Assembly: GCF_003207795.1 (NCBI RefSeq) | Contig: NZ_NIRT01000001.1 | Span: 124,001 to 188,000 of the forward strand | Direction of reading: 5' to 3' | Source: Komagataeibacter nataicola | Lineage (GTDB): Bacteria; Pseudomonadota; Alphaproteobacteria; Acetobacterales; Acetobacteraceae | DNA length: 64,000 nucleotides | Shown: one piece after another, positions 1 to 64,000 of the stretch | How the letters are laid out: every line of letters starts with the position of its first letter | Numbering within the stretch: position 1 is the first letter of the stretch | Translations under genes and position numbers: made by a program | The notes under the pieces: model-generated | Told to the model about the DNA's origin: nothing | Database searches by the model: none | What the model saw: only the letters and a program-made list of their open reading frames with translations

Positions 1-172
1 CCGGCAGTTCAACCGCGCGCGCCGCGCCTTTCAGCGAATGGACACGACGGAAAATTTCCGCAAGGCCCTGCGCGTCCGGACAGCCCGCCGCCACGATGGC
101 GCGGATGGCCCGCAGGTGGTCACGGTATTCGGCATCGAATACCGCCAGCAATTCATCCCTCAGGTTATCCAC
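1..172 (-). CDS. CheA-type histidine kinase, N-terminal Hpt part (cut by window edge)
   Basis: Only the first 57 or so codons lie in the window. The visible peptide is an Hpt (P1) domain: a helix containing DELLAVFDAEYRDHL, then the phosphorylation motif RRVHSLKGAARAVELP, with the expected phospho-accepting histidine at residue 45. In CheA this histidine is phosphorylated by the kinase domain and passes phosphate to response regulators. The likely start is a GTG at 172, 11 nt after the TGA of the MCP gene; no ATG, GTG or TTG lies closer in frame and the Shine-Dalgarno is weak, so the start is tentative. It is the fifth gene of a minus-strand operon (CheW, CheR, CheW, MCP, CheA), so the MCP and both CheW proteins are its probable partners. 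Whether a receiver domain follows cannot be seen. Confidence 0.85.
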   Translation of the reverse strand, partial: MDNLRDELLAVFDAEYRDHLRAIRAIVAAGCPDAQGLAEIFRRVHSLKGAARAVELP

Positions 173-182
173 GGGCCAACCG

Positions 183-1865
183 TCAGGTCCGGTAACGCGC
201 GGAAATGGTGAGCAGCTGCTTGGACAGCTTGCCAAGGTTGCTGGCCGAGACCTCGAGGTTGCGCGTGCCGCCCGATGTCTGCTGGCTGGCCTGACGGATG
301 CTCTGCAGCGCGGTCATGACCTGCTCGATGCCGATCTGCTGCTGGTTGGTTGACGCCACGATCTGCTGGAAGGCGTTCACGCCCTCCTGGATGCCGCCGG
401 TCATGCGCTCGATGGTGCGGTAGGCGATGTCGGTGCGTTCCTTGCCGGCCGAGACGCGCTTGACCGCCTCCTCCGTCAGCATGACCGAAGTGTTGATGCC
501 GCGCTGGATGTCGCCCAGTATGGCGCGCACGTTCTGGGTGGCGTCACGCGACTGGTCGGCAAGGATCTTCATCTCGGCGGCCACAACGGCGAACGAGCGG
601 CCATGCTCGCCTGCCGCCGCCGCCTCGATCGCGGCATTGAGCGCCAGCAGGTGCGAACGCTCCGACAGGTCATTGACCGATGCGATGATCTCGCTGATCG
701 CCTCGGTGCGCTCGGACAGGGCCACGATGTTCGAGGCCACGGCCTCGGCGCCGTCATGGGTGTGGGCCATGGCGCGCGCGGTTTCCTCCACCGCTTCAAG
801 CCCGCTGGCCGAGCTGTGCACGATCACCTCCGCTGATGAAATCACCTCACGCGCGCGCTTGCTGATCTGCGCACCGGAATGGGTGATCTCGTCCACCGTG
901 GCCGCCGTTTCCTGGACTGCGGCAAACTGCTCTTCAACACTTGCGGCCTGCTGCTGGGTGGAGGCGCGGATCTCGGCCACCGCCGCATCGAGGTTCTGCG
1001 TCACCTCGCCGCTCTGGCGCGCGATTTCGCGCAGGCCGTCGATCATGCGGTTGAGGCCCGCTGCAAGGCGGGCGACTTCATCGCGCTCCTCGCCCATGCC
1101 ACCCACCTTGGCCCGCGTGGCGAGATCGCCCTGCCCCACGCGTTCCATCACGTGCATGATCGACGAGATCGGCTCCATGATCGAGCGCCGCGTCCAGAAG
1201 GTCACGATCAGCGCCACCACCACGGCGACCACCATGCCAATGGCCAGCGAGCGGCGGCTGTAGTCATAGGAGGCAGCCCCCTGGGTTTCGGCCACCTGCA
1301 CCCCGTGGTCGAGCAGCGAGGCGGCGCGGCCCACGAGCAGGTCTATCGACTGCTCGCGGCTGTCTATGCGCGAGGCCTGTTCGCGCACGCTGGGGTCATT
1401 GCCCGCGCGGATGGCCTGGAACAGGAGCCCCGCGCCACGTGTATCCATCTGGAACTGGCTGGAAATGTCGCGCAGCTGGCTGGCCACGGTATTGAACATC
1501 TCGCGCTGGTCGTTGCTGCGCGCAAGGCGCCCGCCTTCCTCAGCACGGGAAAGCACGCCCGCGAGCAGGCTGTCAGCCTCGCGGGCCTTTTCATCCCAGC
1601 TTGCAATGGCATCCTCGAGCACGGCGGGAGCGGTCTCGAAATCATGGGCATAGTAATGCGCCAGGATGGCGAGCCTGCGGGCGACGAGGTCGTTCTCATT
1701 GGCGCGGATATGGGTCAGTTCACGATAGACCGAGAGGTCGCGCGTGACGATGATGGTCATCTCGTCGCGCACCTCGCGGATCTGCCCCAGCGCATAGATG
1801 CCCAGCGAGACCATGAGCAGGACACCGACCATGAAACCGAACAGCAGGCGATTGGCGATAGTCAC
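183..1865 (-). CDS. Methyl-accepting chemotaxis protein (membrane chemoreceptor)
   Basis: A 560-residue transducer that senses a stimulus and controls CheA through CheW. Residues 8-28 form a first membrane helix and about 215-234 a second. The 185 residues between them are a helical periplasmic sensor of the four-helix-bundle type. A HAMP domain follows (about 235-290), then a long coiled coil with the conserved hairpin tip (LALNAAIEAAAAGEHGRSFAVVA, about 400-425 when read in two pieces) that contacts CheA and CheW. There is no C-terminal CheR-tethering pentapeptide. The start is GTG at 1865, six nt after the upstream CheW stop. It sits directly before cheA in the same operon. The ligand cannot be predicted. 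Confidence 0.95.
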   Translation of the reverse strand: MTIANRLLFGFMVGVLLMVSLGIYALGQIREVRDEMTIIVTRDLSVYRELTHIRANENDLVARRLAILAHYYAHDFETAPAVLEDAIASWDEKAREADSLLAGVLSRAEEGGRLARSNDQREMFNTVASQLRDISSQFQMDTRGAGLLFQAIRAGNDPSVREQASRIDSREQSIDLLVGRAASLLDHGVQVAETQGAASYDYSRRSLAIGMVVAVVVALIVTFWTRRSIMEPISSIMHVMERVGQGDLATRAKVGGMGEERDEVARLAAGLNRMIDGLREIARQSGEVTQNLDAAVAEIRASTQQQAASVEEQFAAVQETAATVDEITHSGAQISKRAREVISSAEVIVHSSASGLEAVEETARAMAHTHDGAEAVASNIVALSERTEAISEIIASVNDLSERSHLLALNAAIEAAAAGEHGRSFAVVAAEMKILADQSRDATQNVRAILGDIQRGINTSVMLTEEAVKRVSAGKERTDIAYRTIERMTGGIQEGVNAFQQIVASTNQQQIGIEQVMTALQSIRQASQQTSGGTRNLEVSASNLGKLSKQLLTISARYRT

Positions 1866-1871
1866 GGGACT

Positions 1872-2423
1872 TCACACTCCGACATAACGGGAAGAAAACA
1901 GGCGCGCGGGATCAATGACCGTCATGCTGCGCCCATCGGCCAGCCTGGCCTGCGGAAAACCCGAGGGCGTAAGCGGAATGGGCGTTGCGGTAATGTCCAC
2001 CGTGCCCCCCGCCCCACTGGCCAAAAGGGCGATGCGCCCGAGCGGAATGCTCGAGACCGAACGCAGCAGCAGCATGACACCGGGCTGCGCCAGCGCCGTG
2101 CCACCAAGCAGCACCGACAGGTCGAACACGGTATACAGATCACCCTGATAGCCATGCACGCCGCGCACGCCGGGCGGGCAGTCGGGCCTGCGGGGCATGT
2201 CGCTCCACACCGGGTCGGTCACGCGCAGCACGGCATGCAGGTCCACCCCGCAGCACTGGCCCGCAAGGTCCAGCATGACCAGCGGGCGCGCGGGCGCGGG
2301 AGCGGCATCGGTGTCGGCGCGGGCAGCCATGATGCGCGCGCGGTCGGCCAGCACGCGCCGCGCGAACGCCTCGCGCCCCGCCACGGGGGGAACTGCGGGC
2401 GGCGGCCCGAAAAAACGCGCCAT
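1872..2423 (-). CDS. CheW-like coupling protein (second copy)
   Basis: A 183-residue protein with one CheW (SH3-like) domain in its C-terminal two thirds. It opens at LVMLDLAGQCCGVDLHAVLR and continues through GVRGVHGYQGDLYTVFDLS, the typical strand pattern of CheW. About 55 poorly conserved residues precede the domain. CheW bridges chemoreceptors to CheA. The ATG at 2423 overlaps the TGA of the upstream cheR by one base (TGATG), which suggests translational coupling. Two different CheW genes in one operon is typical of Wsp-like alternative chemosensory systems, where the two occupy WspB and WspD roles; which role this copy has is not decidable from sequence. Confidence 0.9.
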   Translation of the reverse strand: MARFFGPPPAVPPVAGREAFARRVLADRARIMAARADTDAAPAPARPLVMLDLAGQCCGVDLHAVLRVTDPVWSDMPRRPDCPPGVRGVHGYQGDLYTVFDLSVLLGGTALAQPGVMLLLRSVSSIPLGRIALLASGAGGTVDITATPIPLTPSGFPQARLADGRSMTVIDPARLFSSRYVGV

Positions 2424-3805
2424 CAGGAGGGTACCCGCTGGGTGCGGGCCACGACCGGGAGCGCACCGGGCGGCTCATCGAGCTGGCGCACCAGGCGCAG
2501 CAGGCCGCCCGCGGTCAGGCCATCGCCATCAGGCAGGGGGGCATCGGGCGGGCAGCGGCTGGCGAGTTCCGTCATCTGCGCGCGGATGCGGGCGGCCTGC
2601 GCATGCCCGCCCGCATCTTCAAGCAGGCGGGCAAGGTAGCAGCGCGCCATGACGTGGTCGCGGCACAGATAGATGACCCGACGGAACGATTCCTCGGCCT
2701 GCAGCAGGTTTCCGTGCCCCCATGCCAGCACGGCGAACAGAAAATGGATGCGCACGTCAACCGGATGCCGGGCCAGATGGTCGCGGCACATCTGCATGGC
2801 GCGCGCCACATGCCCGCCATCGGCCACGCGGCGGATCGCGGCGGCAATGGACGGGCTGTCGGGCAGCGGCACGGGCAGTGCCGCACGCGGCATATGGCGC
2901 GCGGGAAGCGGCTGCGCCGTGGCAGGCAAAGCCTGCACGCCCCCCGGCGCGGGCGCGCGGAACGCCAGCGTGCCGGGCAGGCGCACGGTCTCGAGAAACG
3001 GCCTGAAATCGGAAACCGGCTCCGAATGCCCCAGCAGCAGCCAGCCCTCGGGCGCGAGGCGCCCCGCCATGGCGTGAACCAGCCCCACCGCCTGCGCCTG
3101 CGCGAAATAGATCAGCACGTTGCGGCACAGGATCAGGTCAAACGGCCCGGCGGGGCCGCCATCGGGGCGCAGCAGGTCAAGGATGTTGCTGTAGCGGAAA
3201 GTGACCATGCGCCGGTAATCCTCATGCAGCCGCCACAGGCGCGTGCTGACCGGCGTGAACCATTCCGCGCGCTGCGTGGGGGCGATATCACGCAGGCTCC
3301 ATGCGCTGAATGCGGCCTCGCGCGCCTGGTCGAGCGCGCGGGTGCTGATGTCGGTGCCCAGGATGTCGATGCGCCAGTCCGCCAGTTTCTGGCCCGCCTC
3401 ATCCAGCAGGCGCGAAAGCACGATGGCGATGGAGTATGGCTCGGCCCCGTTGGCGCAGCCCACGCTCCAGATCCGCAGATGACGCGTTGCCTGCGCCTTG
3501 CGGATCAGCCGGGGCAGGATGGTGCGCTCAAGGGCCACGAACTGCTCGGCATAGCGGAAGAAGAAGGTCTCCCCGATGGTGATGACCGATTCCAGCTCGC
3601 GCCATTCCGCATCGCCACACTCGGCATCGGCCAGCAGGGCCAGGTAGTCATGGCAGGTCCGGCAGCCATGCAGCCGCATGCGCGCGCCCACCACCTGTTC
3701 AAGCAGGTCGGCCTTGTCCACGTAATAATGCAGGCCGGTGCGCCGGGTCACGGCATTGACCAGCCGGCGAAACCCCGCAGGCGGAAAGGCGGCCGATCCG
3801 CTCAC
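2423..3805 (-). CDS. CheR-type protein-glutamate methyltransferase with C-terminal helical repeat region
   Basis: A 460-residue protein that should methylate receptor glutamates using S-adenosylmethionine. The first 60 residues match the helical CheR N-domain. The Rossmann methyltransferase core contains WSVGCANGAEPYSIAI (SAM loop) and FDLILCRNVLIYF. After about residue 290 a proline-rich linker leads to a helical region (RVADGGHVARAMQMCRDHL, then HFLFAVLAWGHGNLLQAEES) that looks like TPR repeats, as in WspC. I chose the GTG at 3805 because it overlaps the upstream cheW stop as GTGA and starts just before the conserved region. The longer reading to 3853 would overlap cheW by 50 nt. Confidence 0.9.
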   Translation of the reverse strand: MSGSAAFPPAGFRRLVNAVTRRTGLHYYVDKADLLEQVVGARMRLHGCRTCHDYLALLADAECGDAEWRELESVITIGETFFFRYAEQFVALERTILPRLIRKAQATRHLRIWSVGCANGAEPYSIAIVLSRLLDEAGQKLADWRIDILGTDISTRALDQAREAAFSAWSLRDIAPTQRAEWFTPVSTRLWRLHEDYRRMVTFRYSNILDLLRPDGGPAGPFDLILCRNVLIYFAQAQAVGLVHAMAGRLAPEGWLLLGHSEPVSDFRPFLETVRLPGTLAFRAPAPGGVQALPATAQPLPARHMPRAALPVPLPDSPSIAAAIRRVADGGHVARAMQMCRDHLARHPVDVRIHFLFAVLAWGHGNLLQAEESFRRVIYLCRDHVMARCYLARLLEDAGGHAQAARIRAQMTELASRCPPDAPLPDGDGLTAGGLLRLVRQLDEPPGALPVVARTQRVPS

Positions 3806-4398
3806 GGCGCGCCATCGGGCGTGGTGGTGGCATCGGGGTCCGTCTGCGCCCACAGGGCCGCGCGCGCACGGGTGCGCTCGAGCAGGCTGTCGAGCCGCAT
3901 GCGTTCATCATCATCCAGGATGTCGGTCATGCGCAACATGAAGACAATGCTGCCATCCCCCCGTTCAAGTTCCTGCCCCGCACCCTCGGCTTCCCGGCGG
4001 CCTGCGTCAACCATGGCAGGGCTGCCCTTTTGCGGGCGCATGACATCAAGGGCCGCATCAACCAGCAGCGCGACACAGCCGCCACCGGGCTGGTTGCACA
4101 AAAGCAGCGGGCGGTACAGCAGATCAAGCGGCGCGCGCACGGCCTGGGCGCGTACGCCCAACAGCACCCCAAGGTCAAGCACCGCCACCATCTCCGCCCC
4201 AAGGCGGAACCAGCCTGAAACATGCGCCACCGGCACCATGGGCGCGCGCAGGGCGGGCACCGGCATGCACTCGCGCACCACCAGCCCCGCAGGCAGGCCG
4301 TACTGCCGCTCTCCCACCCGAAAGACCATGACCGGCGGGGCTTCAGGGCGGGCAGACCCCGTTGCCGTGGCCTGCTGTGGGCTGGCGTGATCCATTGC
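3802..4398 (-). CDS. CheW-like coupling protein (first copy, head of chemosensory operon)
   Basis: About 198 residues with a CheW domain starting at PPVMVFRVGERQYGLPAG and including HVSGWFRLGAEMVAVLDLG. The C-terminal 60 residues are charged and predicted helical (DILDDDERMRLDSLLERTRAR), unusual for a minimal CheW. It is the first gene of the minus-strand operon. The start is uncertain: the ATG at 4398 has a GGAG only 2 nt upstream, while an in-frame ATG at 4446 has no clear ribosome site. The 3' end overlaps the GTG of cheR by 4 nt. Its role is inferred to be receptor-kinase coupling, parallel to WspB/WspD. Confidence 0.85.
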   Translation of the reverse strand, partial: AMDHASPQQATATGSARPEAPPVMVFRVGERQYGLPAGLVVRECMPVPALRAPMVPVAHVSGWFRLGAEMVAVLDLGVLLGVRAQAVRAPLDLLYRPLLLCNQPGGGCVALLVDAALDVMRPQKGSPAMVDAGRREAEGAGQELERGDGSIVFMLRMTDILDDDERMRLDSLLERTRARAALWAQTDPDATTTPDGAP

Positions 4399-4528
4399 TC
4401 CGGCGACCTTCGCTGTTTGCCATATGCACAAGGCAGAAGTTTGCATTTAATACAAGCCATCGCTACCTCGGGCAGGAATGCATTTCCTACAATCCGGGGA
4501 AGCCGCCCCATGCCGGAGTCTTGTTTTG

Positions 4529-4936
4529 ATGGACAGTCCCTTTTCCAACCGCTCCCAGGACCGTACGCTGCCGCCTGATGCCGCCCCTCCCGGCGGGCTG
4601 AACATGCCGCGCATCGCAAGGGTTGGCGTGTGGGCGGTGTTCTATTTCGCGTTCTATCTCGTGCAGCAGGTTTCCGAGCTGGTGGCCCCGCTGGTGCTGG
4701 TGCTGGGCATTGGCTGGAGCGCGCTGCCGCATGTGATTGGCATCGTCAACGGGGCGGCGGGCAGCGACCCGCAGGCCCGTGACATGATTGCCCATGTGGC
4801 CCACTCCATTCCCGATCATCTTGAAGTGGGGTCGCATTTCCTCACGCCATCCTCGCTGATGTTTGACGGGCTGATGCTCATGGCGCTGGCGGCATTATGC
4901 GCCACGCTGTCCACCATCGCCGCGCGCACCATGTAA
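4529..4936 (+). CDS. Small membrane protein of unknown function upstream of ftsE
   Basis: A 135-residue protein, or 152 if the ATG at 4478 is used. The ATG at 4529 has GGAG about 11 nt upstream. Residues 1-25 are hydrophilic and proline-rich. Two hydrophobic blocks follow: one long stretch rich in aromatic residues (VGVWAVFYFAFYLVQQV, then LVAPLVLVLGIGWSALP) and a C-terminal helix (MLMALAALCATLSTIAA), giving probably three membrane segments. I recognise no family. It is divergent from the chemosensory operon and 22 nt before ftsE, so it may be co-transcribed with ftsEX, but nothing shows a role in division. Confidence 0.7.
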   Translation: MDSPFSNRSQDRTLPPDAAPPGGLNMPRIARVGVWAVFYFAFYLVQQVSELVAPLVLVLGIGWSALPHVIGIVNGAAGSDPQARDMIAHVAHSIPDHLEVGSHFLTPSSLMFDGLMLMALAALCATLSTIAARTM

Positions 4937-4958
4937 ACAAACGGACGGACCCGCCCAT

Positions 4959-5630
4959 ATGTTCCGCCTGCATGATGTCAGCTACGCCTATGGCGGCAGC
5001 AAAACCGGCGTTGCCGCGCTGTCGCATGTCAGCCTTGACGTGGCGCAGGGCGAATTCCGCTGGCTGCTGGGGCCATCGGGGGCGGGCAAGTCGTCGCTGC
5101 TGTCCATCCTGTCGCTGGAGGTGCAGGCCAGTTCGGGCATGGTCGAGATTCTGGGCGTGCCGGTCAGGCAGGCGCGGCGGGCGGGGCTTGCGCGGCTGCG
5201 GCGGCGCATCGGGGCGGTGAAGCAGGATTTCGGCCTGCTGCCCGATATGAGCGTGTTCGACAACGTGGCCCTGCCGCTGCGCCTGCAGCACCGTGCCGAG
5301 GCCGAGATCGCGCATGAGGTGCATGCCATCATGAAATGGGTGGGGCTGGAAAACCGGCTCGATGCCCTGCCGCCGCAGCTTTCGGGTGGCGAGCAGCAGC
5401 GCGTGGCCATTGCGCGTGCCGTGATCTACCGCCCGGCCCTGCTGGTGGCCGATGAACCGACCAACGCCCTTGATGAACGCCAGGCCGGCCGCCTGATGCG
5501 CATGTTCCACCGCCTGGCAGAGCTTGGCACCACCATCGTCGTCGCCACCCATAACGACGCCATCGTGGCGAAATACCCTGCCCCCACCATTGAGCTGGTT
5601 CACGGTCATCTCGTGCGGGATCACGGCTGA
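4959..5630 (+). CDS. ftsE: Cell-division ABC transporter ATP-binding protein FtsE
   Basis: A 223-residue ABC ATPase. Walker A is GPSGAGKSS (Lys44), the signature is LSGGEQQR and Walker B is LLVADEPTNALDE. The ALDE following Walker B, rather than the LD of most transporters, is typical of FtsE. FtsE works with FtsX at the septum, where ATP hydrolysis is transmitted to periplasmic peptidoglycan hydrolase activators of the EnvC type. The stop overlaps the ATG of ftsX by one base (TGATG). An EnvC-like gene is present elsewhere in the window (53.6 kb) and could be the downstream partner. Confidence 0.95.
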   Translation: MFRLHDVSYAYGGSKTGVAALSHVSLDVAQGEFRWLLGPSGAGKSSLLSILSLEVQASSGMVEILGVPVRQARRAGLARLRRRIGAVKQDFGLLPDMSVFDNVALPLRLQHRAEAEIAHEVHAIMKWVGLENRLDALPPQLSGGEQQRVAIARAVIYRPALLVADEPTNALDERQAGRLMRMFHRLAELGTTIVVATHNDAIVAKYPAPTIELVHGHLVRDHG

Positions 5631-6574
5631 TGGCCCGCCAGCGCTATCATGACGGGCTGGCCCTGCGGCAGGCGCTGCCGGGGCGGTTCCTGCCATTCCT
5701 TGTGGGCAGCATGGCTTTTCTGGCGGCACTGGCGCTGGCGGGCGGCATTGCGGCGCACAGCCTCTCGCAACGCTGGACACATGGGGCGGGTGCGGTAACC
5801 ACCGTGCAGGTGCCCGGCCCCACCGATCCCGCCACCACCACGGCCGCCATGGGCCAGATGCCCGCAACCCGCATTGATGCGGTGCTGGCCATCCTGGCCG
5901 CCACTCCCGGCATTACCGACACCCATCGCCTGAGTGATGCCGAACTGCGCGCGCTGCTCGCCCCATGGATCGAGCAGACCGGTGACCCCAGCCTGCCGCT
6001 GCCCGCCGTGATCGAACTGCACACCACCCCGGGGCAGGATGTGGCGGCCAGCGTGCTGCCCCGGCTGCAGGCGCAGGCGCCGGGCGTGCTGATGGAGCAT
6101 GACAGCGTGTGGAGCGACCGGCTGGCGGCCCTTGCGGCCAGCCTGCAGGCCTGCGCGGGGCTGGCTGTGCTGGTGGTGATGACGGTGGCGGTGTGCGTGG
6201 TCATGGCCGCGACACGGGCGGGGCTGCTCACGCGGCGGCAGGCCATCGGGCTGATCCATGCGCTGGGGGCGACCGACAGCTACATCTCGGGCCGGTTCGC
6301 CACGCGCGTGGGGCTGCTGGCGCTGTGGGGCGGCATGTGCGGCAGCGTGCTGGCGTTGCCCATGCTGCTGGCACTCTCGCAACTTGCCGCCCCCTTCACC
6401 GCCATGGGCGATGCCCCCGCCACCGCACCTGACTGGCACGACCTGCATGCATGGACCGCCCTGCTACCCTCCGCCCTGCTGTGGATGCTGGTGATCGTGC
6501 CGCCCGCTGCCGGGCTGACCGGCTGGGCCACCACGCAACTGACCGTGCGGGCGTGGCTGCGCCGCCTGCCATGA
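5630..6574 (+). CDS. ftsX: Cell-division permease-like protein FtsX
   Basis: A 314-residue membrane protein with the FtsX layout. An N-terminal membrane helix (FLPFLVGSMAFLAALALAGGIAA) is followed by a periplasmic domain of about 130 residues and three helices in the C-terminal half, including GLAVLVVMTVAVCVVMAAT. The cytoplasmic loop between TM2 and TM3 holds the conserved IGLIHALGATDSYI segment. It pairs with FtsE and relays ATPase movement to cell-wall hydrolase activators. Both junctions are overlapping: TGATG with ftsE and ATGA with the DUF218 gene. Confidence 0.93.
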   Translation: MARQRYHDGLALRQALPGRFLPFLVGSMAFLAALALAGGIAAHSLSQRWTHGAGAVTTVQVPGPTDPATTTAAMGQMPATRIDAVLAILAATPGITDTHRLSDAELRALLAPWIEQTGDPSLPLPAVIELHTTPGQDVAASVLPRLQAQAPGVLMEHDSVWSDRLAALAASLQACAGLAVLVVMTVAVCVVMAATRAGLLTRRQAIGLIHALGATDSYISGRFATRVGLLALWGGMCGSVLALPMLLALSQLAAPFTAMGDAPATAPDWHDLHAWTALLPSALLWMLVIVPPAAGLTGWATTQLTVRAWLRRLP

Positions 6575-7203
6575 CACGCCTGCGCCGCCTGCTGCCGGGC
6601 CTGTGCCTGCTGGGCCTTGCGGCATGGGGGGGCGGGCTGGGCTGGTTCATCATTGATGCCCGCCGCCCGCCCGCCGTGCCCGCGCATGCCGATGGCATCG
6701 TGGCGCTGACCGGCGGGCAGGGGCGCATCGAACAGTCGCTGCAGTTGCTGGCGCAGGGTTATGGCGACCGGCTGCTGATTTCAGGCGTGGACCGGCATGC
6801 GACACTGGGTGATTTCCTGCGCCACCAGCCGCCCCCCGTGCCCCTGGCGTTATGGACCCGGACAACACTGGGCCACCGCGCCGCCTCCACGCTGGGCAAT
6901 GCGGATGAAACCGCCACATGGGTGCATGAATACGGCATGAAAAGCGTGATCGTGGTCACGGCGGGCTACCACATCCGCCGCGCCATGCTCGAGATCGCGC
7001 GCACCGTGCCCGGCGTGCACCTGTATGGCTACCCCATCCGCCCGCCTGCCCTGCGCCAGCCGCTGCACCCTGGCACGATACGGCTCATGGTGGTGGAATA
7101 TGACAAATGGCTGCTCGCCTGCCTTGATGTCGCCCGCCTGACCCGCCCGCTGCACGGCCTGCTCAACCATGCCGATACACGGCCCGCCGCCCCCACAGGG
7201 TAA
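6571..7203 (+). CDS. DUF218 (YdcF/SanA/ElyC-like) membrane-anchored protein
   Basis: A 210-residue protein with an N-terminal membrane anchor (LLPGLCLLGLAAWGGGLGWFII) and a DUF218 domain. The domain shows the family pattern: GIVALTGGQGRIEQSLQLL, then LLISGV, then the conserved asparagine-glutamate region LGNADETATWVHEYGMKSVIVVTAGYHIRRAM. Members act in envelope or peptidoglycan precursor homeostasis, but the reaction is not settled. The ATG at 6571 overlaps the ftsX stop as ATGA, so I take this start instead of an upstream in-frame codon inside ftsX. The ftsE-ftsX-DUF218-plsC arrangement recurs in alphaproteobacteria. Confidence 0.88.
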   Translation: MTRLRRLLPGLCLLGLAAWGGGLGWFIIDARRPPAVPAHADGIVALTGGQGRIEQSLQLLAQGYGDRLLISGVDRHATLGDFLRHQPPPVPLALWTRTTLGHRAASTLGNADETATWVHEYGMKSVIVVTAGYHIRRAMLEIARTVPGVHLYGYPIRPPALRQPLHPGTIRLMVVEYDKWLLACLDVARLTRPLHGLLNHADTRPAAPTG

Positions 7204-7278
7204 GCGGGCGGCTTGTCGCAGGCTGCGTTTTCTGGTGTTAGGATAGCGCCGAACCACCCCGATGGACCTGTTAGCCCC

Positions 7279-8013
7279 ATGACCGTACTGCGCGCATTCG
7301 TGTTCAACCTGTATTTCATCGTGCTGACCCTTGTGATGGGGGTCTCGGCCTTCGCCATCAGGCTGTTCGGCAAAAAATATGCGCTGGCCTATGCCAAGCT
7401 GTGGACCGGGCTGACCCTGCGCGGGCTGGAGCGCATCTGCCGCATCGACATACAGGTGAGCGGGCTCGAGCATCTGCCGCCCGGCCCGTGCCTGCTGGCG
7501 TGCCAGCACCAGTCCATGTTCGACACATTCGCGTGGATGAACATCGTACCCCTGCCCACCTATGTCATGAAACGCGAGCTTGAGCGCATTCCGCTCGTTG
7601 GCCCCATGCTGCGCCTGACCGGCATGATCGGCGTGGACCGTGATGGCGGAGCCAAGGCGCTGCGCAACCTGCTGGCCGATGCCGACAGGGCGGCGAAGGA
7701 CGGGCGGCAGATCATCATTTTCCCCGAAGGCACGCGCACCGCACCCGGCGCGCCAATAAAGCTGCAACCGGGCATTGCCGCCCTTTCGGCCCATACCGGC
7801 CTGCCGGTCATTCCGGTCGCGACCGATGCGGGGCTGCACTGGGGGCCGAAGGCGCTGGTCAAGACACCGGGCACCATTCACATCGTGGTGGGCAGGCCCC
7901 TGCCCGCCGGGCTGAAGCGCGCCCAGCTGCTGCCCGCCATTGGCGGCGCGTGGCAGGATCTGTGCACCAGAAACGGGCTGCCCGTGCCGCTGGCTCCCGC
8001 AGCCCGAACGTAA
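7279..8013 (+). CDS. plsC: 1-acyl-sn-glycerol-3-phosphate acyltransferase
   Basis: A 244-residue PlsC-family enzyme that adds the second acyl chain to lysophosphatidate to give phosphatidate. It shows the HX4D catalytic motif (HQSMFD, His77 and Asp82), the substrate-binding motif FPEGTRT (148-154) and a final VIPVATDAG block. The N-terminal 25 residues are hydrophobic and anchor it to the inner membrane. The start is the ATG at 7279, 75 nt after the DUF218 gene; an in-frame codon at 7213 lacks conserved sequence. With psd and pssA downstream, the window holds several phospholipid genes, though not in one operon. Confidence 0.93.
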   Translation: MTVLRAFVFNLYFIVLTLVMGVSAFAIRLFGKKYALAYAKLWTGLTLRGLERICRIDIQVSGLEHLPPGPCLLACQHQSMFDTFAWMNIVPLPTYVMKRELERIPLVGPMLRLTGMIGVDRDGGAKALRNLLADADRAAKDGRQIIIFPEGTRTAPGAPIKLQPGIAALSAHTGLPVIPVATDAGLHWGPKALVKTPGTIHIVVGRPLPAGLKRAQLLPAIGGAWQDLCTRNGLPVPLAPAART

Positions 8014-8172
8014 TCCGCGCTGCACGACACACACGCGCGTCATCCCTGCCCGTGCTGCGCCATCCGGTTCGGTTATGGTGATGCGGGATTCACGATTGCG
8101 ATGGGCTGCCCGTGGCGGTCCACCCTCATCACCCCGCCTGCCCCATAAGCGCCCGGCTCGCGCGCAGACAGA

Positions 8173-8913
8173 CTATCCAAAGCTCCGCCGCCAGGTTGCG
8201 GTCATGACCTCATCAAGCCGGGCGCCGGGCGCGAAATCGGCCATCCCGGCCGGGCGCTCCAGGCCGGGTTGCTGCCGGGGGCAGAGAGACGGCGCGCCCA
8301 GCACCTGTGTCACGGGGTAAAGCGCCGTCCATGCCGGTACATCGGCGTAATCCGTCTCGTCATCGGATACGTGTTTGTCGCGGATCTTTGCCGAGGCGGT
8401 CTCGATTTCCATGCGCATGATGGATGTCGCCCTGACCTCGCTCGCATTTGGCGGCCGGATAAGGCTGGAACGGCCGGGGTAGATACGGTCGACCAGCCGG
8501 TCCATCAGCGCACGCTTTTCCTCCATGTCTTCAACGGCACGCGCCTGCCCGAAAACCATCGCGGAGCGGTAATTGACCGAGTGATGGAAGCCCGAACGCG
8601 CCATGACCAGCGCATCAAGGTGGGTTACGGTCAGGCACAGGTCGATGCCCTGTGCCTGCGTGCGGATCATCCGGCTTGCCGATGAGCCATGCCAGTAAAG
8701 ATGCTCCCCCTCGCGCCAGAAACTGGTGGGCATGCAACACGGCCGCCCGTCTATGACATAGGCAATGTGGCACAGCAGGGCCGCATCAAGGATGGCATGG
8801 ATCGTGGCCCTGTCGTAATGCCCCCGATCGGGCATGCGCCTCACCCGGTTGACCGGCGTTACGGGAAAGCGGTCAGGCATCCCGTTCTGGTCCGCTGGTG
8901 TCTGTCTCTTCAT
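8173..8913 (-). CDS. Pyridoxamine 5'-phosphate oxidase-like FMN-binding split-barrel protein
   Basis: A 246-residue protein of the PNPOx-like split barrel. Recognisable segments are VNRVRRMPDRGHYDRATIH, the strand HIAYVIDGRPCCMPTSFWRE, YWHGSSASRMIR and the LVMARSGFHHSVNYRSAMVFG block seen in the NimA/HugZ-like subgroup. It may bind FMN or haem, but the substrate is unknown and it is not PdxH itself, since length and motifs differ. The start is the ATG at 8913; the reading frame open to 9048 would run into the divergent regulator's promoter. It is divergently paired with a MocR regulator, a common arrangement for such genes, so regulation by that protein is likely. Confidence 0.8.
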   Translation of the reverse strand: MKRQTPADQNGMPDRFPVTPVNRVRRMPDRGHYDRATIHAILDAALLCHIAYVIDGRPCCMPTSFWREGEHLYWHGSSASRMIRTQAQGIDLCLTVTHLDALVMARSGFHHSVNYRSAMVFGQARAVEDMEEKRALMDRLVDRIYPGRSSLIRPPNASEVRATSIMRMEIETASAKIRDKHVSDDETDYADVPAWTALYPVTQVLGAPSLCPRQQPGLERPAGMADFAPGARLDEVMTATWRRSFG

Positions 8914-8974
8914 GGTTGCAGATCCCGTAATGTGGTTGTGCCCCCACGATTGGGGTAAAGTGGCCCATGGAAAA

Positions 8975-9005
8975 GGACCAGATAGCGAAAAACGGACTGG
9001 ACCAG
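8975..9005 (+). promoter_or_regulatory. Direct repeat GGACCAG x2 in the MocR promoter (candidate operator)
   Basis: GGACCAG occurs at 8975-8981 and again at 8999-9005, 24 bp apart from start to start and ending 2 bp before the ATG of the MocR gene. MocR regulators such as PdxR and GabR commonly bind directly repeated sites in the promoter between themselves and a divergent target. A short inverted repeat, CCCCA-cgat-TGGGG, lies just upstream (8942-8955). That these are the binding sites is inference. Confidence 0.5.
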
Positions 9006-9007
9006 TT

Positions 9008-10555
9008 ATGGGACGACAGGCACGCCGGGCCGCGCCGCTAGGCATCACGCTGGAGGAAAACGGCCGCCAGACGCTGCAGGCCCAGATTCACGAACATATC
9101 CGCTGCGCGATACTGGAGGGTCGGCTGGCATGTGGCACGAAGCTGCCTTCCTCCCGGCTGATGGCGGTCGAGCTTGGCTGCGCCCGGGGCACCGTGCTCG
9201 CGGCCCTCGATCAGCTTCAGGCGGAAGGGTATCTGGTGGCCCGAAACGCTTCGGGGGTATCGGTCGCACGGGACCTGCCCGATGAAATGCTTGCGCCCGC
9301 CCCCATCACAAGCGCCCCCCATGCCCCCCTGCCGCCGCCCATGCTGCCGGAGCGCACGATGGCGCTGCTCAGGCAGAGGCGCGTGCCGGACGGCACGACA
9401 CCCGACTATCCGCCCATCGCCTTTCCCCTCGGGCAGCCGGACAGGCAGGCATTCCCCTTTCCGCTATGGGCAAAACTCCTTGAGCAGGACTGGCGCAGTC
9501 CTGCATGGGGTATTGCTGGCGCGCCGCATCCATTTGGCCATCCTGCCCTGCAGCAGGCCATCGCCACCTATCTGCGCACCGCCCGTGGTTTCAGCTGCGA
9601 GCCGGGGAGCATCGTCATCACCTCCGGTGTGGGGCAGAGCGTATCGCTGTTTGCCCGCATCGCCCTTGAAGCAGGCGAGCAGGCCTATGTGGAGGAGCCG
9701 GGCTATCCCGGCATCAAGGCCGCACTGGCGGCATCGGGTATCCGTACCGTGCCGGTTGCCATTGATGAAGCGGGGTTTGCACCCGAAACAGCCCTTGCCA
9801 CGGCGCCGGATGCCCGGCTGGCGGTTGTGGCCCCATCACATCATTATCCGCTGGGTACGGTGCTGGGGCTGCAGCGCAGGCTGGCCCTGCTCAGCTGGGC
9901 ACAACGAAGGCAGGGCTGGATCATCGAAGATGATTTTGATGGCGAGTACCGCTATGCTGGCCGCCCGCTAGCGCCACTGCGCGCCCTCGACCGCGCGGGG
10001 CGTGTCGCCTATCTGGGCAGTTTTTCCAAACTGCTCTTTCCCGCCCTGCGGCTGAGTTACATCGTGCTGCCGCCCGCTCTCGTAGCCGCCGCGCAGGTGG
10101 TCATGCCGCAGGCTTTCACACCCGCCCCGCTCATGGGGCAGGGTGCGCTGGCGCGTTTCATCGCGGAAGGGCATCTGGTCGCCCACCTGCGCCGTACGCG
10201 CCTGCTCTATGCCGCCCGCCAGAAAAGCCTGATGGAAGCAGCAGACCGGCACCTTGCGGGCCTCATGCGCATTACACCCGATTCAGGCGGCATGCATGTG
10301 GTCGCCTGCCCCACCCGTGCCCTCGCATCCACCTTTGATGATAATGTGGCCACGGCTGTGGCCCTGAAGGCAGGCGTGCGCGTTGCGCCCCTTTCAGAAT
10401 GTTATGCTGGCCCGCACAGGCAGCACGGATTGCTGCTGGGATATGCAGGCACGCCGCATGATGAAATCGATCCCGCCGTGCGGAAACTGGCCCATGCCCT
10501 TGAAACCCTCATGCCGCATCAGGCCGGTGCACAACGCCCGGCAGGGCGGGCCTGA
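9008..10555 (+). CDS. MocR-family transcription regulator (GntR helix-turn-helix plus aminotransferase domain)
   Basis: A 515-residue protein. Residues 1-85 are a GntR winged helix (LQAQIHEHIRCAILEGRLACGTKLPSSR, read in two pieces, then ELGCARGTVLAALDQLQAEGYL). A proline-rich linker follows, then a fold-type I aminotransferase domain with EEPGYPGIKAAL, DDFDGEYRY and the PLP-lysine motif GSFSKLLFPALRLSY. MocR proteins sense PLP or an amine and switch transcription of a neighbour. The ATG at 9008 is chosen because translation upstream of it would cover the divergent promoter. The most probable target is the split-barrel gene it diverges from. Confidence 0.92.
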   Translation: MGRQARRAAPLGITLEENGRQTLQAQIHEHIRCAILEGRLACGTKLPSSRLMAVELGCARGTVLAALDQLQAEGYLVARNASGVSVARDLPDEMLAPAPITSAPHAPLPPPMLPERTMALLRQRRVPDGTTPDYPPIAFPLGQPDRQAFPFPLWAKLLEQDWRSPAWGIAGAPHPFGHPALQQAIATYLRTARGFSCEPGSIVITSGVGQSVSLFARIALEAGEQAYVEEPGYPGIKAALAASGIRTVPVAIDEAGFAPETALATAPDARLAVVAPSHHYPLGTVLGLQRRLALLSWAQRRQGWIIEDDFDGEYRYAGRPLAPLRALDRAGRVAYLGSFSKLLFPALRLSYIVLPPALVAAAQVVMPQAFTPAPLMGQGALARFIAEGHLVAHLRRTRLLYAARQKSLMEAADRHLAGLMRITPDSGGMHVVACPTRALASTFDDNVATAVALKAGVRVAPLSECYAGPHRQHGLLLGYAGTPHDEIDPAVRKLAHALETLMPHQAGAQRPAGRA

Positions 10556-10567
10556 AGGGAGAGCATC

Positions 10568-11104
10568 TCAGTCGCTTCCGCGCGGCTCGCCCGCAAGCTG
10601 GCCCTGCAGCGTTTCCACCTGCTGGCGCAGGTCCATGATTTCCTGCAGCAGGTTTTCCACCGTGCGGTTGCCCGCGCGCTCCACCGCATAAAGCGAGGTG
10701 AACAGCGACATGGCCTGCCGCACCACGGCAGCCTGCTCCCGCCCGAGCGCCTCAAGCCCGTCACCTGCCGCATCCGGGGCCTGACGGTCCATGAATTCGC
10801 CCATCATGCGCTCGAGGTAGTCCGACACCTCGCCCTGCCTGCTATCGCCATAGCAGCGGATCAGCTGGCGCAGGAAGGCAACCGGCAGCATGGCGCGGCC
10901 CCGCGTTTCCTCCTCAAGCATCACCTGCGCGAGTACGCCACGGGTGATGTCATCGCCAGTGCGGGCATCGAGAATGACAAAGGCACGGTCGAGCTTGACC
11001 ATGTCAATCAGGTTCTCGAGCGTGATGTATGCCGACACTTCGGTATCGTACAGCCGCCGGTTGGCATACTTCTTGATGACGACGGGAGCAGAAGAGACCG
11101 ACAC
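10568..11104 (-). CDS. phaR: Polyhydroxyalkanoate synthesis repressor PhaR
   Basis: A 178-residue protein with the PHB/PHA accumulation regulator DNA-binding domain at its N-terminus (IKKYANRRLYDTEVSAYITL, then LIDMVKLDRAFVILDARTGDDITR). The C-terminal half is a leucine-rich coiled coil (ENLLQEIMDLRQQVETLQGQ) suited to oligomerisation. PhaR represses phasin and its own gene and leaves DNA on binding PHA. The start is probably the GTG at 11104: an AAGGA lies 6 nt upstream, inside what would be the first codons if the ATG at 11119 were used. No PHA synthase or phasin gene lies nearby, so this is an orphan regulator here. Confidence 0.9.
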   Translation of the reverse strand: MSVSSAPVVIKKYANRRLYDTEVSAYITLENLIDMVKLDRAFVILDARTGDDITRGVLAQVMLEEETRGRAMLPVAFLRQLIRCYGDSRQGEVSDYLERMMGEFMDRQAPDAAGDGLEALGREQAAVVRQAMSLFTSLYAVERAGNRTVENLLQEIMDLRQQVETLQGQLAGEPRGSD

Positions 11105-11162
11105 ATGCCTTCCTTTCACATGGCGCGGGAACCGGGCCGAGGGGCCGGAACGCCCCGCGCGG

Positions 11163-11180
11163 ACGCCCTGCGTAGGGCGT
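11163..11180. promoter_or_regulatory. Short palindrome upstream of phaR
   Basis: ACGCCCT-gcgt-AGGGCGT, a perfect 7-bp inverted repeat with a 4-base spacer, lies about 60 bp upstream of the phaR start. It could be an operator or a leader hairpin. There is no T-run, so it is not a terminator for either neighbour. Its function is inferred from position only. Confidence 0.35.
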
Positions 11181-11324
11181 GCCTCCTGTCCCTTTAGGGC
11201 ATAACCCGCGCCCCGACCATGAGCGGTGTCATTAAACCTTCACTTTCCACCCTGACAAAACGCCATATCCTGCCTGGCCTGCGAGCCCTGTGCGCCCGGC
11301 ACGGCGCATTCATGACGTATTATG

Positions 11325-12056
11325 TCAGAAGCTGTCCTTCTCTTTTCGCAGCCTGCCCAGCGTCGCCACGTCAGGCGCGCGCAGGAAGGGATTGGTCGCG
11401 CGCTCCACATCAAGGCTGACTGGCAGGGTGGGCAGGCCACGCGCCCGCAATGCATCAACTTCGCGCACGCGTGCCTGCACGGCAGGATTGGCCGGGTCGA
11501 CATGCAGGGCGAAACGCGCGTTTGACTGCGTATATTCATGCCCGCAGCACAGCAATGTGCCGCCGGGCAGGGCATCGATGCGGCGGAGCGAGGCGAACAT
11601 GTCGGCCGGTGTGCCCTCGAACAGCCGCCCGCAGCCCATGCTGAACAGCGTATCGCCACAGAACAGCGCAGGCCCCGTGGGAAAATAATATGACACCTCG
11701 CCCGATGTATGGCCCGGCGTCGCGATCACCTGCACCTGTTCCGCGCCAAACGGCACCACATCACCATCGCGCACCGCGATATCAAGCGGCGGCAGGCGGC
11801 AGGCATCCACGGCCGCCCCCACGATCCGCGCGCCATAACGCTGGCGCAGGGCCTGGGCTGCGGCAATATGGTCGGTATGGTGGTGGGTGAGGAAGATCAT
11901 GTCCAGCCGGCCGCCTGCTTCGTCTATGGCGGCGACAAGAGGCGCTTCCTCGGCAGGGTCGATCATGGCGGCGGGGCCGGACGGGCCATCATGCACGAAC
12001 CAGGCGTAATTGTCCGACAGGATGGGAATCGCCTCGATCAAAAGCTGCCGTGTCAT
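11325..12056 (-). CDS. gloB: Hydroxyacylglutathione hydrolase (glyoxalase II)
   Basis: A 243-residue metallo-beta-lactamase-fold enzyme that hydrolyses S-lactoylglutathione to lactate and glutathione, completing methylglyoxal detoxification. The binuclear metal motif THHHTDH is at 57-63, followed by the metal ligands in VIATPGHTSGEVSYYF and FCGDTLF, and by CGHEYTQSNARFA, which marks the GloB subgroup with its glutathione-binding C-terminal helices. The ATG at 12056 has a strong GGGAGGAGGG ribosome site; the frame remains open further upstream but is not conserved. It is divergent from the methyltransferase gene, with 96 bp between them. Confidence 0.95.
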   Translation of the reverse strand: MTRQLLIEAIPILSDNYAWFVHDGPSGPAAMIDPAEEAPLVAAIDEAGGRLDMIFLTHHHTDHIAAAQALRQRYGARIVGAAVDACRLPPLDIAVRDGDVVPFGAEQVQVIATPGHTSGEVSYYFPTGPALFCGDTLFSMGCGRLFEGTPADMFASLRRIDALPGGTLLCCGHEYTQSNARFALHVDPANPAVQARVREVDALRARGLPTLPVSLDVERATNPFLRAPDVATLGRLRKEKDSF

Positions 12057-12152
12057 GACGTCCCTCCTCCCTGACCTGATGTCGCCCCAACGCGCCCTGC
12101 CGCCACACCATGGGCATGGCATGCACGCTGGCAGCCTGTTAGTGTAACACCC

Positions 12153-12917
12153 ATGGGCGCCAACATGCACACCGCCGCAAGCTTTTATGCTTCCCGCCGG
12201 GGCCAGATGGCCGCCCGGCTGCTCGGCCAGCGCATGGCCGGATTCTGGCCCGGAGGCGCGCGTGGGCACATGCTCGGGCTTGGCTACGCCCTGCCCTTCC
12301 TGCCGCTATGGGACCGGCCCGAACAGCCGTGCTTCTCGGCACGGCTCGACACCCCCGTCACGCGCGAGGGGGAGCCGTGGCAGGGGCGCGACTGCGTGGC
12401 GCGTGGCGACAGCCTGCCGTTCGATGACCTGAAATTCGACCGTATCCTGATGATCCACGCGCTTGAAACCAGCGAGGACAAGAACACCCTGCTGCGCCAG
12501 GTCTGGAAAGTCCTCAAGGATGACGGCGTGCTGCTGCTCATCGTGCCCAACCGGGCGGGGCTGTGGGCGCATACTGACAATTCACCCTTCGGGCAGGGCA
12601 CGCCCTTTTCGCGCCGCCAGATCGACCGCTGGCTGGCCAATGCCTGCTTCCGCGCCGAGCGCCATGAAGACGCCCTCTACATTCCCCCCGCCGGTCCCTG
12701 CCCCGCAGGCCCCGCCACCGTGGCGGAATGGACGGGGCGCACCCTTTTCCCCCGGCTCGGCGGCGTGTGCATGATCGAGGCGGTGAAGGATATTTATGCC
12801 GGGGTGCCCACCCGCCCGGCCACAATCATGCCCGCAGGGCTGCAACTGCGGCCCGCGCGGCTGTTTTCGCGCAGCCTCACCCATCGCCAGCGGGGTGGGA
12901 ACGCGCAGGATACTTGA
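12153..12917 (+). CDS. Class I SAM-dependent methyltransferase (substrate unknown)
   Basis: A 254-residue protein with a methyltransferase-11-like core. A degenerate glycine loop ([16 protein letters not shown]) is followed by [20 protein letters not shown] and a strand/loop [20 protein letters not shown], which is the usual methyl-acceptor side. The substrate is unknown. A gene of this type next to a divergent gloB recurs in alphaproteobacteria, but no function follows from that. It is 34 nt upstream of psd and in the same direction. Confidence 0.8.
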
Positions 12918-12951
12918 CCAATTTTGCGGGAATCTCCATGAACATTGTCCC

Positions 12952-13629
12952 ATGTCGCTAATTCAATCCCTCAAGCTTGTCCTTGCCCCGCCGCACCCGG
13001 CCGCGCGCCCCTTCCTGCTCGCCTCCGGCGCGGGTGCCGTGATCGGGCGGCTGCTGCCGTGGCGGGTGACAAAGCTGCTTGGTACGGCCAGTGGCCTGTT
13101 CTTCGGGTTCTGCCTGTATTTCTTCCGTGACCCCGAGCGCGTCACCCCGGCCGAAGCCAACGTGGCCGTGGCCCCGGCGGACGGGCATATCGTCTCGATC
13201 GAGAAAGTGGCCCCGCCGCCCGAACTCGACATGGGCGATGCCCCGGTGTGGCGCATCGCGACGTTCCTGTCGGTGCTCGACGTGCATGTGAACCGCATGC
13301 CCGTCGCGGGCACGGTCACGCGCGTGTCCTACCATGCGGGGCAGTTCCTCAATGCCAGCCTCGACAAGGCATCGGAGCTCAATGAGCGCAATGCCCTGCG
13401 GCTTACGCTCAAGGACGGGCGGCAGCTTGCCGTGGTGCAGATCGCGGGGCTGATCGCGCGCCGCATCCTGTGCGATGCGGAAGAAGGCATGCAGTATGAA
13501 ACCGGCGAGCGCTTCGGCCTGATCCGCTTTGGCTCGCGCACCGACCTGTACCTGCCGGCCGATGTCGCCCCGCTTGTCGAGGTGGGCCAGACCATGATCG
13601 GCGGCGAAACCGTGATGGCGCGGCTCTAA
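12952..13629 (+). CDS. psd: Phosphatidylserine decarboxylase proenzyme
   Basis: A 225-residue proenzyme of the short, archaeal-type Psd class found in alphaproteobacteria. It decarboxylates phosphatidylserine to phosphatidylethanolamine. Autocleavage is expected between Gly194 and Ser195 in [11 protein letters not shown], giving a pyruvoyl group on the small alpha subunit. Residues 45-62 ([19 protein letters not shown]) are the hydrophobic membrane-associating part and precede the conserved [14 protein letters not shown]. It is followed 6 nt later by pssA, which makes its substrate, so the two form a phosphatidylethanolamine operon. Confidence 0.95.
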
Positions 13630-13635
13630 GCGGTT

Positions 13636-14502
13636 ATGGCAGTTCCTCCCCCCGCCAACCGGTCACGCCGCATCCGCAGGCTGAAAAAACGCCAGCGCCC
13701 CCGTGTGCGAGGCCTGTCGTTCAACCGGATGATCCCCAACCTCATGACCATGCTCGGCCTGTGCGCGGGCCTGACGGGCATGCGATTCGGGCTGGAAGGG
13801 CGGTTTGGCGGCGCGGCCACGGCACTGCTCATTGCCGCATGCATCGACGGACTTGATGGCCGCATCGCGCGGCTGCTGCGTGGCACCAGCCGCTTCGGCG
13901 CGGAGTTCGACAGCCTGTCCGACTTCCTGTGCTTCGGGGTGGCGCCCGCCTTCGTGCTGTACCTGTGGGCGCTACATGAAGGGGGGCGGTTTGGCTACAT
14001 TCCGTGCATCATGTTCACGGTCTGCATGGCGCTGCGGCTCGCACGCTTCAATGCCAGCCTTGATGATGACGCCAACCAGCCCAAATACGCCGCCAATTTC
14101 TTTACCGGCGTGCCCGCGCCCGCGGGCGCGGGGCTGGCGCTGTTTCCGCTCTTTTTAGGGCTGGAGGCGCAGCGCCTGCACCTGAACTGGCTGTATGAGC
14201 TTACCCGCGACCCGCTCATGCCCGCGCTCACACTCAGCGGCACGGCCTTCCTGCTCGTCTCCACCCTGCCGGTGTGGTCGTTCAAGAACTTCAAGGTGCC
14301 TTCGCCGCTCATCCTGCCCACCATGCTGGGCACGGGAGCCTATGCCGCCATCCTGATTGCCGAGCCGTGGGGCGCGCTTGCGGCGGCGGGCGTGATCTAC
14401 CTCCTGCTCCTGCCCATCAGCCGGCGCAGCTTTCACCGCCTGCGCCGCGCGGCGGAAGATCTGCAGGAAAGTGACGAACCCGCGCCCCAAAGCCCAGGCT
14501 AA
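13636..14502 (+). CDS. pssA: CDP-diacylglycerol-serine O-phosphatidyltransferase
   Basis: A 288-residue integral membrane enzyme that makes phosphatidylserine from CDP-diacylglycerol and serine. The CDP-alcohol phosphatidyltransferase signature D-x2-DG-x2-AR-x8-G-x3-D-x3-D runs from Asp71 to Asp96, with Gly75, Ala78, Arg79, Gly88 and Asp92 in register. Seven or eight hydrophobic segments follow. The basic N-terminus (RSRRIRRLKKRQRPR) faces the cytoplasm. It is coupled to psd upstream. Downstream lies a half copy of the window's intergenic palindromic repeat, and then the convergent hydrogenase-like operon. Confidence 0.93.
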   Translation: MAVPPPANRSRRIRRLKKRQRPRVRGLSFNRMIPNLMTMLGLCAGLTGMRFGLEGRFGGAATALLIAACIDGLDGRIARLLRGTSRFGAEFDSLSDFLCFGVAPAFVLYLWALHEGGRFGYIPCIMFTVCMALRLARFNASLDDDANQPKYAANFFTGVPAPAGAGLALFPLFLGLEAQRLHLNWLYELTRDPLMPALTLSGTAFLLVSTLPVWSFKNFKVPSPLILPTMLGTGAYAAILIAEPWGALAAAGVIYLLLLPISRRSFHRLRRAAEDLQESDEPAPQSPG

Positions 14503-14544
14503 AGGAGCGCCGCCTTTGGAAAAAGGCGACGCCCGGAAACTTTT
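14503..14544 (+). repeat. Intergenic palindromic element, half copy A
   Basis: It begins directly after the pssA stop codon and contains only the right half of the element: the GCCGCCTTT...AAAGGCGAC hairpin followed by the outer arm ending AAACTTTT. The left half (GAAGCTT hairpin) is missing. The bases beyond it (about 14557-14582, TTATCAATAATTTG...) resemble those beyond copy C at 50694-50725, so the repeated unit extends past the arm. It could serve as a bidirectional terminator between convergent pssA and the minus-strand operon. Confidence 0.7.
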
Positions 14545-14581
14545 CTTATTTTTTATCAATAATTTGTTTTCAAATAATCTC

Positions 14582-15031
14582 TTATCCTGATGTCCCTCTA
14601 ACACTCGCCTGCCAGCGCACCAGGGCGGCCAGAATTTCATCCGGCGCGGGCGGGCATCCAGGTAGCGCCATGCTGGTGCGCGCCCGTTCGCCCACCCCGC
14701 CCAGCACGGCATAATTGCCGCCGAACAGGCCGCCATCCACCGCGCAATCCCCGATCACGGCCAGCACGCGCGGGCCGGGCATGGCCTGCCAGGCCAGTTC
14801 GACCACCGGCGCCATGCCCGCCGTGAGGCTGCCGGTCAGCAGCAGCATGCCCGCCTGCCGTGGCGTGGGCACGAAGCGGATGGGATGACTCCCCGCCAGC
14901 AACGCCCGCGACAGGCTGGCCAGCTCAAGCGCGCAACCGGTGCAGCCACCGCTTTCGATATGAAAGATGTCCAGCGCCTCAAGTCGCGGCAAAGGCGTGC
15001 CTTCGGGCCCGAACAGATGCAGTTGCGCCAT
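14582..15031 (-). CDS. Hydrogenase-4/NuoB-like small subunit with one [4Fe-4S] cluster
   Basis: A 149-residue protein of the NuoB/HyfI/HycG family (complex I 20-kDa subunit). Four cysteines in the expected spacing, Cys30, Cys33, Cys96 and Cys126 (GGCTGCALE, GDCAVDGG, LPGCPPAPDE), should hold the proximal cluster (N2-like). Cys30 and Cys33 follow the CxxC spacing of hydrogenases, not the adjacent cysteines of NuoB. There is no lysine in the protein. The ATG at 15031 shares one base with the stop of the large-subunit gene (TAATG). It is the last gene of the six-gene operon and corresponds to hyfI. With the nickel site lost in its partner, its redox function is unknown. Confidence 0.85.
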   Translation of the reverse strand: MAQLHLFGPEGTPLPRLEALDIFHIESGGCTGCALELASLSRALLAGSHPIRFVPTPRQAGMLLLTGSLTAGMAPVVELAWQAMPGPRVLAVIGDCAVDGGLFGGNYAVLGGVGERARTSMALPGCPPAPDEILAALVRWQASVRGTSG

Positions 15032-16431
15032 TACAGGTCCGCCCCGGTGGCTGACAGGCCCAGCGAGACCACAATCAGGTCCACATCCTCATAAGCCGCG
15101 CCGGACAGGATTACGGGCAATGCCTGCGCCAGCGCCAGTGACGGGTCGCCACACCACCAGGCGGCAACATGCCCCGCCTCCAGCCGCAGCCAGTGCCAGA
15201 TGGGGCCTGCCGGGCCTTCGGCCCAGCCCAGACCTTCCCCGCCTCCGCCTTCGGCCTCCATGACAGAGGCTTCAGGTGGGGTAGCAAGCGCGCACAGGCT
15301 GTCCCCGATCTCGCTCAGGCGGGCATCAAGCCGGTCGGTGATATCGCCCGGCCCCTTGTCCGCCGCCCGGGCGTTACAGCCCATGATACCCCAGCGGGCA
15401 GCCATTGTGGCTGATAGCACGCCCTTGCCACGCGCCTGCGCCGCAAGGCCACGAGGCCGCCAGAACAGCCGGTGCAGGCTCGCGTGCCCCGCTGCCAGCG
15501 CAGCCAGTTGCGTCCCCTCCACACACACCGGAAAGGTGGCTGCGGGCGGGATGACATCAAACAGCAGGCGTCGCCCGCAAAGCTCCCTGCAGGTCTGGCG
15601 CACCTGCTCCAGCATGGTGGCGGCCAGGGTGGCGCTGCGTCCATCCCCCAGCATCGCGCTGGCCTGCGCCAGCACATCCAGATGGGTGGCAATCCGTTCC
15701 ATGGCGCCCAGCATCACGCCTGCCGCCACGTCCTGCGCGGGCATGGCAGTGCCGGTAGCGTTGTGCAGGGCACGGGCAAAAGCAAGCTGGTGCGCCACGG
15801 TCGCGGTTGCATCAATCCGGGCGACCAGCCGCGCAGCCTGCTGTGGCGCAAGCCCCCGCAGGCGTGCGGCCAGCCCCCGATGCGCGTAACCCATGCAGGG
15901 CTGCACCGCCTCGATGCGCTCACCCGGCAGGCCGAGCCTCAGATGGAACGGCGCGCGGAAATTCCCCTCCGCCGGGCCATAACCCAGCACCGTGCCGCCT
16001 GCCTGCATTACTGCCGGGCCGTCGATGAACTCCCGCCCCTCCGGCAGACCGGGCATGGGGGCGGGATGGGCCACCAGAGGGGGTGCGACTGGCCATCGAC
16101 CCTGATCGAGCCACGGATCACGTCTGCCGCCAATGGCCGGAATGCCCCACAGGTCATGGATGATGCGCTCCGGCGCCCCTGCGCCTATACGCACGGGCGA
16201 CAGGGCGGGATAACCCTCAGGTGGCGTCACGACACTGGCAACCAGCGCGGTCTGGCCATAACGGAACAGGGCATGCACCTGCACGCCATCAGCCCATAGC
16301 CCCAGCAGGGGCAGGTCCGCGTTATGCAACCCCGCGATCATGGCCCGCCACGCATCGGCATCGAGCACAAAGCGCCCAGCGCAGGAGGTAGGAGCACCCT
16401 GCCGGATAAGGGCTGCTACCTTAGCGCTCAT
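15031..16431 (-). CDS. Hydrogenase-4/NuoCD-like large subunit lacking nickel ligands
   Basis: A 466-residue protein. Residues 1-120 resemble NuoC (ERIIHDLWGIPAIGGRRDPWLDQGRW) and 120-466 resemble NuoD/HycE (GNFRAPFHLRLGLPGERIE, CMGYAHRGLA, GAMERIATHLDVLAQ). Group 4 [NiFe] hydrogenases carry CxxC pairs near R-x-CGIC and DPCxxC. Here the first site reads RLVARIDATATVAHQLAF (203-220) and the C-terminus reads SLGLSATGADL (456-466), so all four nickel ligands are absent. It cannot be a [NiFe] hydrogenase. The fused NuoC-NuoD layout is that of HycE/HyfG. ATGA overlap upstream and TAATG downstream. The nearest described group is the energy-converting hydrogenase-related (Ehr) complexes of unknown activity. 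Confidence 0.85.
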   Translation of the reverse strand: MSAKVAALIRQGAPTSCAGRFVLDADAWRAMIAGLHNADLPLLGLWADGVQVHALFRYGQTALVASVVTPPEGYPALSPVRIGAGAPERIIHDLWGIPAIGGRRDPWLDQGRWPVAPPLVAHPAPMPGLPEGREFIDGPAVMQAGGTVLGYGPAEGNFRAPFHLRLGLPGERIEAVQPCMGYAHRGLAARLRGLAPQQAARLVARIDATATVAHQLAFARALHNATGTAMPAQDVAAGVMLGAMERIATHLDVLAQASAMLGDGRSATLAATMLEQVRQTCRELCGRRLLFDVIPPAATFPVCVEGTQLAALAAGHASLHRLFWRPRGLAAQARGKGVLSATMAARWGIMGCNARAADKGPGDITDRLDARLSEIGDSLCALATPPEASVMEAEGGGGEGLGWAEGPAGPIWHWLRLEAGHVAAWWCGDPSLALAQALPVILSGAAYEDVDLIVVSLGLSATGADL

Positions 16432-17489
16432 GCCAGCACCATCCCGCCACGCAGGGCCAGTGCCAGCACCATGCAGCCCAACGCCAGCGCCAGGCCTGCC
16501 CGCGCCCGTGCAGCCGGGTCCGGTTCCGCCCCGGCAGACATGCGGGCAAATACAGGCCACAGGCAGGCTCCGGCCAGCAGGGCGACACCCGGCGCGGCCC
16601 CCATTTCAGCCAGTAGCACAAGGGCCAGCGCCACCCCTGGCAGAAAGGGCGGCCACAACAGGCTGAAAGGCCCTGCCATGCGCCGGACTCCACCGCCACA
16701 GGCCAACGCCAGCAGGCAGGCCGCAAGCGGCAGGGATGCCATGGCAGGCGGCAGCCCCGCAGCCAGCACCACCCAGCCCGACCAGTCCATGCCGCCCGAG
16801 GGCGCACGAGCCCCGGGCCGCAGCGACCACAGCAGGCACACGCAGCCCAGAAAGGTCAGCGCGGCACGAAGGGCGGGCCACGCCATCACCGCCTGCGCCA
16901 GCACCGGCATCGTGGCCAGCAGCGCCATCTGCCGCTCCGCGAGCGCCTGCCCGCGTGCGCTGCCCGACATGACGCCACAGGCCAGCAGCAATCCGCCCGC
17001 CAGCAGCACGGCACCGCCCTGCTCCTGCCGCGCGCCCCACCCGGCCTGCAGCACGAACAGCCCGCCCTGCGCCATAACCAGCCCCCCCAGGCCCGTGCGC
17101 AGCACGGTCCAGTCACCCTGCCTGCCAAAAGCAAGGTACAGGCCCAGCGCCAGCCCGATGAACATGACCAGCAGGTCGCACCGCCCGCACGCCACGGCCA
17201 GAGTCGCATTGGCTGACAGGATGAAGGGCTCGACCCCCGCCATGCGGCCCTCCTCCCGCGCCGTCGTTTCCGGCATGAAAATGCGTACGCACAGCGCCAG
17301 TGCCGGGCCAGCCAGCATCAGCGCCTGCGCCATGGCAGGAGCAGCCTGACAGCCAACCGCGCACAACCCCAGAAGCAGCACCGCCAGCAGGCCACGCAAA
17401 GCGCGCGGGCCACCGGTTGCCATCAGGGCCATGACCGCAAGCAGCATCCAGCCCACCACCAGACTGATGAAAAGCGCGGGTGACATCAT
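16428..17489 (-). CDS. Membrane subunit in the hyfF position of the hydrogenase-like operon
   Basis: A 353-residue, very hydrophobic protein with about ten predicted membrane helices. By position and operon order it corresponds to HyfF (antiporter-like), but it is about 170 residues shorter than usual and I cannot align a NuoL/M/N core with confidence. It contains no lysine, so the conserved membrane lysines of antiporter-like subunits are missing. Starts at 17489 (ATGA overlap with the preceding gene) or 17486 (TGATG) are both possible. The 3' end overlaps the large-subunit ATG by 4 nt. It may be a scaffold or quinone-side membrane arm piece; that is inference. Confidence 0.7.
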   Translation of the reverse strand: MMSPALFISLVVGWMLLAVMALMATGGPRALRGLLAVLLLGLCAVGCQAAPAMAQALMLAGPALALCVRIFMPETTAREEGRMAGVEPFILSANATLAVACGRCDLLVMFIGLALGLYLAFGRQGDWTVLRTGLGGLVMAQGGLFVLQAGWGARQEQGGAVLLAGGLLLACGVMSGSARGQALAERQMALLATMPVLAQAVMAWPALRAALTFLGCVCLLWSLRPGARAPSGGMDWSGWVVLAAGLPPAMASLPLAACLLALACGGGVRRMAGPFSLLWPPFLPGVALALVLLAEMGAAPGVALLAGACLWPVFARMSAGAEPDPAARARAGLALALGCMVLALALRGGMVLA

Positions 17490-18031
17490 GGTGCCATCCC
17501 ACCCGACCGGCGCGCGCGCAGCAGCACGAGGTTCAGGACCGCTACCGCCACGAGCGTTTCCACCATGACCAGCGGGCTGTCGGCCAGCCCCGCCAGCAGC
17601 ATCACGCCATCGAGCCCGCAGGCCAGCCCCGCGCACAGGGCGGCAGGCGCGCGGGCAATGCACGCCCCCCACACCCCGCACACAATGGCGGATAATCCCG
17701 CCAGCCCCATAAGCCGCGCCGTCATGCCACCGGGCATGCCGGGCACGATCACCTGCGCCAGCACCGCAACACAGACCAGCCCACCGCAAAGGCGCAGGCC
17801 GCTGCGCTCACGCGGGCCTGCCTGCCCGTGCAGCATCTGCACCCCCAGCAGCCCGACCAGCCCCGCCTGTGCGCCCGCCAGCAGGCACGCCATTCCCACG
17901 CTGCCCTGCGCCCATTGCCACAGCCACACGCATGCCGCAGCCAAGCCCGCATGCCAGGCAAGGCCGCCACCCCACCCCCCGGAGCCGGAAAGCGACACAA
18001 TCACCACCATGCCCAGCAACAGTACAAGCAT
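17486..18031 (-). CDS. HyfE-like small membrane subunit
   Basis: A 181-residue protein with six predicted membrane helices. It sits in the hyfE position (between the NuoH-like and hyfF-position genes) and has about the length of HyfE (around 216), which carries a NuoK-like part. The tail SPLVMVETLVAVAVLNLVLL has the acidic residue within a helix that is seen at the end of HyfE proteins. No lysine is present. The start is the ATG at 18031, 2 nt after the preceding stop. Family assignment rests mainly on synteny and topology. Confidence 0.65.
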   Translation of the reverse strand: MLVLLLGMVVIVSLSGSGGWGGGLAWHAGLAAACVWLWQWAQGSVGMACLLAGAQAGLVGLLGVQMLHGQAGPRERSGLRLCGGLVCVAVLAQVIVPGMPGGMTARLMGLAGLSAIVCGVWGACIARAPAALCAGLACGLDGVMLLAGLADSPLVMVETLVAVAVLNLVLLRARRSGGMAP

Positions 18032-18033
18032 GC

Positions 18034-18999
18034 TCAATCCGCCCCCCGGCCCGCAAACAGCAGCACCCCGGCCATCAGGGCGCATAACAGGGCAAGCCCC
18101 GCCCGCCAGCCCGCATGCTGCCTGCCCGCCGAGACCACGAATACCCGCAGCCCCGCAACGCACCCGCAGGCCAGCAGCATATGCCCGGCCCACAGCCCCA
18201 TCGCCCCCAGCAGCGACACGCCCCGCCATGAGCGGGCCATGAGATCGGGCTCCACAATCCCTTCGGGCCAGACCAGATCACGCGCCAGCATCATCCACAC
18301 CACCGCCAGCAGGTCACGCGCATACAGCGCCACCGCGCGGTCGGGGCCTGCCAGATCCTCCAGCATGGTGGCAAACAGGCGTAACGCCGTGCCATCGCTT
18401 TCCTCCACTCCCGCCAGCACCAGCGCCGCCGCCACCAGCGCCAGTGGCACACGCACCACGTTCATGTCCGCCACATGCGCCTGCCGCACCAGCCCCGCCA
18501 GCGTGCCATCGGGCAGACACAACCCCAGCACCACGCAGACCAGCAGCAGCACGGGCTGGATCATGATGCCAAGACACGCCGCCTTCAGCCCCGCATGACC
18601 GGGCCGGGCCAGCCCCGCCGCAAGGGCCGTGACCACAAGGGCCAGAAACGCCATTTCCAGCAGGCCACCCACGATCAGCAGGTCCGACAGGTCGCTGCCG
18701 GGCAGGCCGATGCAGAATGAAGGCACCAGCCCTGCCGCGGCCAGCGCCGCTGCAAGGCCCAGCCAGGGGGCCACCGCCGTAACCTGCGCGCCTGCGGCCG
18801 AGCGCACCCCCGGCTGCCGCCACGCATGGCGCAACACGCGCCAGTGGGCCAGCGGGTCGGGCGGGCGGCGCTCGCCTTCCATGCAGGCCGCCATCCAGCG
18901 CAGCAGGGCAATCCAGACCGGCGCCATCAGCGCAACCAGCGCCATATGCCAGCCCGCCAGCAACAGCGCCTGCATGTGTGCCGCAAGGAATGGTGCCAT
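18034..18999 (-). CDS. NuoH/HyfC-like membrane subunit
   Basis: A 321-residue membrane protein of the respiratory-chain subunit 1 family (HyfC/HycD, NuoH). Helix-loop features include HWRVLRHAWRQPGVRSAAGA and a loop VEESDGTALRLFATMLEDLAGPDRA (read in two pieces). That loop occupies the place of the acidic NuoH loop facing the quinone or cluster entrance. Only one lysine occurs in the protein. The ATG at 18999 shares a base with the preceding TAA (TAATG). In complex I and Hyf this subunit anchors the hydrophilic arm to the membrane. Confidence 0.78.
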   Translation of the reverse strand: MAPFLAAHMQALLLAGWHMALVALMAPVWIALLRWMAACMEGERRPPDPLAHWRVLRHAWRQPGVRSAAGAQVTAVAPWLGLAAALAAAGLVPSFCIGLPGSDLSDLLIVGGLLEMAFLALVVTALAAGLARPGHAGLKAACLGIMIQPVLLLVCVVLGLCLPDGTLAGLVRQAHVADMNVVRVPLALVAAALVLAGVEESDGTALRLFATMLEDLAGPDRAVALYARDLLAVVWMMLARDLVWPEGIVEPDLMARSWRGVSLLGAMGLWAGHMLLACGCVAGLRVFVVSAGRQHAGWRAGLALLCALMAGVLLFAGRGAD

Positions 19000-20858
19000 T
19001 ACCCCTGCCCCTGCCACGCAATGAACATGAGGGCGAGAACGCAGGCCACCACCAGCACCACCGGCCCCGCCAACCGCCGCCCGCGCCATGCGCCCGCCAC
19101 ACGCCCCGCGCCTGCCAGCACGAGCCTGCGCCCCTGCCACAGGCTACGCGCGTAATCACGCACGAAACGCCGCCGCGCCGGTGCCGCCACGGCCATATCG
19201 AGCAGCATGCGCGCGGGGTTGCCCGGCCCCACCTGTGTGAGCGGATCGCCAAACACCATCCACGGTGGCACCACGGGCGCGCCCTGCTGCCACCCCGCCA
19301 CCTGCCGCGTGGGCGTGCGGCAGGCCAGCCAGCGCACCACCGCCACCACGCCACCCACCAGCGCGACAAACAGGCACAGCCGGGCGGGATGCAGCGCAGC
19401 GCCCCCATCGGGCGATGTCAGGGCAACCACCGCCAGACCGGCCCATCCGCCAGCCGCCCCCGAGCCAGCGCCCTGCATCAATGCCAGCCACCAGCCGGGC
19501 CAGATGGAAACCAGCACGATCGGCAGTCCCGCCACCAGCACGGCCCATTGGTCGCGCACGGGCGGGTCTGCCGCCCCCGCGCCACGCGGGGTGCGCGGCC
19601 TGCCACACAGCATGACCGCGACAATACGCACAAGGGCCAGCATCCGCACCGCCCAGCCCACGCCCAGCACGGCCAGCGCCAGCAGCAGCGGCACCTCGCC
19701 CGCCAGTCCACCCGCATGCGGCATGGACGCCAGCAGGCGCAGCAGCATCCAGATAATGGAAAAACCAAGTAGTGGCGGCAGCCCGCTCTCGGCCAGCAGC
19801 GCCAGCGCGAACAGCGCGGACAGGCGCGGCATGAGCACCCCCAGCCCGCCCAGCCGGAGCAGCGAGAGCGCACCCGCTTCGCGCTCCATCACATCAAGCG
19901 CCCGGGCGGCCAGCACGCCAGCAAGCAGCAGGCCCGCCACCAGCATGTAGGTGCGCCCGGCGCAACCGGCCATGCCGGGCAGGTCATCGGCCCGGGCCAG
20001 CAGCATGAGGCCCGCGAGCATGATGATGATGGCCCCCGTGCCCCCTGCCAGCCCGGTCAGGACCCGGCGCGCATCAGGCGCGCGCAGCGCCCGCCATGAG
20101 GCGGTCATGTAAAACAGGCACCCCGCCACGATCAGCACGCCGCCCCAGCGCATGTCGGCCACCGCCGTGCCTGCGGGCAGGCGCGCCCACAGGCTCATGG
20201 CGGCGATCATCGCGGCGATATCGGCCATGTGGAACGGGCGCAGGCCGCGCGGGGCCACCCTTAGAGAAAGCGAAAGCCCCAGCAGCCCCCGCGTGGCCAG
20301 CCAGCACAGCCCGGGCAGCAGGTAATCGACCTGACCGGGCAACCGGCTGCCCGCCGCCAGCAGCAGCAGGGCCATCATGTCGGGCGCGTGCCGCCTGCCT
20401 GCCTGTGGCGTGCGGCACAACGCCAGCAGAACCCATCCCGCCCCGATGGATGACACGACGCTCCCACCGCTCACCACAAGGGCGGCGCCAAGGCTGGCCG
20501 AACCATCACGCGGGGTGCGGGCCAGGGCGGCTACAAGCCCAAGCGGCACCAGCAGCACCACATCGGAGCCGCCAGCAAAAACACCCGACCAGGCCACCAC
20601 CCCGCCGGGCAGGGCGCACCCGTGCGAACAGGCGACAGCCAGGCCACACACCACCAGCCAGCCTGCCGCCAGCACGGGCCCTGCCCTGCGCTCCTGCCCC
20701 GGCAGGCTGGCGCGCAGGGCGGTTGCCAACCCCACCACAAGCAGGGCAACGACAAGGATGACAGGAATGATGATGGCCCTCCGGCTTGCCCCCGGCTGGC
20801 CGGGCGGAATCAGATCACGCCCGGCTGCCCCTTGCGGCGTGGCGGCGCGATACTCCAT
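18999..20858 (-). CDS. HyfB/NuoL-like antiporter-type subunit without lysines
   Basis: A 619-residue polytopic protein with more than 14 hydrophobic segments. It is similar in length to HyfB/HycC (about 610-670) and contains a LPPLLGFSIIW segment resembling the conserved LPPLxGFxxKW of antiporter-like subunits, with the lysine replaced. The whole protein has no lysine, so the proton-channel lysines of NuoL/M/N are absent. The ATG at 20858 has GGAG 4 nt upstream; the TTG 3 nt earlier is less likely. It is the first gene of the six-gene operon (hyfB-C-E-F-G-I order). Proton pumping by this subunit is therefore doubtful. Confidence 0.75.
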   Translation of the reverse strand: MEYRAATPQGAAGRDLIPPGQPGASRRAIIIPVILVVALLVVGLATALRASLPGQERRAGPVLAAGWLVVCGLAVACSHGCALPGGVVAWSGVFAGGSDVVLLVPLGLVAALARTPRDGSASLGAALVVSGGSVVSSIGAGWVLLALCRTPQAGRRHAPDMMALLLLAAGSRLPGQVDYLLPGLCWLATRGLLGLSLSLRVAPRGLRPFHMADIAAMIAAMSLWARLPAGTAVADMRWGGVLIVAGCLFYMTASWRALRAPDARRVLTGLAGGTGAIIIMLAGLMLLARADDLPGMAGCAGRTYMLVAGLLLAGVLAARALDVMEREAGALSLLRLGGLGVLMPRLSALFALALLAESGLPPLLGFSIIWMLLRLLASMPHAGGLAGEVPLLLALAVLGVGWAVRMLALVRIVAVMLCGRPRTPRGAGAADPPVRDQWAVLVAGLPIVLVSIWPGWWLALMQGAGSGAAGGWAGLAVVALTSPDGGAALHPARLCLFVALVGGVVAVVRWLACRTPTRQVAGWQQGAPVVPPWMVFGDPLTQVGPGNPARMLLDMAVAAPARRRFVRDYARSLWQGRRLVLAGAGRVAGAWRGRRLAGPVVLVVACVLALMFIAWQGQG

Positions 20859-21316
20859 CAATCTCCGCCAGACCGCCGCGCGTCAAGATGATCGCGTTTA
20901 CGGTGGCAGTTTCATGCGGGCGGTCCGCTGACCGGCCATCGCGTATCATGCTGCTCCGCTCCGCCCCGCCCCGGCAGGCGATGCCAGCATGCCCGGCAGG
21001 ACGGCCCATGCATGGCGAAACACCGCCCCCATCCGGTGGTACCAGCATCTACAGCACGCCACATGCCACGCCCGCATATGCACGGCCCCGCCACGAAACC
21101 GACCGGCGGCACATCTGAAGGGATCGAAGAACCGTTTTTTTGAACTCCTGTTTCCTGCTTTCAGGGCTATGACGTTTTGATTGATGGTTGTCAGGGTAAC
21201 TTTTTCTCTGCGTTTTGATCCGTGCGAAGATATTGCCCCCGCTGAGCTGCTACATGGTCGCACTGATCCGCTCCAGAAAGCTAAAGCGGCGTCATTCATC
21301 CAGACCTGCCACCGTG
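20859..21316. other. 458-bp intergenic stretch upstream of the hydrogenase-like operon
   Basis: No gene is supported here. The part next to the operon (20859-21110) is GC-rich. The part from about 21118 to 21310 is noticeably more AT-rich than its surroundings, with runs such as GTTTTTTTG. Short frames exist on both strands but none has a start, ribosome site or recognisable family. It should contain the operon promoter on the minus strand. An eroded insertion or gene remnant in the AT-rich half is possible but unproven. Confidence 0.5.
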
Positions 21317-22168
21317 TCAGATCATGGCCAGCGGTTCCTTACGGCGCGGCGGCGCGATGGCGGCGTCGATCTCGGCAAGGTCATCGCGTGTCAGCGTAAT
21401 TTCGGTCGCGGCAAAGTTCTCGTGCTGGTGCTTCGGGCTGCCTGCCTTGGGGATGGCCAGCACGTTTTCCTGCCGCAGCACCCAGGCCAGCGCGATCTGG
21501 GCAGGACTGGCCGGGCCGAGCGAGGTCTTGTGCCGTGCCGCCACCTGCTTCAGCACCGGCGCGCGCAGCAGGTCGCCACCCTGCCCTAATGGCGAGTAGG
21601 CCATGGTCACGATGCCTGCTGCACGGTCACGCGCCAGCAGGTCGAATTCCGCGCCACGGTAGTCGAGGCTGTACAGCACCTGATTGGCGGCACACGGTGT
21701 GGTGGCGGTAATGCTTTCCACCTCGCGCATGCCATCGGTATCGAAATTGGAAACGCCCCAGCTGCCGATCAGGTCCGCAGCCACCAGGTCATCAAAGCCT
21801 GCTATGGTTTCCTCCAGCGGCTCGCTGCCCTCCCAGTGCAGCAGGTAGAGGTCGAGATATTCGGTACCCAGCCGTTTGAGCGACGCCTCGCACGCACGCC
21901 GCACGCCCTTGCGCGATGCGTTTGAGGGCAACACCTTGCTGACCAGAAATACGTCATCACGCCGCCCGCGGATCGCCTCGCCCACCAGTTTTTCCGATCG
22001 GCCAGAGCCGTACATCTCGGCGGTGTCCACCACGCGGATCCCGGCCTCAAGCCCTGCATGGATGCTTTTTATTTCATCCGCGCGGCGGCTGTCGCTGTCC
22101 CCCATGTTCCATGTGCCCATGCCAAGGGCCGGGACGGTGGTGCCGTTGGGGAAAGTGACCGTCTTCAT
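21317..22168 (-). CDS. Aldo/keto reductase (2,5-diketogluconate reductase-like)
   Basis: A 283-residue NADPH-dependent reductase of the AKR superfamily. The catalytic tetrad is complete: Asp48 and Tyr53 in VVDTAEMYGSG, Lys78 in LVSKVLPS and His111 in LYLLHWEGS. Cofactor-binding elements YSPLGQGG and IPKAGSPKHQHEN are present. The substrate cannot be fixed from sequence; DkgA-type ketogluconate reduction would fit an acetic acid bacterium but is only inference. The start is the ATG at 22168, with GGCAGG upstream. It lies 52 nt downstream of holC on the same strand. Confidence 0.9.
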   Translation of the reverse strand: MKTVTFPNGTTVPALGMGTWNMGDSDSRRADEIKSIHAGLEAGIRVVDTAEMYGSGRSEKLVGEAIRGRRDDVFLVSKVLPSNASRKGVRRACEASLKRLGTEYLDLYLLHWEGSEPLEETIAGFDDLVAADLIGSWGVSNFDTDGMREVESITATTPCAANQVLYSLDYRGAEFDLLARDRAAGIVTMAYSPLGQGGDLLRAPVLKQVAARHKTSLGPASPAQIALAWVLRQENVLAIPKAGSPKHQHENFAATEITLTRDDLAEIDAAIAPPRRKEPLAMI

Positions 22169-22220
22169 ACGCAACCTGCCTTTCGTCCATGCCGCGCGGG
22201 TGCGCCCCGCGCGATGGTGC

Positions 22221-22667
22221 CTATTTGCGACGCGCCCAGCCTTTGGGCTGCTGTTGCCAGTAGCTCAGCTCATGCCCGGCCTCGCGCCATGCCACCCAGC
22301 GCGCGCGGGCAGCCGCCACGGCGGCCTCGTCATGGCCATCGAACAGGTCGAACACCCGCTCGAAGGGAGAAAGATCGGACATCTCCACCCCATCGAGCAG
22401 GAAGGCGAAGGTCGCGCCATTGGGCACGTCCTCGCCTTCGGTCAGCCAGATGGGCTGCCATTCCCCATGCCCCATGGCTTTTGTGCCGTGGGGGAGCCAT
22501 AGCGGGCTGGTGGAACGCCATAGCCCGTCATCGAGTTCGGCCACCCGCTCAGCCGTGCCACAGCGGATGACCGCCCGTTTGCTGGCCGCAAGCGTGCGGC
22601 CAAGCAGCGCGGGCAGTACTTCCACCGCCTTGGAACGCGTCAGGTGATAGAAGCCGATCTGCGCCAT
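22221..22667 (-). CDS. holC: DNA polymerase III chi subunit
   Basis: A 148-residue protein of the HolC family. It opens with IGFYHLTRSKAVEVLPALLGRTL and includes LWLPHGTKAMGH and PIWLTEGEDVPNGATFAFLLDG, the conserved blocks of chi. Chi links the clamp loader (through psi) to single-stranded DNA-binding protein. The start is the ATG at 22667; a longer frame to 22697 has no conserved sequence. The alphaproteobacterial form is typically found right after pepA, as here (43 nt gap), so the two are likely co-transcribed. Confidence 0.9.
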   Translation of the reverse strand: MAQIGFYHLTRSKAVEVLPALLGRTLAASKRAVIRCGTAERVAELDDGLWRSTSPLWLPHGTKAMGHGEWQPIWLTEGEDVPNGATFAFLLDGVEMSDLSPFERVFDLFDGHDEAAVAAARARWVAWREAGHELSYWQQQPKGWARRK

Positions 22668-22709
22668 GGAGTTCCCTGTCCTGCCCTGTCCTGCCACGCG
22701 GGGCAGGCA

Positions 22710-24188
22710 TTACCCCTCGTAATGCGTGCTGACCAGGCGGTCGAGCAGGCGCACGCCAAAGCCGGTCGCGCCCTTGGGCGCGTGCGACGTGGCGCGCGAG
22801 GAGAACACCGTGCCCGCGATGTCGAGATGCGCCCATGGCACGTCATTGACAAAGCATTCAAGGAACTTGGCTGCCGTAATCGAGCCGCCGGGGCGGCCGC
22901 CGATGTTCTTGAGGTCGGCAATGTCCGAGCGCAGCAGTTCAAGGTAGGCGGCATCAAGCGGCATGCGCCACAGCTTCTCGCCCGTCGCCTCGCCGGTGCC
23001 GGACAGGTGGCCTGCCAGTTCATCACTGTTCGAGAACAGGCCCGCGCGTTCCACGCCAAGGCTGACCACGATCGCGCCGGTAAGCGTTGCGAGGTTGACC
23101 ATGAAGCGCGGCCTGAAGCGGTCCTGCGTGTACCACAGCACATCGGCCAGCACGAGGCGGCCTTCGGCATCGGTGTTGAGCACCTCCACCGTCTGGCCTG
23201 AGGCCGTGCGCACCACATCACCGGGGCGCTGGGCGTTGCCGGACAGCATGTTCTCGACAAGCCCCACCACGCCCACGGCGTTGACCTTCGCCTTGCGCCC
23301 GGCCAGCGCCGCCATGGTGCCGACCACGGCGGCGGCACCACCCATGTCGGTTTTCATCTCATCCATGCCAGCGGCGGGCTTGATCGAGATGCCGCCGGAA
23401 TCAAACGTCACGCCCTTGCCCACGAAGGCCACCGGGGCTTCGCCTGCCGTGCCGCCGTTCCAGCGCATGATGACGGTGCGCGGGGGCGCATCACTGCCCT
23501 GGGCCACGCCCAGCAGTGCGCCAAAGCCCAGCTTGTGCATGGCGTCACGGTCGAGCACCTCCACTTCCACGCCAAGGTCACGCAGGGCCAGGATGCGCTG
23601 CTCGAATTCCGGCGGGCGCAGCATGTTGGCAGGCTCGGACACCAGATCGCGGCACAGGAACACGCCACGCGCCACCGCCAGCAGCGGCTGCCATGCCGCC
23701 TGAGTGGCCGCCGGGTCAGCTACCAGCACGCTCACCGTTGCCAGTTTGCTCACCTCGCCCTTGCGCGGGGTGGTGCGATACGAATCGAAGCGATAGCTGC
23801 CCAGCACGGCGCCAAGCGCCACATGGGCGGCAAGACCGGGGGAAAGGCTGTCGGCCACAATGGCGCCCTGCTCGCCCCCCTGCGCCAGGGCACGGGCCGC
23901 GGCAACGCCCGCGCGTTCGGCCTGCGTTGCGCACAGGGCGTCCATCGCACCCAGCCCGACCAGGATCACGCGGTCATAGCCTGCGCCGGGTGCGAGCACC
24001 ACGCAGGTCTTTGCCACCTCGAAGCCGAAGCGCGCGGCTTTGGCGGCACGCGCCAGCGCGCCCCCGGTAGCGGCATCAATCTGGGCAAACAGGCCCGCGG
24101 GCGCCGTGCCGGAAGGCGCAAGGATGGCGATCGTGCCGCCGGCAGGCGCCGTAGCATCGGAAAAGGCAATATCGAGCATAAGGGTCAC
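22710..24188 (-). CDS. pepA: Leucyl aminopeptidase (M17)
   Basis: A 492-residue cytosolic aminopeptidase that removes N-terminal residues from peptides using two metal ions. The C-terminal catalytic domain has the metal and active-site segments VGKGVTFDSGGISIKP, DMGGAAAVVGTMAAL and the family signature NTDAEGRLVLADVL. The N-terminal macro-like domain occupies residues 1-170. The probable start is GTG at 24188, with GGAG 4 nt upstream; an ATG three codons later (24179) lacks a ribosome site. It is divergent from cysQ, with 142 bp between them. Confidence 0.95.
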   Translation of the reverse strand: MTLMLDIAFSDATAPAGGTIAILAPSGTAPAGLFAQIDAATGGALARAAKAARFGFEVAKTCVVLAPGAGYDRVILVGLGAMDALCATQAERAGVAAARALAQGGEQGAIVADSLSPGLAAHVALGAVLGSYRFDSYRTTPRKGEVSKLATVSVLVADPAATQAAWQPLLAVARGVFLCRDLVSEPANMLRPPEFEQRILALRDLGVEVEVLDRDAMHKLGFGALLGVAQGSDAPPRTVIMRWNGGTAGEAPVAFVGKGVTFDSGGISIKPAAGMDEMKTDMGGAAAVVGTMAALAGRKAKVNAVGVVGLVENMLSGNAQRPGDVVRTASGQTVEVLNTDAEGRLVLADVLWYTQDRFRPRFMVNLATLTGAIVVSLGVERAGLFSNSDELAGHLSGTGEATGEKLWRMPLDAAYLELLRSDIADLKNIGGRPGGSITAAKFLECFVNDVPWAHLDIAGTVFSSRATSHAPKGATGFGVRLLDRLVSTHYEG

Positions 24189-24330
24189 GGGGCTCCGCTA
24201 GGCAAAGGGTGGATGAACGGCGCGAAATCCTGCCCCGCCCATGCGGGAACGGGCCGGTTTTTCGCCACCGGGCACCATCAGGGCCGATAAAGGCATGACG
24301 GCGCGGCACGAGTAAGCTAATGCGAACAGC

Positions 24331-25116
24331 ATGAATACGCCATCCATGCCAGCTTATGAGGACAGATTCCTTCTGGATCTGGCCCTGCGCCTTGCCGATG
24401 AAGCGGCCGAACTGATCCGCGCCATCCGCGCGCGCGGCTTCGCCACCACGGTCAAGACCGACAGTTCCCCCGTAACCGAGGCCGACCACGCGGCGGAGGC
24501 GCATATCCTCAAGGGCCTGCGCGCCCATGCGCCCGCCATCCCCGTCGTGGCGGAGGAGGAAATGGCCGCGGGCATCCGCATCGACCCCGGCAGCGAGTTC
24601 TGGCTGGTCGACCCGCTTGACGGCACGCGCGAATTTGCCGCGGGCCGTGATGATTTTACCGTCAATATCGGCCTTGTCCGCCATAATCGGCCGGTGCTCG
24701 GCGCCGTGGCCCTGCCTGCCTACCACCAGCTTTATGGCGCAGGCGCCGGGCGGGGGGCCTTTCGCATCGACAAAAACGGTGAGCAGGCGATTCATGTGCG
24801 CCGCCCCCCGGCGGAGGGGCTGACGGTACTGGCCTCGCGCCATTATGCCGATGATCCGCGCCTGAAGGAATTTCTGGGCGGCCATCCCGTCGCCCATCTG
24901 GGCAATATCGGCTCGGCGGCCAAGTTCATCCGCGTGGCAGAGGGGCTGGCCGATCTCTACCCCCGCCTCGGCACCACCATGGAGTGGGACACCGCCGCCC
25001 CGCAGGCCGTAGTCGAGGCCGCCGGCGGCGCCATCCTCACGCCCGATGGCAAGCCGCTGGCCTATGGCAAGCCGGAATGGCGCAACCCGCACTTCGTGTG
25101 CCGTGGGGCACGGTAG
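24331..25116 (+). CDS. cysQ: 3'(2'),5'-bisphosphate nucleotidase CysQ
   Basis: A 261-residue inositol-monophosphatase-fold enzyme that recycles 3'-phosphoadenosine 5'-phosphate from sulfate assimilation. Metal-binding motifs are present: Glu in VVAEEE, DPLDGTREF and the C-terminal WDTAAPQAVVEAAGG. The CysQ subtype is indicated by TREFAAGRDDFTVNIGLV and ASRHYADD. The ATG at 24331 is used. A second ATG five codons in is also possible. It is followed 11 nt later by the Sua5-type gene, so the two are probably co-transcribed. Confidence 0.92.
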   Translation: MNTPSMPAYEDRFLLDLALRLADEAAELIRAIRARGFATTVKTDSSPVTEADHAAEAHILKGLRAHAPAIPVVAEEEMAAGIRIDPGSEFWLVDPLDGTREFAAGRDDFTVNIGLVRHNRPVLGAVALPAYHQLYGAGAGRGAFRIDKNGEQAIHVRRPPAEGLTVLASRHYADDPRLKEFLGGHPVAHLGNIGSAAKFIRVAEGLADLYPRLGTTMEWDTAAPQAVVEAAGGAILTPDGKPLAYGKPEWRNPHFVCRGAR

Positions 25117-25127
25117 GCGCGCCCCGC

Positions 25128-26105
25128 ATGCAAACCCGCCTGCTCCCTGACACCCCAGCCGGAATCGAGACCGCAAGCGCCATCCTGCGCGCGGGCGGGC
25201 TCGTGGCCTTCGGCACCGAGACGGTCTACGGCCTTGGCGCGGATGCGGGCAATGACCGGGCGGTGGCCGCCATTTACGCCGCCAAGGGCAGGCCGGGGCG
25301 CAACCCGCTCATCAGCCACTTCGCCAGCGCCAAGGCCGCCTTCGCGCAGGTTGAGGCAACGGAACTGGCCCGACTGCTGGCCGCACGGTTCTGGCCCGGC
25401 CCGCTGACCATGGTGCTGCCCCACAGCCCCGGCTGCACCATCTCGCCCATCGCCACGGCAGGGCTGGGCACCGCCGCCGTGCGGGTGCCGGCAGGCGCCA
25501 CCACGCTGGCGCTGCTGGCAGCGTGCGGCTTTCCCGTCGTGGCGCCTTCGGCCAATCCCTCGGGCAAGGTCAGCCCGTCAGATGCGCAGCATGTGATGGC
25601 CGGGCTTGCGGGCCGGATTGACGCTGTGCTCGATTGCGGCCCCTGCCCCGTGGGGGTGGAGAGCACGATCATCGACCTCAGCGGCCCCCGCCCGGTGCTG
25701 CTGCGCCCCGGCGGAATCACGCTTGAAGCGCTGGAGGAAGCCTGCGGCATGCCTGTGGCCCTGCCGCAGGCCGCGAGCAATGATGCGCGCCCCTCCGCTC
25801 CCGGCCAGCTTTCATCGCATTACGCGCCCGGCCTGCCTGTGCGGCTTGACGCCACCGCCGTGGGCACGGATGAAGCCCTGCTGGCCTTTGGCGCGCCCCT
25901 GGCGGGCAGCCCGCTGGTGTGGAACCTGAGCGAAAGCGGTGATTTGCATGAAGCGGCAGCCCGCCTCTTCGCGGGGCTGCGGTTTCTTGATATGGAGGGG
26001 CAGCGCCGGGGGCTGGTCGGGATTGCCGTGCAGCCCGTGCCCCGGCACGCGCTGGGGCGGGCCATCCGCGACCGGCTGACCCGTGCGGCCTGTCCGCGTT
26101 CGTAA
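25128..26105 (+). CDS. tsaC: Threonylcarbamoyl-AMP synthase (Sua5-type TsaC)
   Basis: A 325-residue enzyme that makes threonylcarbamoyl-AMP from threonine, bicarbonate and ATP for the t6A modification of tRNA. The YrdC domain covers about 1-200 (GLVAFGTETVYGLGADA, KGRPGRNPLI, FWPGPLTMVL, APSANPSGKVSPS, STIIDLS). The C-terminal Sua5 domain begins at APGQLSSHYAP, the linker motif that closes the active site, making this the long form. I use the ATG at 25128; the frame is open upstream into cysQ but unconserved. Confidence 0.93.
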   Translation: MQTRLLPDTPAGIETASAILRAGGLVAFGTETVYGLGADAGNDRAVAAIYAAKGRPGRNPLISHFASAKAAFAQVEATELARLLAARFWPGPLTMVLPHSPGCTISPIATAGLGTAAVRVPAGATTLALLAACGFPVVAPSANPSGKVSPSDAQHVMAGLAGRIDAVLDCGPCPVGVESTIIDLSGPRPVLLRPGGITLEALEEACGMPVALPQAASNDARPSAPGQLSSHYAPGLPVRLDATAVGTDEALLAFGAPLAGSPLVWNLSESGDLHEAAARLFAGLRFLDMEGQRRGLVGIAVQPVPRHALGRAIRDRLTRAACPRS

Positions 26106-26143
26106 TGACTTCAACCGCATGATCCGACCCTGGTGCAGCTGAC

Positions 26144-26797
26144 ATGAGCGATACACAGACAATCGACCCCAGGGAACTGAGAATCCTTTCGGATATTCTC
26201 GCCCTTGTGCTGGATGAGAACGCTGGCCAGTCGGAAACAGCGCTGGCGGCCATCCGCGCGCGCGCGGGCAAGAACCAGGTCACGGGCGGCGCGCTCAAGA
26301 ACCTGTTCACCGCCATAGCCCCCAATCCGCCACCCAGGGCGGCGCCCAAGCCCCGCGCGCCACGCGCCACCAAGGCCAGCGCCGCCGCCAAGAAAGAGAT
26401 AGAGGAGTCGCACGCCCGCATTGCCGAGATGGCGGACAGCATCCGCACGCTCGATGCGACGCTGCGCGACACGCGGGTTGAACTGCGCGCCTCCCTCGCC
26501 CGCAACGAGGCCCTGACCGCCGAACTGCGCCAGACCCAGCAGGCCCGTGCCGAGACGCAGGCCGCCCTCTCGGCCGCGCATAATAACAGTCGCCCGGCCG
26601 GCCGCCGCTCATCGGGCCTGATCGTGGCCGCCGCCGTGGGCGCGCTGACCGGCTTCGCGCTGACCGAGGCCTTTCACCTGCTGGCCCAGCCCAGCCCGGC
26701 GCAAGCCAGCGCCACCTACCCGCCCGTGCGCCACAATGGGCAGGCATGGCTCATGCCCTCTTCTTCCCCCTCCCATACAGGACACATGCTGTCATGA
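26144..26797 (+). CDS. Unknown protein: coiled coil plus C-terminal membrane helix
   Basis: A 217-residue protein not matching a family I know. Residues 1-60 are helical and soluble. A proline- and alanine-rich basic linker (PRAAPKPRAPRATKA) follows, then a charged coiled coil at about 82-145 (EIEESHARIAEMADSIRTLD and onward) and a single membrane helix (GLIVAAAVGALTGFALTEAF, about 157-177). A short tail follows. Its TGA overlaps the ATG of the downstream FAD dehydrogenase (ATGA), so the two are translationally coupled. A membrane tether for the dehydrogenase is conceivable but unproven. Confidence 0.75.
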   Translation: MSDTQTIDPRELRILSDILALVLDENAGQSETALAAIRARAGKNQVTGGALKNLFTAIAPNPPPRAAPKPRAPRATKASAAAKKEIEESHARIAEMADSIRTLDATLRDTRVELRASLARNEALTAELRQTQQARAETQAALSAAHNNSRPAGRRSSGLIVAAAVGALTGFALTEAFHLLAQPSPAQASATYPPVRHNGQAWLMPSSSPSHTGHMLS

Positions 26798-28251
26798 CCG
26801 TCTCCCCCTCGCCCGCGCTCACGCGCCCTGACCTGATCGCGCGCTTTACCGATCTGCTCGGCCCGGTTGGCGTGCTGGTGGATGCGACGGACACCGCCAG
26901 TTTCTGCACCGACTGGCGCGACCTGTACCATGGCCGCGCGCTGGCCGTGCTCCGCCCCGCCAACACGGCGGAACTCGCCGCCATCGTGCGCCTGTGCAAC
27001 GAGCACGGCGTGCCCATGGTGCCCCAGGGGGGCAACACCAGCATGGTCGGCGGCGCAACACCGGATGACAGCGGGCGCGAAGTGGTGATCTGCCTGTCGC
27101 GCATGAACCGCGTGCGCGCCATCGACCCCGCTGACCTGACCATGGAGGTCGAGGCGGGTGTTACGCTGAAAGCCGCGCAGGACGCCGCGCGCGAGGCGGG
27201 GTTCATGCTGCCGCTTTCCATCTCATCGGAAGGCTCGGCGCAGATGGGCGGCGTGCTGGCCACCAATGCGGGCGGCAACAACACGCTGCGCTATGGCAAT
27301 GCACGTGAACTCACGCTCGGGGTCGAGGCGGTCATGCCTGATGGCAGCGTGTTCCATGGCCTGCGCCGCCTGCGCAAGGACAATACCGGCTACGCGCTGC
27401 GCCAGCTGCTCATCGGCTCGGAAGGCACGCTGGGCATCATCACCACCGCCATCATCCAGCTCCACCCCCAGCCCCGCGCCATCGAGGCGGCGCTGTGCGC
27501 GGTGGAAGACGCCGATGCGGCGCTGAAGCTGCTCGGCCTGCTGCGCGCGCGCGACCCGGCGCTGGTGCAGGCGTTCGAGTTCATGTCCGGCACGGGCATG
27601 GACCTCGTGACCAGCCTGATAGCGGGCACCGCCCTGCCGCTTGGCGAGCGCGCGCCCGCCTATGTGCTGGTTGAACTCGCCACCCCCCGCCCCGATGCCG
27701 ACCTGCGTGAATACACCGAGGAAGTGCTGGGCGACGCACTTGAGGAAGGCATCATCACCGATGCCGTGATTGCCGAGAGCGAAGGCCAGCGTGCGGGCCT
27801 GTGGAAGCTGCGCGAGGAACATGCCGAAGCCCAGCGCCGCGCGGGCGCGAGCGTGAAAAACGACGTCTCGGTGCCGGTCACGCACGTGCCTGAACTGATC
27901 CGGCGCGCAACAGTGGCGTGCGAGGCGCTGATACCCGGCATCCGCCCCGCCCCTTTTGGCCACATGGGCGATGGCAACATCCACTTCAACCTTGTCCAGC
28001 CCGAAGGCATGGACCCCACAGCCTTCCTGGCCCGCAGCCATGACATCATGGATACGGTGGCCGATATCGTGAAGGATCTTGATGGCTCGTTCTCGGCCGA
28101 GCACGGGGTGGGCCAGCTCAAGCCCTACATGATGCCCGCCTGGCGCGGTGGCGCGGAGCTTGCGGCCATGCGCCACATCAAGGCCGCCCTCGACCCCAAA
28201 AACCTCATGAACCCCGGCAAGGTCCTGCCGCCCGCCCAGCCGGGCGCATGA
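26794..28251 (+). CDS. FAD-linked dehydrogenase, D-2-hydroxyglutarate/D-lactate type
   Basis: A 485-residue VAO-fold flavoprotein that oxidises a D-2-hydroxyacid. The FAD-binding region has VPQGGNTSMVGGATPD and GSAQMGGVLATNAGGNN. The C-terminal substrate/metal part has the two-histidine motif GHMGDGNIHFNL and FSAEHGVGQLK. These features fit D-2-hydroxyglutarate dehydrogenase or DLD/GlcD-like enzymes; the exact acid cannot be told apart by eye. The ATG at 26794 overlaps the previous stop by 4 nt; an earlier in-frame ATG at 26746 lies inside the upstream gene. The electron acceptor is unknown. Confidence 0.9.
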   Translation: MTVSPSPALTRPDLIARFTDLLGPVGVLVDATDTASFCTDWRDLYHGRALAVLRPANTAELAAIVRLCNEHGVPMVPQGGNTSMVGGATPDDSGREVVICLSRMNRVRAIDPADLTMEVEAGVTLKAAQDAAREAGFMLPLSISSEGSAQMGGVLATNAGGNNTLRYGNARELTLGVEAVMPDGSVFHGLRRLRKDNTGYALRQLLIGSEGTLGIITTAIIQLHPQPRAIEAALCAVEDADAALKLLGLLRARDPALVQAFEFMSGTGMDLVTSLIAGTALPLGERAPAYVLVELATPRPDADLREYTEEVLGDALEEGIITDAVIAESEGQRAGLWKLREEHAEAQRRAGASVKNDVSVPVTHVPELIRRATVACEALIPGIRPAPFGHMGDGNIHFNLVQPEGMDPTAFLARSHDIMDTVADIVKDLDGSFSAEHGVGQLKPYMMPAWRGGAELAAMRHIKAALDPKNLMNPGKVLPPAQPGA

Positions 28252-28351
28252 CCCCACGCCACGCCGTGCCGCGCGTAACAGACTGTTCCACCCCCCCATC
28301 CGGGCGGGGTTCACCCCTTTTGCCCCGGCGGGAACAGGGGTAGACAGGGGC

Positions 28352-29518
28352 ATGCCTGCCCTCCGCCCTGGTCCCGACCGCCTTGCGCCGCGCCTGTCGA
28401 TTCTGGATCGTTACATGCTGCGCCAGCTCCTGCTGGCGCTGGCAGCGAGCACGGGCGCGCTGGCCACGCTGATCTGGCTGACCCAGTCGCTGCATTTCGT
28501 CTCGCTGGTGGTGGGGCGGGGGCTGTCGCTGCGCGTGTTCCTGGAACTGACCAGCCTGCTCATCCCCTCCTTCGTGGCGGTGATCCTGCCCATCACCACC
28601 TTTGTTGTGGTGCAGTTCATCTACCAGCGCTTCGGCACCGACCGCGAACTGACCGTAATGCAGGCGGCCGGCCTCTCGCCCTTCATGATGGCGCGGCCGG
28701 GCCTGATGTGCGCGGCCATTGCCACAGGGGCATGCCTGCTGCTCAACGTGTGGGTGGTGCCGGTATCGTACCATGCCTTCAGGCAGTATGAATTCCAGAT
28801 CCGCAACCGCATGGCCGCCTTCCTCATTCAGGATGGCGTCTTCACGCAGGTGTCGGACAGCATGACGGTCTATATCCGCACGCGCGACAAGGATGGCACG
28901 CTGCATGGCATCATGGTGGAAGATGACCGCACTCCCGGCGCCGAGGCCACCATCCTGGCGGAGGAAGGCAACCTCGTGATTGTGGGCGACCAGCCGCGCG
29001 TGGTGCTGTTCAACGGCTCGCGGCAGGAAATCGATGCCCATACCGGCCGCCTCAACGTGCTCACCTTCGCGCGCAACACCATCGACCTGTCCAGCCCGCA
29101 CGGCAACCATACCCGCCAGCCCGACGCCAATGAGCTGCCGATCGCGCAACTGCTGCACCCCGACATGCACCTCTATTCCCGCCGCGATGAAAGCAAGATG
29201 GTCATCGAGGCCTGGCGCAGGCTGAGCACGCCGTTCTGCGCCTTCTCGTTCGCCATGATCGGGCTGCTTGGGGCCATGGGGGGCAATTATTCCCGCCAGG
29301 CCAGCATCATCCGCCCGGTGCTGGCCATACTTGGCGTGGTGGCCGTGCAGGCGCTCACGCTGGCGGTGCAGAACCTTGCCTCGCGCAACCTCCAGCTCAT
29401 GCCGCTGATGTGGATCTGCACGCTGACCCCCGGCCTGATCTGCGCGGCGCTCCTGTTCTGGCCCGAATTCCGCGCGGACCGCGACAGGCCGGCCCCGGCG
29501 GGCAGCCCACGCCCATGA
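28352..29518 (+). CDS. lptF: LPS export permease LptF
   Basis: A 388-residue YjgP/YjgQ-family permease. Three N-terminal membrane helices are followed by a periplasmic beta-jellyroll-type domain (about 140-290) and three C-terminal helices. Conserved segments are ILDRYMLRQLLLAL, FGTDRELTVMQAAGLSP and SFAMIGLLGAMGGNYSR. LptF with LptG and LptB extracts LPS from the inner membrane and passes it to the periplasmic bridge. It is the first gene of an lptF-lptG-lptD-surA-rsmA run; the ATGA overlap with lptG shows coupling. The ribosome site is poorly placed (AGGGG 1 nt and 11 nt upstream). Confidence 0.92.
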   Translation: MPALRPGPDRLAPRLSILDRYMLRQLLLALAASTGALATLIWLTQSLHFVSLVVGRGLSLRVFLELTSLLIPSFVAVILPITTFVVVQFIYQRFGTDRELTVMQAAGLSPFMMARPGLMCAAIATGACLLLNVWVVPVSYHAFRQYEFQIRNRMAAFLIQDGVFTQVSDSMTVYIRTRDKDGTLHGIMVEDDRTPGAEATILAEEGNLVIVGDQPRVVLFNGSRQEIDAHTGRLNVLTFARNTIDLSSPHGNHTRQPDANELPIAQLLHPDMHLYSRRDESKMVIEAWRRLSTPFCAFSFAMIGLLGAMGGNYSRQASIIRPVLAILGVVAVQALTLAVQNLASRNLQLMPLMWICTLTPGLICAALLFWPEFRADRDRPAPAGSPRP

Positions 29519-30630
29519 ACATGGCCTTTACGCTCTCGCTCTACATCGCGCGGCAGTTCACCTATGCAACACTGGCCGTGATCGCCTTCCTGACCGGGCT
29601 GATCACGATGTTCGATTTCATCGACCTGCTGCGCCGGGTCTCGACACGCCCCAACGTGCCGACCTCGCTGGTCAGCGAGATCGCGTTCCTGCACATTCCC
29701 TTCGCCTGCCTCGAGATCCTGCCCTTTGGCGTGCTGCTTGGCGGCATCATCTGCTTCTGGCGGCTTGCGCGCACGTCGGAGCTTGTGGTGGCGCGGGCGG
29801 CGGGCATCTCGGCATGGCAGTTTCTGGCAGGCCCGGTCATCTGCGCCGTGCTGATCGGCACGGTCGCGACAACCGCCGTCTCGCCGCTTTCCTCCGTCAT
29901 GTATCGCCGTGCGGAGGTGCTCGACCGGCAGTACCTGCGCGACAATAACGGCAAGTCACTCAACATGACCGGCGGCACGCTGTGGCTGCGCCAGAGCGAT
30001 AACGGGCTGGTCAGCCACGGCACGGCCATCATCCACGCCCGCAAGGTCAGGCTCAGTGGCGGCATGCTGCATGTGGGGGGGATCACCGTCTTCCGCATGG
30101 GGCCTGATGATGACCTCATGGCCCGCATCGAGGCCGAGAACGGCTATCTGGGCAAGGGGCGGTGGATCCTGACCACCGCGCGCCTGCTGCGCCCCGACGA
30201 GATGCCCGAGGCAATGGGCGAGATCACGCTCCCCGCCGACCTGACCCTGGCCGGTGTGGAAGAAAGCTTCGCCTCGCCCGATACGCTGTCGGTCTGGGCG
30301 CTGCCGGGCTTTATCCGCCAGCTCAGGCGCTCGGGCTTTTCCACCATCCGCCACCGGCTGCATTTCCAGACCCTGCTCACGCTGCCGGTGCTGTCGGGCA
30401 CCATGGCGCTGGTGGCCGCCGGTTTTTCCATGCGGCCCGCGCGGCGGGGCGGGGTGGTGCGCATGATAAGCTTTGGCGTGGCGGCCGGTTTCGCGCTATT
30501 TGCCATCTCCAAGATCGCGGCGCAGTTTGGTGAAACGGGAACACTGCCACCCCTTCTGGCCGCATGGGCACCCACCGTGGCCGGGCTTTGTCTTGCAGTC
30601 ACGCTACTTCTTCATCTAGAGGACGGTTAA
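29515..30630 (+). CDS. lptG: LPS export permease LptG
   Basis: A 371-residue partner of LptF with the same topology: an N-terminal helix group (FTYATLAVIAFLTGLITMFD), a periplasmic domain, and C-terminal helices including LPVLSGTMALVAAGFSM. The segment FWRLARTSELVVARAAGISAWQF is the cytoplasmic coupling loop typical of the family. The start is the ATG at 29515, overlapping the lptF stop by 4 nt. The stop shares a base with the lptD ATG (TAATG). Placing the outer-membrane translocon gene directly after the inner-membrane permeases groups both ends of LPS transport. Confidence 0.93.
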   Translation: MNMAFTLSLYIARQFTYATLAVIAFLTGLITMFDFIDLLRRVSTRPNVPTSLVSEIAFLHIPFACLEILPFGVLLGGIICFWRLARTSELVVARAAGISAWQFLAGPVICAVLIGTVATTAVSPLSSVMYRRAEVLDRQYLRDNNGKSLNMTGGTLWLRQSDNGLVSHGTAIIHARKVRLSGGMLHVGGITVFRMGPDDDLMARIEAENGYLGKGRWILTTARLLRPDEMPEAMGEITLPADLTLAGVEESFASPDTLSVWALPGFIRQLRRSGFSTIRHRLHFQTLLTLPVLSGTMALVAAGFSMRPARRGGVVRMISFGVAAGFALFAISKIAAQFGETGTLPPLLAAWAPTVAGLCLAVTLLLHLEDG

Positions 30631-33008
30631 TGTCCCGTCCCGCCCCTTCCCCGCGCGCGCCGTCACCTGTACGGCCCCCCGTCGCCATGCGGCGGTTTTC
30701 GCGCGGGTTGCTGCTTGCGGCCACCATGATGGGCGGAAACCTGTTTGCCCCGGAGGCGCGGGCGGACCGGCCGGTGCGCGCCATGCCCATCCACGCCCCC
30801 AAGAGCCAGCCCCAAGCCCCGGCCTCGTTTTCCGGCACGGTCTCGAATACCGACCCGATGACCTTCCAGGCCGACCATGTGGCCTATGACAGCAAGAACG
30901 GCATCGCCACCTGGACCGGCAACGTGCAGCTATGGCAGAATGACCAGATCATGCGCGCCGACAGGGTCGTATATGACCGCAATACCGGCGTGGCCGCGGC
31001 ACGGGGCAACGTGGCGCTTGTCGAGCCTGACGGCACCGTGCTGTTTACCGAATATGCCGAGCTGAGCAACGGCATGCGCGATGGCATCATGACGCGCATG
31101 TACGCCCAGATGTATGACAACACCCGCCTTGCCGCCAACGGCCTGCGCCGCACCAACAGCAAGGTCAATGACCTGACGCGCGTGGTCTATACCGCGTGCG
31201 AGGTCTGTGCCCGCCACCCCGAGCGCGCGCCGTTCTGGCAGTTCCGCTCCTTTGACGCCACGCATGACCTGCAGCACAAGCGGCTGGAATTCCGCGATGT
31301 GTTCTTTGATTTCTTTGGCGTGCCAGTTTTTTACCTGCCCGCCTTCTCCATGACCGATCCGTCCGTGCGGCGGCAGAGCGGGTTCCTCACCCCCGGCTTC
31401 ACCCCGCATGACCGCTATCTGGGCACCTATGTCACCATCCCGTATTACTGGGTGATCGACCGCTACTCCGATCTTACGGCAACCGGCCTGTTCGCCACCC
31501 GCACCGGGCCGGAACTCATGATGAATTTCCGCCGGTATTTCAATACCGCACGCCTCAACATCAACGGCAACATCGCCTATGACACCCACCACGACAGCAC
31601 ATACGTCAATACGTTTGGCGATACGGTGAACAGTTCGAACAACCATGGCGTGCAGGGCTACATCTCGGCAAGCGGGCAGGTGAACATCAACAGGAGCTGG
31701 CGCGCGGGCGGCAACATCCGCTGGGCCAGTTCGCCCAACTACATGCGCGACTACCGCGTCAGCGGCTATGGGCAGGATACGCTCAATTCCAACCTTTACC
31801 TTGAAGGCTTCGGCACCGGCTCGTATTCGCGCATCGATGCAGAAGGCTACCAGGGCATGAACCAGGGCATCATCAACAACAAGGACCTGCCCTGGGTCCT
31901 GCCGCGCTACACCTACAGCTATTTTGGCCAGCCCGATGCGCTCGGCGGCCGCTTCGCGCTTGATACGACCGATTTCTATGTCTACCGCCAGAATGGCACA
32001 TCCGACCAGCGCGGCCAGCTCTCGCTCAACTGGGACCGCCCCTTCCATAACTCGCTGGGGCAGATATGGAACCTGACGCTGCATGTCGAATCCGCCGTGC
32101 ATCGCGCGACCGACCTCAACGGCCAGCCCAATTTTGCCCGCACGGCCCGCACACAGGTGCAGGGGCAGGTGGAACCCACAGTCGCGCTGAAAATGAACTG
32201 GCCCTTCCTGCGCAGCTTCAACCACAATACCGGCACCCAGATCCTCGAGCCGATCGTGCAGTTCATTGCCGCGCCCAACACCGGCAACAGCACCTCGCGC
32301 AACATCCCCAACGAGGACAGCCTGACCTACGAATTTACCGATTCCACGCTGTTCGCCATCAACCGCTACGCGGGCACCGACCGGCTTGACGGCGGCCTGC
32401 GCGCCAATGTGGGGCTGCACAATAACTGGACATGGAACGGCCACCAGATCGACGTGCTGATCGGCGAGAGCTTCCAGGAGCATATCGACCACAACCGCAT
32501 CCCCTATTCGGGGCTGAACCATCATCTGTCGGATGTGGTGATGGGCACGCACATGGTGCCCAACCAGTATTTCGATTTTGACGGCAAGATGCGGCTCGAC
32601 CCCTATGCGGGCAAGGTGGACTTTGCCGATGCGCTGGGCAGCGCGGGGTTCCGCCATTTCCGCGTAACGGGTGGATACCTGTTCGAGCCGGTGACGCCGT
32701 ATTACTATTACGCCCAGCGCACCTATGCCACGACGGCGCCGTCGATTTATTACAAGCCGGTCAGCGAACTCACGGTGGGCGCCGCCTCCAACTGGGATAA
32801 CTGGCACATCGCCGCCTATCTGCGCCGCAGCCTGTCGCGCAAGGAAAGCGTGGCGGTGGGTGGCGATGCGGGCTACCAGAATGACTGCTTCGGGCTGGAT
32901 GTCATGTATCTCAAGCAGTACACCACGATTGGTGGCCAACAGAGCAATTCGACCGTAATGTTCTCCCTTACGTTCAAAACCATCGGCACGTTTGGTATAA
33001 ATGGCTGA
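30630..33008 (+). CDS. lptD: LPS assembly outer-membrane protein LptD
   Basis: A 792-residue outer-membrane protein that inserts LPS into the outer leaflet together with LptE. A signal peptide (RRFSRGLLLAATMMGGNLF, cleavage near EARADRP) is followed by an LptA-like periplasmic domain (about 75-190: FQADHVAYDSKNGIATWTGN and following) and a large beta-barrel with alternating aromatic strands to the C-terminus. A CEVC pair lies at the end of the periplasmic domain and another Cys in QNDCFGLDVM near the C-terminus, candidates for the disulfides that mature LptD. No lptE gene is seen in this window. Confidence 0.95.
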   Translation: MSRPAPSPRAPSPVRPPVAMRRFSRGLLLAATMMGGNLFAPEARADRPVRAMPIHAPKSQPQAPASFSGTVSNTDPMTFQADHVAYDSKNGIATWTGNVQLWQNDQIMRADRVVYDRNTGVAAARGNVALVEPDGTVLFTEYAELSNGMRDGIMTRMYAQMYDNTRLAANGLRRTNSKVNDLTRVVYTACEVCARHPERAPFWQFRSFDATHDLQHKRLEFRDVFFDFFGVPVFYLPAFSMTDPSVRRQSGFLTPGFTPHDRYLGTYVTIPYYWVIDRYSDLTATGLFATRTGPELMMNFRRYFNTARLNINGNIAYDTHHDSTYVNTFGDTVNSSNNHGVQGYISASGQVNINRSWRAGGNIRWASSPNYMRDYRVSGYGQDTLNSNLYLEGFGTGSYSRIDAEGYQGMNQGIINNKDLPWVLPRYTYSYFGQPDALGGRFALDTTDFYVYRQNGTSDQRGQLSLNWDRPFHNSLGQIWNLTLHVESAVHRATDLNGQPNFARTARTQVQGQVEPTVALKMNWPFLRSFNHNTGTQILEPIVQFIAAPNTGNSTSRNIPNEDSLTYEFTDSTLFAINRYAGTDRLDGGLRANVGLHNNWTWNGHQIDVLIGESFQEHIDHNRIPYSGLNHHLSDVVMGTHMVPNQYFDFDGKMRLDPYAGKVDFADALGSAGFRHFRVTGGYLFEPVTPYYYYAQRTYATTAPSIYYKPVSELTVGAASNWDNWHIAAYLRRSLSRKESVAVGGDAGYQNDCFGLDVMYLKQYTTIGGQQSNSTVMFSLTFKTIGTFGING

Positions 33009-34410
33009 CCTGATGCGCGAAAGACCGAGCCGGATGCCCTTTTTCCCTGCCTTCCCTGGCACAGCCTTCCCCCCTGCGCCCCGCCGCCGCGGCCCGCGCC
33101 GCACGCTTGCCACGGCCCTGCTGGCATGCCTGGTGCTGGTGGGGCACCAGCCCGTGGCCAGCGCCCGCAGCGCCCATGCCATTGCCCAGCAGGCCCAGGC
33201 GGCGGAAGATCAGGATTCCATTGTCGCCACCGTCAACGGCGCGGTGCTGACCAAGCGCGACATCGACACGCGCGGGCGGCTGTTTGCGCTCTCCTCGGGG
33301 CTGGATGTGAGCGACGACGTGATGCAGCGTCTGCGCCCGCAGATCGTGCGCCAGTTGATCGATGAAAAGCTGCGCATGCAGGAAATGCTCGATCGCCACA
33401 TCAACGTGCCCATCCAGCAGATCGCGGGGGCCATTTCCGGCATCGAGCAGCGCAACGGCATGCCCGAGAACGCGCTGCGCAACAAGCTGGCGGAAGATGG
33501 CGTCTCGCTGACCACGCTGATCGACCAGATCCGCGTGCAGCTTGGCTGGTCGCAGGTGCTGCGGCAGGAAACGGCGGAACACGGGCGCATCACCGCAGCC
33601 GAGATCGAGCAGCGCATGGCTGCGCTCAAGCGCGAGGATGGCAAGCCGGAATACATGATCAGCGAGATCTTCATTCCCGTCGAGGATCAGCGCCACCCCG
33701 AAGGCGAGCTGAAATTCACCGAAACCATCATTCAGGAACTGCGCGAGGGCGCGCCCTTCCCCATTGTCGCGGCCCAGTTCTCGCAGGGGCAGAGCGCGCT
33801 TGACGGCGGCATGATGGGCTGGACTCAGGAAGACGGGCTTGACCCGCAGGTGGTAGCGGTCGCGCGCCAGATGCCCGATGGCGCCATCTCCAACCCCATC
33901 CGGGTGGCGGGTGGTTACGTGATCGCCACCATTGCCGAGCGCCGCACGGTGGGCCACCAGATGGTAACCGTGCTGTCCATCCGGCAGGCCTTCTTCCCCT
34001 TCGATGCGCCGCTCGACCCCGAGAACCCGACGGACCAGCAGAAGCAGACGCTCGACGCCGCCAATACCTTTTCCGCCAGCGCCAAAAACTGCGATCAGAT
34101 GGAAGCGCAGAACAAGAAAAACGGCGAAAAGCACCCCTCCGATCCCGGCGACCTGATGCTGAACCACCTCAACCCGCAGATGCGCGAAGTGCTCGAGCCA
34201 CTTCCGCCCGGCAAGGCCAGCCACCCGCTGGTTTCGGTGGACGGCATTCTGGTGCTGATGGTCTGCTCGCGTGAAGAGCGCAACATCGCCATCCAGACGC
34301 CCAGCCAGATTGCCGATCACCTGCTGAGCGAGCGCGTGGAGCAGACCTCGCGCCAGCTCAACCGTGACCTCCAGCGCCGCGCGATCATCGACATGCGCTC
34401 CAAGACCTGA
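33001..34410 (+). CDS. surA: Periplasmic chaperone/peptidyl-prolyl isomerase SurA
   Basis: A 469-residue protein with an N-terminal signal region (RRTLATALLACLVLVGHQPV), a SurA N-domain (DSIVATVNGAVLTKRDIDTR and onward) and a parvulin domain (ISEIFIPVEDQ through GGMMGWTQEDGLDPQVVAVA). A second parvulin-like region toward the C-terminus is poorly conserved. SurA escorts outer-membrane proteins, LptD among them, to the BAM complex. The ATG at 33001 overlaps the last 8 nt of lptD in another frame; the ATG at 33013 is an alternative. Overlap with its major client gene suggests matched expression. Confidence 0.92.
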   Translation: MADLMRERPSRMPFFPAFPGTAFPPAPRRRGPRRTLATALLACLVLVGHQPVASARSAHAIAQQAQAAEDQDSIVATVNGAVLTKRDIDTRGRLFALSSGLDVSDDVMQRLRPQIVRQLIDEKLRMQEMLDRHINVPIQQIAGAISGIEQRNGMPENALRNKLAEDGVSLTTLIDQIRVQLGWSQVLRQETAEHGRITAAEIEQRMAALKREDGKPEYMISEIFIPVEDQRHPEGELKFTETIIQELREGAPFPIVAAQFSQGQSALDGGMMGWTQEDGLDPQVVAVARQMPDGAISNPIRVAGGYVIATIAERRTVGHQMVTVLSIRQAFFPFDAPLDPENPTDQQKQTLDAANTFSASAKNCDQMEAQNKKNGEKHPSDPGDLMLNHLNPQMREVLEPLPPGKASHPLVSVDGILVLMVCSREERNIAIQTPSQIADHLLSERVEQTSRQLNRDLQRRAIIDMRSKT

Positions 34411-34418
34411 GCGCCGTC

Positions 34419-35270
34419 ATGACCATGCCACAGCGCCCCCACGGGCTTGAGCCGCTGCGCGACACCATTGCGCGGCATGGGCTGGATGCGCGCAAGGCGC
34501 TTGGGCAGCACTTCCTTCTTGATCCAGGCATTACGGCGCGGATCGCGGCCCTGGCGGGCGACCTTGCGGGACAGCATGTGGTCGAGGTTGGTCCCGGCCC
34601 CGGTGGCCTGACCCGCGCGCTGCTCGACACAAAGGCCGCCAGCATCATCGCCGTCGAGGTTGATCCGCGCGCGGTGGCGGTCATTACCGAGCTTGCGGCC
34701 CATGCACCCGAGCGCCTGCAGATCATCGAAGCGGACGCCATGCGCCGCGACCTGACCACGCTGTGCCCAGCCCCGCGCCAGATCATTGCCAACCTGCCCT
34801 ACAACGTGGGCACACCGCTGCTCGTGGGCTGGCTGCGGCAGGCGAGTGCATGGTCGCGGCTGACGCTCATGTTCCAGCAGGAAGTGGCCGAGCGCATTTG
34901 CGCCGCTCCCGGCTCAGACCATTATGGCCGACTGGGCGTGCTGGCGCAGTGGACATGCCGCTGTGGGGTCATGATGCACATTCCACCCGGCGCGTTCTCG
35001 CCGCCGCCCAAGGTCCATTCCGCCGTGGTGGGGCTGATCCCGCATGCCCAGCAGCCCGATGCCGCCCTGTTCCGCGCCATGGAGCAGGTTACGGCGGCAG
35101 CCTTCGGGCAGCGGCGCAAGATGCTGCGCGGGGCGCTGAAATCCATCGGTGGCGAAGCGCTTCTGGCCGAAGCGGGAATTGAGGGCAGCCGCCGGGCGGA
35201 AACGCTCGAAATCGCGGATTTCGACCGCCTCGCCCGCCTGCATGCCCGCCGCAGCGCGGCTGTAGCCTGA
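34419..35270 (+). CDS. rsmA: 16S rRNA dimethyladenosine transferase
   Basis: A 283-residue SAM-dependent enzyme that dimethylates two adjacent adenines near the 3' end of 16S rRNA. Motifs seen are ALGQHFLLDPGI (N-terminal clamp), VVEVGPGPGGLTRAL (SAM loop) and the adenine-binding motif IANLPYNVGTPLL. It lies 8 nt after surA. In many proteobacteria pdxA sits between surA and rsmA; it is absent here. The downstream end carries copy B of the palindromic element. Confidence 0.94.
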   Translation: MTMPQRPHGLEPLRDTIARHGLDARKALGQHFLLDPGITARIAALAGDLAGQHVVEVGPGPGGLTRALLDTKAASIIAVEVDPRAVAVITELAAHAPERLQIIEADAMRRDLTTLCPAPRQIIANLPYNVGTPLLVGWLRQASAWSRLTLMFQQEVAERICAAPGSDHYGRLGVLAQWTCRCGVMMHIPPGAFSPPPKVHSAVVGLIPHAQQPDAALFRAMEQVTAAAFGQRRKMLRGALKSIGGEALLAEAGIEGSRRAETLEIADFDRLARLHARRSAAVA

Positions 35271-35274
35271 AAAG

Positions 35275-35358
35275 ATAAAAGTTTTTGGTGAAGCTTTTTT
35301 CAAAAAGCTTCAAAGAACGCCGCCTTTTTGAAAAAAGGCAGTACCCAGAAACTTTTAT
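35275..35358 (+). repeat. Intergenic palindromic element, complete copy B
   Basis: An 84-bp element between convergent rsmA and cfa. Outer arms ATAAAAGTTTTTGGT and ACCCAGAAACTTTTAT are nearly complementary. Inside them are two hairpins: GAAGCTTTTTTCAAAAAGCTTC (35290-35311, given here as GAAGCTTTTTT and its complement) and CGCCTTTTTGAAAAAAGGC. Each hairpin has a T/A-rich top, so the element could act as a terminator in both directions. Confidence 0.85.
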
Positions 35359-35366
35359 TCTGCCCC

Positions 35367-36590
35367 TTATGCCGCACTTTCTACCCGCTGGCCCCGCGCC
35401 AGCATGTAGTCACGCGCCAGCGGCAGGGCATTGATTTCACGCGAGAGCGTAAGCTGGAAGTTCATGTGCCCCTGCACGCGAAACGCCAGTTCGGACACCA
35501 CCAGGTAGAACTCGAACATACGGCAGAAACGCTCATCATACAGCCGGGCGATCTGGGCGCGCCGCGCAGCAAAACGGGTGCGCCAGTGGGCGATGGTGCG
35601 GGCATAGTGCAGGCGCCAGATCTCGCAATCGGCCAGCCACAGCCCTGCCCGCTCCACCGCCCCCACCACCTCGCTCACGGCGGGGGAATAGCCACCGGGA
35701 AAGATGTAGCGGTCAATCCACGGATTGGTCACGCCCGGCCCTTCCCTGCGGCCTATGGCGTGCAGCACCATCACCCCATGCGGCCGGAGCGCGCGGCGCA
35801 TGGCGGCAAAGAAGGCAGGGTAATGCGCCACCCCCACATGCTCGAACATGCCGACTGAAATGATCCGGTCATACTGCCGTGCAACAGTGCGGTAATCGAG
35901 CAGCTCGAAACGCACCCTGCCCTCCAGCCCCGCAGCACGCGCCCGGCTCTGGGCAATGTGCAACTGCTCGCTCGACAGGGTGATGCCGGTGACACACGCG
36001 CCATAATCACGCGCCAGAGTCAGCCCCAGTCCACCCCAGCCACACCCCACATCCAGCACGCTCATGCCGGGACGGTGCAGGTGGAGCTTGGCGGCGAGAT
36101 GATGCTTTTTGGCAGCCTGCGCCTCGGCCAGCGTTTCATGCCCGGTGGGGAAGTAGCCGCAGGAATACTGCATGTCCTCATCAAGAAAATGCCGGTACAG
36201 CGTGCTGTCGAGATCGTAATGATGGGCCACGTTGCGCCGGGCGCGCTGGCGGGTGTTGTCCTGCAGCCATGACCGCGCCATGAAGCGCAGGGTGGAGAAC
36301 ACGCGCTCGCCCGCCGGGCTGCGCTCCATCACGTTGCGCATGAGCACATGCATCAGCTCATACAGCGTGCACCCCACGGGGCGCAGCGTGCCGGCCATGT
36401 AGGCCTCGCCCACCTTCAGCGCGGGGTCAAGCAGCAGGGCGCGCGCGGTAGCCGTATCGGCAAGGTGCATGGCGGCCTGCGGGCCGGGCCTGCCCACGTA
36501 GCTGCGCCGGTCTCCATCAGGGTAATAGACCTCGAGCCGGCCTGAAGTGATGAAATGGCTGAAAGCCCGGTCCAGCAGTACAGGCGTCAT
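35367..36590 (-). CDS. cfa: Cyclopropane-fatty-acyl-phospholipid synthase
   Basis: A 407-residue SAM-dependent enzyme that adds a methylene to unsaturated acyl chains of membrane phospholipids, commonly under acid or stationary stress. The N-terminal lipid-binding region (1-115) is followed by YDLDSTLYRHFLDEDMQYSC, the SAM motif VLDVGCGWGGLGLTLARDYG and ISVGMFEHVGVAHYPAFF. The ATG at 36590 has a GGAG site. It is separated from the ribosomal operon upstream by a strong terminator, so it has its own promoter in the 40 or so bases between. Acid tolerance in an acetic acid bacterium would fit. Confidence 0.94.
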   Translation of the reverse strand: MTPVLLDRAFSHFITSGRLEVYYPDGDRRSYVGRPGPQAAMHLADTATARALLLDPALKVGEAYMAGTLRPVGCTLYELMHVLMRNVMERSPAGERVFSTLRFMARSWLQDNTRQRARRNVAHHYDLDSTLYRHFLDEDMQYSCGYFPTGHETLAEAQAAKKHHLAAKLHLHRPGMSVLDVGCGWGGLGLTLARDYGACVTGITLSSEQLHIAQSRARAAGLEGRVRFELLDYRTVARQYDRIISVGMFEHVGVAHYPAFFAAMRRALRPHGVMVLHAIGRREGPGVTNPWIDRYIFPGGYSPAVSEVVGAVERAGLWLADCEIWRLHYARTIAHWRTRFAARRAQIARLYDERFCRMFEFYLVVSELAFRVQGHMNFQLTLSREINALPLARDYMLARGQRVESAA

Positions 36591-36632
36591 CGGTTTTCTC
36601 CCCGCATGCCTTACGCTGCAACCCGAACGGCA

Positions 36633-36664
36633 AAAGCCCGGAAGAGTTTCCTCTTCCGGGCTTT
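36633..36664 (-). terminator. Rho-independent terminator of the rpsF-rpsR-rplI operon
   Basis: A perfect 14-bp stem, AAAGCCCGGAAGAG with CTCTTCCGGGCTTT, around a 4-base loop, 46 nt beyond the rplI stop. On the minus strand the stem ends in CTTTTG, giving a short U-run. It isolates cfa from the ribosomal operon. Confidence 0.85.
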
Positions 36665-36709
36665 CACAACCGGTCCGCTCACCCGCGGGCGGGTGACGGA
36701 TCAGGTCAA

Positions 36710-37300
36710 TCAGACAGCCGGGGTTTCCTCGATGGCGGTCTCTTCCGAAACTTCGCCCTCGGTTACCACGCCTTCATCAGCCAGTGTGGGTTCGTCGTCG
36801 ATATCAACGCCGATTTCCTCGCCACGGGCCTGACGCTCTGCTTCTTCCTCAGAGCGGGCAACGTTCACGGTCACCTGCATGGACACTTCCGGGTGCAGGG
36901 CAACGCTTACGTCATACAGGCCAAGCTGCTTGATCGGCTCGGGCAGGATCACCTGGTTACGGGTGATGGTCAGGCCAGCCTTGGTCGCCGCTTCAGCGAT
37001 GTCACGGGTCGTAACCGAGCCGTACAGACTGCCGCTGTCACCCGCCTGACGGATCAGGATGACCGACAGGCCGTGCATGCGCTCGGACAGGCGCTCGGCC
37101 TCCTCGCGGTTCTTGAGGTTCTGGGCCTCAAGCTGCACGCGCTCACGCTCGAAGCGCTCGCGGTTGTGTGCGTTGGCGCGGATCGCCTTGCCCTGGGGCA
37201 GCAGGAAGTTACGGGCATAGCCCGGCTTCACCGTGACGATCTCGCCCATCTGGCCCAGCTTCTCGACGCGCTGGAGCAGGATGAGTTCTACTGCGGACAT
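36710..37300 (-). CDS. rplI: 50S ribosomal protein L9 with acidic C-terminal extension
   Basis: A 196-residue L9. The N-terminal domain reads [33 protein letters not shown] (the L9 signature, read in two pieces), joined by the long central helix to the C-terminal domain ending at [15 protein letters not shown], near residue 160. Typical L9 is about 149 residues; here a further 35 or so very acidic residues ([27 protein letters not shown]) follow. L9 binds 23S rRNA near the L1 stalk. Last gene of the operon, 13 nt after rpsR. Confidence 0.95.
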
Positions 37301-37313
37301 GATTCTGCCTCCC

Positions 37314-37589
37314 TCAGCTTACAATGTAGGGCAGCAAAGCCAGGAAACGCGCACGCTTGATGGCCTGGGCCAGTTCACGCTGCTTCTTGGCGGAGACTGC
37401 CGTGATGCGGCTGGGAACGATCTTGCCACGCTCGGACAGGAAGCGGCTCAGCAGGCGCACGTCCTTGTAGTCGATCTTCGGCGCGTTGGGGCCGGAGAAC
37501 GGGCAGGACTTGCGGCGACGATAGAACGGACGGCGCGCGCCAACCGCAACGCGGCGGGCGGCGGGGTTGATCTCGGTGGTTTCAGACAT
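37314..37589 (-). CDS. rpsR: 30S ribosomal protein S18
   Basis: A 91-residue S18. The conserved part is [40 protein letters not shown] and the basic [21 protein letters not shown]18 binds the 16S platform as a heterodimer with S6. Located between rpsF (6 nt gap) and rplI, as in most bacteria. The SPFSG-type cysteine is retained. Confidence 0.97.
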
Positions 37590-37595
37590 CAGCTC

Positions 37596-38081
37596 TTACT
37601 CCGCTTCGGCGCTGGCAGTGGCGTTGGCGCGCTGCTGTTCTTCACGCTCGTTACGGGCGCGGAACTCCTCGCGGTCATCGAAATTGCGGCGCGTGCCACG
37701 GCCGCTCTCGAAACGGCCGGTGGGCTTGGGCCCACGGAAGCCACGCTCACGCTCGTCACCCTTGCGCGACAGGATGACCGAGGGAGCCTCGTCAATCTCG
37801 TCGATACGCAGGGTCAGGACGCGCAGGATATCTTCGTTCAGGCTGAGCTGGCGCTCGATTTCCTTGACCGCGGCGGCAGGCGCATCAAGGCCGAGGAGCA
37901 TGTAGTGGCCCTTGCGGTTCTTCTTGATACGGTAAGCCAGCGTGCGCAGGCCCCAGTATTCGCGCTTCTTGATGGAGCCGGATTCGGCTTCCAGATAGGT
38001 GGCGATGCCATCAGCAATGGCTTCGACCTGCTGCTGCGACACGTCATTACGTGCGATCAGCACGGTTTCATACAACGGCAT
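37596..38081 (-). CDS. rpsF: 30S ribosomal protein S6 with charged C-terminal extension
   Basis: A 161-residue S6. Residues 1-100 form the conserved ferredoxin-like fold (MPLYETVLIARNDVSQQQVE, YWGLRTLAYRIKKNRKGHYM, LNEDILRVLTLRIDEI). The remaining 55-60 residues are a disordered, arginine- and glutamate-rich tail (RFESGRGTRRNFDDREEFRA) ending in NATASAEAE. The ATG at 38081 has AGGGAG upstream. The first gene of the operon; its leader carries a bulged hairpin that could be the S6:S18 binding site. Confidence 0.96.
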   Translation of the reverse strand: MPLYETVLIARNDVSQQQVEAIADGIATYLEAESGSIKKREYWGLRTLAYRIKKNRKGHYMLLGLDAPAAAVKEIERQLSLNEDILRVLTLRIDEIDEAPSVILSRKGDERERGFRGPKPTGRFESGRGTRRNFDDREEFRARNEREEQQRANATASAEAE

Positions 38082-38112
38082 TGGTACTCCCTTCGGATCA
38101 CTTCAACCCCCG

Positions 38113-38136
38113 CATGGCCGGACACGGTCCGCCATG
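38113..38136 (-). promoter_or_regulatory. Bulged hairpin in the rpsF leader (candidate S6:S18 autoregulatory site)
   Basis: On the minus strand, CATGGCGGAC-cgt-GTCCGGCCATG forms a 10-bp stem with a single bulged base and a 3-base loop, 32 nt before the rpsF start. Many bacteria carry an rpsF leader structure bound by the S6:S18 dimer. Position and shape fit, but I could not match the full consensus. Confidence 0.4.
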
Positions 38137-38240
38137 TTGCCCACAGGGCACGGGTATAGCCGGGGACGATGCCACGCACCCGGCAGGGAAGGAGCGGGTT
38201 GAAACACAAACCCCGCCCCGGCACAAGGAAAAAGTACGGT

Positions 38241-38795
38241 TTACTTCGGATCTTTCGGCGCCAGCCACGTAAAGACCGGCTCGGGCGAGACCAGTTGCGG
38301 CTCGTCATGGCGGAACCCCGTGACCGACTTGACCACCGCGAGCGGCACGTCAAGCATCGGGCCGGGGCCACGGGTCTCGCCCTTTTCCATCATGGCGCGG
38401 GTGGCGACAAAGGCCTCCCTGTGCAGCGCGGGCACGGCGGGCGGGGCCTCGCCGGTTATCTCGAGCGCGAGCATCTCCCCGCCACGCCCGTCATGCACCA
38501 CGCTCCAGCATTCCTCGCCCTCCTCGTAGCCCTGAGCCTGGCTGACGGGGTCGACGCTCCCGACATCACACGTGACCAGCCTGCCCTCGCGCACGAGGGT
38601 CTTACGGTCATAATCGGCCAGAAGCCCGCTGTCGTTATCAACACGGATGACAAACCACCCGTTGGGCAGGTCGGCTATGGCGTAAGGCGCCTCACCCCCC
38701 GGATCGGGCGTGCCGGTGTCACGCAGGCCAAGCGCATCGAGCAGGGCAGCCCGATCCACGCCGTGGAATTTGTAATAGGATACGTCGAACTCCAT
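38241..38795 (-). CDS. Unknown soluble protein, 184 residues
   Basis: No family recognised. The sequence begins MEFDVSYYKFHGVDRAALLD and is a compact acidic, probably alpha/beta soluble protein. LPNGWFVIRVDNDSGLL and GYEEGEECWSVVHDGRGGEM are beta-rich, and no signal peptide or membrane helix is seen. Codon use resembles its neighbours and the frame is preserved over the full length, supporting a real gene. It is 159 nt downstream-strand-wise from the rpsF start with its own gap on both sides, so probably monocistronic. Confidence 0.75.
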   Translation of the reverse strand: MEFDVSYYKFHGVDRAALLDALGLRDTGTPDPGGEAPYAIADLPNGWFVIRVDNDSGLLADYDRKTLVREGRLVTCDVGSVDPVSQAQGYEEGEECWSVVHDGRGGEMLALEITGEAPPAVPALHREAFVATRAMMEKGETRGPGPMLDVPLAVVKSVTGFRHDEPQLVSPEPVFTWLAPKDPK

Positions 38796-38889
38796 TGCCC
38801 TCTCTCCAATTATGCAACAGAGAGGAAATGGTAACGGTTTCGTGTTATAACAATATCTGAGATACTATTTTTATGCGTCTGACTGCATG

Positions 38890-39481
38890 TCAGGCCAGCC
38901 GCAGCCGCGCGGGCGGCACAAGGCCGAGCGCATGCGGAATGGTCCAGACCTCATGCAGGGTGCGCACCTTGCGAAACCCCGCCCGCAGGTAATTGGGCAG
39001 CGCACGCGGATGATCGGCCGTGCAGGTATTGACCCTGAGCGCCGCAGGCCGCAGCCCCCAGGCCCGTGCCACCATGTTATGCAGGAAGGCCTGCCCCACC
39101 CCGCGCCCGATCCATGCGGGCAGCAGGCCGAAATAGGCGATGTTCACGTCAGGCCCGTAGCGGCTGTCGAGTTCGCAGAAACCGGCAGGCTCGCTGCCAT
39201 CATAGAGTACATGCACGGCAATGCCGGGGCCTGACAGCAGGCGGGCAAGCTCGGCATCGGGCATGACGCGGCGCAGCCACCAGCAGTAATCCTGCCCCAC
39301 CGCATCATACAGGGCGCGGTACCACGCAACCCCTGGGCGGAAGGTCTGGCGGATGCTGTAGCCCGGCGGCAGCGCCGGAGGAATTCCGGGTGGCGGACGG
39401 TCCATGCACAGGAACGTCACATCCACCCCGATCCGTGTTCCACCCCCATCCGGCTCATCGCGGCTGGGGGTACATGGAACC

Positions 39482-39492
<11 letters not shown>
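38890..39492 (-). CDS. GNAT-family N-acetyltransferase
   Basis: About 200 residues with a GNAT core. [20 protein letters not shown] and [30 protein letters not shown] (read in pieces) hold the acetyl-CoA loop (R/Q-x-x-G-x-G as IGRGVGQ), and [23 protein letters not shown] is the final motif. The substrate is unknown. The start is unclear: the ATG at 39492 lies inside the last 11 nt of rpoD, which would couple it to the sigma factor, whereas the ATG at 39405 fits the usual N-terminus better but has no ribosome site. Confidence 0.82.
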
Positions 39493-41461
<1,969 letters not shown>

Positions 41462-41681
41462 GCCCGATCTATCCCTACCCAGCAAATCCGTTTACACGCG
41501 TGCGCCCAAACCAGCCCGCGCACAGGGGCCGCGCCCTTGTTCCCGCCCCCTTCATGCTCCGGGACAGGATACGGCCAATCATACCGTTTTCATCTGCATT
41601 TGTCTGGTGCAGGTGGTCGATAACATGGTCGAAGTCAAGGGCACGCACGCCCCATTTCATTCAATCGGCCCATTTTCCGCC

Positions 41682-43475
41682 TCATTCCTCCTCCTCCTCG
41701 TCGCCACGGCGCAGGGCGTCGAGCGCCAGCAGGCGGGTGCGCAGGCTGTCCCATTCCGCCTCATCGGGCGTGCCTGCGCACAGGCGCTCGGTATCGGCGC
41801 GCAGTTCGGCGGCGAAGCGCTCCACGTCGAGCAGTGCGTAAAAATGCCACCACTCCTGCACGGGGTCGGTATCGAACAGGTCGGCATCCGCCGCCTGGCC
41901 GCGCCGCCCGCGTGTGGCGGCCACGCGCTGGCGCACATCGGCAAGGCCCGCGGCGGCCAGCCGGGCTGCAAGTTCATCCGTATCGGGCAGTTCGCCATTG
42001 CGGTCATACAGGTCGAGCAGCTCCTCGCGCAGGGCCGCGAGGTCGGGCGGCAGTTCGAGGCTGCAATAGGCGTCCTGCACCGCGTCGAGCACGCGGGGCT
42101 GTTCAAGCAGGATGGCGCTGAGAATGCACTGGCGCTGCAGGTCGGCAGCCATGGGGGCGACCGGCGCAGTGGCCACGGGCACCCTTTTTGCCCCCCCGCG
42201 CCCATCGCGGCGAAAGGTCTGGAAAAAGCTGTCGAGCAGGGTCGAGCGGTATTCGGCGGCCAGCGTCTTGTCGGGTATGAGGGCCGCCACCGCCACGAGC
42301 CTGCGCCGCAGGGCCGCGCGCTGTTCGGGGCCGGGGTCGCGTACGCCCTCGCTCATCAGCCCGAACAATACCTGCCCCATCGGGCGCGCACCCTCGATCA
42401 TGGCGGCCATGGCGGCACTGCCATGACGGCGCACGAGGCTGTCGGGGTCCTCGCCCTCGGGCAGGGTGCAAAAGCGCAGGGTGCGCTCGATATTGAGCAG
42501 CGGCAGGGCGGTTTCCGCCGCCTTCACCGCCGCGCGCTGGCCTGCGCCATCGCCATCGAAGCACAGTACGGGTGCCGGAGCGACCTGCCACAGCGCCTCG
42601 AGCTGCTCGGCGGTGAGCGCCGTGCCCAGCGGGGCGACAGCCCCAGCAAAGCCTGCCTGATGCAGCGCGATCACATCCATGTAGCCTTCAACCACCAGCA
42701 GCTCGGCCCCGGCTCCGCTGCCGCGCACGCCCTCGCGCGCGCGGTCGAGGCCGAAGAGCACCCGGCGCTTGGAGAAAATCGCGGTCTCCGGCCCGTTGAG
42801 GTATTTGGGCTGGCCATCGCCCAGAATGCGCCCGCCAAACGAGACCAGCCGCCCGCGCCGGTCGCGGATGGGAAAGGTCACGCGGTTGAAGAACAGTTCA
42901 CGCTGGGGGGCGCCACTTTCATCGGCGCGCATGACCCCCGCATCACGCAGCATGGCGGGTGTTATGTCGAGTTTGGCCATTTCGGCCACCAGATCCCCCC
43001 GCCCCGCACCCGACCAGCCCAGACCGAAGGCGGCGATGGTCTCATCCGTCAGGCCACGACCCTGCAGGTAGGCCAGCCCCTCGCGCCCTTCCGGCTCATA
43101 CAGCCTGCGCCGCCATGACTGCTGCACGGCCTCGAGCACATCGCCAAGGCTGCGGGCCTGCTCGGCGCGCTCGCGCTGCACCGGGTCGGGCTTTGGCATG
43201 TCCATGCCGGCCGCCGTGGCCAGTTCCTCCACCGCCTCGGGGAAGGAACGGCCCTCGCTCTGCATGACAAATGTAATGACATCGCCATGCGCCTGGCAGC
43301 CAAAGCAGTGGTAGTGGTCATCATACACATAGAACGATGGCGTCTTTTCCCCATGGAAGGGGCAGCATGCCTTCCAGTTTTTTCCCGAGCGCACCAGTTT
43401 GGTGCGCCGCCCGATCACGGGGGCGATGGGCGTGCGGGCACGCAGTTCATCGAGGAATGCGGGGTCAAGCGCCAT
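41682..43475 (-). CDS. dnaG: DNA primase DnaG
   Basis: A 597-residue primase that makes RNA primers for replication. The N-terminal CHC2 zinc ribbon reads CPFHGEKTPSFYVYDDHYHCFGC (residues about 40-65, read in two pieces). The RNA polymerase core has the basic-region motif RVTFPIRDRRGRLVSFGGRI, the TOPRIM motifs LLVVEGYMDVIALHQAG and CFDGDGAGQRAAVKA. The C-terminal 150 residues form the helicase-interacting part and end in an unusual EEEE run. The start is the ATG at 43475. It lies 22 nt after yqeY on the same strand. Confidence 0.96.
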   Translation of the reverse strand: MALDPAFLDELRARTPIAPVIGRRTKLVRSGKNWKACCPFHGEKTPSFYVYDDHYHCFGCQAHGDVITFVMQSEGRSFPEAVEELATAAGMDMPKPDPVQRERAEQARSLGDVLEAVQQSWRRRLYEPEGREGLAYLQGRGLTDETIAAFGLGWSGAGRGDLVAEMAKLDITPAMLRDAGVMRADESGAPQRELFFNRVTFPIRDRRGRLVSFGGRILGDGQPKYLNGPETAIFSKRRVLFGLDRAREGVRGSGAGAELLVVEGYMDVIALHQAGFAGAVAPLGTALTAEQLEALWQVAPAPVLCFDGDGAGQRAAVKAAETALPLLNIERTLRFCTLPEGEDPDSLVRRHGSAAMAAMIEGARPMGQVLFGLMSEGVRDPGPEQRAALRRRLVAVAALIPDKTLAAEYRSTLLDSFFQTFRRDGRGGAKRVPVATAPVAPMAADLQRQCILSAILLEQPRVLDAVQDAYCSLELPPDLAALREELLDLYDRNGELPDTDELAARLAAAGLADVRQRVAATRGRRGQAADADLFDTDPVQEWWHFYALLDVERFAAELRADTERLCAGTPDEAEWDSLRTRLLALDALRRGDEEEEE

Positions 43476-43497
43476 CGTTATACGGACTCCGGCGCGA

Positions 43498-43956
43498 TCA
43501 GGCCGAAAGCCGCGCACGCACCACGGCGGATGCGCTGGCCGGGTTCAGCGCCGCGCCAAACTGCTCCCTGAGGGCCGCCATGACCTTGCCCATGTCCTTC
43601 ATGGAGGTGGCATCGGTGCGCTCGATGGCTTCGCGCACGGCGGCCTCGATGGTGGCGTCATCCAGATCGGGGGGCAGGTAGTCGCGGATGATCGCGATCT
43701 CGGCCTCTTCCTTTCCGGCCAGTTCGGGGCGGCCGCCCTTGAGGTACATCGCCGCCGATTCCGTGCGGGACTTGATCATGCCGCGCAGCATGGAAATCAC
43801 GGCCTCATCGCTCACCTGGTCCTCGCCCCTGGCGCGGCCTGCGATATCGACATCCTTCAGCTTTGCCGTAATCATGCGGATGGTGCCGACCTTTTCGCTC
43901 TGGCCAGCCTTCATGGCGGTTTTCAGGTCATCCATGAAACGTGCGCGCAGGGACAT
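43498..43956 (-). CDS. GatB/YqeY-domain protein
   Basis: A 152-residue, all-helical protein of the YqeY family: LRARFMDDLKTAMKAGQSEK, RMITAKLKDVDIAGRARGED, then the tRNA-tail-like domain of GatB with DLDDATIEAAVREAIERTDA and DMGKVMAALREQFG. It may interact with tRNA or amidotransferases; its job is not established. The start is the ATG at 43956; the frame runs open to 44235 across the carA promoter, which I reject. It precedes dnaG in the same direction and is divergent from carA. Confidence 0.9.
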   Translation of the reverse strand: MSLRARFMDDLKTAMKAGQSEKVGTIRMITAKLKDVDIAGRARGEDQVSDEAVISMLRGMIKSRTESAAMYLKGGRPELAGKEEAEIAIIRDYLPPDLDDATIEAAVREAIERTDATSMKDMGKVMAALREQFGAALNPASASAVVRARLSA

Positions 43957-44017
43957 GCTGTCAACTCCTCTGCCCGGCGGGAGGGCACGATGCCCCCCTT
44001 GCATGCCGGGAATAATT

Positions 44018-44063
44018 TTCCCAATGTCTCGGTGTAAGGATATGTGGGAATTTTCTTCCCAAT
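44018..44063 (+). promoter_or_regulatory. Repeated TTCCCA half-sites between yqeY and carA
   Basis: TTCCCAAT occurs at 44018-44025 and 44056-44063, and its complement TGGGAA lies between them at 44045-44050. The three sites lie 47-92 bp before the start of the helix-turn-helix-CarA reading frame, in an AT-rich patch of an otherwise GC-rich sequence. They could be the operator read by that helix-turn-helix. Function is inferred. Confidence 0.4.
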
Positions 44064-44109
44064 TACCAGAGACGCTGTTAGGCAATACTCCCGGAAGGGA
44101 CATCATCCA

Positions 44110-45507
44110 ATGCCGATGACGATAGAAAGTATTATCGAACGCCTTGGCGGGGCCGAACAGGCCGCGAAGCTGGCAGGCGTCAGCACCGAGGCCATTCGCA
44201 AATGGCGGCAGGCCCGCGCCATTCCGCCCAAGCACTGGACCACCGTGCTGCGCGCCACCGGCCTGTCACTGTCCGACCTGCAACCCGATACAGAATCCGA
44301 CCGACCGGAGCCCCCGATGAGCACGTCAAACCCGATCGCACCGGCCGAGAGGCCCAAAGCTGCGACAGCCGCCCTGATCCTGGCCGATGGCACCATCCTG
44401 TGGGGGCGCGGATTCGGCGCGTACAGCACGGAGCGCGCGCTGGGCGAGATCTGCTTTTCCACCGGCATGACCGGCTACCAGGAAACGCTGACCGACCCCT
44501 CCTTCGCGGGGCAGATCATCACGTTTACCTTCCCCCATATCGGCAATACCGGCACCACGCCGGAGGATGATGAGGCCACCACCATCAACGCCCGCGCGCT
44601 GGTGGTGAAGGAAGACCTGACCGCGCCCGCCAACTGGCGCGCGACCGAATCGCTCGATGCATGGCTCAGGGCGCAGAACGTGCCGGGCATCTGTGGCATC
44701 GACACCCGCGCCATCACGCGGCGCATCCGCGAAGGCGGCCCGCAGACGGCCATCGTGGCCTACCCGGCGGACGGCAAATTCGACCTCCCCGCCCTGCTCG
44801 CCAAGGCCCGCGCCTGGCCGGGGCTGGAAGGCATGGATCTTGCGCGTGAAGTGACCTGCGCCAAACCTTACGGCTGGAGCGAAGGCGTGTGGCAGTGGCC
44901 GCATGGCACCGAAGCGCTGCCTGCAAAGCGCCGCAAGGTGGTGGCTGTTGATTATGGGGCCAAGCGCAACATCCTGCGCTGCCTGGCCTCGGCTGGCTGT
45001 GACGTGACCGTGGTGCCCGCCACCACGACCGCCGAGGAAATCCTGGCACTCGACCCCGCGGGCGTGTTCCTGTCAAACGGGCCGGGCGACCCGGCGGCGA
45101 CCGCCACCTATGCCGTGCCCGCCATCAAAGGCGTGCTCGAAGCGGGCAAGCCGGTCTTTGGCATCTGCCTCGGCCACCAGCTTCTGGCCCTGGCGCTGGG
45201 TGCGAAAACCTACAAGCTGGCGCGTGGCCACCGTGGGGCGAACCAGCCGGTCAAGGATCTTGAAACCGGCAAGGTGGAAATCACCAGCCAGAACCACGGC
45301 TTCGCGGTGGATGACAAATCCCTGCCAACTGACGTGCGCGCCACCCATACCAGCCTGTTTGACGGCTCGAACGAGGGTATCGCCACCAGCCGCTACCCGG
45401 CGTTTTCGGTGCAGTACCACCCCGAGGCCAGCCCCGGCCCGTCAGACAGCCACTACCTGTTCCGCCGTTTTGTCGATCTGATCGACACCACAACCAAGAC
45501 CGCGTGA
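44110..45507 (+). CDS. carA: Carbamoyl-phosphate synthase small subunit with an in-frame N-terminal helix-turn-helix
   Basis: From the ATG at 44110 the product is 465 residues. Residues 3-58 form a Cro-like helix-turn-helix ([36 protein letters not shown]). CarA proper starts at Met70 (44317), which has its own GGAG site 6 nt upstream; this shorter form is 396 residues, the usual CarA size. CarA hydrolyses glutamine and feeds ammonia to CarB: catalytic Cys in [14 protein letters not shown], His-Glu in [12 protein letters not shown], and N-terminal domain motif [16 protein letters not shown]. No stop codon separates the two parts, so a fused and an unfused product are both possible. AAGGGA lies 9 nt before 44110. 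carB follows 13 nt after the stop. Confidence 0.93.
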
Positions 45508-45520
45508 AAGCCGACCCGAC

Positions 45521-48775
<3,255 letters not shown>

Positions 48776-48785
48776 GCGCATCGCC

Positions 48786-48835
48786 ACAACGCGGGTGGTC
48801 TGCCGGTCCCTGGGCTGGCAGGCTACCCGCGTTGT
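48786..48835 (+). promoter_or_regulatory. 21-bp hairpin between carB and greA
   Basis: Arms at 48786-48806 and 48815-48835 pair over 21 bp with three G-U wobbles in RNA and no mismatch, around an 8-base loop. TCGCC/GGCGA (48781-48785 and 48842-48846) could extend it beyond a bulge. No U-run follows, so it is not a canonical terminator. It may be a transcript-stabilising, pausing or attenuating structure ahead of greA. Confidence 0.55.
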
Positions 48836-48909
48836 ATTACTGGCGATATGCCCGGACACAGCAACCAACCGTCAGTTGCGGAAACTGACCTTCACCTCGG
48901 GGACAAACC

Positions 48910-49383
48910 TTGCAGAAATTTCCGATGACAGCCCCCGGGCTCGAACGGCTTGAAGACGAACTGCGCAAGCTCAAGAGTGAAGAACGCCCCGCGATCATAC
49001 GCGCCATTGCCGAAGCGCGGAGCCATGGCGACCTTTCGGAAAACGCGGAATACCATGCCGCGCGTGAGCGCCAGTCCTTTACCGAAGGCCGCATTCAGGA
49101 ACTGGAGGAAATCGTCTCCTCCGTCGAGGTGATCGACCCGGCCTCGCTCTCGGGCGATCAGGTCAAGTTCGGCGCGCGCGTGAAGCTGGTGGATGAGGAA
49201 ACAGACAAGGAAGCCACCTACCAGATCGTGGGCGTGTACGAGGCCGACATCAAGCAGGGGCTTCTGTCCATTTCATCGCCACTGGCCAAGTCGCTGATTG
49301 GCAAGAGCGTGGGCGACAGCGTGTCCGTGCCCGCCCCCGGCGGCGACCGGACCTACGAAATCCTGGAAGTTACCTACGGCTAG
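48910..49383 (+). CDS. greA: Transcription elongation factor GreA (TTG start)
   Basis: A 157-residue factor that reaches into the RNA polymerase secondary channel and triggers cleavage of backtracked RNA. The N-terminal coiled coil carries ARSHGDLSENAEYHAARERQ, with the acidic tip. The C-terminal FKBP-like domain has LVDEETDKEATYQIVGVYEA, ISSPLAKSLIGKSVGD and the final YEILEVTYG. The start is TTG at 48910: it gives MQKFPMTAPGLERLEDEL, the standard N-terminus, and has GGGGA 6 nt upstream, whereas the ATG five codons in would trim conserved residues. Confidence 0.95.
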   Translation: MQKFPMTAPGLERLEDELRKLKSEERPAIIRAIAEARSHGDLSENAEYHAARERQSFTEGRIQELEEIVSSVEVIDPASLSGDQVKFGARVKLVDEETDKEATYQIVGVYEADIKQGLLSISSPLAKSLIGKSVGDSVSVPAPGGDRTYEILEVTYG

Positions 49384-49393
49384 GCCATAAACC

Positions 49394-50590
49394 GTGATCA
49401 CGCTTGAAGATATCACCGCCGCCGCAAAGCGGATAAAGGGGCGCGTGCTGCACACGCCCACAATACCGTGCCAGACCCTCTCGCGCGCGACCGGCGCGGA
49501 TATCGTGCTCAAGCTCGATAACCTGCAGGCGGTGGGCTCGTTCAAGGAGCGCGGGGCGGCCAACAAGCTCGCCCTGCTTACCCCGCGCGAGCGCGAGCGC
49601 GGCGTGATTACCGTCTCGGCAGGCAACCACGCGCAGGGTGTGGCCCGCCATGCCTCCCTGCTTGGCATTGATGCGGTGATTGTCATGCCGCGCTTCACGC
49701 CTGCCGCCAAGGTGACGCGCACCGCTGCGTGGGGGGCGACCGTAGTGCTGGAAGGCGACAACTTCGCCGAAGCCACGGCGCATGCCAACATGCTGTGCCA
49801 GCGCGAGGGGCGTGTGTTCGTGCACCCCTATGATGACCCCGAGGTCATGGCCGGACAGGGCACGTTTGCACTCGAACTGTTCGAGGATGCAGGCCCGCTG
49901 GACACCTTCGTCTGCCCCATTGGTGGCGGCGGCCTGCTTGCGGGCTGCGCCGTGGCCGGGCAGGCGCTCCAGCCGGGCATGGACATTACTGGCGTGCAGG
50001 TGGAAAACTTCTCCTCGCTTTCCGGTTTCCCCGGTGACGAGGTGATGCCGCCGGGTGGAGCGACCATTGCCGAGGGCATTGCGGTGCTGCAGATCGGCCG
50101 CCAGCCGCTCGAGGTCATTCGTGAACTCGTCTCCAGCGTGCTCGTCGTGCCGGAAAGTGCCATCGAGACCGCGATTACCATGCTGGCCGAAGGCGCCAAG
50201 CAGGTGAGCGAGGGCGCGGGCGCTACAGCCCTTGCCGCCGTGCTGACCTACCCCGAACTGTTCCGGGGCAAGCGTGTGGCGCTGCCGATCACGGGTGGCA
50301 ATATCGACAGCCGCATCCTGGCCAATACCCTGCTGCGCTCGCTGCTGCGCGACGGGCGACTGTTGTGCCTGAAAATGGAAATACCCGACCGCCCCGGCGT
50401 GCTGGCTGACATCTCGCGCAAGATTGGCGAAGAGGGCGGCAACATCATCGAGGTCTCGCACCAGCGCCTGTTCACCACGCCAAGCGTGCAGGCCGCCGAG
50501 CTTGAGGTGATGATCGAGGCCCGCGACCCCGAACATGCCCGCGCACTCGAGGCGGAACTGGCCAAGACCTATATCGTACGGCGCGCCTGA
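49394..50590 (+). CDS. Threonine ammonia-lyase (PLP), with ACT domain
   Basis: A 398-residue PLP enzyme that converts threonine to 2-oxobutyrate and ammonia. The PLP lysine is in VGSFKERGAANKL, the phosphate loop is VCPIGGGGLLAGC and the serine loop is TVSAGNHAQGVARHA. After residue 320 comes one ACT domain (CLKMEIPDRPGVLADISRKI), as in the shorter TdcB-like/alphaproteobacterial enzymes instead of the double-ACT IlvA of E. coli. Start GTG at 49394, 10 nt after greA. Whether it serves isoleucine synthesis or catabolism is unresolved; it could also act on serine. Confidence 0.9.
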   Translation: MITLEDITAAAKRIKGRVLHTPTIPCQTLSRATGADIVLKLDNLQAVGSFKERGAANKLALLTPRERERGVITVSAGNHAQGVARHASLLGIDAVIVMPRFTPAAKVTRTAAWGATVVLEGDNFAEATAHANMLCQREGRVFVHPYDDPEVMAGQGTFALELFEDAGPLDTFVCPIGGGGLLAGCAVAGQALQPGMDITGVQVENFSSLSGFPGDEVMPPGGATIAEGIAVLQIGRQPLEVIRELVSSVLVVPESAIETAITMLAEGAKQVSEGAGATALAAVLTYPELFRGKRVALPITGGNIDSRILANTLLRSLLRDGRLLCLKMEIPDRPGVLADISRKIGEEGGNIIEVSHQRLFTTPSVQAAELEVMIEARDPEHARALEAELAKTYIVRRA

Positions 50591-50612
50591 CGCGGGCGCT
50601 CAAAAACAGAGA

Positions 50613-50697
50613 ATAAAAGTTTTGGGTGAAGCTTTTTTCAAAAAGCTTCGAAGAACGCCGCCTTTTTAAAAAAAAGGCGGCACCCAAAAACTTTTAT
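50613..50697 (+). repeat. Intergenic palindromic element, complete copy C
   Basis: An 85-bp element between the convergent threonine ammonia-lyase and upp genes. Outer arms ATAAAAGTTTTGGGT and ACCCAAAAACTTTTAT enclose a GAAGCTTTTTT/AAAAAGCTTC hairpin and a GCCGCCTTTTT/AAAAAGGCGGC hairpin. The following bases up to about 50725 (ATCAATGAGTTGTTTT) resemble those after copy A, so the unit may be longer than the arms. Confidence 0.85.
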
Positions 50698-50769
50698 CAA
50701 TGAGTTGTTTTAAAACAGTTTCTTAAAATCGCAGACCTGCGGGGCAGCATATAGCCACCCCAGGGTGTT

Positions 50770-51423
50770 TTATTTCGTGCCGAACAGCCGGTCGCCGGCA
50801 TCGCCAAGGCCGGGGCGGATATAGCCGTGCTCATCCAGCCCGCGATCAATGGCGCAGGTCACGATCCGCACATCGGGGTGTGCCCTGCGCAGGCAGGCCA
50901 CGCCTTCGGGCGAGGCGAGCAGGCACACGAACACCATCCTGTTGCATCCGGCCTGCTTCAGCCGGTCAATGGCCGCCACGGCGCTGTGGCCCGTGGCCAG
51001 CATGGGGTCGACCACAAGGCAGATGCGGTTGCCAACATCATCGGGCAGCTTGAGGTAATATTCGACCGGCTCCAGCGTTTCGGGGTCGCGATACAGCCCG
51101 ACATGGCCAATACGCGCGGAAGGCACAAGATCGAGCAGCCCGTCGAGAATGCCGTTGCCCGCGCGCAGGATGGACACAAGACACAGCTTCTTGCCCGCCA
51201 GCCGCCGGGCCTCCATGCGCTCCATGGGGGTGTCGATTTCCACCGGCTCAAGCGGCAGGTCGCGCATCGCCTCATAGCCGAGCAGCAGGCTGAGTTCACG
51301 CGCCAGCGTGCGAAACGCGCCGGTCGCAGTCTGGCGTTCGCGCATCAGCGTCAGCTTGTGCTGCACCAGCGGGTGATCGACAACAACAACACCCGCATCA
51401 TGCGGGGTGGCAGGCTCGGTCAT
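50770..51423 (-). CDS. upp: Uracil phosphoribosyltransferase
   Basis: A 217-residue salvage enzyme that makes UMP from uracil and PRPP. The PRPP loop is [19 protein letters not shown]. The N-terminal [22 protein letters not shown] and the mid-sequence [18 protein letters not shown] are family hallmarks. The C-terminal uracil-binding part reads [24 protein letters not shown]. It complements the de novo carAB pathway in the same region. Flanked on both sides by copies of the palindromic element. Confidence 0.95.
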
Positions 51424-51444
51424 CTTGCTTCCTTCTAAAAAGTC

Positions 51445-51530
51445 ATAAAAGTTTTTGGTGAAGCTCTTTTTTCAAGAAGCTTCAGAGAACACCGCCCTGA
51501 GGGGAAAAGAGGGCACCCAAAAACTTTTTT
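51445..51530 (+). repeat. Intergenic palindromic element, diverged copy D
   Basis: An 86-bp copy between upp and msrB, both on the minus strand. The left arm ATAAAAGTTTTTGGT, the GAAGC...GCTTC hairpin (with a few changes) and the right arm ACCCAAAAACTTTTTT are clear. The second hairpin is eroded (ACCGCCCTGAGGGGAAAAGAGGG). Relative to the upstream gene (msrB) its orientation is opposite to that of copies B, C and E. Confidence 0.75.
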
Positions 51531-51542
51531 CTGGCGCCTGCT

Positions 51543-51944
51543 TCAGGCGGCACCGTCACGCGGCACGAATGTCAGGGCCAGCCCGTTCATGCAATAGCGC
51601 AGGCCCGTGGGCGGCGGCCCATCGGGAAACACATGGCCCAGATGCCCGTGGCACTGCGCGCAATGCACCTCCGTGCGGGTCATGCCGTGGCTGGTATCGG
51701 TGGTGGTGCCCACCGCGCCGGGTATGGCCTCAAAAAACGAAGGCCAGCCGCTGCCGCTTTCATATTTCGTGCCGGAATGGAACAGCGGCGTGCCACAGTC
51801 CGCGCAACGATATTCACCGGCACGCTTTTCGTTATTCAGCGGGCTGGAGCCGGGGCGCTCGGTGCCGTGTTCGCGCAATATGCGCAACTGCTCGGGGCTC
51901 AGGCAGCCGCATGATGCGCGCCCCTTGCTTGCGGGATCAGACAT
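51543..51944 (-). CDS. msrB: Peptide-methionine (R)-S-oxide reductase
   Basis: A 133-residue MsrB that repairs the R-epimer of methionine sulfoxide. Zinc ligands Cys47, Cys50, Cys95 and Cys98 are present, and the catalytic Cys118 lies in [12 protein letters not shown]. The substrate motif [14 protein letters not shown] is intact. A CGC pair (Cys12, Cys14) near the N-terminus is extra and could be the resolving cysteine, since the usual resolving position (near residue 65) carries Ser/Gly here. Divergent from gpmI with 92 bp between. Confidence 0.95.
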
Positions 51945-52036
51945 GGCTGCTTCCTTCCTTGGCTACAGAGGCATTTGACGCTGAACGCTTTTAGGGCATC
52001 ATGCCACACAAAATAAAACAGGGAGAAAATAACCCC

Positions 52037-53590
52037 ATGAACGACCATGAAACAGTGAACACTCCCCGCCCCGTCATGCTGGTGGTGCTTGATGGATTCG
52101 GCTGGCGCGAGGATGACGCCAATAACGCGGTCAGAGCCGCCCGTACCCCCGCTTTTGATAAATTATGGGCGACCGGCCCCCGCGCCTTCCTCAAGACCTG
52201 TGGCGAGGATGTTGGCCTGCCGGGCGGGCAGATGGGCAATTCCGAGGTCGGCCACCTCAATATCGGCGCGGGCCGCGTGGTCATGCAGGAACTGCCGCGC
52301 ATCACTACCGGCCTGGCCGATGGCACGGTGGCAGGCAGCGAAGTGATGCGGGACTTTATCGCAGCCCTCAAAAAAACAGGCGGCACATGCCACCTCATGG
52401 GCCTCGTCTCGCCCGGGGGCGTGCATGCCCACCAGGACCATGCCGTGGCCCTCGCCCGCATCGTGCGCGCGGCGGGCGTGCCGGTGACCATGCACATCTT
52501 TACCGATGGGCGCGACACCGCCCCGCAATCCGGGCATGGCTATGTGTGCAAACTGCTCTCGGCCCTGCCCGAGGGCACACGCATCGGCACGGTGTCGGGC
52601 CGCTATTACGCCATGGACCGTGACCGCCGGTGGGACCGGGTGGAGAAGACCTACAACGCCATCGTGGCCGGTGAAGGCCCGCATGCGGGTGATGCGCTCG
52701 ATGTGCTCGACAAGGCCTATGAGGCCGGCACCACCGATGAGTTCGTCATCCCCACCGTCATTGGCGAATATGGCGGCATGCGCGATGGCGACGGGGTGCT
52801 GAGCTTCAACTTCCGCGCCGACCGTATCCGACAATTGCTCGATGCGCTGCTCGAGCCGGATTTCGAGGGCTTTACGCGCACGAAAGTGATCAACTTCGCC
52901 GCCGTGACCGGCATGACCCGCTACAGCGACCGGCTGGCCGAACTGATTACCGTGCTCTTTCCCCCGCAATCCCTGCATGACCTGCTAGGCGACGTGGTGA
53001 GTGCCGCGGGGCTGAAGCAGCTACGCATGGCCGAGACGGAAAAATACCCGCATGTCACCTACTTCCTCAATGGCGGGCGTGAAGCACAGCTTGCGGGCGA
53101 GGACCGGATCATGGTGCCCTCCCCCAAGGTCGCGACCTATGACCTCCAGCCCGAAATGTCGGCCCCCGAACTGACCGACCGCGCGGTCGAGGCGATCGGC
53201 AGTGGCAAATACGACCTGATTGTGCTCAACTTCGCCAATGCCGACATGGTGGGCCATACCGGCGTGCTCGCCGCCGCCATCAAGGCGGTCGAGGCGGTCG
53301 ATACCGGGCTGGGCCGCATTGCCAGAGCCATCGAACACGCAGGCGGCGCATTGCTGGTCACCGCCGATCACGGTAATGCGGAAACCATGTTCGACCCCGA
53401 AACCAACGGCCCCCACACCGCCCATACGCTCAACGTGGTGCCCGTGGTGCTTGCAGGTGGCCCACAGGGCATGGGGCTGCATGATGGCCGCCTGGCCGAT
53501 CTGGCGCCCACGCTGCTGCAACTCATGCACCTGCCCCAGCCCGCCGCCATGAGTGGAAAGTCGCTGCTGGATGGGCCCACGCCATCCTGA
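52037..53590 (+). CDS. gpmI: 2,3-bisphosphoglycerate-independent phosphoglycerate mutase
   Basis: A 517-residue manganese-dependent mutase of glycolysis, interconverting 3- and 2-phosphoglycerate. Asp19 in VVLDGFGWRED and the phosphoserine Ser69 in GQMGNSEVGHLNIGAGR belong to the alkaline-phosphatase-like domain. RDTAPQSG, RADRIRQL and VTADHGNAETM are further metal and substrate motifs. The ATG at 52037 has AGGGAG upstream; the frame starting at 52001 adds unconserved residues. A strong terminator follows the stop. Confidence 0.96.
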   Translation: MNDHETVNTPRPVMLVVLDGFGWREDDANNAVRAARTPAFDKLWATGPRAFLKTCGEDVGLPGGQMGNSEVGHLNIGAGRVVMQELPRITTGLADGTVAGSEVMRDFIAALKKTGGTCHLMGLVSPGGVHAHQDHAVALARIVRAAGVPVTMHIFTDGRDTAPQSGHGYVCKLLSALPEGTRIGTVSGRYYAMDRDRRWDRVEKTYNAIVAGEGPHAGDALDVLDKAYEAGTTDEFVIPTVIGEYGGMRDGDGVLSFNFRADRIRQLLDALLEPDFEGFTRTKVINFAAVTGMTRYSDRLAELITVLFPPQSLHDLLGDVVSAAGLKQLRMAETEKYPHVTYFLNGGREAQLAGEDRIMVPSPKVATYDLQPEMSAPELTDRAVEAIGSGKYDLIVLNFANADMVGHTGVLAAAIKAVEAVDTGLGRIARAIEHAGGALLVTADHGNAETMFDPETNGPHTAHTLNVVPVVLAGGPQGMGLHDGRLADLAPTLLQLMHLPQPAAMSGKSLLDGPTPS

Positions 53591-53611
53591 CACCACGCCT
53601 GCATTCCAGAG

Positions 53612-53651
53612 CCCGCTGGCCGGTCCGCCTGGCCAGCGGGTTCGTGTTTTT
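53612..53651 (+). terminator. Rho-independent terminator after gpmI
   Basis: CCCGCTGGCC (53612-53621) pairs perfectly with GGCCAGCGGG (53631-53640) around a 9-base loop, followed by TTCGTGTTTTT. The GTG used by the next gene lies inside its tail. Confidence 0.8.
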
Positions 53652-54954
53652 ATGCGCAACACACGCACCTGCCGGGGCCGTACCGGCCCATGCGGGGGGC
53701 AGCACGCCCCATGCCCGCGCGGGCCATGCCACGCACGTAACGCCCCATGCCACCACGGCCAGCGAGCAGCGCATCCGCGAACAGCTTGAGGCCGCACGCA
53801 CCGCGCATGAAAACCTGCTGGCGCGCGAGCAGCAGCAGGCCCACGACCTCGAGGCCCGCCGCAAGGAACAGCAGCAGGCCCGCGAACAGGCCCGCGCGGA
53901 TGCCGAAAAAGCAGCCAGCCTGTCCGCCGCCACGGTAGACGCCACGGCCCGGCTGCAACACACCGAGCAGCAGGCCGCCGATCTCGATGACCGCATTGGC
54001 GACCTGCACGCCGAGCAGGCGGCCCTGCGCCAGCAGCTTGCCGCCCAGGTTGCCCGCCTCGCCCCCCTGCTGCCGCTGGCCGAGCGCCTGTCGCTCTACC
54101 CCGCCGACACATTGCTGGCCGTGCCCCTGCCCGCTGACCGCGCCGTGACCGGCCTGCTGGTGGTGCATGGCATGATGAGCGACATCGCCCGGCAGGCCCG
54201 CGCCATACACGACCGCCGCGCCCGGCTGCTGGCCCTTGATGATGAACTTGGCCGCCAGCAGCAGCAGATGCGCCAGGTGGTGACACAGCGCGAAACCCAG
54301 CGCGATGCGGTCAACCGCGCGGCCCGTGCCGCCCTTGAGGCCCAGCAGCGCTCGAATGCGGCAGCACAAAGCGCAACCCAGGCGGTGGAAGATGCCGCCC
54401 GCCGCGCCTCGAGCGTGCAGGACGCCATCACCCGCATCGAGGAAACCGAGGCACAGGCGGAGAAAAATCTGGAACAGGCCGCCCGCGCCGCCGAGCGCGC
54501 GCATAACATGCAGGCCGCCACCGCCGCACGGCGCCAGGCGCATGAAATGGCCGATGGCGCGGGTCCGGGCATCAGCACCACCAACGCCAGCGCGGGCGCA
54601 CCCGTGGCGGGCACGGTGCTGACCGGCTGGGGTCACCCGACTGAAAGCGGCCCCGCCACCGGCATCACCTACGCGCCACCGTCACGCGCAAGCGTGCGCG
54701 CGCCATGCACGGGGCGCATTGATTTTGCCGGGCCGTTCCGTACCTATGGCCAGATGATGATCCTTGACTGTGGCAAGCATTACCGTTTTGTGCTGGCGGG
54801 ACTGGGCGAGATCGCGGTGGCGGCTGGCCAGCAGGTCAGCCGCGGGGCCGCCGTGGGCCAGATGCCGCAATGGAACGGCGGCGGCTCAAGGCCCACCCTG
54901 TTCGTGCAGTTGCGCCATGGGGGGAGCACGGTCAATCCGGCGCCATACCTGTAA
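53644..54954 (+). CDS. EnvC-like murein hydrolase activator (coiled coil plus degenerate LytM domain)
   Basis: About 436 residues. The N-terminus is a short signal-like stretch (FLCATHAPAGAVPAHAGG). A very long coiled coil rich in Gln and Arg covers about 38-310. An M23/LytM domain begins near 335 (TVLTGWGHPTESGPATGITY). The metal ligands of active M23 peptidases (HxxxD and HxH) are missing, as in EnvC, whose degenerate LytM domain activates amidases and is controlled by FtsEX. The first in-frame start codon is GTG at 53644, within the tail of the gpmI terminator, with no ribosome site; the reading frame is open upstream into gpmI. The start may be non-standard or disturbed. ctpA follows. Confidence 0.85.
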   Translation: MFLCATHAPAGAVPAHAGGSTPHARAGHATHVTPHATTASEQRIREQLEAARTAHENLLAREQQQAHDLEARRKEQQQAREQARADAEKAASLSAATVDATARLQHTEQQAADLDDRIGDLHAEQAALRQQLAAQVARLAPLLPLAERLSLYPADTLLAVPLPADRAVTGLLVVHGMMSDIARQARAIHDRRARLLALDDELGRQQQQMRQVVTQRETQRDAVNRAARAALEAQQRSNAAAQSATQAVEDAARRASSVQDAITRIEETEAQAEKNLEQAARAAERAHNMQAATAARRQAHEMADGAGPGISTTNASAGAPVAGTVLTGWGHPTESGPATGITYAPPSRASVRAPCTGRIDFAGPFRTYGQMMILDCGKHYRFVLAGLGEIAVAAGQQVSRGAAVGQMPQWNGGGSRPTLFVQLRHGGSTVNPAPYL

Positions 54955-55101
54955 TGGCGCGCAAGGCGGTTTTATCCCCGTGCAGGTTCGGTATATGCTA
55001 CCGACCCGTGACGGATGGGCAAGACCACGTTACAACGCAACGCGAAGATTACGTGCAGGCCTGCCGGAGCATGGCGGCGGGCATCCAGGAGACAACGACG
55101 C

Positions 55102-56706
55102 ATGAAATTCCGTAATGGCCTGCTGATCGGTTGCGCCTTTCTTGCAGGGATCGTGGCGGCCCCGCAGATTGCCCACTATTCAGCCAGCAGGTGGAGCGGC
55201 TTCGCCCCCATGGCCCATGCGGCGGATGCAGTCTCCAAGGATGACAATTCCCCTCAGGAAATCGAACAGCTCATGTTCTTGTTCGGTTACGTGCTGGAGA
55301 AGGTGAAGGCCAATTACGTCGAGCCGGTCTCGACGCGCGACCTCATCACCAACGCGCTCAACGGCATGCTGAGCGGGCTGGACCCGCATTCCTCCTACAT
55401 GACCGAGAAGCAGTTCTCCGACCTGCAGGTCCAGACCAAGGGCTCCTTTGGCGGCCTCGGCCTTGAAGTGCAGGGCGAGGACGGGCACGTGCGCGTGGTC
55501 TCCCCCATTGATGACACCCCTGCCGCCCGCGCGGGCATCAAGCCCGGTGACTTCATCGTGGCGATCGATGGCAAGAACATCGATGGCCAGCCGCTCGATC
55601 AGGTCGTGACCCGCATGCGCGGCAAGCCCGATACGCGCATCACCCTGACCCTGATCCGTGAAAAGACGCCCAAACCCGTCATCGTCACCCTCACGCGCGC
55701 CATCATTCCGCTGCAGGTCATCAAGTCCGCGCTGTATGACAATGTCGGTTACATCCGAATCGCGCAGTTCAATGAGGAAACCCAGTCCGGCCTGATGGCG
55801 GCCTATAAAAAGCTGCAGGCCCAGACCCATAACAGGATGGCGGGCCTTATCATCGACCTGCGTTCCGACCCCGGCGGGCTGCTGACACAGGCGATCGATG
55901 TGGGCTCCGACTTCATCCGCAGTGGCGAGATCGTGTCCACCCGCGCCCGTCATGCGCAGGACAGCCAGCGCTGGGATGCACACAATGCCGACATTACCGG
56001 CGGCCTGCCCATCGTGGTGCTGATCAATGGCGGCTCGGCCTCGGCCAGTGAAATCGTGGCCGGTGCGCTGCAGGATCACCAGCGCGCCGTGCTGCTTGGC
56101 GAAAAGACCTTTGGCAAGGGCTCGGTGCAGACCATCCTGCCCATTCCTGGCGAGGGCGCGATCCGCCTGACCACGGCGCGCTACTACACGCCATCTGGCC
56201 GTTCCATCCAGGGGCTGGGCATCATCCCCGACATTCCCGTGCGCGAGGCGCATGATGATAGCGGCTACAGCATTCACGAAGCCGATCTTGCGCATATCAT
56301 CAAGAACCGGGGCGGCAACACGGCCCAGGCGCCCACGCGCACCGATCTGCCCGCCATAGCCAAGACCATCCCGGCCCAGCCGCCTGCCAACTGGCCCGAA
56401 TTTGACCCGACCAAGCCCTCGACTGACTTCCAGCTTCAGGAAGGGCTGCGGGTCGTGCGCTCCATGGCCGGGCTGCCCGTGCCGCCCGAGCCACCCGTAA
56501 CCCGTGCCGACAAGGCGCCCGCCACCGCGCCTGCCGCTGCCACCCAAAAGGCCGCGCCGCCTGCTGCCACAACACCTGCGGCCCCCGCGACCACGCCGGA
56601 TGCAGCGCCGCCCGCAACCCCTGCCCCTCCGCCCGCACCGGCGGAAAAGCAGGCCCCTGCGGCCCCGGCCACGCCTGCGGTTCCCGCAGAACCAGCTCAC
56701 CCCTGA
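55102..56706 (+). CDS. ctpA: C-terminal processing protease (S41)
   Basis: A 534-residue periplasmic or membrane-anchored serine protease. An N-terminal hydrophobic segment (GLLIGCAFLAGIVAAPQIA) precedes a PDZ domain (about 90-170: GGLGLEVQGEDGHVRVVSPI, GDFIVAIDGKNIDGQPL). The catalytic Ser in INGGSASASEIVAGAL and Lys in LLGEKTFGKGSVQTI form the S41 dyad. The last 80 residues are a proline/alanine-rich disordered tail. The ATG at 55102 has AGGAGA 10 nt upstream. The envC-like, ctpA, rppH order is common in alphaproteobacteria. Confidence 0.95.
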   Translation: MKFRNGLLIGCAFLAGIVAAPQIAHYSASRWSGFAPMAHAADAVSKDDNSPQEIEQLMFLFGYVLEKVKANYVEPVSTRDLITNALNGMLSGLDPHSSYMTEKQFSDLQVQTKGSFGGLGLEVQGEDGHVRVVSPIDDTPAARAGIKPGDFIVAIDGKNIDGQPLDQVVTRMRGKPDTRITLTLIREKTPKPVIVTLTRAIIPLQVIKSALYDNVGYIRIAQFNEETQSGLMAAYKKLQAQTHNRMAGLIIDLRSDPGGLLTQAIDVGSDFIRSGEIVSTRARHAQDSQRWDAHNADITGGLPIVVLINGGSASASEIVAGALQDHQRAVLLGEKTFGKGSVQTILPIPGEGAIRLTTARYYTPSGRSIQGLGIIPDIPVREAHDDSGYSIHEADLAHIIKNRGGNTAQAPTRTDLPAIAKTIPAQPPANWPEFDPTKPSTDFQLQEGLRVVRSMAGLPVPPEPPVTRADKAPATAPAAATQKAAPPAATTPAAPATTPDAAPPATPAPPPAPAEKQAPAAPATPAVPAEPAHP

Positions 56707-56728
56707 TCGTGCCGGAAGGCCAGCCTTC

Positions 56729-57232
56729 ATGACCAGTCAGACCACCCTGCCTTACCGCCCCAATGTGGGTGCGCTCGTGTTCAACCGGCATGGGCAGGTG
56801 CTTGTCGCCCGCCGTACCGACATGCCCGGCGCAGGCGGCCCGCCGGATGAAGGCGTGTGGCAATGCCCGCAGGGCGGCATTGATGAGGGCGAAACCCCGC
56901 AGGTTGCCGTATTGCGCGAACTGCATGAGGAAATCGGCACCAATGCCGCCGAAATCCTGGCCGCCTACCCCGAATGGCTCAGCTACGACCTGCCCGCTCA
57001 CCTGATTGGCAAGGCGCTCGGCGGCCGCTACCGGGGGCAGACACAGCAATGGTTCGCCCTGCGCTTTACCGGGCAGGATGCCGACATACGGCTTGATGCC
57101 CACCAGCCCGCCGAATTCGATTTATGGAAATGGGTGACGCTCAAGCAGTTGCCCCACCTCAATGTTGGCATAAAAAAAGATATTTATGCCCGGCTAGCCG
57201 CTTATTTCGCGCCTTACGCCATTGCCAGCTGA
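56729..57232 (+). CDS. rppH: RNA pyrophosphohydrolase RppH (Nudix)
   Basis: A 167-residue Nudix enzyme that removes pyrophosphate from mRNA 5' ends and so starts decay. The Nudix box GGIDEGETPQVAVLRELHEEIG (49-70, read in two pieces) is intact, preceded by WQCPQ. YPEWLSYDLP and RYRGQTQQWFALRF are RppH-specific blocks. The ATG at 56729 has GGAAGG upstream. The last 19 nt overlap the end of a convergent second Nudix gene. Confidence 0.93.
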   Translation: MTSQTTLPYRPNVGALVFNRHGQVLVARRTDMPGAGGPPDEGVWQCPQGGIDEGETPQVAVLRELHEEIGTNAAEILAAYPEWLSYDLPAHLIGKALGGRYRGQTQQWFALRFTGQDADIRLDAHQPAEFDLWKWVTLKQLPHLNVGIKKDIYARLAAYFAPYAIAS

Positions 57233-57633
57233 GGCATGAGGCCCGCCCGGGCCAGGGCGGTCCACGTTTTGCCACTCAGCAGCGGGGCAAGGCAAAGGCC
57301 TGCGGCATCGGTAGCCGTAATCCAGCGCAGTTCGGCAATTTCAGCAGCAATAGCAGGCTTGCCTTCAAGCCGGCCGGTCCAGATGCGGGCCTGCACGGCA
57401 TAACCCGGCTCATTGGCGGCAGGCGCTGAAAAATCGCCTGCCAGTTCCGCCCCCAATGTCAGGGCGCAGCCCAGTTCCTCATCGATTTCACGCACTAACG
57501 CCTGCTCCGGGCTTTCGTCTGCCTCGGGCTTGCCGCCGGGCAGCATGAAGGCCGTGGTGCCGCGCTTGCGCACGACCAGCAGGCGCTCGTGCTCGATAAC
57601 TGCCGCACAGACAACCCGGATTATGCCTGTCAT
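57214..57633 (-). CDS. Nudix hydrolase, MutT-like
   Basis: A 139-residue Nudix protein. The box at 33-55 reads GGKPEADESPEQALVREIDEELG (read in two pieces), with all catalytic glutamates. IEHERLLVVRKRGTTAFMLP precedes it. The substrate is unknown; 8-oxo-dGTP or a nucleotide sugar are typical. It is convergent with rppH and overlaps it by 19 nt at the 3' ends, so two Nudix genes share terminal sequence. Copy E of the repeat lies just upstream of its start. Confidence 0.88.
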   Translation of the reverse strand: MTGIIRVVCAAVIEHERLLVVRKRGTTAFMLPGGKPEADESPEQALVREIDEELGCALTLGAELAGDFSAPAANEPGYAVQARIWTGRLEGKPAIAAEIAELRWITATDAAGLCLAPLLSGKTWTALARAGLMPQLAMA

Positions 57634-57658
57634 GGTTCTTCTCCTGCTTTAAACTGAC

Positions 57659-57742
57659 AAAAATTTCTGGGTGCTGCCTTTTTTTTAAAAAGGCAGCGTT
57701 TTTTCGAAGCTTTTTGCAAAAAGCTTCACCAAAAACTTTTAT
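57659..57742 (-). repeat. Intergenic palindromic element, copy E (reverse orientation)
   Basis: An 84-bp copy between the MutT-like gene and the end of the efflux permease gene. The order of hairpins is reversed relative to B-D: CTGCCTTTTT/AAAAAGGCAG first, then GAAGCTTTTT/AAAAAGCTTC, ending in ACCAAAAACTTTTAT. Read on the minus strand it follows the permease gene in the same orientation that copies B and C follow theirs. Confidence 0.85.
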
Positions 57743-57745
57743 ATG

Positions 57746-59321
57746 TTACTTGTCCCCGCCCTTGAGCGGCGACATGAGAAAGCAGAATGGCACAACCAGC
57801 ATGCACCCGATACCGAGGATCATGAAGACCTCGTTATAGGCAAGGATCGCGACCTGGCGCTGGAATTCCTTGTACAGCCGCCCCATCGCCACGTTATTGA
57901 GCGCGCCCTGCGCGTAGCCACGCGCCACGGCAACCGCCCGGCTCTGGGCCAGGTATTCGTTGAAGGGCTGATGGTAGGGCGTCATCCAGTGCACCATCTG
58001 GTTCTGGTGCGCCTGGCGCAGTTCCGTCACCATGGCTGTAGCCCCTGAAATGCTGAGCGAACCCAGCACGTTACGCGCCATGCTGAACAGCGCCGAGCCA
58101 TCGGCATTCAGGCTGCGGGGCAAGGTGGCGTAGGTAATGGTCGAGATCGGCACGAACAGGAAGGCCATCGTGCCCGTCTGACTCATGCGGAACATGACCA
58201 GATGGCGGAAATCAAGATCAGGCACGAGCTGCGCCGACCAGATCATGGATACGCCCATCAGGAAAAAGCCCAGCGCGATGATGTAGCGCAGTTGCACATA
58301 CTTCATTGCAATGCCCACCAGCGGGATGAGCACGATCACCACAATGCCACCGGGCGAGAGAATCAGCCCCGACAGTGTTGCGGTATAGCCCATGATCTGC
58401 TGCGAGAACTGCGGCACGATAATCGCGGATGAATAAAGCAGCGCGCCCACCGCCCCCATCAGCCCGGTGCCCACGGCGAAGTTGCGGTCCTTGAACACCC
58501 GCAGGTCCACCGCCGGGTTCTTGGCCCGCAACAGCCAGATGATGGCGCCCCCTATGCCGAGGAAAGCCAGGATGGCCATGGTGACGATAATGCGCGAGCC
58601 GAACCAGTCCTCATCCTCGCCACGGTCAACCGCTACTTCAAGGCAGCCAAAGCCGATGGTAATCAGCCCGATGCCCACGAAGTCGAGCGGCGCGTTCTGC
58701 TTGCGCGCCCATGGCGGGTCATCGACCATGATCGAGACCGCGATGGTGGCCAGAATGCCCACCGGCACGTTGATGAAGAACACCCACCGCCACGAATAGT
58801 TATCCGTAATCCACCCGCCCAGCGACGGGCCGAGCACGGGGGCCACCACGGTGGCGATCGCCGTCAGGCCAAAGGCCGCCGCGCGCTTGTCGGGCGGAAA
58901 GGTGTCCAGAATGATGGATTGCTGGTTGGGCTGGAGCCCACCGCCAAAAAAGCCCTGCATCAGCCGGAAAAAGATCAGCTCGGGCAGGCTCGTCGCAATG
59001 CCGCACAGGAACGACGAGAGCGAGAACATGGCAATGCAGATCAGGAAAATAGCGCTTGCGCCCGAACAGCTTGCCCAGCCAGCCCGATATGGTGAGCACG
59101 ATGCCATTGGCCACCAGATAGGAGGTGAGCGTCCAGGTCGCGTCATCATAGGTCGAGGACAGGCTGCCCGCGATATGCGGCAGCGCCACGTTGACGATGG
59201 TGGTATCGAGAATTTCCATGAAGGCGGCCACCGTCACAACCACGGCGATCAGCCATGGGTTGTGCTTCGGTTTCCAGCCCGCGCCATCCGCCGGGGCCGC
59301 AGGCGCTGCCTGCGCGCTCAT
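57746..59321 (-). pseudogene. DHA2-family multidrug efflux permease (EmrB-like), frameshifted
   Basis: The gene starts at 59321 with a normal EmrB N-terminus (VVTVAAFMEILDTTIVNVAL, TWTLTSYLVANGIVLTISGW, GKLFGRKRYF). The reading frame then shifts: after RKRYF the product reads PDLHCHVL, while the continuation LICIAMFSLSSFLCGIATSL is in another frame and runs to the stop at 57746. A single extra base in the T4 run (A4 on the plus strand, 59046-59049) explains it. Restored, the protein would have about 525 residues and 14 helices, the normal size. Either the gene is inactive or this is a homopolymer sequencing error. Its ATG overlaps emrA by 4 nt. Confidence 0.85.
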
Positions 59322-60406
59322 TCCGTATGGACCGTAGGCTCAACCGACAGCCCGATGGAAAGCGGCAGGTCGGCGCGCAGCCCCTCGTCAATCAGGATCT
59401 TGACCGGCACGCGCTGCACGATCTTCACGTAGTTGCCGGTGGCATTCTCGGGCGGGAAGGCGCTGAAGGTCGCCCCGGTGCCAAGCTGCAGCGAGTCAAC
59501 ATGACCCCTGAGCTTCAGGAACGGGTAGGCATCAATCGCGATATCCACCTTCTGGCCCGGGCGCATGTGGGTGAGCTGCGTTTCCTTGTAGTTGGCCACG
59601 ACCCATACTTCCGGCTCCACCACGGACACGACCGTCTGGCCTGCCGTGACATAGGTGCCGCGCTCGATGTTGCGCTGCGAGATCCAGCCATCATGCGGGG
59701 CGCGGATGGTGGTCCATTCCACGTTCAGTTCCGCCTCGCGCAGCTTCGCCTCGGCCTGGTTCAGGGTGGCCTGCTGCTCGGTTACGCGGGCCTCGGTGCT
59801 GGCGATGTTGGGGATGACGGGCAGCGCAGTTTCAAGGTTGCCCTGCGCCTCGAGCACCTGCGCCCTGGCCGCGTTCAGCGCCGCCGTGGCGTAATCGATG
59901 TTCTGCTGCGATGTCGCCTCACGGGTTACGCCATGCTGGCGGCGGTAATCGGTCTCGGCCCTGAATTCCTGCGCCTGCGCCTGCTGCAACTGGCCCTGCG
60001 CCACCATGAGGTGACCGGGGAAGTTCTTTTTGGCCACTTCGCTCAGCAGGGTATAGTTCTGCACCTGCGCGCGCGCGATATCGACGGCGGCTGCCGCCTG
60101 GTCACGCTGGGCGCGCCAGTTGCGGTCATCGATACGGGCAATGACATCGCCCTGATGGACGAACTGGTTGTCATTGACCAGCAGTTCGGTCACGTAGCCG
60201 GACACATGGGGGGCCACCGCCACGGCGCGGCCTGCGGTGAAGGCGTCATCGGTTTCCACCTCGTTGCGGTGCAGGAACCAGTAGAGCGCACCCGCCACCA
60301 CCACCACCACGACAAGACCGATCAGGATCAGCTTGCGGCGCGGCGATACTTCCTTTTTCTGCTTGTCCTGTCCGTCTTCAGGTGCCTTGCCTTCGTCCGC
60401 GGCCAT
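59318..60406 (-). CDS. EmrA/HlyD-family periplasmic adaptor of multidrug efflux
   Basis: A 362-residue membrane-fusion protein. A cytoplasmic charged N-terminus is followed by one membrane helix (LILIGLVVVVVVAGALYWFL), the first biotinyl-lipoyl half (VAVAPHVSGYVTELLVNDNQ), a coiled-coil hairpin, and the second half (IRAPHDGWISQRNIERGTYV), then the barrel domain (VDIAIDAYPFLKLRGHVDSL). It links an inner-membrane DHA2 pump to the outer membrane. The partner permease overlaps by ATGA but is frameshifted. A TetR-style palindrome lies 54 bp upstream. Confidence 0.92.
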   Translation of the reverse strand: MAADEGKAPEDGQDKQKKEVSPRRKLILIGLVVVVVVAGALYWFLHRNEVETDDAFTAGRAVAVAPHVSGYVTELLVNDNQFVHQGDVIARIDDRNWRAQRDQAAAAVDIARAQVQNYTLLSEVAKKNFPGHLMVAQGQLQQAQAQEFRAETDYRRQHGVTREATSQQNIDYATAALNAARAQVLEAQGNLETALPVIPNIASTEARVTEQQATLNQAEAKLREAELNVEWTTIRAPHDGWISQRNIERGTYVTAGQTVVSVVEPEVWVVANYKETQLTHMRPGQKVDIAIDAYPFLKLRGHVDSLQLGTGATFSAFPPENATGNYVKIVQRVPVKILIDEGLRADLPLSIGLSVEPTVHTE

Positions 60407-60459
60407 CTGCTTCCCTCATCATCACTTGATTGCAGCCCCTGATCCTGTCATCGCACGTA

Positions 60460-60480
60460 TTGACCGAACGGGTCGGTCAA
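60460..60480. promoter_or_regulatory. Perfect palindrome upstream of the efflux operon (TetR-type operator candidate)
   Basis: TTGACCGA-acggg-TCGGTCAA, perfect 8-bp arms with a 5-bp spacer, lies 54 bp upstream of the emrA-like start. Sites of this form are typical of TetR-family repressors that control efflux pumps. No regulator gene is adjacent; the next upstream gene is an ABC exporter. Confidence 0.65.
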
Positions 60481-60547
60481 TCCATTGCACGAAGCTTGCC
60501 ACACTTCAACCGCCAACCCCGGTTCAGATGCACATTCACCCGTGCCG

Positions 60548-62380
60548 TCAGAGCGTGAAGGCCTGATTGCGCACCATGCGGGCATACAGGCCATCGTGTT
60601 CCATCAGCGCATCATGCGTGCCGCATTCAACCGCCTGCCCGTGCGCGATCACCACCACCAGATCCGCCGAGCGCACGGTGGAAAGCCTGTGCGCCACCAC
60701 AATGGTCGTGCGCCCGTGGCGCAGGTGGGTCAGGGCCTGCTGCACGATGGCCTCGCTCTCGCTATCAAGCGCGCTTGTCGCCTCATCAAGCAGCAGCACG
60801 CGCGGGTTGCGCAGCAGGGCGCGGGCCAGCGCCACGCGCTGCCGCTGGCCGCCCGAAAGGCGCTGCCCGCCGGGGCCGACCACCGTGGCATAGCCCTGCG
60901 GCAGGGCCTGAATGAACGTATCGGCCGCAGCGGCCCGGGCGGCTTCATGCACCTGCGCGTCAGTAGCCTGCGGGTTGCCCATGCGGATGTTGTCGATCAC
61001 CGGCAGGTCGAACAAAAGCGTGTCCTGGCTGACATAGGCGATCGCATCGCGCAGTTCGGCCAGGATCAGGCGGCGCAGGTCCACGCCATCAAGCGTGATG
61101 CGCCCGCCGGTGACATCATGCAGGCGCGGAATGAGCGAAAGCGCTGTGGACTTGCCCGCCCCCGATGGGCCTACAAGGGCCACGGTCAGGCCGGGAGCGG
61201 CCGCAAAATCCAGCCCGTTCAGGCCCATGCGTCCATCGGGGTAGCGAAAGGCCACCTGCTCGAAGCGCAGGTCACCGCCCCCTGCGGGCAGCCCGATGGC
61301 ATCGGGCGCCTGCGCCACGGCTACGGGCTCATCAATCACATCGAATACACGCTGCAGGCCGCCAAGCCCTTCCTGCAGGGCAATGTTGAGCGTGCCGAGT
61401 GAACGCAGCGGGCGGGCAGCGAGCAGCAGGGCGGCCACAAAGCCCGAAAAATCGCCCAGCGTGGCGCCCCCCTGCGTGGCCCGCCAGCCTGCAAAACCCA
61501 GCACGGCGGCCACGGCGATGCCACCAAGCACCTCAAGCATCGGGTCCACGCGCGCGCGCCCGCGCGCAATGCGCAGCAGGCGGTCATGCAGGGTGTCGAG
61601 CACGCGGGCGGCGCGGCCTTCCTCCTCGGCTTCAAGGCGATAGACGCGGATGGTGCGCGACTGGCCAAAACTTTCGGCCAGCATGGCGCTGGTCTCGCCA
61701 ATCTGTTCATGCACGCCGCCGGATTCGCGCCGCAGCCGCCTGCCCAGACGGCGCACCGGCAGGGCGGCAATGGGGTAGAGCACGGCGGCAATCAGGCTGA
61801 GTTCCCAGTCCATGTAGAGCATGGAGGCAATCAGCCCCACCACGCTCACCGCATCGCCCAGCGAATTGGTGGCCCGGATCATGGCCTCGCGAATCGAGAC
61901 GGCATCCGTGGTGAAGCGCGCTGCGATCTGGGCGGGGGCCTCGGTTTCGATGCGCGAGATGTCGGCATTGACCAGATGGTGGAACATGCGCCCCTGCAGG
62001 CCCCGGATGACCAGCAGCACCAGCGACTGCACCGCAATCGACTGCCCGTACTGCGAGATGGCCTTGGCCACCGTAATCACCACCACCAGAACGGGCACCT
62101 GGTACAGGATGCGCGGATCATGATCGGCAAACATGTCGAGCGCGCGCTGGATCACCAGCGGGTAGAGCGCGCTGAATATGGCCATGAGCGCCGTCAGCAC
62201 CATGACGGTCATGATACGCAGCTTGTGGTGGGCCAGTTCATCGCGCCACAGCCGCCGCATGAGGCGACGTGACGACGCCTGTGCATCAGGCGCCGCCGCA
62301 CGATCCGGCGCGGTCATTTTGATTGCGTTCATCAATCGGCCTATAGCCGCAAGCCCGCGTAAAACAAAGCGCTGCGACAT
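60548..62380 (-). CDS. MsbA-like ABC exporter (permease-ATPase half transporter)
   Basis: A 610-residue half transporter. About 35 residues precede six membrane helices (residues 55-330; IMTVMVLTALMAIFSALYPL, SVVGLIASMLYMDWELSLIA). The ATPase domain has Walker A VGPSGAGKSTALSLI, Q-loop YVSQDTLLF, signature RLSGGQRQRVALARALL, Walker B VLLLDEATSALDSESE and the H-loop VVAHRLSTV. This layout fits lipid A/phospholipid flippases of the MsbA type, but similar drug exporters exist. The start is uncertain: ATG at 62380, or 62332 or 62317 closer to the conserved part. It lies 12 nt after the CCA-enzyme gene. Confidence 0.9.
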   Translation of the reverse strand: MSQRFVLRGLAAIGRLMNAIKMTAPDRAAAPDAQASSRRLMRRLWRDELAHHKLRIMTVMVLTALMAIFSALYPLVIQRALDMFADHDPRILYQVPVLVVVITVAKAISQYGQSIAVQSLVLLVIRGLQGRMFHHLVNADISRIETEAPAQIAARFTTDAVSIREAMIRATNSLGDAVSVVGLIASMLYMDWELSLIAAVLYPIAALPVRRLGRRLRRESGGVHEQIGETSAMLAESFGQSRTIRVYRLEAEEEGRAARVLDTLHDRLLRIARGRARVDPMLEVLGGIAVAAVLGFAGWRATQGGATLGDFSGFVAALLLAARPLRSLGTLNIALQEGLGGLQRVFDVIDEPVAVAQAPDAIGLPAGGGDLRFEQVAFRYPDGRMGLNGLDFAAAPGLTVALVGPSGAGKSTALSLIPRLHDVTGGRITLDGVDLRRLILAELRDAIAYVSQDTLLFDLPVIDNIRMGNPQATDAQVHEAARAAAADTFIQALPQGYATVVGPGGQRLSGGQRQRVALARALLRNPRVLLLDEATSALDSESEAIVQQALTHLRHGRTTIVVAHRLSTVRSADLVVVIAHGQAVECGTHDALMEHDGLYARMVRNQAFTL

Positions 62381-62391
62381 GCGGTTACAAA

Positions 62392-63612
62392 TTATGTCGC
62401 GCGGGCGGCACCTTCAGCCAGCACGGCGCGCAGGCGCGCAACACACGCGGCATGGTCCGGCGCGCAGCCCTCCTGCAGCCACCAGCGCCGCACCTGCCCC
62501 AGCACCTGCCCCACCACGGCACCGGGCGGGCAGCCAGCCCCCATCACATCCCCACCGTTAAGGGGAAAAACCGGCGGCTGCGTATGCGCAAGCTGGCGGC
62601 GCAGGGCGTCCCACCCGGCATCAGGCTGCCCCAGCGCGTCGGCCTGCCGCAGCCACGTCCGCCAGATCAGGTCACGCGCGGCATGGTCGGCCAGCAGGCG
62701 CAGCATGGCCGCCCCGCCAAGACCGGGAGAGGGCACCGGCCCGCCGCGCGCACGGGCCAGCGCGCCCCCCTCCGCGCGGGAGAGCTTCAGCCGCCGCGCA
62801 ACCTCACGTTCATCGCCCGCCACCAGCGCGGCCAGCCGCAGCACCGGCTCATCCGGCGCGCCGCAGGCCAGCAGGCGTCCGAGGCGGGGAATGGCGCAGC
62901 CTTCGGGCAGGACATGGGCCAGCACGCCGCAGGCCTGCATCTGCACCAGGGTGCGCACCACCTCGGGGCCTGTCAGGATACGCCGCAGTTCCGACCAGAT
63001 CCGCTCGACCGAGAGGCGGTCGATCAGGGCGGCAAGAGCCGTCATGGCGTCGATCGCCTGCGCGTCCGGCTGACCGCGGCCATAACGGGCCTGAAAGCGG
63101 AAGAAGCGCAGGATCCGCAGCGCATCCTCGGTAATGCGCAGGCGGGCATCGCCCACGAAACGCACCCTGCCCGCCGCCAGATCGGCCTGCCCGCCAAAAT
63201 AATCATGCACCACGCCCGCGCTGTCACATGACATGGCGTTGATGGTGAAGTCACGCCTTGCCGCATCCTCGCGCCAGTCCTGCGTCCAGGCCACGGTGGC
63301 GTGGCGGCCATCGGTTTCCTCATCGCGCCGCAGGGTCGTGATCTCGAAGGGGCGGCGGTCGATGACGGCGGTGACCGTGCCATGCGCAAGCCCGGTGGGC
63401 ACGACCTTTATGCCCGCCGCCTTCAGCATCGCCATCACCGCATCGGGGGGCGTGGGGCAGGCCAGGTCGATATCGGCGACCGCCTGCCCGCGCAGCAGGT
63501 CGCGCACCGCGCCGCCCACCAACCTTGCATCAGGGATGATGGCCCAGATCCGGCCAAGCTGTTCCAGCACATCGGGCATGCCCTGGGCCAGCGTGGCAAG
63601 CGGGCTGGTCAC
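62392..63612 (-). CDS. CCA tRNA nucleotidyltransferase / poly(A) polymerase family protein
   Basis: A 406-residue class II nucleotidyltransferase. The head domain has LVGGAVRDLLRGQAVADIDL with the catalytic DxD, then RRDFTINAMSCDSAG and VRFVGDARLRITEDALRILR, the neck motifs that select CTP and ATP. The helical body follows. It adds CCA to tRNA 3' ends or tails RNA; the two cannot be told apart by eye. The start is GTG at 63612, overlapping the DUF1285 stop as GTGA, just before the conserved region; the frame upstream of it lies within the DUF1285 gene. Confidence 0.9.
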   Translation of the reverse strand: MTSPLATLAQGMPDVLEQLGRIWAIIPDARLVGGAVRDLLRGQAVADIDLACPTPPDAVMAMLKAAGIKVVPTGLAHGTVTAVIDRRPFEITTLRRDEETDGRHATVAWTQDWREDAARRDFTINAMSCDSAGVVHDYFGGQADLAAGRVRFVGDARLRITEDALRILRFFRFQARYGRGQPDAQAIDAMTALAALIDRLSVERIWSELRRILTGPEVVRTLVQMQACGVLAHVLPEGCAIPRLGRLLACGAPDEPVLRLAALVAGDEREVARRLKLSRAEGGALARARGGPVPSPGLGGAAMLRLLADHAARDLIWRTWLRQADALGQPDAGWDALRRQLAHTQPPVFPLNGGDVMGAGCPPGAVVGQVLGQVRRWWLQEGCAPDHAACVARLRAVLAEGAARAT

Positions 63613-64000
63613 GAAGCCGCCTCCATGACGGAAAGCGGGAAGAACACATGCTGGCTCCACACGCCAAGGCAGGGCACGCCCTGATGGTACCCCTCCACCG
63701 CGAGGGCGGCCAGTTCGTAATAGACGGGCCGCGCGATGCGGGCCTCGATCGGCAGCGCGCCATCGCCATCGCGCACATGCAGGTAGGGCACGGGGCCGGT
63801 GCCGCAGCCTTCGCACGGCACGTTCCAGTCACATCGAATCGGGTGATCCGGGCCTGCACAGATCACCTGATCGACATTGGTGCGAAACGAGAGCACCTGC
63901 CCCCGCCCGCAGCCATGCCATTCAAGGTGGTTGGCCACGAACGGAGCGTCCTCCACCTCGATCGTGCCCTGCTCCACCGGTGTCTGGAGCCTGAAGCCAC
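63609..64000 (-). CDS. DUF1285 domain protein (5' end beyond window)
   Basis: About 130 C-terminal residues are visible. GFRLQTPVEQGTIEVEDAPF, VLSFRTNVDQVICAGPDHPI and VPYLHVRDGDGALPIEARIA match the DUF1285 pattern. A CNVPCEGCGTG-like cysteine cluster (Cys in DWNVPCEGCGT) sits in the middle and might bind a metal. Function unknown. It overlaps the CCA-enzyme start by 4 nt, so the two are translated together, a pairing common in alphaproteobacteria. Confidence 0.82.
   Translation of the reverse strand, partial: GFRLQTPVEQGTIEVEDAPFVANHLEWHGCGRGQVLSFRTNVDQVICAGPDHPIRCDWNVPCEGCGTGPVPYLHVRDGDGALPIEARIARPVYYELAALAVEGYHQGVPCLGVWSQHVFFPLSVMEAAS

Follow-up and report, generated by a model that had tools for sequence, protein, structure and literature searches.

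An Ehr-type operon of Komagataeibacter nataicola and its relatives has lost the residues of ion pumping and is probably kept for another role

The DNA analysed here (the window) is a stretch of 64,000 nucleotides from Komagataeibacter nataicola, numbered from its first letter. On the minus strand, at 20858-14582, it carries a six-gene operon in the hyf order B-C-E-F-G-I which, judged by its sequences, is an Ehr-type complex by descent and so belongs to a known and common kind of cofactor-less relatives of the group 4 [NiFe] hydrogenases. The Ehr kind and the nickel-less large subunit were already known; new is the loss of the pump residues, the glutamate path and the large-subunit coupling pocket. 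With a probability of about one half, the products would form a non-pumping membrane complex with a single cluster which was reused for another job. We are also slightly inclined to believe that a whole clade of complex I relatives without catalysis, quinone site and pump has been kept across many genera as a pump-less Fe-S complex (in a few lineages perhaps not Fe-S) with a new function.

Four junctions of the operon overlap by 1-4 nt and C and E are separated by a 2-nt gap, which agrees with the tight spacing described in the first-pass annotation. The Hyf-type order without A, D and H, also described there, is borne out by the open reading frames and by E. coli K-12, where the hyf order is A-B-C-D-E-F-G-H-I-J-R, so that A, D, H and J are missing from the K. 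nataicola operon. The missing A, D and H are not special, because the six-gene set is ordinary for Ehr-type operons and the same six genes occur in Rhizobium, Bradyrhizobium, Burkholderia and others. By homology, the operon appears to hold all members of this set (two antiporter-like subunits, a NuoH-like, a HyfE-like, a large and a small subunit), F being reached through intermediates only. The convergent neighbours psd and pssA (12796..14502, plus strand, assigned by Pfam) lie outside the complex and serve as a synteny anchor. In the stretches fetched, pssA adjoins the operon in 14 of 15 genus loci, in 13 of 20 other pump-less loci and in none of 18 intact-type loci. Because of this neighbourhood in the genus and the other pump-less loci a recent plasmid copy of the operon was rejected; the plasmid collection also holds no near match.

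The small subunit I (15031-14582, minus strand, 149 aa, NuoB/HyfI/EhrS type) matches PF01058 (5.6e-20) and has FHL subunit 7 as its best PDB sequence match (1.1e-21). The large subunit G (16431-15031, minus strand, 466 aa, a HyfG/EhrL descendant) matches the NCBIfam NuoD model with 2.4e-16, which is under the curated cut-off of this model, and its best PDB sequence match is FHL subunit 5 (3.6e-8). B (20858-18999, minus strand, 619 aa), a degenerate antiporter-like subunit descended from HyfB/EhrA, likewise matches NCBIfam hydrogenase 4 subunit B under the curated cut-off (1.6e-13) and reaches 35.8 and 62.4 bits against profiles of ordinary Ehr-type B. The predicted model of B (mean pLDDT 52) has its best Foldseek match in chain C of the FHL entry 7z0t, which we take to be HycC; as confidence in the model is limited to about residues 235-460, Foldseek matches weakly suggest this relation. 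For C, E and F there is no supporting Pfam or NCBIfam match. C (18999-18034, minus strand, 321 aa), a NuoH/HycD-like membrane anchor which PF00146 fails to reach, scores 72.5 bits against the profile of ordinary Ehr-type loci. E (18031-17486, minus strand, 181 aa), a small membrane subunit and distant HyfE relative, is reached by the profile of such loci after three rounds of iteration, and the profile-profile comparison gives an E value of 1.6e-5 with a probability of only 55.8. F (17489-16428, minus strand) is a membrane protein at the HyfF position, with 353 aa instead of about 485, and is linked to HyfF solely via a chain of intermediates and its place in the operon. Two direct profile-profile comparisons between HyfF and the F of acetic acid bacteria gave probabilities of 0.04 and 3.7, an unrestricted iteration starting at HyfF pulled in B without arriving at the F of the window, and F modelled alone with AlphaFold2 has a mean pLDDT of 51.6. 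Separate NuoD, NuoH and NuoL/M-type genes are present in the same genome.

In the alignment, G is devoid of the nickel ligands RxCGxC and DPCxxC. At the first site (residues 205-214; 15790..15819, minus strand) it reads RIDATATVAH where HycE has RVCGICGFAH, and it ends, without a tail, in SLGLSATGADL (15034..15066, minus strand) where HycE has SLDPCYSCTDR plus a tail; the earlier statement that no cysteine stands at either nickel site is therefore correct. The motif is also missing in all aligned family members. The absence of hydrogenase maturation genes, likewise proposed before, holds for HypD, the only Hyp gene searched, which has no match in the K. nataicola genome and is found in one of 19 genus genomes. 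In a tree comprising 48 of the 54 scored loci of Acetobacteraceae (28 named rows and four short loci were left out, and Geobacter EhrL is not included) G clusters with those Ehr-type large subunits that have no ligands and is separated from NuoD and from the catalytic HyfG/HycE (SH-aLRT 99-100), in agreement with the cofactor-less, Ehr-like nature suggested at first.

Subunit I has the four announced cluster cysteines (Cys30, Cys33, Cys96 and Cys126, codons from 14944 down to 14654, minus strand) in hydrogenase CxxC spacing, the tandem CC of NuoB being absent, and one [4Fe-4S] site is expected. These cysteines are kept in 21/21 sequences compared and in 33/35 pump-less Acetobacteraceae loci. 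They are lost in one lineage (locus L191), and no subunit I was found near the operon in three loci (L180, L189, L190); a redox role is therefore not universal in the clade. In our reading of the alignment, G has Arg159 and Ala208 at the complex I quinone sites His38 and Tyr87 (Nqo4 numbering), and the NADH module NuoEFG is absent from the operon.

The losses are most conspicuous in B, which has no lysine in 619 residues and is lysine-free in 13/14 genus relatives; E and F of the window are lysine-free as well. Three antiporter-type proteins encoded elsewhere in this genome have 8, 10 and 4 lysines, and 66 other Ehr-type B subunits have at least 4. The pump residues (B sites 127/207/238/336/391, numbered on a 657-residue row; +16 for the annotated Rhizobium protein) are missing in 14/14 genus loci scored, compared with at least 95% conservation among 61 other Ehr-type complexes, of which, going by title, only two belong to the family. 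Ile369 (19752..19754, minus strand) occupies the site of the TM12 glutamate within the kept motif LPPLLGFSIIW. C has lost E134, E142, D200, H205, E207, H212 and E213, including the E-channel glutamates, in 14/14 genus loci, and has no glutamate-rich loop: its residues from about 200 to 210 (18370..18402, minus strand) form a loop that is shorter than in other Ehr-type complexes, which carry D200, H205 and E207 there. In G, H156, E161, D210 and the canopy arginine are lost, again in 14/14 genus loci, together with the GPxH...E loop, the conserved large-subunit pocket of ordinary Ehr-type complexes. What remains includes D106 and E200 of C, the LPPxxGF motif and the confidently modelled second half of the fold in B, and Trp, Arg and Asp positions invariant in 21/21 B and C sequences. 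With these residues lost, the operon does not appear to encode the charge-translocating part of an Ehr machine, and we class it among the Ehr complexes as a derived descendant rather than a functioning pump. Of the two functions guessed earlier, reuse for another purpose fares better than a coupled, quinone-linked redox module, which is weakened because G has neither the GPxH loop nor the canopy arginine and because both the pump residues and the quinone residues of complex I are gone.

Of 69 loci in the family, 54 could be scored on the B, C and G residue sets, the other 15 being partial or having a B, C or G match missing or merged. Thirty-five fail all three sets, 15 of them from the genus, 18 pass all (two come from the same genome) and one is mixed. 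The residue losses mark one clade inside Acetobacteraceae, and the tree treats the common loss of pump, glutamate path and pocket as essentially one evolutionary event; an independent-pairs test of this co-loss found 2 pairs only and has neither significance nor power. Some lineages show stepwise shrinkage with loss of E, F or I, and in L189 and L190 there is no gene space for E or F between C and G and no match elsewhere in those loci.

G is present in 19/19 genus genomes with no stop inside any genus match, and in the 15 genus copies compared all six genes have full-length frames, as expected from the earlier view that the operon is kept as one unit (open frames run stop-to-stop, so that 'no stop inside' stands for the finding of frames of about equal length). 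Between two species dN/dS is 0.11-0.42 for the six genes, with bootstrap upper bounds of 0.20-0.54, where 3-15 stops per gene would be expected if neutral (B 14.8, G 9.5). C and I have the lowest values, which fits a core of cluster plus anchor; I has a median of 0.15 in the close set and 0.23 in the wider set, and C climbs to 0.26 in the wider genus set. In the close set dN/dS of the operon exceeds the values of three flanking genes by a factor of about 1.4 to 9. On these estimates the genes are maintained by selection in the genus. Because they are still maintained despite the loss of pump and nickel site, the complex probably does something new.

The course of events may be pictured as follows. 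An ancestor inside Acetobacteraceae lost the pump residues, the NuoH-like glutamate path and the coupling pocket, as their absence from the sequences indicates, which left the genus with I and its [4Fe-4S] ligands, G, the anchor C, and the membrane proteins B, E and F poor in pump charges. The six subunits would assemble, the cluster would accept single electrons from a partner, either soluble or in the membrane, and each electron might be handed on at the C/G chamber to a protein or a small hydrophobic acceptor, with neither H2 turnover nor ion transport in the redox complex. Against this stands that I has a full four-Cys site of hydrogenase type, unlike the three-Cys catalytic cluster of MBS. 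The loci that have lost the cysteines or I, the higher dN/dS relative to the flanking genes, the essentially single origin of the co-loss, and FHL, which works although HycC is short of one of the pump lysines, also count against it.

A less probable but still serious alternative is a membrane complex without redox function, in which the Ehr scaffold organises the membrane or serves as a platform for assembly and the cluster has a structural role or is vanishing. The combined loss of pocket, pump and E-channel, the loci that have dropped the cluster ligands, I, or E and F, and the invariant Trp, Arg and Asp positions would fit such a platform, but the four cysteines are retained almost throughout and dN/dS of I is low. 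The faster change relative to the flanking genes and the stepwise shrinkage could also be those of a relic that is slowly decaying and has no function today, which we regard as unlikely given the intact frames, the bootstrap bounds below 1 for every gene, the many stops expected under neutrality and the presence of G in every genus genome.

Rather improbable, too, is that ion movement and quinone reduction continue by a route using other residues. The kept parts of B and C would allow for it, and in FHL, according to excerpts of PMC9474812, HycC has Leu208 in place of one lysine and H2 is still made by several mutants with a single change in HycC; but the lysine-free B, E and F, the lost E-channel residues and loop and the absent quinone residues speak against it. 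That the operon encodes an ordinary, genuine group 4 [NiFe] hydrogenase whose cysteines were lost in this strain or by sequencing error is refuted, although the gene order follows hyf: aligned relatives also have no nickel motif, G stands away from HyfG/HycE and the genome has no HypD. Neither a strain error nor an operon full of unfixed mutations in relatives was found.

According to the same excerpts (PMC9474812), the complex I superfamily has conserved its core coupling parts over very long times. A clade that dropped pump residues, glutamate path and pocket but keeps the genes is a natural experiment on which parts are removable, and it reveals what the remaining frame is good for. Acetic acid bacteria are aerobic, easily grown hosts for testing the function of an Ehr-type complex; among the titles and abstract openings listed in literature searches no Ehr or hyf operon of these bacteria is recognised.

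Among known systems, complex I (Nuo) shares homology of NuoB, NuoD, NuoH and the antiporter subunits with the operon, which differs by the missing NADH module and by CxxC instead of CC in I. With E. coli hydrogenase 4/FHL (HyfA-R, Hyc) it shares gene order and the CxxC-type small subunit, but not the nickel cysteines, the C-terminal tail, HyfA/D/H/J or a HypD in the genome. The MBS of Pyrococcus furiosus, in the excerpts of PMC7684303, has neither H38/Y87 nor a NiFe centre, and reduction is proposed at the proximal cluster, which favours the redox reading of the operon. MBS keeps ion-pumping subunits, two of four nickel cysteines and a three-Cys catalytic cluster, whereas in the operon I has four Cys and the pump residues are missing, and we compare the two only in how they may work and claim no membership. 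Closest are the Ehr complexes (ehrABCDLS; e.g. Geobacter sulfurreducens GSU0739-45, Methylacidiphilum, Sulfobacillus), whose large subunit has no Ni/Fe ligands and for which excerpts of PMC6349859, PMC6688271, PMC4378227 and PMC7894505 give no established role; ion movement by their antiporter-like subunits is, in PMC6349859, a suspected function and not part of the definition. The Geobacter, Methylacidiphilum and Sulfobacillus complexes are likened here by description, their sequences being outside this comparison. The gene set is of the same kind, the large subunit is likewise without ligands and the Ehr-type operons fetched also have no ferredoxin gene; yet the ordinary Ehr loci fetched retain pump residues and pocket, whereas the clade of the window has lost both and its F has shrunk from about 485 to 353 residues.

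The operon runs on the minus strand of the window from 20858 to 14582, and its neighbouring genes either overlap by 1-4 nt or are separated by a 2-nt gap. Set against hyfABCDEFGHIJR of E. coli K-12 they correspond to B, C, E, F, G and I. The large subunit G has none of the four nickel ligands and no C-terminal tail, while the small subunit I carries four cysteines with the CxxC spacing of the hydrogenase type. This bears out the first-pass annotation, which had described a tight B-C-E-F-G-I set that lost its nickel ligands and kept four cysteines in I. NuoD, NuoH and NuoL/M-type genes are present separately in the same genome, in which a search for HypD gave no match. Among 19 Komagataeibacter genomes one encodes HypD (G005:C49:18329-19369), and a true [NiFe] hydrogenase may exist elsewhere in that genome. 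Apart from the operon, a 673-codon open frame (39404-41425 of the window) overlaps a long frame on the opposite strand and has no Pfam match at E 1e-5.

The operon and 14 further Komagataeibacter loci were compared with 61-70 complexes of the Ehr type (energy-converting hydrogenase-related, without Ni/Fe ligands), nearly all from outside the Acetobacteraceae, although the set for the antiporter-like subunit B included two MAG loci labelled Acetobacteraceae. The positions scored were charged residues and cysteines that at least 95% of the Ehr-type complexes share. The antiporter-core residues E143, K223, H230, H237, K254, H344, H348, K352 and E407 of B (numbering of the annotated Rhizobium protein) are replaced in 14/14 genus loci, some arginines are retained, and the cysteine C552, conserved in 60 of 61 Ehr-type complexes, is also lost. 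The best-anchored loss is the TM12 glutamate (GFVSEW to GFSIIW), as the neighbouring LPPxxGF motif is retained. An alignment-free count points the same way: lysine is absent from B of the window and from B of 13 of the 14 genus relatives, and the remaining relative has one; 66 other Ehr-type B subunits have 4-14, and three antiporter-type proteins of the window's own genome have 8, 10 and 4. In the NuoH-like anchor C the E-channel residues E134 and E142 and the loop residues D200, H205 and E207 are gone in all 14 genus loci, E193 being retained; in the structure of formate hydrogenlyase a loop and glutamates of this kind connect the redox site with the membrane arm (PMC9474812). In G of the window, GPAE...A stands in place of the GPxH...E loop and the quinone residues of complex I are absent; the canopy arginine is missing in 14/14 genus loci and retained in 6/6 other acetic acid bacterial loci compared.

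Large-subunit trees of 87 and 75 rows, calculated by quick searches, split the Ehr-type sequences from HyfG/HycE and NuoD (SH-aLRT 99-100) and place the window's G deep in a mostly-Acetobacteraceae clade; the rows that branch off early in this clade (Siccirubricoccus, Roseomonas, Plastoroseomonas) are of the ordinary type. Loss of the pump characterises a single clade (support 98) of 35 rows, in four of which B is unscored. Scoring of B, C and G together was possible for 54 of 69 family loci. The pump, channel and pocket tests are all failed by 35 loci, 15 of them from Komagataeibacter, and 34 of these 35 pump-less loci retain none of five B residues. All three are passed by 18 loci, two of which (L082 and L217) come from one genome and have identical large subunits. 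The single mixed locus, L191, retains the pocket and has lost pump and channel; partial states occur at loci such as L207. The loss of pump, channel and pocket is essentially a single evolutionary event, and therefore its coupling is not independent evidence.

G was found in all 19 genus genomes searched (best E <= 1e-105). Across the family 235 of 249 genomes have a match at E <= 1e-3, NuoD counted in, and 208 a best E < 1e-12. At phylum level, matches with E <= 1e-15, NuoD and catalytic hydrogenases among them, occur in 337 of 398 genomes, and 66 genomes have a match at E < 1e-90. A scan of named genomes matched at least 587 stretches, 570 confirmed among them and 80 kept, from genera such as Siccirubricoccus, Roseomonas, Azospirillum, Bradyrhizobium, Rhizobium and Rhodopseudomonas. 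The same six-gene order is annotated on plasmids of Rhizobium, Bradyrhizobium, Methylovirgula, Burkholderia and Methylocalor, in Methylocalor with one additional small gene separating F and G; an Azospirillum plasmid has this order with E unannotated, and in a Rhodococcus plasmid I is placed first. The recurrence of the same genes in these loci makes this six-gene set a usual one among Ehr-type operons. The Rhodococcus locus (L075, strain ZPP, plasmid pRZP3) has Asn in place of one conserved B lysine, and in the Rhizobium, Bradyrhizobium and Methylovirgula loci (L070, L071, L072) a small helix-turn-helix regulator gene lies directly upstream of hyfB.

The membrane subunits E and F were not recognised by profiles built almost wholly from sequences outside the family. 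E was recruited after three rounds of iteration. F was reached solely via intermediates, iteration connecting HyfF with F proteins of other acetic acid bacteria and profile-profile comparison connecting these with the genus F (probability 98.1, E 1.4e-13); direct comparison of F with HyfF fails.

All six genes have full-length frames in 15 genus copies, and between two species 3-15 stops per gene would be expected under neutrality. Median dN/dS for B, C, E, F, G and I is 0.32, 0.10, 0.20, 0.34, 0.28 and 0.15 in a close set of five (three flanking genes 0.04-0.07) and 0.32, 0.26, 0.36, 0.40, 0.28 and 0.23 in a wider set of ten (flanking genes 0.05-0.15). A transition-weighted two-species count with bootstrap gave upper bounds of 0.20-0.54 across the six genes. 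In addition, pssA adjoins the operon in 14/15 genus loci and 13/20 other pump-less loci; within the fetched stretches none of 18 intact-type loci has it there. Like pssA, psd and holC adjoin many pump-less Acetobacteraceae operons and none of these 18. The genomic place therefore differs between the two types. From the ratios below 1, the open frames and the kept place we conclude that the operon is maintained under moderate constraint. A relic is accordingly an improbable reading.

The Fe-S ligands are the sole catalytic-type feature that persists: the cluster cysteines of I are retained in 21/21 sequences of the close comparison and in 33/35 pump-less loci. On this basis we favour, with a probability of about 0.5, a non-pumping membrane redox complex with a single cluster. 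The sequences themselves show gene order, losses and conservation; assembly, electron flow and lack of ion transport are inferred. A few loci of the family speak against it. In L191 (genome G117) I has no cluster cysteines while G keeps its H/E/D pocket, and near the operon of L180, L189 and L190 I was not found. L189 and L190 consist of B, C and G only, C overlapping G directly with no space there for E and F. Such loci would suit a scaffold without redox function, which we consider rather unlikely given how widely the ligands persist.

Among the titles and abstracts listed in searches of the open literature, none describes a pump-less Ehr variant. The known Ehr complexes, with genes named ehrABCDLS (PMC6688271), likewise lack the Ni/Fe-coordinating residues, and they are suspected to couple redox reactions to charge movement (PMC6349859). 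Ehr-like operons of Sulfobacillus are reported with unknown function (PMC4378227), and in Geobacter, where the role of Ehr is described as never investigated, its subunits are abundant on formate (PMC7894505).
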